A DNA stretch of 48,018 nucleotides from Actinomyces dentalis DSM 19115 (GTDB lineage: Bacteria; Actinomycetota; Actinomycetes; Actinomycetales; Actinomycetaceae). A program made the position numbers and the translations under genes. Shown here in pieces: positions 1 through 48,018 of this stretch. The stretch covers positions 1 to 48,018 of the forward strand of contig NZ_AUBL01000035.1 of assembly GCF_000429225.1 (NCBI RefSeq). Direction: 5' to 3'. The notes below the pieces were generated by a model. The model was not told the origin of the DNA and made no database searches. It saw only the letters and a program-made list of their open reading frames with translations. Each line of letters opens with the position of its first letter. Positions within the stretch are counted from its first letter, which is position 1.

Positions 1-309
1 CTGACCGCGGCCAGGCTGCACGTGCTGCCGGCCCTGTACCGGTCGGCCTGGTTGGGGATGCCGGTGCTGGCCGACAAGGGGTACCAGGGGGCGGGGATCG
101 GCGTGCTGACCCCCACGAAGAACCCCTGCCCGACACCGGACGAGGAGACCCGCAACAACCTGCTGTCCGCCATGCGGGCCCCGGCCGAGAGGGCCAATGC
201 CATGTTCAAGCACTTCAGGGCCCTGCAACGAGTCTCCCTCGACCCCGCCACCATCACCACGATCATGGCCGCCGCCCTCGTCATCATCACCCTCTGGCGC
301 GATTCCTGA
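1..309 (+). CDS. IS5-type DDE transposase, C-terminal part (5' end outside window)
   Basis: The frame is open from base 1 to the stop at 307-309, giving 102 residues of a transposase C-terminus. The stretch ADKGYQG supplies the second catalytic aspartate region typical of IS5-family DDE enzymes. A later glutamate in PAERANAMFKHFRAL sits where the third acidic residue is expected, followed by the usual K-x-F-R-x-L helix. The N-terminal half and first aspartate lie to the left of the window, so intactness cannot be judged. The element has inserted into the 3' part of the TPR gene on the other strand. The assignment to the IS5 group rests on motif memory, not on alignment. Confidence 0.8.
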   Translation: MTAARLHVLPALYRSAWLGMPVLADKGYQGAGIGVLTPTKNPCPTPDEETRNNLLSAMRAPAERANAMFKHFRALQRVSLDPATITTIMAAALVIITLWRDS

Positions 310-310
310 C

Positions 311-336
311 ACGAACCCTGGTGAGAAAGGCTCATT
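311..336. repeat. Probable right end of the IS element
   Basis: Directly after the transposase stop, GAGCCTTTCTCACCAGGG (read on the minus strand) marks where transposase-side sequence gives way to the lower-GC TPR gene. It has the look of an IS terminal inverted repeat, but the matching left end is outside the window, so the exact boundary and any target duplication (perhaps TTA or TA near 335) are unproven. Confidence 0.35.
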
Positions 337-1863
337 ATAAGGATGCGACAGGGAGGCCAGGTCGGCCGCGGACTCTTCGTCGAGTTTTTCGGACGAGGAG
401 TCCTGCGCGGTCAGGCGCCCCAGGATGCGGCGCATGAGAGTTGTGCTGGTATCTCCTTCTCCATCCTCGTTCTCCTTGTCATCGTCCTCCGCCAATTGCG
501 ACTGCGCCAGCATCTGCGCCATGAGCAGAGCGTAGTCATTGATATGTGCTGGTCTCTCTGTGAGGCCCGCGAGGCGACGTCCCCAGATTCCCTCGAAGGC
601 GGTGATGAACAGGTGCGGGTTATTGATGTCGCATGCGACCTGGAGTGATCGTCGGTAGATCTGCGCAAAACGGTTGCGATACTCGTACTGAGATCGTGGG
701 CTGGATTGCTCGCAGCGAAGAGACTCCAGGGCGCCGATGGACTCTACGACGTCTGAAGTCGCCTCCTTCTCCCTTTTGAGATCGATGAGGATCTCGGCGC
801 GCTCGATCAGCGAATATGAGAGCTGCGTCTTCAGCATATTGGTTGATTGGAAGAAGTCGATGTTGAGATTGCGCTGATGCAGGGCCTCTTCGAGATCACC
901 ATTTTTTCTATGGATCTGCGACAGTGTTGTGCGTGCGTAGATGACACCGAACTGGTAGTCCATGCTCTTAGCGATTTCGACCGCTTCCGTAGCGGCGCCG
1001 GCGGCCTCTTCTAATTCGCCGCGCATGATGTGCCAGGCTGCTTTAAGATCAAGTGCATCTGATCTTTCACGAGTCAGCGGCGCCTCCCGTAAGACTCCGA
1101 AGAGTCGATCCAGGATCTTGTGGAGAAGCTCCTCATCCTCTCGCATCCGGAACTGATCCGCTAACCGGATGTAGAGGCCCGCGAGGCCGACGATGTTGCC
1201 GTCGAACTGCTCCTCCGCGGCGTTCGCCGCCTCCATGGCGCGCTCGAACTCACGTATTCTCGTGAACGCTTCGGCACGAATCATCTCGATGTTGGCGACG
1301 TAGGTCTTGTCTCCGAGGCGCTTGGCCTCTGCAAGGATCTCGTTCGTCGAACTCAGAATGTCTAGGGATGCAACGTTTCCTTGCTGAAGGTGGAACAGGG
1401 GGACCATGGCCCGAATTCGACCGAAAGGCATATTATATCGGTCGGAAACCCGAACCGCCTCTCTGTAGTGGCTCTCGGCCACGTCCAGTTTCTCTTCGGT
1501 GCGAGATACGTCCCCGAGCCCGATCAGTGCGTCGACTAGACGCGCGGGATGGGCGTCCTCCTGCTGGGCGCGCTCGAACAACTCGGCGAATCTCGCTCGT
1601 GCGTCGACGAGTTGACCGGCCATAATCGCGGCCTCTCCTTCTTCCACCAGTTCCACCTCTCGGGTCCAGGTGTCGAAGGAGGTCTTGAACCAGCGAGGAT
1701 CTTGATTGTCGGCCGGATGGCGCAGTATGTGATGGCGTGCACGCAGAACGACAGGAGCCCTGGAGGAGAATGCGGGCTCTTCTGGGGGGACTGGGTGGTT
1801 GACATCGAATGATACCCAGGCCTTCCACAACTGACAGGATAATTCATACGATTTTGGTTTCAC
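337..1863 (-). pseudogene. TPR-repeat protein truncated at its 3' end by the IS insertion
   Basis: A continuous minus-strand frame starts near GTG 1863 and reads about 509 residues before it enters the IS. It has no stop of its own and stays open to base 1. The protein is helical, with repeated A/E-rich pairs such as ARARFAELFERAQ, AESHYREAVRVSDRY and LEEALHQRNLNIDFF, typical of tetratricopeptide repeats. An acidic linker (AEDDDKENEDGEGD) follows. The TPR array ending in AFEGIWGRRLAGL resembles the segment before the protease domain in TPR-CHAT proteins, so the lost part may have been a CHAT or other effector domain; this is inference. Base composition is clearly lower in GC than the neighbours, suggesting transfer. 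No strong ribosome site is visible; GTG 1890 is an alternative start. Confidence 0.75.
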
Positions 1864-1966
1864 ACGATCAACTATAGTCGCCCGTGACACGCCCGGGCAA
1901 GAGGATGTCCGCGGGAGATGGCCCGAGCGCGCGTTCCGGGCGATTCGGACTGCCCGCCGCCCGCCC

Positions 1967-2794
1967 TCAGTCGGTCTCGGCGGCCAGGCGCTCCAGGACG
2001 ACGTCGTGCAGGAGCCCGTTCGTGGCCACGGCGTCCCCGCCCCAGGGGCCGGCCTCCCCGGCCAGGGAGGTGAAGCGCCCGCCCGCCTGCGTGACGATCG
2101 GCACGAGCGCCGCCATGTCGTAGAGCTCCAGCTCGGGCTCGGCGGCCAGGTCGACGGCGCCCTCGGCCACGAGCATGTAGGACCAGAAGTCCCCGTAGGC
2201 GCGGGTGCGCCAGCAGTCCCGCATGAGCGAGAGCATCGCCCCCAGCCGCCTGCGCCGCGCCCAGCCCGACAGCGAGGCGTAGGACAGCGAGGCGTCCTCC
2301 AGGCCGCTCACGCCGGACACGCGCAGGCGGCGCGATGCGCTCAGGGAGCGCCCCGTCCAGGCGCCGCCGCCCGCGACCGCCCACCAGCGCCGTTCCAGCG
2401 CTGGGGCGGAGACGAGGCCGACGACGACCTCGCCGTCCTCGACCAGGCCGATGAGCGTGGCCCACACGGGCACGCCCCGCACGAAGTTCTTCGTGCCGTC
2501 GATCGGGTCGATGACCCACTGGCGGGGGGAGCGGCCGGTCTGCCCGAACTCCTCGCCCAGGACGCAGTCGCGCGCTCGCGCCCGCGAGAGGCTCTCGCGG
2601 ATCATGCGCTCGGCCTGCCGGTCGGCGTCGGTGACGGGGGTGAGGTCCGGCTTGGTCTGGACCTCGAAGTCCTGGCGCTCGAAGTGCGCCCGGGTGACCG
2701 GATCGACCTGGTCGGCGATCGCGTGCGCCAGGTCCAGGTCCTCGCGCCAGCGGCGCTCCGTCGTCGGGGAGGCGGGGGTGGCCGGAGTGCTCAT
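1967..2794 (-). CDS. hisN: Histidinol-phosphatase, inositol monophosphatase family
   Basis: The 275-residue protein belongs to the inositol monophosphatase fold and most likely dephosphorylates histidinol phosphate in histidine biosynthesis, as actinobacterial HisN does. Visible metal-binding signatures are GEEFGQTG, then WVIDPIDGTKNF (the family D-P-I-D-G-T motif), and the later PELELYDMAALVPIV segment with its third metal aspartate. Length matches the family. The start ATG 2794 gives the natural N-terminus MSTPATPASP; longer readings upstream are compositionally unlike protein. It lies 35 bases downstream of the methyltransferase gene on the same strand. In many actinobacteria hisN follows rsgA directly; here rsgA is 22 kb away. 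Confidence 0.9.
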   Translation of the reverse strand: MSTPATPASPTTERRWREDLDLAHAIADQVDPVTRAHFERQDFEVQTKPDLTPVTDADRQAERMIRESLSRARARDCVLGEEFGQTGRSPRQWVIDPIDGTKNFVRGVPVWATLIGLVEDGEVVVGLVSAPALERRWWAVAGGGAWTGRSLSASRRLRVSGVSGLEDASLSYASLSGWARRRRLGAMLSLMRDCWRTRAYGDFWSYMLVAEGAVDLAAEPELELYDMAALVPIVTQAGGRFTSLAGEAGPWGGDAVATNGLLHDVVLERLAAETD

Positions 2795-2829
2795 GCCCCG
2801 AGGGTAGCGGCGCACCCGCGCCGATGGCG

Positions 2830-4560
2830 CTACGAGTCCCCTCCGGACTTCGGCCGGCCGGCCCGCGCCCGACGCCGGGAGACCAGGTGCTCCCGGGCGC
2901 CGCGGATCTGCTCGGCGCCGTCGGCGCCGATGAGGGCCTCCAGGCCGAGGATCCGGTCCACCTCGTTCCGGACGCGCTCCCGCTGCCCGGCGGTCAGGAG
3001 CCGGCGCGCCGCGGGGAGGAAGTCTCTCAGGGCGCGGGCGCGGCGGGCGACGAGGTCGGCGGAGGGCACGGGCAGGCGCGCCGCCTCGCGCGGCTCGAGC
3101 TTGAGCAGGCCCCCGCCGTAGGACCGGCCGACGAGCTCGGCGCCCAGGGCGGTGACGGAGTTCGCGGCGGCCAGGGCCAGGACGGGGGCGCCCAGGCGGC
3201 GGGCGCCGTCGGCCAGTCGCAGGCCGTGGACGGAGTTGAGGTGGCGCACGCACGCGAGATTGGCGCACAGGCAGACGGACTCGTCGTTCATGTAGGTCAC
3301 CAGGACGTCCGCCTTCGCGGGCAGCGGCACCCGCCACCAGGGGGTGCGCACCCGGCACTTGTAGGCCCGGTCGACGCCGTCGGCCTCGCCCGCGCGGATG
3401 TAGGCGCGCGCCGCCGCCGAGGGCCTGCCGGGCGGGGAGAAGAGCAGGGTCGCGCGGCCCTGGCCGCCCAGGCGCCTCACCGCGGCGTCGTCGAGCACGA
3501 GGGAGCGCAGGTGGGCCGAGCCCGGCGGGCTGAGCGGCAGCAGGTCGCCGGGCCCCAGCCCGAGCTCGCGGGCGCGGGCCGGGTGGAGGGCGAAGAATCC
3601 GTTGGCGCCCGTCACCCCGCCCAGCGACAGGCGCCCCCAGGAGCCGAGGACGGCGAAGGCGCCGTCGTCGGCCCCCGTCACCGACTCGTAGGCGCGGCAG
3701 GCGCGCAGGGCGCCGGTCCACTTGTCCCCGGGGGAGGCGGGCCTCCATCGGTCGAAGCGCGCCGGGGCGGCCGGACCGGCGGCGCCGCGGAACTCATCGA
3801 GGTCGCGGAGCCCGGCGGCGCCGATAAGCCCGCCGGGGCCACTGAGTTCGTCGAGGCCGCGGAGCTGGGCGATCTCGACGTGGTCGGCGCCGGGGCCGGT
3901 CGCGTGACCGTCGGCCAGCAGGAGGACGACCTCCTCCTGGACGTCGGGGAAGACGCGCTCGTCGAACAGGATCAGCCGCACCCGCTCGAAGCGGCGCAGC
4001 AGGAACTCGCGCACCGGTGCGGCGTAGTTGACGCTCAGCAGCTCCGCGGGCAGGACGAGCCCCATCCGCCCGCCGACGGCGAGGAAGGAGGCGGCGTGCA
4101 CGACGAAGGCCGCCCACGAGGAGGCCAGGGCGGTCAGCCCGACCCCCTGGGCCAGCGCGGCCCGGCGCGCCCCGGCGCGGGCGGCGCCCCGGAAGTCCTG
4201 GTAGCGGATGTAGGGCGGGTTGCCGATGACGGCCCGGACCGGGCGGGCGGCGCGATAGTCGAAGAAGTCGGCCACGGCCAGGCGGGCGCTCAGGCCCGCT
4301 TCGCCGAGACGACGGCGGGCCCTGTCCACGGAGGCGGCGTGCAGGTCCACGCCGGTGAGCTGACCGGCGGTCGGGGCGGCGCCGAGCTCGCGCAGCCGGG
4401 CGGCGGCGGCCCGCAGGAAGACGGCCTCGCCGCAGGAGGGCTCAAGGACCGAGTCGTCGGGGTCGCGCAGCGCCCAGCCGGCGATGAAGGCGGCCAGCGG
4501 TTCGGGCGTGAAGAAGGCTCCCCGCTCCTTGCGAAGGTCGCGGGAGTCGACGTACTGCAC
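2830..4560 (-). CDS. Orphan Eco57I/TaqI-type adenine-N6 DNA methyltransferase
   Basis: The 576-residue enzyme would transfer a methyl group from S-adenosylmethionine to adenine in DNA. The N-terminus has FFTP (motif X region), LEPSCGEAVFL (SAM-binding motif I) and IGNPPYIRYQ (catalytic NPPY motif IV). A C-terminal half with WWRVPLP and LKLEPREAARLPVP resembles the TaqI-like target-recognition region. GTG 4560 is chosen because a GGGAAGG ribosome site precedes it; the frame stays open further upstream but without sense. No nuclease gene adjoins it and the protein lacks an N-terminal nuclease domain, so it is likely a solitary methylase (epigenetic or anti-restriction role), not half of a restriction system. 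Confidence 0.82.
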   Translation of the reverse strand: MQYVDSRDLRKERGAFFTPEPLAAFIAGWALRDPDDSVLEPSCGEAVFLRAAAARLRELGAAPTAGQLTGVDLHAASVDRARRRLGEAGLSARLAVADFFDYRAARPVRAVIGNPPYIRYQDFRGAARAGARRAALAQGVGLTALASSWAAFVVHAASFLAVGGRMGLVLPAELLSVNYAAPVREFLLRRFERVRLILFDERVFPDVQEEVVLLLADGHATGPGADHVEIAQLRGLDELSGPGGLIGAAGLRDLDEFRGAAGPAAPARFDRWRPASPGDKWTGALRACRAYESVTGADDGAFAVLGSWGRLSLGGVTGANGFFALHPARARELGLGPGDLLPLSPPGSAHLRSLVLDDAAVRRLGGQGRATLLFSPPGRPSAAARAYIRAGEADGVDRAYKCRVRTPWWRVPLPAKADVLVTYMNDESVCLCANLACVRHLNSVHGLRLADGARRLGAPVLALAAANSVTALGAELVGRSYGGGLLKLEPREAARLPVPSADLVARRARALRDFLPAARRLLTAGQRERVRNEVDRILGLEALIGADGAEQIRGAREHLVSRRRARAGRPKSGGDS

Positions 4561-4765
4561 GGCGTGCCCTTCCCTGAGGTGGTTGCCGGCGCGGGTGGAG
4601 TGCCCCGTCGTCTGCTGATGGTCAGCGGCGGTGGTCGGCGGCGGCCCCCGGCGGTCGGCGCCGACGGCGGAGTCGGGCCGCACGCCCGCGCCGCGGCGAT
4701 CATGCCATGGCGCGGGCCCCATCCGTGGCTGCGAAACGGCCCACGGGGCGGGGATAGGGGCGGGT

Positions 4766-5110
4766 ATGATCCACGGCATGAAACCCCTGTACTGGTTCCT
4801 TGCCGCCATCATCCTGTTCGCCGCCGGAGTGGGCCTTTTCTTCGTCCGCCACCTGGGCGATCCGCCGAGCTACACCTGCGTCGAGGAGGGGAACCCGACC
4901 TCGGGCTTCGCCATCGAGGTCGACGGCAAGCAGTGCCCGCTCAGCGTCGAGGACTTCCAGGCCTACTGGGACTACGATCACTCGGCGGTGCCCGTCCACC
5001 GGGTCGGCTTCGGCCTGTGCGTGGTGAGCATCGGCTTGACGGTGACCGGCACCGTCTCCGCCGTCCGCCGCCGTCGTCGGCGCCGGGCCGCGCCCGCCGC
5101 GGCCGCCTGA
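4766..5110 (+). CDS. Small two-span membrane protein, unknown function
   Basis: About 114 residues. An N-terminal hydrophobic segment (YWFLAAIILFAAGVGLFFV) is followed by an extracytoplasmic stretch with two cysteines (SYTCVEEG, KQCPLS), a second hydrophobic span (VGFGLCVVSIGLTVTGTV) and a basic tail of eight arginines, giving an N-in, C-in topology. The two cysteines face outside and could form a disulfide. ATG 4766 and ATG 4778 are both possible starts; 4778 places the hydrophobic span right at the N-terminus. I recognise no family. It faces away from the methyltransferase gene across a 205-base divergent region. Confidence 0.65.
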   Translation: MIHGMKPLYWFLAAIILFAAGVGLFFVRHLGDPPSYTCVEEGNPTSGFAIEVDGKQCPLSVEDFQAYWDYDHSAVPVHRVGFGLCVVSIGLTVTGTVSAVRRRRRRRAAPAAAA

Positions 5111-5197
5111 TCCGCAGGATTCCGCGGTCGCCTCAGCGGGCCGCCGCGCCCGGGCGCTGACCGACGGCGGCGGCCGCCCCGGCCCCGGACCGCCGGG

Positions 5198-5626
5198 TCA
5201 CCCCGACCCGTAGTTCTTGATGCTCCAGCCGGTGCCTGTCCTCACCAGGACCCACTCCCAGGTGTAGCCGGAGTCGGGGTTGAGCGAGGGGTCCGCCCAC
5301 GGCCCCGTGGTGAACTTCGAGTCCAGCACCAGGACGTTGTCCGCGCCGTACTCCTCCTCGTACTCGGGATTCCTCCGCTCCGCGTCGAACCACAGGTCGG
5401 TCAGCGCGCAGTCCCGGAATCCGCTCGCGAAGCGCTCCTCGACCGCGTCCATCGCGGCCTCGACGTCCTGCTCGCTGCGGTCGCCGAGGTTCACCACACG
5501 TCTGTCGACGTGGCTCGTATCCCCGTGCATGCGGGGCAGGACGAGGAACAGGCAGGCGGCCATCAGAGCCGTCGTGCATACCGCGACCGCGGCGACGATC
5601 GCCGTCGTCCTCCTGGTTCTCCTCAA
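5198..5626 (-). CDS. Secreted or membrane-anchored protein, unknown function
   Basis: The 142-residue product begins with a basic start (MRRTRRTT) and one hydrophobic span with MAAC at its middle, so it is either an anchored protein or a lipoprotein; residues after the cysteine stay hydrophobic, which favours an anchor. The mature part ends in WEWVLVRTGTGWSIKNYGSG, a pattern seen in small DUF4829-like secreted domains where the protein ends in a W-x-I-x-x-Y-G strand. That family suggestion is from pattern only. It is read on the same strand as the alcohol dehydrogenase, 67 bases downstream of that gene's stop. Confidence 0.6.
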   Translation of the reverse strand: MRRTRRTTAIVAAVAVCTTALMAACLFLVLPRMHGDTSHVDRRVVNLGDRSEQDVEAAMDAVEERFASGFRDCALTDLWFDAERRNPEYEEEYGADNVLVLDSKFTTGPWADPSLNPDSGYTWEWVLVRTGTGWSIKNYGSG

Positions 5627-5693
5627 AACGACTCCTTTCCCGGCGGCGCCGCCCGCCCGTCCCCCGTGGCCCCCGGCGTCCGGCCGCGCGGCC

Positions 5694-6743
5694 TCAGACC
5701 TCCAGCAGCACCTTGATCTCGCGGCGCTCGTCCATGGCCCTGTAGGCCTCGGCGGCCTCCTCCAGCGGCAGGCGCCGGGTGAAGACGCGCCCGGGATGGA
5801 TCTGACCGGACTGGATGCGCCGGATCAGGTCCGGCAGGAAGCGGCGCACGGGCGCCGGCCCGCCGAGCAGGTGCACCTCGGAGAAGAACAGGGTCTGCCC
5901 GTCGATCTTCTGGTCGTGGGAGACGCCGACGAAGCCGACGTGGCCGCCGGGGCGGCACGAGGCGATGGCCTGGTCCATGGACAGCTGGGTGCCCACGGCC
6001 TCGCACACCCCGTGGGCACCCAGCCCATTGGTCAGCTCCTTGACCTTGGCCGCACCGGCCTCGCCGCGCTCGGCGATGACGACGTCGGCCCCGAACTCGC
6101 GGGCCAGCGCCGCGCGGTCCTCATGGCGGGAGAAGGCGATGACCCTCTCGGACCCCAGCGCCTTGGCGGCCAGGACGGCGCACAGGCCCACCGCGCCGTC
6201 GCCGACGACGGCGATCGTCTTGCCGGGGCCGGCCTCGGCGGCCACGGCCGCGAACCAGCCGGTGCCCAGCACGTCGGAGGCGGCGAGGTAGTCGGCCAGG
6301 CGGTCGGGGTCCTCCGGCTTGCCGCCGGGGACGACGACGAGCGTGCCGTCGGCCAGCTCGACGCGGGCGTACTGGGCCTGCATGCCCGTGTACGAGCCCG
6401 CGTTGGCGCAGCGCGAGGGGTAACCCGCCCGGCAGATCTCGCAGGTGTTGTCCGAGACCATGAAGGAGCCGATGACGAAGTCGCCGACCTTCAGGGTCTT
6501 CACGTCGTCGCCGGCCTCGACGACGGTGCCCACGTACTCGTGGCCCATGCGCCGGTTCTCCACGGGCTGCAGGCCGCGGTAGGGCCACAGGTCGGAGCCG
6601 CAGACGCAGGCGGCCTCGATCTTGAGGACGACGTCGGTCGGGTGCACGACGCGGGGCACTTCGACGTCCTCGACGACGACGTCGCCGGGGGCGCGCATGA
6701 CGACGGCGCGCATGGTGGCGGGCAGGGCGGGTGTGGTACTCAT
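5694..6743 (-). CDS. Zinc-dependent medium-chain alcohol dehydrogenase
   Basis: The 349-residue oxidoreductase has the medium-chain plan: a GroES-like catalytic domain (first 150 residues, with CGSDLWPYRG and GHEYVGTVVEAG giving the catalytic zinc ligands), then a Rossmann domain with AVVGDGAVGLCAVLAAKALG for NAD(P). The structural zinc loop reads DNTCEICRAGYPSRC, where an aspartate stands in place of the usual first cysteine, as in several actinobacterial homologues. ATG 6743 is preceded by GGAGG at good spacing, so the longer reading upstream is not the start. The substrate cannot be told from sequence. It is separated by 85 bases from the moeB stop upstream. Confidence 0.88.
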   Translation of the reverse strand: MSTTPALPATMRAVVMRAPGDVVVEDVEVPRVVHPTDVVLKIEAACVCGSDLWPYRGLQPVENRRMGHEYVGTVVEAGDDVKTLKVGDFVIGSFMVSDNTCEICRAGYPSRCANAGSYTGMQAQYARVELADGTLVVVPGGKPEDPDRLADYLAASDVLGTGWFAAVAAEAGPGKTIAVVGDGAVGLCAVLAAKALGSERVIAFSRHEDRAALAREFGADVVIAERGEAGAAKVKELTNGLGAHGVCEAVGTQLSMDQAIASCRPGGHVGFVGVSHDQKIDGQTLFFSEVHLLGGPAPVRRFLPDLIRRIQSGQIHPGRVFTRRLPLEEAAEAYRAMDERREIKVLLEV

Positions 6744-6828
6744 GGAGTCCTCCGTTACTGGCGCCCGGTGGTGCTCGGACGCCGACGCCCCCACCCTACG
6801 ATTCGCCCGGCCGGCGTCCCAGGTACTC

Positions 6829-7662
6829 CTAGGACCACCCGGGCGGCGTGTCGTTCCCGGCCGGGACCGGGCGCGCCCCGCAGGTCGGGCAGGCGGGGTT
6901 CTTGCGCACCGGCAGCTCGGTGACGGCGCCGCCCCAGGCGTCCAGGACCAGGATCCGCCCGATGAGCGGGCGCGCCCCGCCGATCACGAGCTTGAGGGCC
7001 TCGGCGGCCTGCATGGAGCCGATGATCCCCGGCAGGACCCCGAGCACGCCGGCCTCGGCGCCGGAGGGCACCCGGCCGGGCGACGGCGGGTCGGGGTGCA
7101 GGCAGCGGTAGCAGGGGCCGCGGGCGGCGTCGAAGACGGCGACCTGCCCGTGCGTGCGCAGGACCGCACCGTGCACCATCGGGACGCCCAGCAGGGCGCA
7201 GGCGTCCCCCAGGAGGTAGCGGGCGGGGAAGTTGTCCGTCCCGTCGACCACCACGTCCCAGCCGCGCAGCACCTGCGGGGCGTTGGCGCCGGTCAGGCGC
7301 AGCGGGAGGGCGAGGACCTCGACATCGGGGTTGAGCGCGGTGAGGGTCTCGCGGGCCGAGTCGGTCTTGGCGCGCCCGACGTCGGCGGTGCGGTGGAGGA
7401 TCTGCCGCTGGAGGTTCGAGATCTCGACCGAATCCGGGTCGATGATCCCCAGCCGCCCCACGCCGGCGGCCGCCAGGTGGAGGGCGGCCGACGAGCCGAG
7501 CCCCCCGGCGCCGACGACGAGGACGCGGGCCGCCCGGATCCGCTCCTGACCGGCCGCGCCGACCTGCCGGACGAGGATGTTGCGGTGGTAGCGCCGTTGT
7601 TCGGCGGGGGTCAGTGGCCGACGGCGCTCGTCGGGGATCACGCCGGCGGCCGGCTCACTCAC
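6829..7662 (-). CDS. moeB: MoeB/ThiF-family sulfur-carrier adenylyltransferase
   Basis: The 277-residue enzyme would adenylate the C-terminal Gly-Gly of MoaD (or a ThiS-like carrier) so that sulfur can be loaded. VLVVGAGGLGSSAALHLAAAG is the nucleotide-binding loop, RQILH and DGTDNFPARYLL are E1-family signatures, and two CxxC pairs (CYRC, CPTC) form the structural zinc site. There is no rhodanese domain at the end, unlike many MoeBR proteins. GTG 7662 has a GGGAGG ribosome site and overlaps the end of the modBC gene by eight bases, implying translational coupling. Its place next to molybdate uptake genes, with moaD 6.5 kb away, supports molybdopterin over thiamine synthesis. Confidence 0.87.
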   Translation of the reverse strand: MSEPAAGVIPDERRRPLTPAEQRRYHRNILVRQVGAAGQERIRAARVLVVGAGGLGSSAALHLAAAGVGRLGIIDPDSVEISNLQRQILHRTADVGRAKTDSARETLTALNPDVEVLALPLRLTGANAPQVLRGWDVVVDGTDNFPARYLLGDACALLGVPMVHGAVLRTHGQVAVFDAARGPCYRCLHPDPPSPGRVPSGAEAGVLGVLPGIIGSMQAAEALKLVIGGARPLIGRILVLDAWGGAVTELPVRKNPACPTCGARPVPAGNDTPPGWS

Positions 7663-9868
7663 GGCCGCCCTCCCGGTTCGCGGCGGGACGGGCCAGGATC
7701 CGCACCTGGACGGCCTTGATGACGCAGCGCAGCTCCTGGCCCTCACGCACCCCCAGCTCCGCCAGGGCCGCCGTCGTGATCGCCGAGGTGAGGACCTGGC
7801 CCCCGCCGACGTCGAGGGCGACCGTGACGAGGGCGCCGGCGCGCTCCACGCCGGTGACGCGGCCGGTGAGCGCGTTGCGCGGGCTGCCCGACGGCGAGTC
7901 CCGGTCCACGGGGTAGAGGGCGACGGCGTCGGGCGGCACGAGGGCCGCCCCCGGGCCGCTCAGGGCGGCGGATGGGGCGGATGAGGCCTCGGCCGGACCG
8001 GGCGGCGGGGCGGGCGCGGCGGACGGGGCCGCGAGCGCCGCGTCGTCGTCCGCCTCCTGGGGCCGACCGGTGATGAGCCCGCCGGAGGCCAGTCGCAGTC
8101 GCGGGGCCCCGCGGTCGCCCTCCAGTGCGCCCAGGAGCACGGCGGTGCCGGTCAGGCGCGCGGCGAAGTCGGAGACGGGGGCGGCCAGCACGCGGGCGGC
8201 GGGCCCGGACTCGACGACGCGCCCGTCCTGGAGCACGGCGACGTCGTCGGCCAGGGCGGCCACGTCCAGGACGTCGTGCGTGACCAGCAGGACGGTCAGC
8301 CCCTCCTCGGCGGCGCGCCGCCCGACGACGGAGCGCATCTGGGCGCGGGCCGTCACGTCCAGGGCGGCCATGGGCTCGTCGAGGACGAGGGCGCGCGGGC
8401 GCGCGGCCAGGGCGCGGGCCAGGGCCACCCGGGCGGCCTGACCCCCCGACAGCTCGCCGCCGGGGCGCGGGGCCAGGTGCGAGGCGCCCACGGCCGCGAG
8501 CTCGGCGCGGGCGCGCCTGCGAGCCCGCGCGCGGGAGGCGCCCCGGCAGCGCGGCCCGAAGGCGACATTGTCCAGGACGCTCATGTGCGGGAAGATCCCC
8601 GGGGCCTGGGACAGCAGGGCGACGTCGCGCCGCCCGGCCGGCACGAAGGCGCCGGGGCCGTCCAGGACGCGCTCGCCCAGGCTCACCCGGCCGGCTTCGG
8701 CGTCGAGCAGTCCGGCGGCCACGGCGCAGGCGGTGGACTTGCCCGAGCCGTTGGGGCCGACGAGCGCCAGGGTGCGGCCGGCCTCGACGGTCAGATCGAC
8801 GACGACGTCGCGGGCGGTGGAGGCGAAGGCGATGCGCAGGGGGGCGGGCTCGTCGGGCCGCGGCGGGCCGGGCGTCCCGGTCCCGCCGGTCGCGTCGGGC
8901 GCTGCGGGGGCCGAGGCGGCCGAGGGGGCGGCCCCGATCGACTCGTCGTCGGGCGCGTCCGGGCGCCGTCGGGCCCTCAGGGCCGTGAGGGCGTCGCCCC
9001 ACTGGATGCTCGTGGCGCCCACGATGAGGAAGGACAGGGCGATGAGGACGACCGCCAGCGCCAGGGAGGTGGCCGTGTCGCTCTCCCGCTCCAGGTAGAT
9101 CGCCAGGGGCATGGTGCGGGTGACGCCCTCCTTGGAGCCGGCGAAGGCGATGGTCGCCCCGAACTCGCCCAGGCTGCGGCCCAGCGCCAGCGCCGTCCCG
9201 CGCGCGAGCGCCGGGCCGACGAGCGGCAGGGTGATGCGGGTCAGGACGCGCCACTCGCGGGCGCCCAGGGTGCGGGCGATGGTCTCCAGGCGGGTGTCGC
9301 GGCTGCGCAGCGCCGCCTCCAGGGTCACCACGAGGTAGGGCATGGACACGAAGACCTGGGCGATGACGACGGCGAGGGTGGAGAAGGAGACCCTGATGCC
9401 CGCGGCCTCCAGGGAGGGGCCGAGCACGCCCCGGCGGCCCAGGGTCGACAGCAGGGCGATGCCGGCGACGACGGGCGGCATGGTCATGGGCAGGACGGCC
9501 ATGACCCGGCCCACCCGCACGCCCGGCCAGTCTCGGGCGAGCAGCAGGGCCAGGGGCACACCCAGGCCCACCGAGATCGCCGTGGCGATCAGGCAGGTGC
9601 GCAGGGACAGGTCCAGGGCGGCGCGCGCGGAGGTGGAGGCGAGCAGCGTCGGCAGCTCGTTCCAGGCCACGCGCGTGCCCAGTCCGACGAAGGGCAGGAC
9701 GATGGCGCAGGCGCCCAGGACGGCGAGGAGGAGCACGGGCGGGGGCAGTGGGTTGCGGGCCGCGCGCGAGCGGCGTCGGGCGGGGCGGCGGGCGCTCGGC
9801 GGGGCGGCGGGACTCCCGGCGGGCTGCGGGGCGGACGGTCCGGCGGGCGGGGGGTCTTGGCGGGTCAT
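7655..9868 (-). CDS. modBC: Molybdate ABC transporter, fused permease-ATPase-TOBE protein
   Basis: One 737-residue protein carries both the membrane and motor parts of molybdate import. After a Pro/Arg-rich N-terminus (1-45), residues 46-290 form a ModB permease with the ATPase-contact loop ETIARTLGAREWRVL near 195-210. An Ala/Pro/Gly linker (300-345) leads to the ATPase: Walker A GPNGSGKST at 371-379, signature LSGGQ at 473, Walker B ALVLDEP at 493-499, and the H-loop TH. A second low-complexity linker (605-650) precedes a C-terminal TOBE/MOP molybdate-binding domain. ModB-ModC fusions occur in some actinobacteria. It follows modA after 66 bases that contain a perfect palindrome, and overlaps moeB. 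Confidence 0.93.
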   Translation of the reverse strand: MTRQDPPPAGPSAPQPAGSPAAPPSARRPARRRSRAARNPLPPPVLLLAVLGACAIVLPFVGLGTRVAWNELPTLLASTSARAALDLSLRTCLIATAISVGLGVPLALLLARDWPGVRVGRVMAVLPMTMPPVVAGIALLSTLGRRGVLGPSLEAAGIRVSFSTLAVVIAQVFVSMPYLVVTLEAALRSRDTRLETIARTLGAREWRVLTRITLPLVGPALARGTALALGRSLGEFGATIAFAGSKEGVTRTMPLAIYLERESDTATSLALAVVLIALSFLIVGATSIQWGDALTALRARRRPDAPDDESIGAAPSAASAPAAPDATGGTGTPGPPRPDEPAPLRIAFASTARDVVVDLTVEAGRTLALVGPNGSGKSTACAVAAGLLDAEAGRVSLGERVLDGPGAFVPAGRRDVALLSQAPGIFPHMSVLDNVAFGPRCRGASRARARRRARAELAAVGASHLAPRPGGELSGGQAARVALARALAARPRALVLDEPMAALDVTARAQMRSVVGRRAAEEGLTVLLVTHDVLDVAALADDVAVLQDGRVVESGPAARVLAAPVSDFAARLTGTAVLLGALEGDRGAPRLRLASGGLITGRPQEADDDAALAAPSAAPAPPPGPAEASSAPSAALSGPGAALVPPDAVALYPVDRDSPSGSPRNALTGRVTGVERAGALVTVALDVGGGQVLTSAITTAALAELGVREGQELRCVIKAVQVRILARPAANREGGRE

Positions 9869-9890
9869 TGTGGAGGGCCTGTCGCGAGAC

Positions 9891-9920
9891 GTGGGCCGGC
9901 GTCCGCGGACGCCGGCCCAC
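9891..9920. terminator. Perfect 30-bp palindrome between modA and modBC
   Basis: The 30 bases are a perfect inverted repeat (arms GTGGGCCGGCGTCCG and its complement, no loop) inside the 66-base gap between the modA stop and the modBC start. RNA read from modA would form a GC-rich hairpin just before the modBC ribosome site. No T-run follows. Such intercistronic hairpins commonly stop part of the transcripts or protect the upstream message, giving more binding protein than transporter; that role is inferred. Confidence 0.6.
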
Positions 9921-9934
9921 GGGAGCCGGATCGG

Positions 9935-10885
9935 TCAGTTGTTCTGGGTGGCCGGCTCGGTGCCCGTCTCAGCGGCCGTCTGCGCCGGGGCCGGAGTCCC
10001 GGTCTCCGCCGGCGTCCCAGTCGCGGCCGGAGTGGCCGCCGGGGTCGCCGTCGTCCCCGAGGCGGCGCCCGGCGCGCCGAAGCCGTAGGTGTCCTGGAGG
10101 ACCTTCTGACCCTCGGGGGACAGGATGTAGTCGATGAATGCCTGGGCGGCCTGAGAGTTGGCGGCCGACTTGGTCAGCGCGATCGGGTAGTGGTTGATCA
10201 CGGAGTTGGCCGGAAGGGCGATGGTCTCGACCTTGTCGCCGGCCTGGGCGGCGTCGGTGGTGTAGACGATGCCCGCCTGGGCCTCGCCGGACTCGACCTT
10301 GCCGCGCACGTCGGTGACCTTCTGCTCCTCGGAGACGGGGTTGAGGGTCACGCCGAGTTCGGCGGCGAGCTTCTGGGTGGCCTCGCCGCAGGGGACCTCG
10401 GGGGCGCAGATGACCAGGTCGGCCTTGTCCAGGGAGCCGTCGTTGATGCCGGTGACGCCCGCCGGGTTGCCGGCCGGCACGATGAGGGTCAGGACATTGG
10501 TGGCGAACTCGGTCTGCTCGCCGACCAGGCCCTTGCTCGCGGCGTCGGTCATGGTCGAGTTGTTGGCGGTGGCCAGGATGTCGGCGGACGCGCCCCCGTC
10601 CAGGGAGGCGACGAGCTCCTGGGATCCCTGGAAGTCGAAGGCGATGCGGACGCCCGGGTGGGCGTTCTGGAAGGACTCGGCCAGTGTCTTGAAGGCGTCC
10701 TTGAGGGAGGCGGCCGCGAAGACGGTGACCTCGCCGGTGATGTCCGCGCCGGCGGAGGCGCCCTGGGCGCCGGCCGCCGGGGCCGCGGAGCTCGCCGAGT
10801 CGGAGGCGGTGCCCCCGCACGCGACGAGCGAGACGGCGGAGACGAGTGAGAGTGCAGTGATGGCCAGGCGGCGCGAGAGGCGCAT
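9935..10885 (-). CDS. modA: Molybdate-binding lipoprotein
   Basis: The 316-residue protein starts with a lipoprotein signal (MRLSRRLAITALSLVSAVSL, lipobox LVAC with Cys23) and continues as a periplasmic-binding-type ModA: TVFAAASLKDAF, FQGSQELVASLDGGASADIL and IVYTTDA are family hallmarks of oxyanion recognition. It hands molybdate to the fused ModBC transporter encoded next. Unusually, the last 40 residues, after the normal end at LQDTYGFGAPG, are a Thr/Ala/Pro tail built from TPAATGTPAETG-like repeats. The start ATG 10885 has AAAGGA upstream. The 234 bases before it hold no gene; a weak TACGAT -10 candidate lies at 11010-11015 on the minus strand. Confidence 0.94.
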   Translation of the reverse strand: MRLSRRLAITALSLVSAVSLVACGGTASDSASSAAPAAGAQGASAGADITGEVTVFAAASLKDAFKTLAESFQNAHPGVRIAFDFQGSQELVASLDGGASADILATANNSTMTDAASKGLVGEQTEFATNVLTLIVPAGNPAGVTGINDGSLDKADLVICAPEVPCGEATQKLAAELGVTLNPVSEEQKVTDVRGKVESGEAQAGIVYTTDAAQAGDKVETIALPANSVINHYPIALTKSAANSQAAQAFIDYILSPEGQKVLQDTYGFGAPGAASGTTATPAATPAATGTPAETGTPAPAQTAAETGTEPATQNN

Positions 10886-11119
10886 GGGGGTCCTTTCGGT
10901 TCAGTGCGATTGCGAGGCCGGGTCCGCGGGCTCCCGCCCCGGTGCCGGGCCCCCCGGGCTCCGTCCTCCCGTCGTGCCGGTGCGCACGGGGCCGGACGGC
11001 GCCGCGGCCATCGTAACCGGCGAGTCCGGGAAAAATCGGGTTCTGGGGCGTCATCGCGCCCGGTTCCGCCGGCCTCGGGCCGCTCGGCGGCGAGCCGTGA
11101 TCTGCCGGCCGTGTGAGTC

Positions 11120-12016
11120 TCATGCCATCCTGTTGCAGAGATCTATGACGCTGAAGCCCAATGGATAGAAATCCCATGGGTCGAATATTGCTCCGAACGA
11201 GTGCTCCAGAACCTCCCTGTCGCATGCCACTACCGGTCTGGTGAGCGAAGGGACGCTCGCGACCACGACCGGATCCGGCCAGTCCCCCTCGGCGAGCTCA
11301 TTCGTGCAGAACAGCAGTGGAATATCGACGCCGAAGCAGCCGAGCAGATCCTCTCCCCGCTGCAGGCGCATCCATGACTCCCCGACATCGGGCTCCCAGG
11401 ATATTGTGAAGTTCCGAGTCGTGGACGCCGTCTGCGCAATTCCTGAGGCGATGGCGGGGGACCATGATCGCCTGCCCGCGGACGCTCTCCGGACGAACTC
11501 CGTCACATCCGTCACGGCGGCCGCGCTCAGCAGCTCATCGGTGATCCACTCGCCGACCATCCGCGTATCCGGGTCGCAGCACGAGTCGATCACCTCGACG
11601 ACGTGCCGCAGGGCGTCGTGGTGGCCGAGACGGTGCAGAAGGCGCGCCAGGTTCCACAGGTCCCAGTAGTCGACGCGCAGGATCATTCCCAGAACCTCGG
11701 GCACCACCAGTTCGACGGCCTCGTCGAAGGGGATCCTCGCCAAAAGCTCGCCGGCCCTCTCGCCGTACTCCTCGCTGCTGACCAGCGGCACGAGTTCGGG
11801 CACGAGTTCGACGATGTCGGCGCCCCGCAGCGTCCCGGTGACAAGCATCGCCTCGGCGACACCACGGCCCTCGCGAAGGCGGGTGCGGACGAAGTCCCGC
11901 AGGGCCCTCCGGCTGATACCGGCCGCACGCCGCTGCGCCTCGCGCAGCGACTCGACCAGGCGCGCAACGTCGTCGTCGGTTCCCCGGGCCGGCTCCGGGT
12001 CCGGTCCCTCACGCAT
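11120..12016 (-). CDS. Hypothetical protein (298 aa), no recognised domain
   Basis: I do not recognise this family. ATG 12016 is chosen because GAGGAGG lies seven bases upstream; a longer reading from ATG 12070 adds 18 residues without a ribosome site. The protein is soluble, acidic and mostly helical in its first half (DDDVARLVESLREAQRRAAG, then repeated L/V-rich helices around ELVPELVPLVSSEEYGERAG) and has a tryptophan/aspartate-rich C-terminal half (FDPWDFYPLGFSVIDL). No signal peptide or membrane span is seen. It lies on the same strand as the small gene at 12215-12556 with a 198-base gap, and the two may be co-transcribed. Confidence 0.65.
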   Translation of the reverse strand: MREGPDPEPARGTDDDVARLVESLREAQRRAAGISRRALRDFVRTRLREGRGVAEAMLVTGTLRGADIVELVPELVPLVSSEEYGERAGELLARIPFDEAVELVVPEVLGMILRVDYWDLWNLARLLHRLGHHDALRHVVEVIDSCCDPDTRMVGEWITDELLSAAAVTDVTEFVRRASAGRRSWSPAIASGIAQTASTTRNFTISWEPDVGESWMRLQRGEDLLGCFGVDIPLLFCTNELAEGDWPDPVVVASVPSLTRPVVACDREVLEHSFGAIFDPWDFYPLGFSVIDLCNRMA

Positions 12017-12214
12017 TGTTCGTTCCTCCTCGGCCGAGAAGTCGACGACGCCCCCGGGCGTCGACTTCATCGTTCCGGGCGCGTCCGGGCCCCTTCGGCT
12101 CGCACGGCGGTACTCCTCCGATGGCGCCGAGCGTACCAGGAGCCCGATACCCCGGGACGCGGCGCCCGGGGCCGGGATCAGGGACGGTCGTCATCCCGCC
12201 GCCGGCGCGGGTCG

Positions 12215-12556
12215 TCATCCCGGCCGGCGCGGGTCCTCGGCGTTCTCCAGGCGCTGCTCGAACATCTCGCGCCATTGCGCGGAATCGACTCCGGGCACGA
12301 CCGACCCGAGGCCGCCGGCGCCCAGGGTCTCGATGAGGTGCAGCAACGACCACGCCAGGCCGTAGCAGGTGCCCCCGTCTCGCGGGAACAGCGCGGCCAG
12401 CACCCGCGCCTCCTCCACGGTGACGGGAGGATCGACGGCGGCGAGGAGATGCTCGACGTCGAACAGCTTCCGGTCGATCCCGGGATAGTCGTCGTCATCC
12501 GCGGGCAGGGGTCCCAGGCGCTCGAGTTCCTCGATCTCCGGCCGGATCATGGTCAT
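12215..12556 (-). CDS. Hypothetical small acidic protein (113 aa)
   Basis: A small acidic protein with a helical core (LFDVEHLLAAVDPPVTVEEARVLA, then YGLAWSLLHLIETLG) and no signal or membrane span. The start ATG 12556 has GAGGGGG upstream; a second ATG lies two codons in. Small acidic proteins of this kind are often immunity or adaptor proteins, but nothing in the sequence proves it. Just beyond the coding end a short imperfect duplication of GTCGTCATCCCG plus a GGCGCGG block is visible at 12188-12230. Confidence 0.6.
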   Translation of the reverse strand: MTMIRPEIEELERLGPLPADDDDYPGIDRKLFDVEHLLAAVDPPVTVEEARVLAALFPRDGGTCYGLAWSLLHLIETLGAGGLGSVVPGVDSAQWREMFEQRLENAEDPRRPG

Positions 12557-12660
12557 CCCCCTCGTGCAGACGCTCAGATCATATGAAACGGGCCCCTCTC
12601 ATCGAAGATGACGGGCTCGCGGGTCGGGATCGTCATGATGGCGCGGACGGGCGGGTCCGG

Positions 12661-12880
12661 GGTGGTGCGCATGGGACTCCTGGGGCGGTCCGGGGCGGGG
12701 GCTTGTCCAAATCTGTTGCAAAGGGGCTCCGGGCCGGGATCGGCCGCGAGAAGAAGCGCGGAATATCAACGATTCTCTTTCGGTGTTTCGGCGCGATCCG
12801 GGCCTTTGCAACAGATTTGGACAACCCGCGCCGCCGCGGGCTCGGACGGCGACCACGACGAGCGCTCCGACCGGCTGGCC
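12661..12880. repeat. Dispersed element copy A, with perfect 22-bp inverted termini
   Basis: Its core spans 12703-12824: two perfect 22-base inverted arms (12703-12724 and 12803-12824, containing CAAATCTGTTGCAAAG) enclose 78 bases. A second copy at 14771-14995 has identical arms, the same orientation and exactly the same 78-base interval, while the interior differs at many places. Similarity extends about 40-50 bases outside each arm. No reading frame is conserved. It may be a small non-autonomous mobile element (MITE) or a structured RNA. It occupies part of the gene-free stretch 12557-13226. Confidence 0.75.
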
Positions 12881-12907
12881 GGGCCCGCCCCGCCCCGGGC
12901 GCCGAAA

Positions 12908-13000
12908 CGTGCACTTCGCACTCGAAAGTGCAGTTCCAACCGTCGTTCTCGAGTGCAAAATGCACCACTCGAGAGCGAAATGCACATCTCGACGAGCAGA
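12908..13000. repeat. Nested palindromes built on CTCGAGTGCA
   Basis: Variants of CTCGAGTGCA occur several times in alternating orientation, including CTCGAGTGCA-aaa-TGCACcACTCGAG near 12950-12976, so the 90 bases can fold in several ways. The right half (12940-12998) is related to 39850-39893, which starts CCAACCGTCGTTCTCGAG and ends GCATCTCGACG but lacks about 21 internal bases. Between this nest and 13129 nothing else is recognisable. Confidence 0.6.
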
Positions 13001-13128
13001 GGACCGGCGACCGCGTCCCGGGCACCCGTGGCGCCGGCCCCGCCCCGGAGCATCTCCGGTGATCCGACGAGAAGGGGCGCAGCGATCCTTATCTCATCGG
13101 AAGCAGTGGCCCGGAGGTCGGGATCCGT

Positions 13129-13192
13129 GCGAGCCCGCCTCGCACAATGCGATCCCAGGTGACATCACCAAAACAACTCCCCCCGGGGCGGG
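13129..13192. repeat. Copy of a GGTGACATCACC / CCCCCGGGG intergenic repeat
   Basis: The bases GCGAGCCCGCCT, then AGGTGACATCACCA, then CTCCCCCCGGGG match, with scattered changes, the arms of the inverted repeat found at 21686-21853 and 24458-24626. This copy lies just past the 3' end of the narI remnant. GGTGA..TCACC and CCCCCGGGG are themselves short palindromes. Confidence 0.6.
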
Positions 13193-13226
13193 TGAGGGCC
13201 GCGTCTTCCCGGGAGGGCCGGGGCCC

Positions 13227-13649
13227 TCACGCCCCCTGGGAGGGCGTGAGGTCGTCGGCCCCCTGGTTGCCGGTGCCCTGCGTGCGCACCGGGTCCCAGC
13301 CGCGGCGCGGCGCGACGGTGGAGGTCGCCCCGCCGCGGGAGCGGTAGACGATGTAGGGGCGCGTCACATACCCCACGGGCGCGGAGACGGCGTGCACCAG
13401 GCGCGTGAAGGGCCAGATGGCGAACAGCAGCAGGCCCGCCACGATGTGCAGCTTGAAGGCCAGGGGCACGTCCGCCATGAGCTCGGCGCGCGGGCGGAGC
13501 ATGAAGATCGAGCGGAACCAGGGGCTGATCGTCTCGCGGTAGTCGTAGCCGCCGTGCAGGCCCCCCATGAGCTGGGTGGAGATCGTCGCCCAGGCGCCCA
13601 GGCAGATGGGCAGGAGAAGGAGGACGTACATGATCTTGTCGTTCCTCAC
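13227..13649 (-). pseudogene. narI: Nitrate reductase gamma subunit NarI, 3' half only
   Basis: The 140 residues match the C-terminal half of NarI, the haem b membrane subunit that passes electrons from quinol to NarGH. Recognisable features are the span KIMYVLLLLPICLGAWATI, the SPWFRSIFMLRP loop, FKLHIVAGLLLFAIWPFTRLVHA with its haem-ligand histidines, and the ending TRPYIVYRSR, followed by a 35-residue tail. The first half (about 120 residues with the other spans and haem ligands) is absent: similarity stops at RNDKIM, and the sequence becomes moaE read the other way. GTG 13649 can open the frame but is not the true start. narGHJ should lie upstream and is not in the window. Confidence 0.88.
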
Positions 13650-13974
13650 CTTCGACGGGCGGGTGCGCGATCACGACGCCGGACGCGGGGTGGAGGGCAT
13701 CTCCTACTCCGCCCATCCCAGTGCGGGCGAGGTCGTGGCGCGGATCGCCGCCGAGGTCGCCGCGCGCCCGGGGCTGCGGGCGCTGGCCGTCGTCCACCGC
13801 TACGGCGAGCTCGGCGTCGGGCAGACCGCCCTGGCCGTGGCCGTGAGCGCCGACCACCGCGGTCCCGCCTTCGAGGCGGTGCGCGACATCGTCGAGGAGA
13901 TCAAGCGGCGCCTGCCGGTGTGGAAGCGCCAGTTCTTCGACGACGGCAGCGCCGAGTGGTCGAATATCGCCTGA
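13648..13974 (+). pseudogene. moaE: Molybdopterin synthase large subunit MoaE, 5' end deleted
   Basis: From TFDGRVRDHDAG onward this is MoaE, the catalytic subunit that with MoaD converts precursor Z to molybdopterin. It keeps YSAHPSAGE, VVHRYGELGVGQ, AFEAVRDIVEEIKRRLPVWK (including the catalytic lysines) and ends at the family's usual place. The N-terminal 25-30 residues are missing; instead the frame runs into antisense narI sequence. The nearest in-frame ATG (13630) lies in that foreign part and has no ribosome site, so expression is doubtful. With moaE broken, molybdopterin synthesis would need a second copy elsewhere. Confidence 0.85.
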
Positions 13975-14132
13975 GCCGGCGGGCCTATGGCGGTGGGGCG
14001 ACAGCGGTCGGAGGCGATGGGGCGTAGCGGCCTATGGCGGCGGACCGACAGCGGCCTGTACCGGCGGGCGCGACGGCGGTCAACGGCGGTGATGTGGTGG
14101 CGGGCGTGCCGTGGCGCGACGGTGTCGGTGCG

Positions 14133-14417
14133 TCAGCCGCCGGCGAAGGGCGGCAGGACGTCGACCCGGTCGCCGTCGGCCAGGAGCGCCAGCGAGTCCG
14201 CGGGGGCGGACACGGCGTTGACCAGGAAGCTGGAGACGCCGATGACCCGCGCCATCTCCAGGGCCCGGCCGGCCAGCAGCTCGCGCAGGCCCGCCAGCGT
14301 CGCGCCGTCCGGCAGTTCCAGGCGCTCCTCGGTGCGGCCGGCGGCCTCGGCGGCGGCGGCGAAGTAGTGCAGCTCGACGGCGATGACCGCCGCATCGGGG
14401 GGTGCGCTCGTGCTCAT
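14133..14417 (-). CDS. moaD: Molybdopterin synthase small subunit MoaD
   Basis: The 94-residue ubiquitin-like protein carries sulfur as a C-terminal thiocarboxylate. It ends in PPFAGG, the required Gly-Gly, preceded by LLADGDRVDVLPP, the standard MoaD ending. HYFAAAAEAAGRTEERLELPDGATLAGLRELL fits the N-terminal beta-grasp part. Its partners are MoaE (only a 5'-truncated copy here, 158 bases away on the other strand) and MoeB (6829-7662). Start ATG 14417 is the only sensible one; the ribosome site is weak. The 158 bases to the moaE stop contain only a repeated GGCCTATGGCGG motif. Confidence 0.9.
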   Translation of the reverse strand: MSTSAPPDAAVIAVELHYFAAAAEAAGRTEERLELPDGATLAGLRELLAGRALEMARVIGVSSFLVNAVSAPADSLALLADGDRVDVLPPFAGG

Positions 14418-14526
14418 GCCCCCATGCTCTCACCGAGACCGGCGGAAAAGTCACGCGAGACCGGCGGAAACCACGCATCCCGTGGATGACCCGGCGCGGT
14501 CGGCTGGCCCCCGTCCCGCTGCTCCT

Positions 14527-14601
14527 TCGCGAGCGCGCAGGTTTCCAGTCGAACGCGCACCTCCCAGCCGCGCGTTCGACTGGAAACCTGCGCGCTCGCG
14601 A
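14527..14601. repeat. Perfect 32-bp stem, 11-base loop
   Basis: Bases 14527-14558 and 14570-14601 are perfect inverted copies (GCGAGCGCGCAGGTTTCCAG inside the arm) around an 11-base loop, one of the strongest hairpins in the window. It stands alone between moaD and moaA with no T-run on either side. Part of the gene-free stretch 14418-15115; apart from this hairpin and element copy B I see nothing there. Confidence 0.8.
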
Positions 14602-14770
14602 GAATCGGCCAGGAGGGCCGAGTCCCGGGCGCCCCATGCGTCTCATCAAACTCGTGCGCGGCCCCTGCGGGCCCGTCCGAAGCGGGAATATGGCGCCCCG
14701 GGGGGATCGCTCCGCCCCGCAGGGTCTCCCGCCGCCCTCATCCGGGCTCGCCGCCGCAGGGGCGCCCGCA

Positions 14771-14995
14771 CGGTGGTGCGCATGGGACTCCTGAGACGAT
14801 CCGGGGCGGGCAGTTGTCCAAATCTGTTGCAAAGGCGCCCCGGACCGGGATCGGCCCCGAGAAGAAGCGCGGAATACCAACGATCCTCCTCCGGCACCGC
14901 GACTCGATCCGGGCCTTTGCAACAGATTTGGACAACCCGCGCCGCCGAGGGCCGGACGGCGGCCGCAGCGGACGCCCCGATCGGCCGGACGGACC
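14771..14995. repeat. Dispersed element copy B, with perfect 22-bp inverted termini
   Basis: Second copy of the element described at 12661-12880. Arms at 14814-14835 and 14914-14935 are identical to those of copy A and again enclose 78 bases. The interior keeps GAGAAGAAGCGCGGAATA but diverges towards its centre. The copies are direct repeats 2.1 kb apart and bracket the narI/moaE scar and moaD. Confidence 0.75.
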
Positions 14996-15115
14996 CTGTG
15001 AGAGCGTGCGCCGGGGGCGCGCCCCCGGCGCACGCGCCCGACCTTCACCGGCGGGAAGAGCCAGATGTGTCGTTTCCGCCGATTCCGGCGAAGAGGCGGG
15101 ACGGGCGCCGGCCGT

Positions 15116-16339
15116 TCAGCCGCCGATGGCGGACATGGTGCGGCCGGGGCGCACGAAGCCGCCGGACGCCGGGCCCGGCGCGTTCGCGCCGTGGGCGAGC
15201 GGCTTGTGCCAGGTCGCCCCGGCCCATACGCGGATGAGCTCGTCGTCGCTCGCGCCCGCGCGCATGGGGCCGCGCAGGTCCGTCTCCCGCGCCGAGAACA
15301 GGCAGGTCATGAGACGTCCGTCCGCGGTGATGCGCGTGCGGTCGCAGTCGGCGCAGAAGGGCGCCGTCACCGAGGCGATAATGCCGAGGCTGCCGGCGGG
15401 GTACTCCCCGACGCCGTCCGCCGCCCCGGCGGCCACGTGCCACAGGCTCGCCGGGCGCCGGTCCGACCGCCCCACCTCCCGCAGGACGAAGCCCGCCTCG
15501 CCCAGCTCCGCGAGGATCCGGGCCGCGCCGACCACGTCTTCGGCCCGCCAGGACTCGCGCGGCCCCAGCGGCATGTGCTCGATGAAGCGCAGCTGCCAGC
15601 CGCGGCGCAGGCACTCGGCCAGCAGGCGCGGGGCGCGCCGCCCCATTGAGCCGGGCATCGCCACGGCGTTGATCTTGATGGGCCCCAGGCCCGCCTCCTG
15701 CGCGCCGACGACCCCGCGCAGGACGCCGTCGAGGCGGTCGCGCCGCGTGATCGCCGCGTACTCGCCCGCGTCCAGGGTGTCGATCGAGACGTTGACCCGA
15801 TCCAGTCCGGCCGTGCGCAGTCCGGCCGCGCGCCTGTCCAGGCCCAGCCCGTTCGTCGTCAGCCCGATGTCCGGTTTGGCGCCCGTCCGCCGGGTGCGCA
15901 GCGAGGCCACCGCCGCCACGATCTCCTCCAGGTCCCGGCGCATGAGCGGTTCGCCGCCGGTCAGGCGGATCCGCTCCACGCCCAGGCGCTCGACGGCGAT
16001 CCGGGCCAGGCGCGCGATCTCCCGCGCGTCCAGCAGCGACGCCGTTGGCAGCCACCCCGGGCCCGACTCCGGCATGCAGTAGGTGCAGCGCAGGTTGCAG
16101 CGGTCCGTCACCGACAGCCGCAGGTCCCGCACGCCGCGGCCGAAGCGGTCCGTCAACTCGGCCGGGACCGCGCCGTCCGCCGTGGTCGGCACCTCCTCGA
16201 TGCCGTCGGCCGACCAGGACCATTCCGACCCGGGGCGTCCCGGGGCCGGGAGGGCCGGGCGACCCGTCGGACGCGGCGCCGGCGCCGCCAAAGGTACGAC
16301 GGCGCCGGCGCCGATCGCGTCACCGGGCGAGGGGGTCAT
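15116..16339 (-). CDS. moaA: GTP 3',8-cyclase MoaA
   Basis: A 407-residue radical SAM enzyme that begins molybdopterin synthesis from GTP. The radical SAM cluster is C81-x3-C85-x2-C88 (RCNLRCTYC). RIRLTGGEPLMRRDL is the SAM-binding segment. The second iron-sulfur cluster is provided by FCADCDRTRITADGRLMTC. The protein ends in Gly-Gly (TMSAIGG), needed for activity in known MoaA. It is longer than usual by about 65 N-terminal residues of Pro/Ala-rich sequence; a later start is possible but no better ribosome site is evident. It follows the DUF2249 gene after 18 bases, so the two form an operon. Confidence 0.93.
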   Translation of the reverse strand: MTPSPGDAIGAGAVVPLAAPAPRPTGRPALPAPGRPGSEWSWSADGIEEVPTTADGAVPAELTDRFGRGVRDLRLSVTDRCNLRCTYCMPESGPGWLPTASLLDAREIARLARIAVERLGVERIRLTGGEPLMRRDLEEIVAAVASLRTRRTGAKPDIGLTTNGLGLDRRAAGLRTAGLDRVNVSIDTLDAGEYAAITRRDRLDGVLRGVVGAQEAGLGPIKINAVAMPGSMGRRAPRLLAECLRRGWQLRFIEHMPLGPRESWRAEDVVGAARILAELGEAGFVLREVGRSDRRPASLWHVAAGAADGVGEYPAGSLGIIASVTAPFCADCDRTRITADGRLMTCLFSARETDLRGPMRAGASDDELIRVWAGATWHKPLAHGANAPGPASGGFVRPGRTMSAIGG

Positions 16340-16357
16340 GGCCTGAGAATAAGCGGC

Positions 16358-16654
16358 TCAGCCCACACGCAGGATCTCGACGCGGGCGTAGCCCTCCTCG
16401 GCCTCGAGCAGCGTGTGCTTGAAGGTGAAGGGCAGCTGGTCGATCTGGTTGAGCAGCGGCGTGGGCACGTGCGGGGCGACGAGGTCGAAGCCCTCGCCCA
16501 CGTTCAGGGAGGAGGCCGCTCCGAGGACCGCAGGGTGGCGCAGCCGGTGCGGGATCGCACGGGCGTCCAGCGTGAGGCGCTCATCGTCGTGCGCGCCGCA
16601 GCCGCAGGAGTGCTTCTTCTCCTGGATCGGGATGAGGTTGGGGTTCTCGCTCAT
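16358..16654 (-). CDS. DUF2249 domain protein
   Basis: 98 residues. After a short N-terminus with HSCGCGAHDD, a possible metal site, the body LTLDARAIPHRLRHPAVLGAASSLN through VGEGFDLVAPHVPTPLLNQI to a final YARVEILRVG is a single DUF2249 domain. Such domains accompany denitrification, nitric-oxide and haem-copper genes, and their biochemical role is not settled. ATG 16654 has GAGGAG upstream and makes the first gene of the moaA operon. It is divergent from the nitrite-reductase operon with only 79 bases between the starts, so both may share control. Confidence 0.82.
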   Translation of the reverse strand: MSENPNLIPIQEKKHSCGCGAHDDERLTLDARAIPHRLRHPAVLGAASSLNVGEGFDLVAPHVPTPLLNQIDQLPFTFKHTLLEAEEGYARVEILRVG

Positions 16655-16696
16655 GTACTGCTCCTCGGAATCGGGTAGTGGGTGATCGGGCGTACT

Positions 16697-16743
16697 TTGC
16701 CTCGCGCGGCGACATGTTATTACGGTTCTGGCTGTGAATAACA
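16697..16743 (+). promoter_or_regulatory. Promoter and inverted-repeat operator of the nitrite-reductase operon
   Basis: TTGCCT (16697-16702), 18 bases, then TACGGT (16721-16726), then seven bases to GTG 16734, which fits a leaderless sigma-70-type start. TGTTATT (16715-16721) and AATAACA (16737-16743) form an inverted repeat with 15 bases between the arms, covering the -10 element and the start codon, where a repressor would block transcription. The binding protein is unknown; the Cys-rich regulator at 19903 is a candidate. Confidence 0.45.
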
Positions 16744-18128
16744 AGGCGGCGGCTCACGGCGCGGCGGCTCACAGTGCGGCGGGCCGCGGCGCGGGGAGCC
16801 GCGGCGCGGCGGGCCCGTCCCCGCGCGGGAGGCCCGCGTCCGGCGGCGCCCGGCCCCCATCCCGGCGCCCCTCCCGCCGCACCACCCAGGTACGGCGCAA
16901 CGCCGTCGTCCTGGCCTGGATCGCGACGGCCGGGATCCTCGCCGTCCTCGTCATCGGCGGACCGCTCGCCTCCTGGGGCGCGTGGCTGCCGCTCCACGCC
17001 CTCCTGCTCGGCGGGATCGGCTCGGCCATCACCATCTGGTCCGCCCACTTCGCCGACACCCTCCTCCACCGCCCCGCCCTGGGCGGCGCCGTCCTCCTTG
17101 ACGTCCGCCTGTACGCCCACGGCGTCGGCACCGCCCTCGTCCTGGTCGGGATCACCACCGCCCGCAGCCCGGTGGCGCTGACCGGCGTCGTCATAGTCGC
17201 GACGACCGCCCTGGCCGGCGTCCTGGCCATCGGCGTGCAGTACCGACGGGCCGTCGCCCCGCGCCTGGCCCCGCTGGCCATCCACTACATCGTCGCCCTG
17301 TCCCTCCTGGCGCTGGGAGCCGCCTTCGGCTACCTCACCTCCTGGACGGATGCGCACGGGCGCGCCGACCTGTCCGACGTCCTCTACATCGCCCACACCA
17401 CGACCATGCTCCTGGGCTTCGTCGGCATCACCGTGCTGGGCACCCTCACCGTCCTGTGGCCCACCATGCTGCGCACCAAGATGGAGCCCGAAGCGCCCCG
17501 CCGTGCCATCCGGGGGCTGCCGCTGCTCGTGGCCGGCACCGCCCTGACCGCCGCCGGCGGGCTGTGGCGGCCGCTCGCCGCCGTCGGGGCCGCGACCTAT
17601 CTGCTGGGCGCCTGCGGCGTCGTCATCCCGGCCCTCAAGATCGCCCGCCGCGTCCCGCCCACGTCCTTCGCCACCGCCGGCGCCGCCGCGGCGGTGGGAT
17701 GGTTCCTGGGCTGCGTCGTCCTCGTCGGGGCGGGGATCCTCATGGCCGACGACGTCGCCGGGGCCCGCCGGGTCATCCACACCGTCCGGGTGGCGCTCGG
17801 AGCCGGCTTCGCCCTCCAGATCCTGGCCGCGGCCCTGTCCTATCTCACCCCCGTCATGCTCGGCGGGGGACCGGCGACGACCCGGGTCACCAACGCGATC
17901 ATGGACCGGGCCGCCGACTACCGGGTCGTGGCCGCCAACTCCTGCCTGCTGCCCGCGGTCCTGCCGGTCCTGCCCTGGACCGTCCGGCTCACCTGCGCCC
18001 TGGCCGCCGGGGTCGTCGCGGGCTACGTCCCGATCGGGATGGGGCTGAGCTGGGCCGAGGTCAGACGCCGCGACCGCGCCAGGAGAAGCCGCGGCGAATC
18101 GAAGCAATCCGAAGGACGGCCCCGATGA
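16734..18128 (+). CDS. Polytopic membrane protein paired with the copper nitrite reductase
   Basis: 464 residues: a basic, low-complexity cytoplasmic N-terminus (1-55) then about eleven or twelve hydrophobic spans. Several spans contain histidines (LPLHALLLGG, SAHFADTLLH, YAHGVGTALVL, AIHYIVAL, IAHTTTMLLGF, RVIHTVRVAL), a pattern seen in haem-binding NnrS-like or oxidase-like membrane proteins. It overlaps the nitrite-reductase gene by ATGA, so the two are translated together. In some actinobacteria, as I recall, a similar polytopic domain is fused to the copper reductase in one protein; if so, this would be the split form. Likely role: electron delivery or NO handling, by inference. Confidence 0.75.
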   Translation: MNNKAAAHGAAAHSAAGRGAGSRGAAGPSPRGRPASGGARPPSRRPSRRTTQVRRNAVVLAWIATAGILAVLVIGGPLASWGAWLPLHALLLGGIGSAITIWSAHFADTLLHRPALGGAVLLDVRLYAHGVGTALVLVGITTARSPVALTGVVIVATTALAGVLAIGVQYRRAVAPRLAPLAIHYIVALSLLALGAAFGYLTSWTDAHGRADLSDVLYIAHTTTMLLGFVGITVLGTLTVLWPTMLRTKMEPEAPRRAIRGLPLLVAGTALTAAGGLWRPLAAVGAATYLLGACGVVIPALKIARRVPPTSFATAGAAAAVGWFLGCVVLVGAGILMADDVAGARRVIHTVRVALGAGFALQILAAALSYLTPVMLGGGPATTRVTNAIMDRAADYRVVAANSCLLPAVLPVLPWTVRLTCALAAGVVAGYVPIGMGLSWAEVRRRDRARRSRGESKQSEGRPR

Positions 18129-19822
18129 GTGATGCCCCCGAGCCCGACGCCGCTGCCGACGCCGTCCCCGAGGCGGGTCCCGGCGGCGCCCCCGGCGGTT
18201 CCCGCCCCGAGCCGGACCCGGCGACCCGCGCGGCGATCACCGCCGGGCGGGCCCCCGCCATCGGCCGCGGCGCCAGGGCCGCGCGCTCGACCGACGCCGC
18301 GAGCGCCGGCGCGGCGTCGGGCTCCGGCGGCTCCTCCGCAGGCGCGGGCTCCGGCGGCTCCGGCTCCGTCTCCGCGGGCAACGCGGCCTCCCCGGGCGCA
18401 CGGGGCGCGCGGGACGCGACGCGGGCCGGATTCCCCGCCGACAGGCGCGGGGTGCTGCTCGGCCTGGCCACCGCCGGCGTCGCCGTCGTCACCGGAGTCG
18501 CCCTGAACGGCCGGGGCGCCTCCTCGGGCTCGGGCGCCGACGCCGTCGGCGCCACCGGCAACACCGTCGAGGTCACCGTCACCGTCTCGGGTATGCGCTT
18601 CGTGCCCGACGCCGTCGACGTCGCCCCCGGCGACCGCCTCGTCATCACCCTCGACAACACCTCCGACCAGGTGCACGACCTCGTCCTGGCCAATGGCGCC
18701 GAGTCCGGCCGCGTCGCCGCCGGGCGGAGCGCCACCGTCGACGTCGGCGTCGTCACCGGCCCCGTGGAGGGCTGGTGCTCCATCGCCGGGCACCGCGCCC
18801 AGGGCATGGTCTTCCACGTCACCGCCGCCGGGACGGCCGGGGCCGCCGGGCACGGCGCCCACGGGGGCGGCGCCACCGGTTCGGGCGGCTCCGGCGGGTC
18901 AGGCGGTTCGGCGGGCTCCGGCGGTGGCGCCGTCCCCGACTACGCCGTCGTCCTGCCCGCCGACGTGAGGGGCTTCGATCCAGCGCTGGCGCCCGCCGGC
19001 GCCTCCGTCGCCGTCCACGAGCACACCTTCACCGTCACCGAGCAGGTGATGCACGTGGGGGCCGGCGTCACCCAGATGCGCATGACCTTCAACGCCGGGG
19101 TGCCGGGCCCGATCCTGCGCGGCCGGGTCGGCGACGTCTTCCGCATCACCCTGGTCAACAAGGGCAGCATGAGCCACTCCATCGACTTCCACGCCGGGGT
19201 CCTCCCGCCCGACGACGTCATGCGCTCCATCAACCCCGGCGAGTCGCTCGTCTACGAGTTCACGGCCCAGCGCGCCGGGATCTGGCTCTACCACTGCTCC
19301 ACCGCGCCCATGAGCGTCCACCTGGCCTCGGGCATGCACGGGGCCGTCATCATCGACCCGCCGAACCTGACCGCGGTGGACCGCGAGTACGTCGTCGTGC
19401 AGTCGGAGATCTACCTCGGTCCCGAGGGCGGGGAGACCGACGCCGTCAAGGTCGCCGCGAAGACCCCGGACCTGTTCGCCTTCAACGGCATCGCCTTCCA
19501 GTACCGGGACCGGCCCTTCACGGCCCGGCCCGGGGAGCGGGTGCGGTTCTGGGTGCTGGACGCCGGGCCCTCGGAGCCCATGAGCTTCCACGCCGTCGGG
19601 CTGCAGTTCGACCAGGTCTTCTTCGAGGGGGCGTGGACGCTCGGCGGTCCCGATCGGATCGGGGCGGCCTGGTCCGGGGGGAGCCAGGCGCTGGGCCTTC
19701 ATCCCGCGCAGGGCGGTTTCGTCGAGTGCGTTCCGCCCGCCGCCGGCACCTACACGGTGGTCTCCCACTCCTTCGCGGATATGGAGAAGGGCGCGATGGG
19801 CCACCTGGTGGTCGCAGACTGA
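18125..19822 (+). CDS. nirK: Copper-containing nitrite reductase, three cupredoxin domains
   Basis: The 565-residue enzyme reduces nitrite to nitric oxide outside the membrane. A long low-complexity N-region (1-104) precedes a Tat-like signal (DRRGVLLGLATAGVAVV, Arg107-Arg108). An extra N-terminal cupredoxin domain (about 145-235) has a complete type 1 copper set: H184, C218, H223, M228. After a Gly/Ser linker come the two NirK domains. Type 1 ligands H351, C391, H399, M404, type 2 ligands H356, H390, H548, and catalytic D354 and H489 are all present. The extra domain may serve as a built-in electron donor. ATG 18125 overlaps the upstream stop. nirK is the best-fit symbol (AniA-like). Confidence 0.93.
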   Translation: MSDAPEPDAAADAVPEAGPGGAPGGSRPEPDPATRAAITAGRAPAIGRGARAARSTDAASAGAASGSGGSSAGAGSGGSGSVSAGNAASPGARGARDATRAGFPADRRGVLLGLATAGVAVVTGVALNGRGASSGSGADAVGATGNTVEVTVTVSGMRFVPDAVDVAPGDRLVITLDNTSDQVHDLVLANGAESGRVAAGRSATVDVGVVTGPVEGWCSIAGHRAQGMVFHVTAAGTAGAAGHGAHGGGATGSGGSGGSGGSAGSGGGAVPDYAVVLPADVRGFDPALAPAGASVAVHEHTFTVTEQVMHVGAGVTQMRMTFNAGVPGPILRGRVGDVFRITLVNKGSMSHSIDFHAGVLPPDDVMRSINPGESLVYEFTAQRAGIWLYHCSTAPMSVHLASGMHGAVIIDPPNLTAVDREYVVVQSEIYLGPEGGETDAVKVAAKTPDLFAFNGIAFQYRDRPFTARPGERVRFWVLDAGPSEPMSFHAVGLQFDQVFFEGAWTLGGPDRIGAAWSGGSQALGLHPAQGGFVECVPPAAGTYTVVSHSFADMEKGAMGHLVVAD

Positions 19823-19834
19823 GCCGGTGCCGAA

Positions 19835-19862
19835 CGGGCCCGGGGCGCCCCGAGCGGGCCCG
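19835..19862. terminator. GC-rich hairpin between convergent nirK and regulator genes
   Basis: CGGGCCCG occurs twice around GGGGCGCCCC, giving a compact hairpin in the 80-base gap between two convergent genes. No T-run; typical of high-GC terminators. It could serve both directions. Confidence 0.45.
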
Positions 19863-19902
19863 GGGGCCCGACGTCGTCGCGGATGACCCCGGCGGCTCGG
19901 AC

Positions 19903-20631
19903 TCAATCCTCCGGGACGACGTGGCAGCCGTCCTCGCACAGGGGGATGACCGCCAGCGACCGGGGGCCGTCGGGCTCCGGCGTCGTCTGCCGCGTCAGAT
20001 CCGGGGCGAGGCCGTGGCGCGCGAATACCTCGTTGAGATAGCCCTCGTGCATCATGCACACGAGCGGGTGGGGGACGCGGTCCTCGGTCACCAGCGGGCA
20101 GGCGCGCAGGATGATGCCCCTCTCCGTGGCCTCGGGGGCGAACCCCAGGGCGGCCAGTTCGGCCAGGAGCCGAGCGCCGCCGTCGAGGTGCTCGGCGTTT
20201 CCGCCATCGCGCGAGCCGACGCGCGAGGCGGTCGAGGCGGCCTCCAGCTGCGCCCACCGGCGGCCGATCGCGCGGGCGATCTCCTGGCCCTTCTCGTCGG
20301 TTCCGAGCGTGTCGGCGATGGCGTCGAGCAGGGTGAGGTAGGTGTTGAGGACCTCGGCGGGGTCCGGCGCGGTGGAGGAGTAGAGGAGCGAGGGCCTGCC
20401 CCGATGGCCGGTCGGGCGCGTCGAGGTCGCCACGAAGCCCGCCGACACCAGGGCGTCGAGGTGCTCGCGCACCGTGTTGTGGTGCAGGTTGAGGGCTCGG
20501 GCCAGCTGCACCGTCGTCTGGGGTTCGGCGGCGGACTCGACGGCCTCCAGGACCCGGCGCTGCGCCGCCGACAGGCCGGCGCGCGTGGACAGGTCGGCCC
20601 ACGAGGGGCGGGGGAGGCGGTCGGCGGCCAT
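19903..20631 (-). CDS. Winged-helix regulator with C-terminal Cys/His cluster
   Basis: 242 residues. An N-terminal HTH (AAQRRVLEAVESA to LNLHHNTVREHLDALVSAGFV, about 20-68, followed by the RGRPSLLY wing) belongs to the ArsR/SufR-like class. The C-terminal half holds C178, C192, H195, C232, C236 and H237 (RACPL, PLVCMMHEGY, LCEDGCH), reminiscent of the iron-sulfur ligands of SufR-type regulators. Because it lies tail to tail with nirK, it may sense nitric oxide, redox state or iron-sulfur status and control that operon; this is inference. It is second in an operon after the GNAT gene, nine bases apart. Confidence 0.82.
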   Translation of the reverse strand: MAADRLPRPSWADLSTRAGLSAAQRRVLEAVESAAEPQTTVQLARALNLHHNTVREHLDALVSAGFVATSTRPTGHRGRPSLLYSSTAPDPAEVLNTYLTLLDAIADTLGTDEKGQEIARAIGRRWAQLEAASTASRVGSRDGGNAEHLDGGARLLAELAALGFAPEATERGIILRACPLVTEDRVPHPLVCMMHEGYLNEVFARHGLAPDLTRQTTPEPDGPRSLAVIPLCEDGCHVVPED

Positions 20632-20640
20632 GCTGCGAGA

Positions 20641-21396
20641 CTACCGCGGACTCGCGAGCGGGCTGATGGCGGCCACCGGATCGGCCGGGCCGTCGATCGA
20701 GTCGGCTCCCCGGTGCCCACCGGTGCGCGCCGGTCGCGTCATCGCCCAGTAGACGGGCAGGCCGGAGCCCGCGAGTTCGGCCACCTGCCGGAAGCCGAAG
20801 CGCTCGTACAGCCTGCGCGAGCCCGGCGTCGTCGACTCCAGGTGCGCGGGAAGGCCCTCGGCGTCGACCCGCTTCAGGCCGTGGCCCAGGAGCCGGCCGC
20901 CGATGCCGCGCCCGCGCGCCGCCGGGGCGACGGCGACCATGTACAGGTACCAGTGCGGTTCGGCGGGCCGGTGCGCCTCGCACTGGGCGGCGTCGGCCAG
21001 GCACAGCTCCCAGGCCCCGCCGAGCAGGTCCAGGTCCAATCCGGGCGGCGGCTCGTTGCCCGGGCCGAGCGGCCCCACCACGTCCGCCGACGACGGCGCG
21101 TCCCACAGGGCCACGCCGAGCGGTGCGCCGCCCGCCGCGTCGACGGCGAGGTCGACCCGCGAGTCGGCGCGGGCAGCCGGGTCCGCGGCCAGGTAGTGGG
21201 CGGCCAGCTCGACCCGGTGGAGGTGGCCGAGGGCGGCGCGGGGCTCGGGCGCCGCCGCAGCGATGGCGCTCATGAGCGGGTCGTCCAGGAAGACTCCGGT
21301 GAGCAGGTCGACGACGGCGTCCAGGTCGCCGGGGCCGGCGGCGCGGAGTTCCGGCGCGGAGGCGTCCGTCGCGGTGTCCGGCACGGTATGTCCCAT
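20641..21396 (-). CDS. GNAT-family N-acetyltransferase
   Basis: 251 residues. HWYLYMVAVAPAARGRGIGGRLLGHGL is the acetyl-CoA-binding motif A of the GNAT fold, and STTPGSRRLYERFGFRQVAEL is the usual motif B ending. The N-terminal half has ELRAAGPGDLDAVVDLLTGVF, a normal GNAT start. ATG 21396 is preceded by AAAGGAG. The substrate is unknown. It is co-transcribed with the Cys-rich regulator. Upstream lies the repeat-filled gap 21397-22832, without an intact gene. Confidence 0.87.
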   Translation of the reverse strand: MGHTVPDTATDASAPELRAAGPGDLDAVVDLLTGVFLDDPLMSAIAAAAPEPRAALGHLHRVELAAHYLAADPAARADSRVDLAVDAAGGAPLGVALWDAPSSADVVGPLGPGNEPPPGLDLDLLGGAWELCLADAAQCEAHRPAEPHWYLYMVAVAPAARGRGIGGRLLGHGLKRVDAEGLPAHLESTTPGSRRLYERFGFRQVAELAGSGLPVYWAMTRPARTGGHRGADSIDGPADPVAAISPLASPR

Positions 21397-21685
21397 GGTG
21401 GTGTCTCCTTTCGCGGCCGGTCCGGCCCGGGCCCTCTGGCGCGCCTCGGGCGGCCGCATGAGTGGTTCTCTCCGCAGCGCTCTCGGCCGGCCTGCTCGGT
21501 GCGGCGCCCGAGCGGCCGGTCCGGCCGACTCGCCCCGACCGCGGACACTGTTCCACGGATGGCCCGCAGGAGCGAATCGTCCCCGGGGGAGTCGTGCTGC
21601 GCCCCACGCGCGAGGAGGGCACCCGCCTGCGCGTCTTCCCGCCCCCCGAGGGAATCGCTGGCGCGGGACTCGCTTGGCCGGACTG

Positions 21686-21853
21686 CCTGCGCGTCTTCGC
21701 CCCGGGGGAGTCGAATTGGTGATGTCACCTCAGCTCGCATCGTGCCAGGTGGGCTAGCGAGAATCGAGCGCAGGTGGATTCCGTCGCGCTGGGCTCGCAC
21801 GGCGCGAGGCGGGGCGGATTGTGTTGCGCTGAGCTCGCATTACGCAAGCCGGG
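21686..21853. repeat. Outer inverted repeat, left arm (168 bp)
   Basis: This arm is nearly identical, in inverted orientation and with about ten differences, to 24458-24626. It starts with CCTGCGCGTCTTCGCCCC, passes through GGTGATGTCACC and ends in ACGCAAGCCGGG. Internally it holds degenerate tandem units starting GCTCGCA. Similar CCCCGGGGG-plus-GCGCGTCTTC motifs occur at 21590-21660. Together with 24458-24626 it encloses 2.6 kb holding IS remnants and a TPR gene. Confidence 0.85.
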
Positions 21854-22150
21854 TCCGGGTCCGTCCCAGCCCGGCTCGCACCGCCCCAGCCCACGTCACC
21901 TCGACCCCGGCCCGGTCTGAAAGTCGGTGCGAGTGCTCCGGATCGCGGGTTCGTCGCCGTCCTCACTGCTGACTCCGCCCGCCCGGGGCCTGCCAGTGAG
22001 GGCTCCGGTGGGCGCCCGACCCGACCCCTCCTGCGGGCGATATGGCGGATGCCCCGGGCCGGGTCCCGTCGCGCACCTCGTCTGCGCCGCCGCACCGGGG
22101 GACGCCGGGGAAGGAGCTCCGCGGGGCCACACCGGGGGCGCCGCCCAGGC

Positions 22151-22244
22151 CGCGAGCACGTCACATAACCCGCGAGATCGTCGGGTAACCCGCGAGAACG
22201 TCTGCTAGAGGTACGTGCTCGCGGGTTAAGTGACGTGCTCGCGG
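22151..22244. repeat. 20-bp tandem repeat array that turns round on itself
   Basis: Three units of 20 bases in one direction (of the type CGCGAGCACGTCACATAACC) are followed, across a short centre at 22201-22212, by two units in the opposite direction (GGTTAAGTGACGTGCTCGCG). Units differ by a few bases and there are no spacers. A second, larger array of the same family lies at 39925-40056. The whole can fold into one long hairpin. Confidence 0.8.
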
Positions 22245-22246
22245 AC

Positions 22247-22375
22247 CCGGCCGGGGCGAGGCCCTCGGGGCATCACGGGTGGTGCGAAATCGAATCGCGA
22301 TACCGGCGAAGGCCTCGGATGACGGGTGCGGACGCATCCGCCCGCCGTGACCCGGCCGATGCCCGGTGGGCGCTG
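22247..22375. repeat. Inner inverted repeat, left arm (IS 5' end)
   Basis: These 129 bases are matched in inverted orientation by 24117-24245 with only a few differences. They include the start of the degenerate transposase at 22319, so the repeat is the left end of an IS present twice, facing inward around the TPR gene. Confidence 0.85.
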
Positions 22376-22796
22376 CTCGAGCCCCTGCTGCCCGCTGCGC
22401 GCCATGATCGACGCCGTGCGGCGACGCACCCGGGTCGGGGCGCCCCGGCGGGGGCGCGCCCGGCCCGCTACGGGCCCTGGTGGAGGGCGCGCGCCCTGTA
22501 CCGCGCCCGGCGGCTGAACGGGGTGCGGGAGCGCATCGAGGCGGCCCCGGTCGCCCGGGCCGACGCCGCCGGGAGGATCGACTGGCGGGTGTCGGTGGAC
22601 ATGCGCCGCCGTGCGCGCCCGCGCCCCGCGCGAGCGGGGGACCCGCGGGGACGGCGTCGAGCGCGGCCTGGGCCGTCTCAAGCACGACCGCGGCCCGACC
22701 ACCGGGTACGACAGGCTCGCCGTCCGATACCGGACCACCACCCGCATCGCCGCCATCGACCACTGGCTCAAAAACGACTTGCGCAACACACTCTAG
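22319..22796 (+). pseudogene. Degenerate IS5-type transposase
   Basis: Pieces of one transposase appear in two frames. DARWALLEPLLPAA is the typical N-terminus. RYGPWWRARALYRARRLNG through AAGRIDWRVSVD is the middle, including the first catalytic aspartate region. VERGLGRLKHDRGPTTGYDRLAVRY followed by AAIDHWL is the C-terminus. The segment holding the central catalytic aspartate is deleted and the ends are out of frame, so it is inactive. Total length is 478 bases against the 800 or more expected. Confidence 0.8.
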
Positions 22797-22832
22797 TTGT
22801 CGGTGGGGGAGGGGCGGCGGGGTCGGGGGACA

Positions 22833-24095
22833 TTACAGGCGCCTCCACCCGCTGCGCTCCAGGGCGTTGACGGCGTTGTTGAAGCGGGCGGAGTCTTCGT
22901 CGTCGAGCGGCCACCCCTTCTTCATGAGGCGAACGGCGTCTTCGGCGACGGCGGCGCCGCGCTCGTCGCCGAGGGCGGCGCAGGCCCGGGCGATGAGGCC
23001 CCAGACGCGCACGGCCAGGGAGGAACCGGACAGGAAGTGCATATCCGCGTCGGCCACCATGAGGACGAGGGCGTCGAGGGCCTCCCGGGCGCGTCCGAGC
23101 TCGATGAGGCAGGCCGGGCGTTCGAGCGCGGACAGATCGGGCGTAAGGCTGGAACAAGGGTGATCGTCATCGGTGGCGGCGCCCCAGCTCCACGCCCTGA
23201 GATACTCGTCGACCTCGTCGAAGGTCTTGAGGGCGCTCTCCCGCAGGGCCTCCATATTGATGGGGCCCAGAACCTCGAGGGCCTCGGCCGGGCGGCCCGC
23301 CTCGCGCAGCAGGCGGCTCAGGCGGGGCGGATCCGCCCGGCTCAGGGGCGAGCGGGCGTGTTCGCGGAGCAGGATCTCGATCGCGCCGTCGCGATCCCCG
23401 AGGGCCTCGAAAAGGCGCCCCTGGACCTGACGCGCCCGTCCGACCAGCCCGTCGCGCCGGGTTCGGCGCTCGGCCCCGGCGTTGTCGGCGTTCCCGATCC
23501 GGTTCGTCGCGGCCCCGTCCATAAGCGCCTCGGCGCGGCGGGCGGCCGCCAGTCGCTCATGGAGGCTCACGCCGATGCCGCCGCGTTCGGCCAGGTCGCA
23601 CAGGCAGTCGGCGAGCAGCTCCTCGCCCCTCTCCCCGACGCCGTCGAGCAGCCCGATGGCCCGGCGGAGGGGCTCGGCGGAGAAGCCTCCCGGACGCGCG
23701 CAGTCGGGCGCGCCGATGTAGACGTAGGGCCAGGCGGAGGACCGCAGCCGGTAGATCTCCTGAAGGGTCGCCGCCCGCTCCACCTCGGTGTCGGGCAGGA
23801 GCGGGAGGATCTCGACGATCTGGTAGAGCTCGTCGACGACGTCGTGCTCGTGGACGGGGCGGTCGGCCGGGTGGGTGGTGAGTTTGAAGGTGTCGGCCAT
23901 GAGCCTGAGGGTGTCCACGGTCAGGCGCAGCAGCGCCGGGTCGGCGGAGCCGTCGGCCAGGGCGGTGTCGATGTCGGAGCGCAGATCGAGCAGGATCGCT
24001 CTGCACTCGGGAACCTGGCCGCGATGGCAGGAGCGAGCCCGGTCCAGGCGCTCGCGCATCTGCTCCAGGGAGGGCGGGGCGAAGACATCGCTCAT
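22833..24095 (-). CDS. TPR-like helical repeat protein carried between inverted repeats
   Basis: The 420-residue soluble protein is helical throughout, with repeat-like pairs such as VQGRLFEALGDRDGAIEILL, LLREAGRPAEALEVLG and CLIELGRAREALDALVLMV, in the manner of tetratricopeptide repeats. No catalytic domain, signal peptide or membrane span is seen. Start ATG 24095 is 22 bases inside the inner right repeat arm. It is the only intact gene between the two nested inverted repeats, as a cargo gene would be. Function unknown. Proteins of this type often act as adaptors or in defence, but nothing here proves that. Confidence 0.72.
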   Translation of the reverse strand: MSDVFAPPSLEQMRERLDRARSCHRGQVPECRAILLDLRSDIDTALADGSADPALLRLTVDTLRLMADTFKLTTHPADRPVHEHDVVDELYQIVEILPLLPDTEVERAATLQEIYRLRSSAWPYVYIGAPDCARPGGFSAEPLRRAIGLLDGVGERGEELLADCLCDLAERGGIGVSLHERLAAARRAEALMDGAATNRIGNADNAGAERRTRRDGLVGRARQVQGRLFEALGDRDGAIEILLREHARSPLSRADPPRLSRLLREAGRPAEALEVLGPINMEALRESALKTFDEVDEYLRAWSWGAATDDDHPCSSLTPDLSALERPACLIELGRAREALDALVLMVADADMHFLSGSSLAVRVWGLIARACAALGDERGAAVAEDAVRLMKKGWPLDDEDSARFNNAVNALERSGWRRL

Positions 24096-24116
24096 GAGGG
24101 GATCCTAGGGCGTGTG

Positions 24117-24245
24117 CAGCGCCCACCGGGCATCGGCCGGGTCACGGCGGGCGGATGCGTCCGCACCCGTCATCCGAGGCCTTCGCCGATATCGCGATTC
24201 GATTTCGCACCGCCCGTGATGCCCCGAGGGCCTCACCCCGGCCGG
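24117..24245. repeat. Inner inverted repeat, right arm (IS 5' end, inverted)
   Basis: Inverted copy of 22247-22375. Right after it, 24268-24300 repeats the IS 3' end (CGACTTGCGCAACAC, as at 22775-22790) and then a fragment of the 20-bp array unit (GACGTGCTCACGGGT), so this side is a deleted IS copy. The gene-free stretch 24096-24791 is filled by this arm, the outer arm and G+C-rich sequence without recognisable content. Confidence 0.85.
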
Positions 24246-24457
24246 CACGCCACGCCGCCCCCACCCGACTTGCGCAACACGCCCTGATAGACGTGCTCAC
24301 GGGTCGGCCGGTGCGCCCGGTGCGGTCGGGGAGGGACGGGACGAGGACCGGGACCGCGACGACCCCGAGCCGACTCCCGGACGGGCGCGGGCCGAGCGTT
24401 CGTGCCGGGCGGCGGCTGGCCCGTTGCCGGGGCCCTCCCGGACATGCGCCAGCCGGG

Positions 24458-24626
24458 CCCGGCTTGCGTAATGCGAGCCCGGCGCAACACAATCCACCCC
24501 GCCTCGCGCCGTGCGAGCTCAGCGCGACGGAATCCATCTGCGCTCGATTCTCGCGAGCCCGCCTGGCACGATGCGAGCTGAGGTGACATCACCAATTCGA
24601 CTCCCCCGGGGGCGAAGACGCGCAGG
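24458..24626. repeat. Outer inverted repeat, right arm (169 bp)
   Basis: Inverted copy of 21686-21853. Contains AGGTGACATCACCA and CTCCCCCGGGGG, also found past the narI remnant at 13129-13192. A further GACTCCCCCGGG motif follows at 24659. Confidence 0.85.
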
Positions 24627-24791
24627 GCGGCCAGGACGACGACGGGAACAGGGGAACCGACTCCCCCGGGCGGGGTACGCCGGCGGACGGCGCGCCGGGT
24701 CCCGGGCCGCGTCCTCGCCTCCCGAGGCGGGGCGCGCAGGGAACGGCGGAGGGCCCGGAACGGCCGGGGCCGGCCAGGAGGGGGCCGCCCG

Positions 24792-26036
24792 CTACCGGCG
24801 CTGGTCCCGGCGGCGCCCGGGCGGCGTCAGCAGCCGGCGGAAGGAGTCCACCCGCGCGCGGCGCCGGGCGACCTCGGCGGTATCGGGCCCTGCGACGGTA
24901 TCGGGCCCCGTCCCCGCGGCGGGGTGCGGCTTCCCGGCTCCGCCGCCGACATCCGACCCGCCGCCCGGCGGCCCGCCGCCCGGTGCGGCGGCCCACTCGT
25001 CCAGGGCGCAGTCGAGAGCCCCGGCCTCGTGAGTGCAGCCGCGCGGGCAGTCCCGCGCCACCTCGGCCAGGTCCGCGAATCCGCGCAGGACGTCGGCCGG
25101 GCTCACGTGCGCGACCCCGAAGGAGCGCACCCCCGGGGTGTCGATGACCCACCCGCCGTCCGGCAGCTCCAGGGCCTGGAGGCTGGTGGAGGTGTGGCGG
25201 CCGCGCCCGGTGACCTCGTTGACCCGCCCGGTCGCCCGGCCCGCCCCGGGCACGAGGGCGTTGATGAGCGTCGACTTGCCGACCCCCGAGTGCCCCACGA
25301 ACACGCTCGTGCGCCCCGCAATGGCCTGGCGCACGGCCTCGACGCCGTCATCCTGCCCGCCCGACGGGGCGCCGCCGTCCCCCCGCGGGGCGCCGTCGTC
25401 CCCCCGCGGGGCGCCGTCGTCCTGCCGCGGCATGGCGCCGTCCTCCCGCGCGGCGTTCAGGCGCGTGGCCAGTGAGGGCACCCCGAGCGGCTCGTAGAGG
25501 GCCAGGAGCGGGGCGGCGTCGGCCAGGTCCGACTTGGTCAGGATCAGCAGCGGCTCCATGCCGGCGTCGTAGGCGGCCACGAGGTAGCGGTCGATCATGC
25601 GCGGGCGCGGCGTCGGGTCGGCCACCGCGGTGACGATGACGAGCAGGTCGGCGTTGGCGACCACGGGCCTTTCGGCGCCGGCGGCCTCGCCGTCCTCGGC
25701 GCTGCGGCGCAGCAGCGTGCGGCGGGGTTCGATGCGCACCATGCGGGCCAGCGTGCCGCTGCGCCCGGAGACGTCCCCGACGACGGCGACCCGGTCCCCG
25801 ACGACCACCTTGCCGCGCCCCAGCTCGCGGGCCTTCATGGCGGTGATGTCGCCGGTCCCGTCGCGGGTGGGGGCGGGGTCGGCCAGGCGGATGCGGTAGT
25901 GGCCGCGGTCGATGCGGGTGACCGTGCCGATGGCGGCGTCGGCGTGGGCGGGGCGCTGCTTGGTGCGCGGGCGCGACCCGCGGCCGGGGCGGATGCGCAC
26001 GCGGGGGTCGTCGGTGCCGGTGTCGCGCCGCGTCAT
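24792..26036 (-). CDS. rsgA: Small ribosomal subunit biogenesis GTPase RsgA
   Basis: 414 residues. RsgA binds the 30S subunit late in assembly and leaves after GTP hydrolysis. An OB-fold N-terminus (35-115) is followed by a circularly permuted G domain: G4 TKSD (167-170), then G1 GHSGVGKST (248-256), then G3 DTPGVR (299). A zinc site (C330, C334, H336, C343) precedes the C-terminal helices. Two oddities: residues 201-231 are a repeat-encoded insertion in the G domain (three DDGAPRG-like units), and a Gly/Pro-rich stretch (352-385) splits the C-terminal region. ATG 26036 overlaps the aroA stop by ATGA. Confidence 0.93.
   Translation of the reverse strand: MTRRDTGTDDPRVRIRPGRGSRPRTKQRPAHADAAIGTVTRIDRGHYRIRLADPAPTRDGTGDITAMKARELGRGKVVVGDRVAVVGDVSGRSGTLARMVRIEPRRTLLRRSAEDGEAAGAERPVVANADLLVIVTAVADPTPRPRMIDRYLVAAYDAGMEPLLILTKSDLADAAPLLALYEPLGVPSLATRLNAAREDGAMPRQDDGAPRGDDGAPRGDGGAPSGGQDDGVEAVRQAIAGRTSVFVGHSGVGKSTLINALVPGAGRATGRVNEVTGRGRHTSTSLQALELPDGGWVIDTPGVRSFGVAHVSPADVLRGFADLAEVARDCPRGCTHEAGALDCALDEWAAAPGGGPPGGGSDVGGGAGKPHPAAGTGPDTVAGPDTAEVARRRARVDSFRRLLTPPGRRRDQRR
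25366..25428. repeat. Three 21-bp tandem units inside rsgA
   Basis: Units at 25366-25386, 25387-25407 and 25408-25428 (GGGGCGCCGTCGTCCCCC core) differ at a few bases and keep the reading frame, each adding seven residues to RsgA. Copy number could change by slippage without breaking the gene. Confidence 0.85.
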
Positions 26037-27597
26037 GAACGGCCCTCCGTCCCGGTGGCGGGACCGGGGCCGACGGCGCCGGCGGGATCGGCTCCGGCCG
26101 TCCCCACCGGCCCGCCATTCGCAAGACGGGGGCTCCTCCCGTCCCGCCGGCCGCCCGGGCGCCTCAGAAGGTCGGCCCACAGATCCGGGAAGCCGGGGAG
26201 GGTCTTGGAGGTGCACTCCACGTCGTCGAGGCGGATTCCGGGCACGGCGAGCCCGACGACGGCGGCGAAGGTCGCCATGCGGTGGTCGGCGTGGGCTCGC
26301 AGCAGCGCCGGGCGCAGCCGCCCGCCCGCGGGCAGGGCGCCGATCTCGATCCCGTCCCGCGTCTGGCGCGCGAGGCCGCCGATCCGGGTGATCTCGGCGA
26401 CCAGGGCCGCCAGGCGGTCGGTCTCGTGCCCGCGCAGGTGAGCGATGCCGGTCAGCCGGCTGGAGCGGCCGTGCGCCGAGGCGACGACGGCCAGGGCCGC
26501 CAGGACGGGGACGAGCTCCCCGACGGCGGACAGGTCCGCGTCGATTCCGCGCAGAGCCCCCGCCCCGGCGGCGCGCACCACGAGCGCGCCGGCGCCGTCG
26601 GCCCCGGCGCGCAGCTCGACGTCGGCGCCCAGGCGCGCCAGCAGCCCGCGCCAGGCGTCCCCGCCCTGCGTGGTGGCGAGGGGCCAGCGGGGCACGTGCA
26701 CCCGGCCGCCCGCGACGAGGGCGGCGGCGAGGAAGGGCCCGGCATTGGACAGGTCCGGCTCGATCGCCGCCTCGCCGCCGGCCGGGCGGCCGGGCCGGAC
26801 CGTCCAGGTGCGCCGGCCCTCGGGGGCGCCCGGATCGGGCTCGACGACGTCGACGCCGCGCTCGCGCAGGGCGGCCACCGTCATGGCCACGTGCGGCAGG
26901 GAGGGGACGCGCCCGGTGGGGGTGACGGCCAGGCCGCCGGGCAGCAGGGGGCCCAGCAGCAGCAGGGCGGACAGGAACTGGGAGGAGCCGGAGGCGTCGA
27001 CGGACACCCGGTGCGGGGAGAGCCCCCGGGCGGGGCCGTCCGGGCGGGCAGTGGGGCCGCAAGGCCGGGCGGCCGACCCCGCCGGCCGGCGCAGGGCGCC
27101 GCCGCCCGGCCCGACCCGCACCGGCAGGCGCCCGGGCTCTCCCAGGTGGACGACCTCCGCGCCCAGCGACGCCAGGGCGTCGAGGAGCGGGCCGAGCGGG
27201 CGAGCGCGGCCAGCGGCGGGACGAAGCGCATGACGGTGCCGGCCAGGCCGACGTCCACGCGCCCGGCGCCGTCCGCGCCCGCCTCCACGTGCAGGGGCAG
27301 CGGGGCGGGGCGCACGCGCAGGCGGGCGGGATCGGCGCCGAGCTCCTCGAAGCGGGCGCCCAGCGCGGCCAGGGCCGCCAGCATGAGCTCGGTGTCGCGG
27401 GCGCGCAGGACGCCGGTCAGCGTCGTCGGATCCTTGGCGACGGCGGCCAGGAACAGGGCCCGGGCGGTCAGGGACTTCGAACCGGGCAGGTCCACGACGG
27501 CGTCCAGGGGCCCGTCCGGCACCGGCGCGGACCAGGGGCGGGGCGGGTCGGCCGGGCCCGCGTGCGCACGGCGCCCGGGCGCGGAGCACTCGCTCAC
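26033..27597 (-). pseudogene. aroA: EPSP synthase AroA with an internal deletion and frameshift
   Basis: AroA joins shikimate-3-phosphate and phosphoenolpyruvate in aromatic amino acid synthesis. From GTG 27597 the frame gives [17 protein letters not shown] and [17 protein letters not shown], then family sequence stops. It resumes in another frame at [17 protein letters not shown] and continues normally through [23 protein letters not shown] and RAHADHRMA to the stop at 26033. The junction is near 27190-27204. About 12-15 residues that normally link the two parts, including the conserved (V)x(F/L)DGD segment, are absent. Either the gene is broken or the sequence has an error here. It lies between icd (10-base gap) and rsgA (ATGA overlap). 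Confidence 0.85.
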
Positions 27598-27607
27598 GGC
27601 CGCCGCC

Positions 27608-29833
<2,226 letters not shown>

Positions 29834-29978
29834 GGGCGTCTCCTCGGGTGACTCGGTGACCTGATGCCGCCACCCTACCGTGTGACCTGAATCCTAGGTG
29901 CGCGGCGTCCGCGCCGCCGGGCCTCAGACCCTGCCGCAGGCGATGGGCCCGCCGGACCGGAGCCGCGCCGCCGGTGCC

Positions 29979-30470
29979 TCAGCCCCTCGCCGCGGCGCTG
30001 CTGTAGGCGGCCGCCATCGCCTCGCGCTGACGGCGGCTGTTCCTGATCCGCCAGCCCAGGGAGGGGCGGCCCCCGCGGTCGACGGCGGCCAGGAGGAGGC
30101 CAGCGCCCACGGCCCCGCCCCGGACGAGCCCGGAGACGGCCTCCGCGCGGGCGGCGGCGTCCTCGATCGCCCACACGGGGTTGTTGACCAGGGTCAGGGG
30201 CAGGTTGAGGGCGGCGAGCACGACGGCGCTCGAGCGCGGAGCGGCGCCGGTGGCCAGGCCGATCCCGGCCGCGACGCTCACGGCCCCCGTGGCGCGGGTG
30301 AGCATGACGGCGTCGGAGGTCAGGACCGGGGGCGCGCCCGCCTTCTCCAGCGTTGGCAGGACCCTCTCCAGCTTCTCCACGTGGCGCGAGGGGTGCAGGA
30401 CGGCGTCGAGGCCGTCGATGATGAAGGGGGCGGCGAGCATGGGGCGGACGACGCGGCGCAGAAGACTCAT
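29979..30470 (-). CDS. DoxX-family membrane protein
   Basis: 163 residues with four hydrophobic helices. MSLLRRVVRPMLAAPFIIDGLDAVLHP is the DoxX N-terminus (conserved R-P-x-L-A-x-x-F-I-x-x-G), followed by ATGAVSVAAGIGLATG and ALNLPLTLVNNPVWAI. ATG 30470 gives this start; the frame stays open 14 codons further but without membrane character. DoxX proteins sit in the inner membrane and have been tied to redox or thiol stress in actinobacteria, which would suit the nearby sigR-rsrA pair, although the exact role is unsettled. Confidence 0.82.
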   Translation of the reverse strand: MSLLRRVVRPMLAAPFIIDGLDAVLHPSRHVEKLERVLPTLEKAGAPPVLTSDAVMLTRATGAVSVAAGIGLATGAAPRSSAVVLAALNLPLTLVNNPVWAIEDAAARAEAVSGLVRGGAVGAGLLLAAVDRGGRPSLGWRIRNSRRQREAMAAAYSSAAARG

Positions 30471-30637
30471 GGGCCCATCTTCGCCCACCGCGGCGCTCGC
30501 GGCCAGCACCATCGGCGCGGCGGGTCAGGGCCGCCCCCGGTTTCCAATTCCCGGCGGCGTTCCCCGAGTCCCGCGAGTCTTGGCCGGAACGGGTCCCGGC
30601 TCCCGGCGCCCCCGGCTCCCGGCCGGGACGGATCCCC

Positions 30638-31381
30638 TCAGTGGTCGATGACGAAATTGCTCGTGCTGAACCCGCTGCCCGTCCACGTCAGGTCCAGGTG
30701 GCCGATGCCCGTCGAGCACAGGTGGCAGTTCTGGTCCCCGGGGGCCTCCTGGTTGACCCAGTCGAGGTGGACGCTCTGGCCCGACACTCTCAGCGCGGTG
30801 ATGATGGCGGCCTCCGCCCCCGAGTTGACCTCGCGCATCTCCTGCGCGCCCGCCAGGGTCAGGCCGCTCGTGTAGGCCGCGATCACCGTGTGGAAGAGGT
30901 CCTTGTTCTCGGCGTGGCACTCCAGGGGCACCAGGGTGAGGGGGCCCGACGCCGTGTCCATGACGGATACCGGGTGGCGGATGTAGACGAACGTGTTCGC
31001 CCCCGAGGAGCCCAGGGCCGCGGCCCGGCCCTGCGAGAAGGTGGCGGAGCCGTCGCCGGCGATGCAGCCCTTGGGGACGGGGAGGGTCGCGTTCGTCAAG
31101 TCGGGGGCGCCGGGGGCGTCGGCCGAGGCCGGGGCCGGGCCCGCCGGGCGCGAGGTCGGCGGGCCCGGGGCCTGCGCGGTGGCGCCGCCGGGGCGCTCCG
31201 CGTCGGAATCGGAGGCGTGCGCGGACCGGGTCTCCGTCCGCGGGGCCGCGGAGGAGGCCGCCGCCGGGGCCGCGTCGTCGTTCTCCGAGCCCCCGGTTGT
31301 GGAGCAGGAGCTCGCCATCGCCAGGGCGAGCACCGCGATGACGCTCATGATCGTCGTGACCGGGTGAGGGTGTCGAGGCAT
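30638..31381 (-). CDS. Secreted lipoprotein, unknown function
   Basis: 247 residues: a signal ([15 protein letters not shown], lipid-modified Cys expected in ASSC), a long Ala/Pro/Ser/Thr-rich linker (30-95) and a C-terminal domain of about 145 residues with four cysteines (KGCIAG, ECHAEN, QNCHLC) ending in [14 protein letters not shown]. The CHLC pair may bind metal or form a disulfide. It starts 76 bases after the kinase gene stop and is likely in its operon, making it a possible partner or target of the kinase's outer domain. I recognise no family. Confidence 0.7.
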
Positions 31382-31457
31382 GACTGGCTCATTCCTGGGG
31401 AGTCGGGGAGCGACGGCCGGGGAGCGGGGAGGCTGTTCCCGGGCCTGCGCTCGCGGG

Positions 31458-33116
31458 CTACTGGAAACTGATCGAATCGATCCGGGCCGGTTCCGCTCCG
31501 GGCTCGAACACGAGCACCGCCGTCGGACAGGAACCGCTCTGGCAGGAGAACCTCACCTGGCAGGAGAATCGGCCCTCCTCGTCCCCCGAGCCGGCGGCCG
31601 CGGCGTCGGGGGCGCAATTGTCGACGGAGTAGGAGGCCGAGGCGCTGCGGACGATGTACTCGCGCGCGCTCTGGTACCCGGTGACCGGGGCGACGCCCTC
31701 CAGCTGCTGGCGCGCCTGCAGGCTCGTCCGGTTCCAGACGTCCACCTCGTCGGCCATGACGAGCGACTGGATGAGGCCGCCGGCCGCCGTCTGCGCCGCC
31801 CTGCTCCCCGCCGCCGAGTCGACCGCGCCCCGGGAGGCCCTGTCCCCGGCGGCCTCCTCCCGGGAGGTCTCGTCCCGACCGGCCTGCGCGCCCTCCTCGG
31901 CGGACGGATCCGCGTGTCTCCGGGGCGTCTTCGACGTCGTCGAGGTCGCGCCGTCCCGGGTCCCCAGCAGGTGGTAGACGCCCGCGCCCCCGCCGACCAC
32001 GCCGATCACCAGCGCCAGGACCAGCAGCAGCGCCGCGAGCGCGGGCCGTCGTCCCCGCCCTCGCTCCTGCCGCGGCGGGGCGGGGTCCGCCGGTGGCGGC
32101 ACGGGGCCCGTGGCGGTCGTGTCCGACGGCGCGGGCGGCTGGACGCTCAGCTGGATGCTCGGCCGGCCGCCCGCCGGTGCGGGGGCGCCCGGCGCGTTCA
32201 GCGGGGCGATCACGGTCTGGGCGCCCTCCCGGTCGGGCAGGGGAGAGGCCGCGGGCGGCTCGGTGAGCGTCGGGGCCGCGGGCCGCCCCGCCAGCGCCGT
32301 CGTCAGGGGGGCCAGTGTCTGGTAGACCTCGAGGACCGAGGGGCGCTTGGCGGGATCCTTGTCCAGCATTCTGCTGATGAGGTCCCACAGCGGATCCGGG
32401 ATCCCCGCGGGGCGCCCGGGGGCCATCTGGGAGTGCATCTTGACGAGGTAGGCGGGGCTGCCGACGAAGGGCGGCACCCCGCAGGCGAGCTGATACAGGA
32501 CGATCCCCAGGGCGTAGACGTCCTTGGCCGGGGACGGGGGGACTCCGGCGCCGGCCTCCGGGGCCATGTACACGAGCGTCCCCATTCCCACCGCCGTGCG
32601 GGTCGCCGCCGTCGAGTCGCAGATTCTCGCGATGCCGAAGTCCGCTATCTTCGGCGTCCCCGGGGTTGTGGACGAGTCGATGAGGATGTTGGCGGGCTTG
32701 ATGTCCCCGTGCACCACGCCCGCGGCGTGCACCGCCCCGACGCCCGCCGCTATATTGGCGCCCAGGTAGGCGATCATCGCCGGTTCGAGGGCGCCGCGGG
32801 ACCGGATGAGATCGTCGAGGTCCCCGCCGTCGACGTAGTCCATGACGAGTCCGAGCGTGCCGTTCTCGGCGACGATGTCGTGCACCTCGATGACGTTCGG
32901 ACTCGTGATCCTCCTCAGGGTCTCGCGCTCCCTGAGGAAGGCGTCCACCACGCCGGGCTCGGAGGTGAGGTCGCGGCGCAGGATCTTGAAGGCCAGGGGC
33001 TGGTCGGAGTCCTCCTTGCGCCCCTTCCACACCGTGCCCTGGACGCCGGAGCCGATCACCTCGTCGAGGATGTAGGCGCTTCCGAGACGTCGCTGGGGTT
33101 CGGGGGAGGCGGGCAT
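31458..33116 (-). CDS. Transmembrane serine/threonine protein kinase
   Basis: 552 residues in the PknB plan. The kinase domain (about 16-275) has the glycine loop [11 protein letters not shown] (22-32), Lys44, catalytic HGDIKPAN (His136, Asp138, Asn143; Gly replaces the usual Arg), DFG at 159 and APE at 185. A Pro-rich juxtamembrane part leads to one span ([19 protein letters not shown], about 358-382), then a 170-residue outer domain with four cysteines near the end and no PASTA repeats. ATG 33116 has AGGAG upstream. In related bacteria such kinases act on the FHA protein that controls Kgd; no FHA gene is visible here. Confidence 0.92.
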
Positions 33117-33295
33117 GTGAGCTCCTGGGACTCGGGAGACGGGGGGATGCGGGAGGACGACGAGAACCCGCTGGCAGTCTACCAGAGCGCGCCAGCGGGC
33201 CCCGGTCGGGGCGGCGCCCGGCGGACGGGCCCCGGCCGGGGCGGGCGAGCGCGGGGCGGGCGGCGGAATCGGGCGGGCGGCGCGCCCGGCCAGCG

Positions 33296-33324
33296 GGGAA
33301 CAAGACGCCGCCCGCCGCGGTTAC
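33296..33324 (+). promoter_or_regulatory. SigR-type promoter (GGGAAC-N18-GTT) upstream of sigR
   Basis: GGGAAC ends at 33301 and GTT starts at 33320, 18 bases apart, matching the promoter consensus of SigR/SigH-group factors. Transcription would begin near 33330, next to ATG 33333, which is in frame with sigR and would add 51 residues. Autoregulation from such a promoter is the rule for sigR in Streptomyces. Confidence 0.65.
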
Positions 33325-33471
33325 AGGGCCTGATGATGACGTGCATGCAGTCTCCGACGTCGGCCCGTGCGGTTATGACCCCCATGAGCTCCGGCCCGCC
33401 CTCCGGGCCGGGCCCGCTCCGTTCCCCGGCCGGGCCCCGGAGAGTCGGGGCGGCCGGGCCGGGGCACCGGC

Positions 33472-33477
33472 TAGGCT
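33472..33477 (+). promoter_or_regulatory. sigR: -10 element (TAGGCT) for the short sigR form
   Basis: TAGGCT lies eight bases before ATG 33486, so a transcript starting at the usual distance would be leaderless. No convincing -35 is visible. It could serve as the housekeeping promoter beside the SigR-type promoter at 33296. Confidence 0.4.
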
Positions 33478-33485
33478 CATGGCCG

Positions 33486-34199
33486 ATGACGTACCCCGAC
33501 ACCCCCACAAGGACCGATCAGCCCCGCAACGCCCGCGGCGAGAGCGATCTCGCCGAGATCATCGACCCCGACGGCGAGGCCGACGAGGCCGGCGCGGAGA
33601 TCGACCGCAGCCCCGCCGGGGAGACGGAGGGGGAGCGCTCGGCCCGTTTCGAGGCGGACGCCCTGCCCTACCTCGATCAGCTCTACGGCGCCGCCCTGCG
33701 CATGACCCGCAACCCGGCGGACGCCGAGGACCTCGTCCAGGACGCCTACGCCAAGGCCTACGCGTCCTTCCACCAGTACCGTCCGGGCACGAACCTCAAG
33801 GCCTGGCTGTACCGGATCCTGACGAACACGTTCATCAACTCCTACCGCAAGAAGCAGCGCGAGCCGCTCCAGTCCGACGCCGACGCCGTCGAGGACTGGC
33901 AGTTGCACCGCGCCGCCTCCCACGACTCGGTGGGCCTGCCCAGCGCGGAGCACCTCGCCCTGGATCTGCTCCCGGACGAGGAGATCAAGGCGGCCCTCGG
34001 AGAGCTGAGCGAGGACCGGCGCCTGGCCGTCTACCTGGCCGACGTCGAGGGCTTCTCCTACAAGGAGATCGCCGAGATCATGGACACCCCCATCGGCACG
34101 GTCATGTCGCGGCTGCACCGGGGGCGCCGCCAGTTGCGCGAGCTGCTGGCCGACCACGCCCGCCAGCTGGGCTACGCCACGGACGAGGAGAAGAAGTGA
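33486..34199 (+). CDS. sigR: ECF sigma factor of the SigR/SigH group (thiol stress)
   Basis: 237 residues from ATG 33486. Region 2 reads [53 protein letters not shown], and region 4 is [44 protein letters not shown], with SigR-type wording ([20 protein letters not shown]). It directs RNA polymerase to genes for thiol-redox and proteolytic stress when released by RsrA, encoded next with a TGATG overlap. No ribosome site precedes ATG 33486. In-frame ATGs at 33333, 33336, 33345, 33375 and 33384 could give N-terminally longer forms, as with the unstable longer isoform of Streptomyces SigR. Confidence 0.92.
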
Positions 34200-34519
34200 T
34201 GGGTGCGCCGATGGATGAGGGCTGCTCCTGCTCCGAGGCCCGCGCCCACCTGGAGGCCTTCCTCGATCACGAGTGCGACGGGGACCTGCGCTCGCGCCTG
34301 GAGGCCCACGTCGCCTCCTGCGAGCACTGCTCGCGCATCGCCGACGCCGAGACCCACCTGCGCGAGATCCTGCGCTCGCGCTGCGCCGAGCAGGCGCCGC
34401 CCGAGTTGCGCGCCCGGGTGCTGGGGCGGCTGTCGGTCATGCGGTCCACGGCCTCGGTGACCACGGCCGGGGGCACGATGACGGTGCGCAGCGGCGTGAT
34501 CCGCTACACTCGGGGCTGA
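34199..34519 (+). CDS. rsrA: Zinc-binding redox-sensitive anti-sigma factor
   Basis: 106 residues. The ZAS motif is intact: His37, Cys41 and Cys44 (HVASCEHC), with Cys11 as the further zinc ligand, at the same positions as in Streptomyces RsrA; Cys62 is also present. Under reducing conditions it binds SigR; disulfide stress ejects zinc and frees the sigma factor. The start overlaps the sigR stop (TGATG), with GAGGAG as ribosome site inside the sigR end, so the two are made in step. A second Met at residue 5 is a weaker start. Confidence 0.92.
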   Translation: MGAPMDEGCSCSEARAHLEAFLDHECDGDLRSRLEAHVASCEHCSRIADAETHLREILRSRCAEQAPPELRARVLGRLSVMRSTASVTTAGGTMTVRSGVIRYTRG

Positions 34520-34698
34520 GGGCGCGGCGGCGAGCGCCGTCGGCGTCGGCCGTGCCGGTAGTCCCGGGTCGCCCGCTCGCCCGCGCGGGGCGTGACCCGC
34601 GCAACGGGCGGTCGGCTGGAAGCGGCCTTCGCCCGTGTGCGAGGATGACCCACGTTGCATGCCCCCTCGTGGGGCGGTTCGGACACGAGGAGGCAGTT

Positions 34699-34773
34699 AT
34701 GAGCAAGCGCGGTCGTAAGCGTCGTGCACGCGCCAAGAACAAGGCCAACCACGGCAAGCGCCCCAACGCCTGA
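34699..34773 (+). CDS. Ribosomal protein bL37 (24 residues)
   Basis: A 24-residue, very basic peptide (MSKRGRKRRARAKNKANHGK, then RPNA) matching the small actinobacterial large-subunit protein bL37, known from mycobacterial ribosome structures. In mycobacteria, as I recall, the gene also lies close to sigH-rshA, the sigR-rsrA equivalents. GAGGAGG upstream of ATG 34699 is an excellent ribosome site. It is easily overlooked because of its length. The 179 bases between rsrA and this gene should hold its own promoter; I could not pick one with confidence. Confidence 0.88.
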   Translation: MSKRGRKRRARAKNKANHGKRPNA

Positions 34774-34838
34774 GACGGGCGGCCGCCCTGTGCGGTGGTC
34801 GGCCGTCCGGCGTCGTGCCGGCACGATGAGCGGATCGC

Positions 34839-36443
34839 TCACCCGGCCCGCAGACTGCGCCGCGAGAACACCAGGAGGGACAGCGCCAGCAGCGCCGCGG
34901 CCGCCGCGCACTGCCCGGCGATCACCTGCGGGTCCGGGTCGTCCACGGGCAGGCTGCCCACCATGTGCGCAGGCGAGATGTCACGGGCCCACTCGGGCAG
35001 GTGCAGAGCCTCCGCCAGGAAGCCGACGACCGCCGTCCACGCCACCGGCACCCATCCGAGCGCGCACCAGCGGGGGCCGAGGGACGCCAGCAGCGCCTGC
35101 AGGGCGCCGATGAGCACCACGGGCGGCAGGTAGGCCCAGCCGACCTCCAGGACCGAGGTGACCGGCACGGACCGGTCGGCCACGCCCCAGATGCTCACCC
35201 CCAGTACCGATGCGGACAGGCAGAGGACGCAGGCCGCGGACAGCAGCGTCGCGGCCCACCAGCCCAGCCAGAACCGGGACCGCCCGAGCCGGGTGGACAG
35301 CACCAGCCCCAGGCGGCCCGAGGACTCCTCGGCGGCCAGGTGCGCGGCGCCCTGCACCGCCGCACTGGTACTGCCGACGATCATGATGATGGCGGCCAGC
35401 TGCACCACCAGGTCAGACGCGCGCTCGAGTCCCATGCCGGCCAGCATCGAGGGGTTGGCGGCGATGATCTCGGTCATCTCCTGACTGAACAGTCCGATGA
35501 GCAGCGCCCACAGGCACACGAGCGTGAGACAGGTTCCCGTGACCGTGCGCTCCAGTCGCAGCGCCAGCACCCAGGGGGCGGCCGCGCGCGCCGAGCCGCG
35601 CGCCGGTCCGGGCCGCGGGGCGATGACGCCCGCGCCAGCGTCGCGGCGCGCGGCCACCGCCGCGGCCACGGCCAGCAGCGCCGCGGAGGCGAGGCAGTAG
35701 GCCACCAGGGGCCACGCCCGCGGCGAGTCGAAGGCGCGCACCTCCGGCAGCCACCCCAGCGGGCTCGCCCACGCGGCGTCCCACCCCATGGCGTCGATGA
35801 CGAAGCGGGTGAGGTAGACCACGCTGACCGCGCCCAGGCCGAGTTGCTGGGCGGTGCGCGCCTGCTGGCACAGCTCGCCCAGGAGCAGGCCGACGGCGGC
35901 GAAGAACAGGACGCACGCGCCCACGCCGACCGCGTACCAGGCCGAGCCGACCACGGGCAGGCCGGTCGCCGCCATGGAGGCCGTCAGCCCCGCCGCCGTG
36001 ACGGCGCAGGTCAGGACCAGCAGCAGGGCGGCGGCGGCCAGCGGGGCCGGCCGTCCCACGCGCGATGCGGTGAGCAGCTCGGTGCGTCCGGCCTCCTCCT
36101 GACGCCTGGTCAGTCCGATGGCCGTCACCACGCCCAGGATCGGGAAGAGGATCTGCCCCATGAATCCGACCTCGACGCCGGTGATCCCCCCGAGGGTGTC
36201 CAGCGCGTAACCGCGGCCGTTGAAGGCGTTGGAGATGCCCGAGGCGCCCGCGGTCGCGGCGTACTCGACGCGCTGGGCTCGGGTGGGGTAGAGCCCCTCG
36301 ACGCCGACGGCGATGGCCACCACCAGGGCGATGCAGATGACCGCGACCAGCGCCGGGCCGCGCCATGAGGTGCGCAGCCCCAGGACCGTCATCCTCCCCA
36401 GGCCCGCCAGCGGGCGGCTGCGACGGTGCGCGGACCGCGTCAT
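34839..36443 (-). CDS. ABC-2 type exporter, membrane subunit
   Basis: 534 residues with about twelve hydrophobic spans arranged as two similar halves, each opening with an arginine-rich lead (RMTVLGLRTSWRGPALVAVI; WVLALRLERTVTGTCLTLVC) and each containing a GRTELL/GRLGLVL-S-R-x-GR motif (EEAGRTELLTASRVGRPAPL and EESSGRLGLVLSTRLGRSRF). This internal duplication is typical of the large permeases of actinobacterial drug or polyketide exporters. ATG 36443 overlaps the ATPase stop by ATGA. It pumps an unknown substrate with the ATPase encoded upstream. Confidence 0.87.
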   Translation of the reverse strand: MTRSAHRRSRPLAGLGRMTVLGLRTSWRGPALVAVICIALVVAIAVGVEGLYPTRAQRVEYAATAGASGISNAFNGRGYALDTLGGITGVEVGFMGQILFPILGVVTAIGLTRRQEEAGRTELLTASRVGRPAPLAAAALLLVLTCAVTAAGLTASMAATGLPVVGSAWYAVGVGACVLFFAAVGLLLGELCQQARTAQQLGLGAVSVVYLTRFVIDAMGWDAAWASPLGWLPEVRAFDSPRAWPLVAYCLASAALLAVAAAVAARRDAGAGVIAPRPGPARGSARAAAPWVLALRLERTVTGTCLTLVCLWALLIGLFSQEMTEIIAANPSMLAGMGLERASDLVVQLAAIIMIVGSTSAAVQGAAHLAAEESSGRLGLVLSTRLGRSRFWLGWWAATLLSAACVLCLSASVLGVSIWGVADRSVPVTSVLEVGWAYLPPVVLIGALQALLASLGPRWCALGWVPVAWTAVVGFLAEALHLPEWARDISPAHMVGSLPVDDPDPQVIAGQCAAAAALLALSLLVFSRRSLRAG

Positions 36444-37378
36444 CGCGGCTCACCGCCGTCGTCGGCCTCCTGCCCGGTGTACTGGTCCAGGAAGAGCTGC
36501 TCGAGGCTCGGGGGGCGCACGGCGACCTGCAGCGGTCGGGCCGCTGCGATCGCGCTGAGGACCGCGGGCAGCGCGGCGGCCTCGGCCAGCAGCGTGGTGC
36601 GGCGGCCCCGCGGTTCGGCCCGGCAGTGCAGGCGGCTGACGCCGTCCATGCGCTCCAGCCCGGGCACGGCGGCGGGGGTGACGACGTCGACGGCGGTGGC
36701 GGCGCTGGAGCGCAGCTGCGCCAACGACCCGGTGAAGACGGCCCGCCCGGCGCGCACCACCGTGAGCCGGTCGCACAGGGTTTCGACCTCGGCCAGGATG
36801 TGGCTGGAGAGCAGGACGGAGGTTCCGGCGGCTGCGCGCTCGGTGACGACGGCCTGGAAGACCGCCTCCATGAGGGGGTCGAGCCCGGAGGTGGGCTCGT
36901 CCAGGACGAGCAGCTCGACGTCGCAGGCCAGGGCCGCCACGAGTGCGACCTTCTGGCGGTTGCCCTTGGAGTAGGTGCGGAAGCGCCGGGTGGGGTCGAG
37001 CTCGAAGCGCTCGACGAGCTCGTCGCGGCGGGCCCGGTTCATAGTGCCGTGGAAGCCGCCGAGCAGGTCGACGCACTGGCCGCCGGTGAGATTGGGCCAC
37101 AGCATGGTGTCTCCGGGCACGTAGGCCAGGCGGGCATGGATGTCGATGGCGCGGCGCCAGGCGTCCTGCCCGAAGACCGCGACCGTGCCCGAGTTGAGCC
37201 GGAGCTGGCCGAGCAGTGCGCGGATCGTGGTCGACTTGCCGGCGCCGTTGGGGCCCAGGAAGCCGTGGATCTCACCGGTGCGGACGGACAGGTCCAGTCC
37301 GTCCAGGGCGGTGACGGCGCCGAAGCGCTTGACGAGTGACCGCGCCTCGACGACACAATTTGATAGTGACTTGCTCAT
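36440..37378 (-). CDS. ABC exporter ATP-binding subunit
   Basis: 312 residues. Walker A is GPNGAGKSTTIRALLG, the signature is YSKGNRQKVALVAALACD (S-K-G-N in place of S-G-G-Q), Walker B LLVLDEPTSGLDPL and H-loop SSHIL. The C-terminal 90 residues (after RAGRAVFTG) are the regulatory domain common in drug-export ATPases such as DrrA-like proteins. ATG 37378 starts the operon, which faces the TetR gene across 62 bases. Most likely a drug or toxic-metabolite exporter controlled by that repressor. Confidence 0.9.
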   Translation of the reverse strand: MSKSLSNCVVEARSLVKRFGAVTALDGLDLSVRTGEIHGFLGPNGAGKSTTIRALLGQLRLNSGTVAVFGQDAWRRAIDIHARLAYVPGDTMLWPNLTGGQCVDLLGGFHGTMNRARRDELVERFELDPTRRFRTYSKGNRQKVALVAALACDVELLVLDEPTSGLDPLMEAVFQAVVTERAAAGTSVLLSSHILAEVETLCDRLTVVRAGRAVFTGSLAQLRSSAATAVDVVTPAAVPGLERMDGVSRLHCRAEPRGRRTTLLAEAAALPAVLSAIAAARPLQVAVRPPSLEQLFLDQYTGQEADDGGEPR

Positions 37379-37440
37379 GAGAGTGACTCTACTTGTTAGG
37401 GTGGGGCTGTCAAGAGCCGACGACGCCCCAGGAGAGCCCC

Positions 37441-38115
37441 GTGTCCGTCCCCTCCAGGCGCTCCGGTGCCGACGCCCCGGAGCATGACGCCGCCGACAGC
37501 GCCGCGAACGCCGCCCGCGCGCCGCGGCCGGGCCTGCGCGAGCGCAAGAAGGCGGCGACGATGCACCGCATCCAGGCCGCCGCCCTCGACCTGTTCGAGC
37601 GGCACGGCTTCGACGCGGTGAGCATCGAGCAGGTCGCCGACGCCGCCGAGGTCTCACCGTCCACGGTCTACCGCTACTTCGGGACCAAGGAGGGACTGGT
37701 CGTCCACGACGAGTACGACGACCGCGTCCTTGAACTGCTCGTCTACTACCTCCAGCGCGACGGCGACCTGGCGCACGTGCTGACCCGGGTGCTGGACGAG
37801 CTGTGGCCGGACCACTTCGTCAAGGATGCCGGACCCTCCTGGGTGCGCACCCGCTGGTGCTTCGAGCACCCCTCGATCCAGGGTGCCATGTGGGTCCTGG
37901 TCAACGAACAGGTGGAGGTCATCGCTTGGGCCGTGAGCGACTCGCGACGGATGCCGCTGCTGCGGGCCAGGATCCTGGCCTCGGCGACCGTGTGGGGGAT
38001 CGTGGCGGTCCTGCGCACCTGGTACGAGCAGGACGGGGCGAGCGACCTGCGCGCGGACATCGGCCAGATCATCGACATGCTGGCGCGCCTGGAGCAGACG
38101 TCGCCCGGGTCCTGA
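37441..38115 (+). CDS. TetR-family transcriptional regulator
   Basis: 224 residues from GTG 37441, with AGGAG ahead of it. The HTH is at about 40-87: RIQAAALDLFERHGFDAVSIEQVADAAEVSPSTVYRYFGTKEGLV. The C-terminal ligand domain has no recognised signature. It is divergent from the ABC exporter operon, the classic arrangement of a repressor that releases its exporter when a drug binds. The 62-base gap contains TCTACTTGTTAGGGTGGGG, with possible overlapping promoters, and an operator is expected there. Confidence 0.9.
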   Translation: MSVPSRRSGADAPEHDAADSAANAARAPRPGLRERKKAATMHRIQAAALDLFERHGFDAVSIEQVADAAEVSPSTVYRYFGTKEGLVVHDEYDDRVLELLVYYLQRDGDLAHVLTRVLDELWPDHFVKDAGPSWVRTRWCFEHPSIQGAMWVLVNEQVEVIAWAVSDSRRMPLLRARILASATVWGIVAVLRTWYEQDGASDLRADIGQIIDMLARLEQTSPGS

Positions 38116-38134
38116 GACGCGGGGCCGACGGGGG

Positions 38135-38218
38135 CGCCGGGCCGGCAGGGGCCGGCCACCGTGCTACCCCGGCACCGCGACGAGCAGCCCGGGGACGCCG
38201 GGCCGGCAGGGGCCGGCC
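38135..38218. terminator. Duplicated 23-base hairpin after the TetR gene
   Basis: The same 23 bases (containing GGCCGGCAGGGGCCGGCC) occur at 38135-38157 and 38196-38218. Each can form a seven-base-pair stem with a four-base loop. They follow the TetR stop by 20 bases and precede lysR, so one may end the TetR transcript. Confidence 0.45.
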
Positions 38219-38260
38219 GAGTGAGGCGAACGGGGGCGATGCCTCCGATGAATCGGTTCG

Positions 38261-38266
38261 TAGACT
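38261..38266 (+). promoter_or_regulatory. -10 element of the leaderless lysR transcript
   Basis: TAGACT followed by six bases and GTG 38273; no ribosome site. The spacing fits transcription starting at the start codon. A -35 element is not evident. Confidence 0.4.
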
Positions 38267-38272
38267 GCGCGT

Positions 38273-39458
38273 GTGAACGATCGACTCAGCCCCGAGGGCC
38301 TGCGCTACGCCCAGGCGGTCGCCCGTACCGGCTCCTTCAGCGCGGCCGCCCGGGAGTACGACGTCACCCAGCCGGCGCTGTCCAACGCCATCCGCCGCCT
38401 GGAGAAGATCCTCGGAGCCCGGCTGTTCGAGCGCAATACGCGCGGCGCCCGCCCCACCGTCTTCGGCGCGACCATCCTGCCCCGGATCGACGCCGCCCTG
38501 GCCGCGCTCGACGCCATCACCGCGGAGGCCCCGCACTGGCGGGCGGGCGAACCGCGGCTCGTGCGCATCGGCGTCTCCCCGCTCATCAGCGCCGACGTCG
38601 TCGCCCGCGCCCACAGTGCCGTCGCGGGTCTCCCCGGTCGCGGGCGGGGCTCCCTCGTCCTGCGCGAGGCCGATCTGTCCGAGTTGTGCACGGCTCTCGA
38701 CGACGACGAGCTCGACCTCATCGTCGTCCCCGCGGTTCTTCCGCTCACCCGTTATCGTCATCGCGTCATCGGCAGCGAGCCGGTCGTGCTCGTCGAGCCG
38801 GGGGCGGGCGATGCGGCGGGCCCCGCGAACTTTGCGAGCCCGACGAACTCGGCGGATCCGACGAGCCCTGCGGACCCTGCGGACCCTGCGAACTCGGCGG
38901 ACCCGATGTGTACGGCAGCCCCGGCAACCTCGATGCGCACGGCGAACCCGGCGAGCCCTGCGGACCCGGCAGGCCCGGCGAGCCCTGCGGCCCCGGCGGG
39001 CTCGGCGGATCCAATGCGCACGGCAGCCCCGGCGAGCCCGGCCGAGGCTCGCGCGGCCGCCGCCCGCATTGACGATGTCGCGTGCCGCACCCTTCTCCTG
39101 GTCCCCGATACCTGCGGGCTGACGCGGCGGGAGGTGACCCTCGAGGTCACCCTCCCGGCTGGTCCCCGATACCTGCGGGCTGACGACCTTCACCCGCGAC
39201 CTGCTCGCCGATCGCGGACTGCCGCTTCGGGCCTACTCGGGGGAGGCCGCCAGCTACCGGGTGCTCGAGGACTGGGCGGGGATGGGGCTGGGCAGTGCGC
39301 TCCTGCCCCGCTCGAAGGTGACCCGTGTCGATTCGAGTGTGCGGCCCGTGGTCGACGCCCGCGGCGCGGCCATCACGATCGCCTACGAGGCGGCCTGGGA
39401 CGGCGCGTCGCCGATCGCGGGTGAACTCGAAGTCCTGGTGGAACTCCTCGCCTCCTGA
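38273..39458 (+). pseudogene. LysR-family regulator broken by a 61-bp insertion
   Basis: The N-terminus is a standard LysR HTH (LRYAQAVARTGSFSAAAREYDVTQPALSNAIRRLEKILGARLFERN). The effector domain starts at PRLVRIGVSPL. Two insertions follow. First, a low-complexity stretch of about 80 residues (38815-39060) of repeated (A/S)DP, ANP and GPAS units sits between EPGAGDAA and ARIDDVACRTLLLVPDTCGL. Second, 61 extra bases (39098-39158) shift the frame after DTCGLT. Removing one copy of the duplicated segment restores LTTFTRDLLADRGLPLRAYS, then GEAASYRVLEDWAGMGLGSALLP, to the stop at 39458. As written, the protein reads out of frame and ends near 39424. Confidence 0.88.
39098..39185. repeat. 27-bp direct repeat flanking a 34-base palindrome in lysR
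   Basis: CTGGTCCCCGATACCTGCGG and seven further bases occur at 39098-39124 and again at 39159-39185. The 34 bases between them are a near-perfect hairpin (GGGAGGTGACC, CTCGA loop, GGTCACCCTCCC, one base unpaired). One repeat plus the hairpin is 61 bases, which breaks the frame. It resembles a small insertion with target duplication or a template-switch product. Confidence 0.9.
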
Positions 39459-39526
39459 GTTCCGCCTCGTCCTTCGTCGCCACGATTCCATTTTCCACTA
39501 CCCACCACCGCGCCCCTCCGCCTCCG

Positions 39527-39630
39527 CTACGCTCCTTTTCCACGACTACGCTCCTTCTCCCTTTGCTACGCTCCTTTTTCTCGTACAGTGAAGGGTGAAG
39601 GGGCGTAGCAGAGGGAAAGGGGCGTAGTAG
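39527..39630. repeat. Inverted tandem repeat of CTACGCTCC
   Basis: CTACGCTCC occurs three times (39527, 39546, 39566) with 19-20 base spacing. Then GGGGCGTAG occurs twice in the opposite direction (39600-39607 and 39619-39627). The array can fold on itself. Mismatches are T opposite G, which pair as U-G in RNA of the plus strand but not of the minus strand. It follows the lysR stop and begins the gene-free stretch 39459-40674. Confidence 0.75.
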
Positions 39631-39780
39631 ACGTCGCCACGCCGCGAGGTTGACTTCAACGACGACTGGGATCAAGTGGGCTGTCAGTGAGATCGGCTCG
39701 AATAACCGCCGGAACCGGCCCGACGACCACCGGAACCGACTGAGCCGGTGTTTTGCCGGAAGCGGTTGAGCCTTTCTTAC

Positions 39781-40213
39781 CGGGAAGGTTATTCAGCGGG
39801 TTCATGGCGGCGTTCTACTTGGACCATTCATGTGCGGTTGGACCACGGTGGTCCAACCGTCGTTCTCGAGGGTGAAACGCGCATCTCGACGCCCGGGGCG
39901 CGGCGGCGTCGGGCGCCGCGGTCCGCGAGATCGTCGGGTAACCGCCGAGCACGTCACTTAACCCGCGAGCACGTCACTCTGGCAGACGTGCTCGCGGGTT
40001 AAGTGACGTGCTCGCGGGTCAAGGTACGATCTCGCGGGTTAAGTGACGTGCTCGCGAGCCGGCCGCGTCACGACATGCGAGACGCCGTCCCACCATGCAA
40101 GACGACCAGCAGGGGCGGAGCGGGGTTGGGCGGGGAACCGTCCCGACGACCGGACCGTCACCACGACCTTCACGCTCCACGTCTTCAAAACCACCCCTGA
40201 ATAACCTTCCGGG
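39781..40213. repeat. MITE-like segment bounded by GGAAGGTTATTCAG inverted ends
   Basis: CGGGAAGGTTATTCAGCGGG (39781-39800) is matched in inverted orientation by CTGAATAACCTTCCGGG (40197-40213). The 430 bases between contain a 23-base palindrome (39836-39858, arms GGTTGGACCAC) and the 20-bp repeat array. No coding sequence is apparent. The ends could be those of a non-autonomous mobile element; no target duplication is clear. Confidence 0.5.
39925..40056. repeat. 20-bp inverted tandem array, second and larger copy
   Basis: About three units of type CGAGCACGTCACTTAACCCG, then a turn at 39977-39987, then about four units in the opposite direction (GACGTGCTCGCGGGTTAAGT and variants). It is the same family as 22151-22244. 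Units touch each other without spacers, which rules out a CRISPR array. Confidence 0.8.
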
Positions 40214-40352
40214 AGTGACGGGTTCGTGGGCCCGAATCGGTGCGGTGATGGGGCTGGCCGCGCCCGACGAGGGGCGGTTCCGGCGCTCCACTTCATTCCG
40301 CTTGCCGATCGTCCCGCATGGTGGGACGGTATCTCGTATGTCGTGGCGCGGC
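40061..40352. repeat. Pair of 45-base inverted repeats
   Basis: GGCCGCGTCACGACATGCGA onward (40061-40106) is matched, inverted and about 85% identical, by 40308-40352 (ending GTATGTCGTGGCGCGGC). Both contain CCGTCCCACCATGC. This pair overlaps the right end of the MITE-like segment at 39781-40213. Confidence 0.7.
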
Positions 40353-40379
40353 TGCTCTGCTTGAATCACTTAAATGCGG

Positions 40380-40452
40380 TTGGGCCACTTATGTTCCGTT
40401 GGACCACCGTATTTCGTGAACCAGGTGGTCCAACGGAACATAAGTGGTCCAA
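40380..40452. repeat. 29-bp stem, 15-base loop
   Basis: Bases 40380-40408 and 40424-40452 pair over 29 positions (containing CCACTTATGTTCCGTTGG) with one difference, a G opposite T, which would be a G-U pair in plus-strand RNA. The arms contain GTTGGACCACC, also present in the 39836-39858 palindrome. No T-run follows. Confidence 0.8.
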
Positions 40453-40674
40453 GCAGAAGAGCGCCGCCATGAGCCCGCTGGCGACCCCGCGACCTGCACC
40501 CGCATCACCGTCCTATGAATATTGATGATCACTCGGAGCGGCTCGCCGGCCAAAATATAACTTTGAGTGATGCAGACATTAGGGAGAACCCTCTACCGAA
40601 TCAGCCCCGTCGACCCTACGGTGTGGCCAGTGGCGCACCGTCGCAGGGCGCCACCCGACAGTTAAGGAGCCATC

Positions 40675-40959
40675 ATGACCGCATACCTTCAGGTCACCAT
40701 GACCATCGACCCGGCCGACCGCGCCGCCGGCGCCAAGGTCTACTCCGACTACCTGCAGGAGTTCCTCGACACGGTTCCCGGTGCGAAGACCAAGGAGCTG
40801 CTCGTCCGCGACGAGGGCGTCCAGGTCCTCCACGGCTTCGAGACCGCTGAGCAGGCCAGCGCGTACCTGAGCAGCGAGCTCTTCACCACCAAGGTCGTCC
40901 CCGGCCTGACCCCGCTGTTCAAGGCCGACCCGGACATCCGCGTCTACACCGTCGCCTGA
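40675..40959 (+). CDS. Small alpha/beta-barrel (ABM-like) protein
   Basis: 94 residues. The order strand-helix-strand-strand-helix-strand (YLQVTMTIDP, AAGAKVYSDYLQEFLDTVPG, TKELLVRDEGVQVLHGFET, AEQASAYLSSELFTTKVVPGL, DIRVYTVA) suggests a dimeric ferredoxin-like barrel of the antibiotic-biosynthesis-monooxygenase type. No catalytic residues can be named and it may only bind a ligand. TAAGGAG lies seven bases before ATG 40675. A TACGGT -10 candidate is at 40617-40622. It stands alone between palindrome-rich gaps. Confidence 0.72.
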   Translation: MTAYLQVTMTIDPADRAAGAKVYSDYLQEFLDTVPGAKTKELLVRDEGVQVLHGFETAEQASAYLSSELFTTKVVPGLTPLFKADPDIRVYTVA

Positions 40960-41016
40960 TCGGCGCGACCGGCGCGGTCCGCCCGACCGGGCACAGCAAC
41001 TGTTGCCGGTTTTGGT

Positions 41017-41130
41017 GCTCTGGGAGGATCGTTCGGGCCGGCACCCCGGATGTGCTCGGCGGTTTCCGCGTAATTCCGCGGTTCTGGCGGCGGTGCGGTG
41101 GGGTGCGGGGCGGAACGATCCTCCCAGAGC
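41017..41130. repeat. 18-bp inverted repeat around 78 bases
   Basis: GCTCTGGGAGGATCGTTC (41017-41034) is matched perfectly in inverted orientation at 41113-41130. The interval is again 78 bases, as in the 12.7 and 14.8 kb elements, but the sequence is unrelated. It lies just past the 40675-40959 gene in the gene-free stretch 40960-41799. Confidence 0.75.
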
Positions 41131-41140
41131 GCCATGTCCC

Positions 41141-41285
41141 GCCCCGGACGGGTTCCGCGGGGGAGGGTTCCTGTCCCGGGAGAGGCCTGGGCGGGGTCAG
41201 CCCCCGGACGGGTCCCACGGGGAGGGCTCTGGCGGGTCGGTGGGTCCGTGTAGGTGTTGCCCGCCCCGGACGGGTTCCGCGGGGC
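41141..41285. repeat. Three copies of GCCCCGGACGGGTTCCGC
   Basis: Copies at 41141, 41200 (two or three changes) and 41263, each followed by a G-run. Spacing is about 60 bases. No reading frame is kept between copies. Confidence 0.7.
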
Positions 41286-41412
41286 GAGGACCCGGGTTCT
41301 ACTGAGGCGCGCGGAACGCGCGGGGCCTGCGGGATTGGGGCGGAGCGTCCGGGCGGTGCCGGGGCCGGCGCGGCTGGGACCGGGTGTGCGGAGCGGGGAC
41401 TGGTTGAAGCGG

Positions 41413-41627
41413 AGTTGCACATTCGACCGGGACCTGTCATCGGAAGATCTGCGGAATCATGCGGAAACATCCCAGCGTTCAACGCCGGTGAAATCCTCCC
41501 ATGTGCAGGGCGACCCTCTTTGCACATGGGAGAGCATCACCAGGAAGCCGACGATTCGCAAGACCCCCGGAATCGCAAGGAAAACCCGGAATTGGCCCGC
41601 GAGGGCGCCCCCGCCCAATGTGCAACT
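41413..41627. repeat. Nested hairpins (ATGTGCA core)
   Basis: Outer arms AGTTGCACATT (41413-41423) and AATGTGCAACT (41617-41627) are perfect inverted copies. Inside, CTCCCATGTGCA (41496-41507) and TGCACATGGGAG (41521-41532) form a 12-base-pair stem with a 13-base loop. The remaining bases to 41799 show nothing recognisable. Confidence 0.65.
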
Positions 41628-41799
41628 TCACCCGAACGGCCCGAGGAGACCCGCACAACCGGAGAACGATCCGCACCAGGGGACCCGTCCCAGCACGGAC
41701 AGCCCGGCCCTGCGGCTGCGGGAGCGGCCCGCACCGCCTGGGAGCCCGGGACGGCCGGAGAGCGGGCTGCCTGCCCGCACCGCCCGACCCCGGCCACTA

Positions 41800-42387
41800 T
41801 CAGTCCGGTTGCTCGACGCCCAGCCACTCGTACCAGCCGCGGTGCAGCACCAGCCAGGCCAGCAGCCCGTAGCCGGCCTGCCCCGGATGGTCCCGCCCCG
41901 CGGCGGTGACGTCGTTCATCCACTGCTCGTGATTGCGCAGCGGTTCGAAGGTGTCCACGAAGGGGATGCCGCGCCGCGCGCACACCTCGCCCACCGCGCG
42001 CGATAGCGCCGCCGTCGCGTCCGGGTTCACGCTCGGCAGCGGGGGAGGGCCCACCACGAAGCAGGAGCGGTGCTCGTCGGCGGCCTTGTCGAGGATGTTC
42101 GCCACCGACAGGCGACTGCGCGCCGGCGAGATCCTGGCGGCGACGTCGGCCGTCCCGATCCCGACGACGAGACGGTTGATGCCGCCGGGAAGCGAGCGCC
42201 GTGCCACCTCGGACTGCCAGCGCTCGGCCAGTTGCGCCGTCGTCTCCCGCGGGACGGTGAGCATGAAGGTGATGGCGTCCACGCCCCGGGTGCGGGCCAT
42301 GACCCGGCCCGTCCAGCCCAGGGCGCGACCATCGCCGTAGCCGGCGATCAGCTCGTCACCGATGAAGTGGATCCGCGTGTCCTCCAC
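41800..42387 (-). CDS. SGNH/GDSL-fold protein with Glu in place of the catalytic Ser
   Basis: 195 residues from GTG 42387 (AGGAGG upstream). The fold markers of GDSL hydrolases are present: FIGDELIAGYGD (block I), RLVVGIGTADVA (block III region) and GRDHPGQAGYGLLAWL (block V, with Asp and His). In block I the usual G-D-S-L is G-D-E-L, so the nucleophilic serine is absent and ordinary esterase activity is unlikely. The same change occurs, as I recall, in other actinobacterial homologues. It is divergent from the MerR gene across 187 bases. Confidence 0.78.
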   Translation of the reverse strand: MEDTRIHFIGDELIAGYGDGRALGWTGRVMARTRGVDAITFMLTVPRETTAQLAERWQSEVARRSLPGGINRLVVGIGTADVAARISPARSRLSVANILDKAADEHRSCFVVGPPPLPSVNPDATAALSRAVGEVCARRGIPFVDTFEPLRNHEQWMNDVTAAGRDHPGQAGYGLLAWLVLHRGWYEWLGVEQPD

Positions 42388-42562
42388 GTCGCCCTCCTGC
42401 GCCCGGAACCTGTGCGGGCACGACGCTACCGCGTCCGGCCGTCCGCGGAGTGACGAAGCCCCGGACCCGCGCCCCGCCCGCGGGGAGGTGCGGCGGTGCG
42501 CCCCGCCCGGGGCGACGGGGATGGTGGCCGGGCCAGCCCGCGTCCCGCCCGCGGGGCGCGTC

Positions 42563-42568
42563 CATACT
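42563..42568 (+). promoter_or_regulatory. -10 element of the leaderless merR-type transcript
   Basis: CATACT followed by six bases and ATG 42575, with no ribosome site; same geometry as the lysR start. No -35 or MerR-type dyad with 19-20 base spacing was clear. Confidence 0.35.
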
Positions 42569-42574
42569 GTCCCC

Positions 42575-43471
42575 ATGCGGGTTGCGGAGATCGCCGAACT
42601 GACCGGGACCACGGTTCGCACCGTGCGCTACTACCACTCCCTGGGCCTGCTGCCCGTGCCGGCCGAACGCGGGGGATGGCGCGACTACGAGCTCGCCCAC
42701 GTGGCCAGGCTGTCGCGGATCCGCTGGCTGGTGCGGGCGGGCCTCTCCCTGGAGGCGGTCGGGCGCATTCTGGGCGAGTCCGACGGCGCCGCCAGCCTCG
42801 ACCCGGAGGGCGGGCGGGGCGGAGGCGGCGCGCTCGCCGCGCAATCCCCGCAGGCCTCGCAGCCGCGGACCGGGGAGGCCCCGGTGACCGGGGAGGGCGC
42901 GACGAGGGCGAATCCGGTCGTGGAGGACCTGGCCGGCGCGTTGGAGGCCGTCGAAGAGCACCTGGACGAGGTGACCCGCCAGCGGGATATGCTCGCCGGC
43001 CTGCTGGAGCGGGCCCGCGGCGGGGCGACGGTATCGCCGATGACCCCTCGCATGGCGGCATTCTTCGATCGCATGGAAAGGGCCGCCCCCGACGGGGCCA
43101 CCCGGGCCACCGTGCGCAATGATCGCGACCTGGTCGACCTGGCCTGCTATCGGGGCCAGATGCCGCCGGAGGCCGAGATCCTCTTCAACGACCCCGACCC
43201 GCGGTTCGACGCCGAGTCGCTGGCCCTCTACGCTCAGGATCCCGCCGAATTGTCCGACGAGGAGGTGGAGCGGCGCGCGCGGACCACGGTCGGGAACCTG
43301 GAGGCCCAGCTGGATCCCGAGCGCCTCAGGGACTTGGCGCGCAGCGTCGACGTCGGCGCCGTGCGGTCCATATTCCGGTTGACGGCCGCCCTGGAGTACT
43401 TCGACATCCGACTCGCCCGGGCCCTGGAGCGGGAGTTCCTGGCCACGATCGAGCGGTGGCGCGAGGGCTGA
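42575..43471 (+). CDS. MerR-family transcriptional regulator
   Basis: 298 residues. MRVAEIAELTGTTVRTVRYYHSLGLLP and the following GGWRDYELAHVARLSRIRWLVRAGLSLEAVGRIL form the MerR winged HTH, then a Gly-rich linker (about 75-112) and a coiled segment (VVEDLAGALEAVEEHLDEVTRQRDML). The remaining 170 residues form a helical effector domain without the cysteines of metal-sensing MerR proteins, so a small-molecule ligand is more likely. ATG 42575 directly follows a -10 element. It converges on kgd, with a hairpin between them. Confidence 0.88.
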   Translation: MRVAEIAELTGTTVRTVRYYHSLGLLPVPAERGGWRDYELAHVARLSRIRWLVRAGLSLEAVGRILGESDGAASLDPEGGRGGGGALAAQSPQASQPRTGEAPVTGEGATRANPVVEDLAGALEAVEEHLDEVTRQRDMLAGLLERARGGATVSPMTPRMAAFFDRMERAAPDGATRATVRNDRDLVDLACYRGQMPPEAEILFNDPDPRFDAESLALYAQDPAELSDEEVERRARTTVGNLEAQLDPERLRDLARSVDVGAVRSIFRLTAALEYFDIRLARALEREFLATIERWREG

Positions 43472-43505
43472 GCCCGCCGCGCTACCGCCCCCGGGAGAAG
43501 ATCCA

Positions 43506-43531
43506 CGGCCCGGCGCCCCAGGGCCGGGCCG
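43506..43531. terminator. Hairpin between convergent merR and kgd
   Basis: CGGCCCGGC and GCCGGGCCG pair over nine bases around GCCCCAGG in the 64-base gap between two convergent genes. It has no T-run and would act in both directions. Confidence 0.55.
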
Positions 43532-43535
43532 CGAC

Positions 43536-46500
43536 TCACTCCGGGGCGAAGGCCCGGGCGATGAGCCGGGCCTGGTCGGCCCGGTGCATTCCGATGCTGC
43601 CGACGGCGGGGGCGGCGGCCTCCGGCCGGGAGACCAGGCGCACCGGGCCCGACGCCGTCATCGACTCCGGCAGGTGCAGGCCGAGGTAGGGCCACACTCC
43701 CTGGTTCGCCGCCTCGTCCTGCACCCAGCGCACCTCGGTCCCGGCGAAGGGGGCCAGGGCCCCGGCCAGCTCGTCGAGGGGCAGCGGGTAGAGCTGCTCC
43801 AGGCGCACGATGGCCGTCGCGAAGTCCTTCCGCGCCGTCTGCTCGGCCAGCAGGTCGTAGTAGACGCGCCCGGAGCACACCAGCACCCGGCTCACGCCCG
43901 CGCCGGAGGCGACGGCCGAGTCCGTCTCGCCGATGACCGGCCGGAAGACCCCGGAGGTGAAGTCCTCCACCGCGCTCGTGGCGGCCCTGAGGCGCAGCAG
44001 CTGCTTGGGCGTGAAGACGACGAGCGGGCGGCGCGGACGCGAGTAGGCCTGCTCGCGCAGCAGGTGGAAGTGGTTGGCGGGCGTGGAGGGCTGGGCCACC
44101 CGCATATTGTCCTGCGCGCACATGAGCAGGTAGCGCTCGATGCGCGCCGAGGAGTGGTCGGGTCCCTGGCCCTCCTGGCCGTGGGGCAGGAGCATGACCA
44201 GCCCGGAGCGCTGCCCCCACTTCTGGGTGGCGGAGGTGACGTACTCGTCGATGACGCACTGGGCGCCGTTGGCGAAGTCGCCGAACTGGGCCTCCCACAT
44301 GGTCAGTCCCTCGGGGCGCTCGACGGCGTAGCCGTACTCGAAGGCCAGGGCCGCGTACTCGCTGAGCAGGGAGTCGTAGACGCTCAGCGGCGCCTGGTCC
44401 GGGGTGAGGAAGTCCAGCGGTGTCCACTCGGCGCCCGAGTCGTGGTCGTGCAGGACGGCGTGGCGCTGGGCGAAGGTGGCGCGGCGGGCGTCCTCGCCGA
44501 CCAGGCGCACCGGCACCCCCTCCATGAGCAGGGAGCCGATGGCGATGAGCTCGCCCAGACCCCAGTCGATGCCGCCCTCCCGGGTGGCGCGCCGGCGCCC
44601 GGCGAGCATGGCCTCCAGCTTGGGGTGGACGGTGAAGCCCTGCGGGTGGGCGACCTGCGCGTCCCCGATGCGCTCGACGACGCGGCGCGAGACCGCGCTG
44701 GTCCAGCCGATCATCATGCCCTGGCCGGCGCGCTGGGAGGCGGGCACCTCCAGTCCGGTGGTCTGCAGGCCGACCTTGGTGGGGTCGGTGGCGTCGATCG
44801 TGTCGTTGGAGGGCGGCGGGTCGGCGTGGGCGCGGGCGGCCCGCGCATGGGCGGCCCGGGTCTCGGCGAAGATCCGCTCCAACTCGTCGCGGGAGTCGCG
44901 CTCGATCCGCCGGGCGTCCTCGGCGGTGATGTCCCCGCGCCCCACCAGGTCGGCGGTGTAGACCGCGCGGGTCGAGGGCAGGGAGTCGATGAGGCGGTAC
45001 ATGACCGGCTGGGTCATCGACGGGTCGTCGCCCTCGTTGTGACCGCGGCGCCGGTAGCAGATGAGGTCGATGATGACGTCCTTGTGGAAGGCCGCCCGGT
45101 ACTCGTAGGCGAGGCGGGCGGTGCGGGCCACCGTCTCGGGGTCGTCGGCGTTGACGTGGAAGATGGGCACCTGCAGCCCCTTGGCCAGGTCGGTGGCGTA
45201 GGTGGTCGAGCGCGCGGAGGCCGACCCGGTGGTGAAGCCGATCTGGTTGTTGACGATGATGTGCACGGTGCCGCCGGTGCGGTAGGCGGGCAGCTGGCTC
45301 ATATTGAGGGTCTCGTAGACCACGCCCTGCCCGGCGAAGGCGGCGTCGCCGTGCACGAGCACCGGCATGACCGTGTAGCCCCTCTCACCCAGGCCGATGC
45401 GGTCCTGCTTGGCGCGCACGATCCCCTCGACGACGCCGTCGACCGTCTCCAGGTGGGAGGGGTTGGCGGCCAGGGACACGCGGGTGGACACGCCGTCGGT
45501 GCCGGTGAAGACGCCGTCGGTGCCCAGGTGGTACTTGACGTCGCCGGTGCTGGCGCCTTCGATGACGCCGGCGCCGTCGAACTCGTCGAAGACCTGCCCG
45601 TAGGACTTGCCGGCGATATTGGTCAGCACGTTGAGGCGGCCGCGGTGGGTCATGCCGATGACGACCTCGTCCAGGCCGTCGTGGGCCGCGGCGTCCAGCA
45701 GCCGGTCCAGGGCCACGATGAGGGACTCCCCGCCCTCCAGGCTGAAGCGCTTCTGGCCCACGTACTTGGTCTGCAGGAAGGCCTCGAAGGCCTCGGCCTG
45801 CTCCAGCTTGGTGAGGATCCGACGGCGCTCGGCGGGGGTGATCGCCGGCCGCTCGCCCTCGAGGTGCTCCTGCCACCAGGCGCGCTGGGCGGGGTCCTGG
45901 ATGTGCATGTACTCGATGCCGGCGGTGCGGCAGTAGGCGTCGCGCAGGCGGTTGAGGATCTCGCGCAGGGTGGCGCGCTCGGTGCCGCCCAGGCCGCCGG
46001 TGGGGAATGCGCGGTCCAGGTCCCACAGGCTCAGCCCGTAGGAGGTGATGTCCAGGTCCGGGTGGCGGCGCAGGCGGTAGGTGAGCGGGTCGGTGTCGGC
46101 GGCCAGGTGCCCGCGCTGGCGGAAGGCGTGGATGAGTTCGGCCACGCGCGCGGGCTTGCCGGTCTCCAGGTCGGCGTCGTAGACGGCGTCGCGGGCCCAG
46201 ACGACCGGCTCGTGCGGGATGCGCAGGGACTCGAAGGCCCGCTCCCAGAACCCGTCGAGCCCCAGCAGCTTGCGCTCCACCAGCCGCAGGAACTCGCCGG
46301 AGGCAGCCCCCTGGATGACGCGGTGGTCGTAGGTGGAGGTCAGGGTGAGGGTCTTGCCGATGCCGTGGCGGGCGAGGGTCTTCTCGCCGGCGCCGGCGAA
46401 GGCGGCCGGGTAGTCCATGGCCCCCACGCCGACGATGAGGCCCTGGCCGGGCATGAGGCGGGGCACCGAGTGGAGGGTGCCGAACATGCCGGGGTTGGTC

Positions 46501-47411
46501 AGGGTCACGGTGGTGCCGCGGAAGTCGTCGACGCCGAGCCCGCCCTCGCGCGCCCGGCGCACAAGGGTCTCGCAGGCGGCCACGAAGCCCGCCAGGTCCA
46601 TGAGGTCGGCCCTCTTGACGGAGGGCACGAGCAGACGGCGCTCGCCGTCGGGGCCGGGGACGTCGACGGCCAGGCCGAAGGCGATGTGCGCGGGCTCGCG
46701 GAGCACGGGCCCGCCGGCGTCGTCGACGGCGTAGGAGACGTTCATGGAGGGCATCTCCGACAGGGACTCCACCACCGCCCAGCCGATGAGGTGGGTGAAG
46801 GAGACCCTGCCGCCGCGGGTGTGGGCCAGGTGGCCGTTGATAATGGCGCGGTTCTCGATGAGGACCTTGGCGGGGACGGCGCGGGCGGACGTCGCCGTGG
46901 GGACGGACAGCGAGGCCTCCATGTTCTTGGCGGTGCGCGCGGCGGCGCCCCTGAGGCGGACGGAGGCGTCCTCGCCGGCGCCGCCGTTGCGGCGGTGCTG
47001 GCGGGCCAGTCGCTGGGCGTAGGGGGAGGTGGGCGGGGCGGTGCCCGACGGCGGGGCCGGCGGCAGGTCCGAGCGGGTGACGTCCTGGATGGAGAGGACC
47101 TGGCGGTGGAGCGCCGCGCCCGGGCCCGCCGGGTCCTGCGCCGGCCGGGGTCGGGGCGCGGTGTCAGACGGCGGCTGCGCGTCGGCCGGCGGGGGTGGGG
47201 TGTCCGACGGCGGGGCGGGGTCCGGGTCCTCGGGGTCCGGGCTTTCGGCGGGCCCGGCGGCCGCGATCACGGCCGGGGCCGCCGCTTCGGCTTCGAAGAG
47301 GCTGCGCCACCGGGGGCTGACCGAAGCGGGGTCGGAGCGCCAGGCGTCGCGCATCTCCTCCACCATCCACTCGTTGGCCCCGAAGCCCGCGACACCGCTG
47401 TCCCTCGACAC
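43536..47411 (-). CDS. kgd: Multifunctional 2-oxoglutarate decarboxylase/dehydrogenase E1-E2 protein
   Basis: 1291 residues. An N-terminal helix (FGANEWMVEEMRDAW) leads to a Pro/Asp-rich linker (50-130). Residues 160-400 are an acyltransferase domain without lipoyl domain, with TSTYDHRVIQG (His363) as catalytic motif. From about 405 on lies the thiamine-diphosphate E1 part: [69 protein letters not shown], then the C-terminal SGLVMLLPHGQEGQGPDHSSARIERYL and LRSAT-like region. This is the actinobacterial Kgd/OdhA form acting after isocitrate dehydrogenase. GTG 47411 is the likely start. Confidence 0.95.
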   Translation of the reverse strand: MSRDSGVAGFGANEWMVEEMRDAWRSDPASVSPRWRSLFEAEAAAPAVIAAAGPAESPDPEDPDPAPPSDTPPPPADAQPPSDTAPRPRPAQDPAGPGAALHRQVLSIQDVTRSDLPPAPPSGTAPPTSPYAQRLARQHRRNGGAGEDASVRLRGAAARTAKNMEASLSVPTATSARAVPAKVLIENRAIINGHLAHTRGGRVSFTHLIGWAVVESLSEMPSMNVSYAVDDAGGPVLREPAHIAFGLAVDVPGPDGERRLLVPSVKRADLMDLAGFVAACETLVRRAREGGLGVDDFRGTTVTLTNPGMFGTLHSVPRLMPGQGLIVGVGAMDYPAAFAGAGEKTLARHGIGKTLTLTSTYDHRVIQGAASGEFLRLVERKLLGLDGFWERAFESLRIPHEPVVWARDAVYDADLETGKPARVAELIHAFRQRGHLAADTDPLTYRLRRHPDLDITSYGLSLWDLDRAFPTGGLGGTERATLREILNRLRDAYCRTAGIEYMHIQDPAQRAWWQEHLEGERPAITPAERRRILTKLEQAEAFEAFLQTKYVGQKRFSLEGGESLIVALDRLLDAAAHDGLDEVVIGMTHRGRLNVLTNIAGKSYGQVFDEFDGAGVIEGASTGDVKYHLGTDGVFTGTDGVSTRVSLAANPSHLETVDGVVEGIVRAKQDRIGLGERGYTVMPVLVHGDAAFAGQGVVYETLNMSQLPAYRTGGTVHIIVNNQIGFTTGSASARSTTYATDLAKGLQVPIFHVNADDPETVARTARLAYEYRAAFHKDVIIDLICYRRRGHNEGDDPSMTQPVMYRLIDSLPSTRAVYTADLVGRGDITAEDARRIERDSRDELERIFAETRAAHARAARAHADPPPSNDTIDATDPTKVGLQTTGLEVPASQRAGQGMMIGWTSAVSRRVVERIGDAQVAHPQGFTVHPKLEAMLAGRRRATREGGIDWGLGELIAIGSLLMEGVPVRLVGEDARRATFAQRHAVLHDHDSGAEWTPLDFLTPDQAPLSVYDSLLSEYAALAFEYGYAVERPEGLTMWEAQFGDFANGAQCVIDEYVTSATQKWGQRSGLVMLLPHGQEGQGPDHSSARIERYLLMCAQDNMRVAQPSTPANHFHLLREQAYSRPRRPLVVFTPKQLLRLRAATSAVEDFTSGVFRPVIGETDSAVASGAGVSRVLVCSGRVYYDLLAEQTARKDFATAIVRLEQLYPLPLDELAGALAPFAGTEVRWVQDEAANQGVWPYLGLHLPESMTASGPVRLVSRPEAAAPAVGSIGMHRADQARLIARAFAPE

Positions 47412-47645
47412 TGCCGGTCCCCTCTCGTGGTGCTGCGTCGGCGTGCGGACGAACGTCCCGTGGGGGCGTCCGGTTGGCGCGCCGTGTTCCGCGCCATCCT
47501 ACGGGCACGGGCCCCCGCCGGGCGCCGAAACGCGGGACCAAAGACTCACTTGCTTCGAGCGCGTGACGACGGCGTGTGGAGAGGCTGCGCGGCCGAGGTG
47601 TTCTGTGGATATGGTCGGGGTCGTGCTTCGGGGCCTGTCCGGAGT

Positions 47646-48018
47646 TCAGAGGGCGTACCACTCGCCCCGGGCCTCGAGTGTGCGAGTGTCACCCGAACGG
47701 AGAGCGTCGGCCACGTCTCGCACCAGGTCGTAGCGCGGGTCCTTCTCCCGGCGGAGGCGCTCCAGGTTGGGTTCGAAGGACCAGGATCCGGTCGTCACCC
47801 CCGCGGCCAGCAGGTCTCGGAGATTCTCACCAGACTCGCGCCGGTGCTCGGGCGAGTGCGCGAAAAGGTAGAAGCGGCACTCCGCGACGAGAGGCTTCTC
47901 GTCGGTACCGGCGAGGGGCAGTGCCCTCGTGACGAGGGCGATCGCGGTTTTATCCCGGCCGGTTGCGAAAAGGAGTTGGGAATAGTTGCCGAGGTTGTTG
48001 GCGTGGTTGGGGTCGGCG
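47646..48018 (-). CDS. TPR-repeat protein, C-terminal end (5' part outside window)
   Basis: A minus-strand frame enters from the right edge and ends at the stop 47648-47646, giving 123 residues. ADPNHANNLGNYSQLLFATGR is a textbook TPR start, followed by DKTAIALVTRALPLAG and a second helical pair. The end (NLERLRREKDPRYDLVRDVADALRSG, then RTLEARGEWYAL) lacks repeats. It has the same direction as kgd and would lie upstream of it. What precedes the repeats, whether an enzyme domain or only more TPRs, cannot be seen. The 234 bases between its stop and the kgd start should contain the kgd promoter. Confidence 0.8.
   Translation of the reverse strand, partial: ADPNHANNLGNYSQLLFATGRDKTAIALVTRALPLAGTDEKPLVAECRFYLFAHSPEHRRESGENLRDLLAAGVTTGSWSFEPNLERLRREKDPRYDLVRDVADALRSGDTRTLEARGEWYAL

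Follow-up and report, generated by a model that had tools for sequence, protein, structure and literature searches.

Why should two incomplete genes, one for a nitrate reductase subunit and the other for a molybdenum cofactor enzyme, lie head to head with no space between them in the genome of Actinomyces dentalis DSM 19115? The stretch of DNA analysed here (the window, 48,018 nucleotides) makes up the whole of contig C31; the draft genome comprises 3.53 Mb in 90 contigs and is rated 100% complete. On its minus strand, positions 13227..13649 encode the C-terminal 139 residues, from RNDK onwards, of NarI, the nitrate reductase gamma subunit. On the plus strand, positions 13648..13974 encode the C-terminal 108 residues, from TFDG onwards, of MoaE, the large subunit of molybdopterin synthase. 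The nearest relative that possesses the corresponding block of genes is genome G015, with which the narI tail is 97.8% identical at the protein level; against its proteins of 264 and 145 residues, the narI remnant is without 125 and the moaE remnant without 37 N-terminal residues. The closest named matches to the narI remnant are from Actinomyces species. This remnant is not a full-length membrane haem b NarI: two profile searches matched only positions 110-217 or 121-217 of the 217 in PF02665, and the TIGR00351 score (86.6) is below the cut-off of 105.55. Similarly, the moaE remnant matches only positions 23-114 of 114 in PF02391 and is not a full-length MoaE domain, though at 90.3 bits it exceeds the Pfam cut-off of 23.4. 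The first-pass annotation, which had seen two 5'-truncated genes of opposite strand meeting at one point, was thus correct, and the junction can be placed at 13646-13647.

Comparison with G015 indicates how this arrangement could have arisen. Window positions 13224-13647 align to one end of the G015 block (97.4% over 424 bases) and positions 13643-14600 to its other end. At single-base resolution, the match on the narI side ends with 13647 and that on the moaE side begins with 13646, with no inserted bases; the two sides have 2 bp (TC) in common, and 13,245 bp are missing with respect to G015, these last two figures being estimates since G015 merely stands in for the ancestor. At 73% GC, roughly 22% of random joins would share at least two bases, and therefore no homology would be needed for this one. 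The two-sided match, the two shared bases and the lack of any insertion are what a simple deletion, with non-homologous ends joined, would leave. Recombination between direct repeats does not account for the junction, as G015 shows no similarity between its two breakpoint regions beyond the 2 bases. Recombination between flanking repeats of roughly 200 bases was also considered and rejected, the breakpoints being inside coding sequence and away from repeats.

The gene order from which such a deletion would have started is well conserved in the genus. Among 59 genomes searched, narI is matched in 30 of the 36 other genus members, each time from profile position 2 or 3 to 217, and moaE in 43 of 49 genus genomes including this one, the 42 others starting at profile position 1-9. 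In 28 of the 30 narI-bearing members moaE is on the same contig (in G004 it lies on a different one, and G034 gives no match to it), and each of these 28 shows the two genes diverging, with 11.1-17.2 kb between them (median 11.6 kb). The genes on each side of our junction, and their divergent orientation, are therefore those of the usual narGHJI and linked cofactor loci; what is missing here is the stretch from narI codon 126 to moaE codon 38. It is very probable, judging by these alignments, that one deletion took the 5' ends of both genes and everything between them, as the first-pass annotation had proposed; the G015 alignment and the 28 relatives bear this out. The ancestor would have had the usual Actinomyces layout, with narGHJI on one strand and a divergent moaE 11-17 kb away, the interval containing, if it resembled that of the nearest relative, narK, moaB/mog, a mobA-like gene, moaC and moeA as well. 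One illegitimate (non-homologous) deletion with 2 bp shared at its ends would then have removed the block and joined the two coding sequences head to head.

In G015 the block (locus L145, 13,245 bases, genes named from NCBIfam matches) holds narG, narH, narJ, the start of narI, narK, moaB/mog, the mobA-like gene, moaC, moeA and the start of moaE. Some of these names are approximate: the MoeA/Glp-type protein is under the cut-offs of those NCBIfam models, the MobA match is weak (32.6 against a cut-off of 151.85 bits) and the NarK-type transporter scores 225.6 against 311.7 bits. The first-pass expectation that the lost block probably held narGHJ agrees with this gene content and with the absence of narG from the genome under study. 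Searches of the whole assembly gave no match to narG and none to moaC, and in the profile searches the narI and moaE remnants were the sole matches to their families, so that an intact moaE or narG, for which a search had been advised, is not found elsewhere in this genome. The only match to the molybdopterin oxidoreductase family (PF00384) is on contig C37 beside NuoH, and is the NuoG of complex I (1103.4 bits to the NCBIfam NuoG model, cut-off 802). NuoG is not known to carry molybdenum. Of the genes in the block, these profile searches of the genome covered narG, narI, moaC and moaE. At the DNA level, the whole G015 block gave 63 matches (40 of 1178 candidates scored), mainly interspersed repeats: the best 40 are confined to two repeat stretches of the query, 27 to one and 13 to the other; the remaining 23 are short and mostly in or near the same two stretches. 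The nar part of the block (L145 4900-13245, 8346 of the 13245 bases) gave 33 short, weak matches (40 of 1017 candidates scored), of which the best has 105 bases at 73% identity (E 5.1e-8). As DNA, moeA, moaC and the mobA-like gene are covered by the whole-block query only.

These searches also bear on a trivial explanation, namely that the isolate still has the nar block and that an assembly misjoin has hidden it. The draft state of the genome (90 contigs) and its dozens of interspersed repeats would make such an error conceivable, but the junction is within coding sequence, with only 2 shared bases and not at a repeat. Moreover, narG, moaC and the starts of both narI and moaE are without a match in an assembly rated 100% complete. 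Since neither narG nor moaC is found genome-wide and the sole PF00384 match is NuoG, a misjoin is unlikely; in our estimate, very unlikely indeed. The other explanation to be weighed is an old rearrangement, fixed throughout the lineage, in which the short frames have been kept for some function. Both remnants are indeed open and conserved, and a shortened MoaE can be imagined. The moaE open frame (13567-13974, plus strand) extends back into antisense narI, with an ATG at 13567 and a second at 13630, and the motif AAGGAGG sits six bases before the latter. This second start, however, looks accidental because G015 reads ATA at the corresponding position. Nor, with moaC and narG matchless, does either short protein have its pathway. 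Furthermore, the junction is not found in the other 48 genus genomes. When the 140 bases at 13577-13716 (junction at query base 71) were compared with each genome, at most 17 candidates being scored per genome, only the strain's own genome matched in one piece, and the other 48 genus genomes gave no match longer than 85 of the 140 bases; all 28 same-contig pairs have the two genes well separated. A comparison of relatives had been proposed as a check. Three narI-side matches in other genus genomes extend 14 bases beyond the junction, and a weak match of 60 bases in G036 (E 6e-4), located somewhere unrelated, straddles it. Finally, there are proteins in the ENA that are identical to the remnants and continue normally past the breakpoint. 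On balance, an old functional rearrangement is extremely unlikely.

These ENA proteins also have a bearing on the age of the deletion that we favour. The 139-residue narI tail recurs letter for letter in P0121, where 24 ordinary NarI residues precede it; at 163 residues (264 in G015) this protein may not be whole, though its sequence past the breakpoint is ordinary. The 108-residue moaE tail is likewise found letter for letter in P0001, a protein of 158 residues in which 50 residues precede it. Both come from small ENA contigs, of 1358 and 1381 bases respectively. As these proteins are identical to the remnants yet continue past the breakpoint, close kin without the junction must exist. With respect to G015, dN/dS is 0.20 for narI and 0.29 for moaE, neither having any stop, and is higher for moaD (0.39) and moaA (0.37); the other values are 0.68 for modA, 0.56 for modBC, 0.31 for a 464-residue frame and 0.48 for an HTH gene. 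Such ratios make a weak clock, because most of the divergence between the remnants and G015 must predate the deletion. Because the ENA proteins with identical tails run on into ordinary sequence, and because the remnants show no decay, the loss nevertheless looks recent. Two further proteins from short contigs, P0124 and P0219, are NarI-like with first parts that are not in the normal place. They could reflect additional deletions affecting narI in related strains, or else chimeric assembly; for the first part of P0124, neither the window nor the G015 stretch offers a convincing match. A search of plasmid records with positions 12700-15000 gave 14 records with identities of 60-80%; all fell short of 80% query coverage, and narI, moaE or no annotated gene lay under the match.

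What has the strain retained? At lower positions than the junction in the window are a moeB/ThiF-family adenylyltransferase (6829..7746), a modB-modC fusion comprising the permease and ATPase of a molybdate ABC transporter (7655..9868) and the molybdate-binding protein gene modA (9935..10885), all on the minus strand. On the other side, also on the minus strand, are a moaD-like sulfur carrier of the ThiS family (14133..14417), an open frame with no stops that exceeds the Pfam cut-off and scores 39.5 to TIGR01682 (cut-off 66.15), and moaA (GTP 3',8-cyclase, 15116..16339), a full-length match. The first-pass list of survivors (molybdate uptake, moaA, moaD and a moeB-type gene) is therefore borne out. 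It also included nirK, for which the case is less simple: the open frame at 17456..19822 on the plus strand, inside which the true start probably lies, has a NirK-like copper nitrite reductase domain pair, but its score to TIGR02376 is 132.6 bits against the NCBIfam cut-off of 296.3. If this enzyme is what it appears to be, it may represent a leftover nitrite-only pathway.

As to function, the gene content suggests that the strain is unable to respire nitrate and, moreover, unable to make molybdenum cofactor. The first-pass annotation had predicted a broken molybdopterin synthase. The truncated moaE supports this, but the prediction was understated: as moaC is matched nowhere in the genome, cofactor synthesis would be lost beyond the synthase step too, several steps having gone. 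The remaining mod, moeB, moaD and moaA genes would then be leftovers. The event is a real but ordinary gene loss with an expected metabolic consequence, one that is larger than was first supposed because several cofactor genes went with the nar block. Work on nitrate, nitrite and nitric oxide in the mouth counts Actinomyces among the nitrate reducers (PMC3966736). Judged by title and the beginning of the abstract, none of the papers found on Actinomyces and nitrate describes this locus, and a search combining terms for the cofactor, the reductase, the two genes and their loss by deletion found no paper. With modABC, moaA, moaD, moeB and a NirK-like enzyme in a partial annotation, this strain could be mis-scored as a nitrate user. 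It is also a natural knock-out in which to watch whether orphaned cofactor genes decay.

A broader view of the genus shows that the absence of this pathway is not unique. Of the 49 genus genomes, 42 contain narG: in 39 it scores above the cut-off, and in G018, G064 and G067 it is in pieces. In G033, which possesses moaE and moaA, the narG search gave only weak matches that belong to another enzyme. Both narG and moaE are missing from five genomes (G002, G012, G013, G014 and G020), the second of which is only 82% complete, and among the five moaA is matched just once and weakly, in G014 (E 1.1e-5). Like the present strain, these five lack both a nitrate reductase and a complete cofactor pathway; unlike it, they are without any narI or moaE match, whereas here fragments persist together with moaA, moaD and modABC. 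As the nar genes, the transporter and most of the cofactor genes are compactly arranged, one deletion could abolish the respiration and its cofactor together. We would suggest, tentatively and with some doubt, that the genus has lost this island repeatedly as a unit and that the present strain represents a fresh intermediate, caught before the leftovers decay. G034, a draft of about 50 contigs, tells against a strict all-or-none rule for the island, since narG and narI are found in it whereas moaE and moaA are not matched; it apparently either has a nitrate reductase unaccompanied by the cofactor pathway or is incomplete at this point. In G015 itself, the narG frame (G015:C1, about 2402214-2406059) has an in-frame stop at codon 199 as read, and nitrate reductase may be failing in that genome by a separate route.

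Some repeated sequences in the vicinity deserve mention. Between moaA and moaD, 5' of moaD, positions 14527-14601 form a perfect inverted repeat with arms of 32 bases and an 11-base spacer; an Rfam scan of the window gave no match. Two 122-base elements, at 12703-12824 and 14814-14935, are each bounded by perfect 21-base inverted repeats (TTGTCCAAATCTGTTGCAAAG). They flank the narI-moaE-moaD stretch, one on each side, and are the interspersed elements nearest to the junction. Related repeats recur genome-wide: of the best 40 DNA matches to the G015 block mentioned above, 27 fall on the G015 copy and 13 on a second repeat. The 122-base elements look like small non-autonomous mobile elements.
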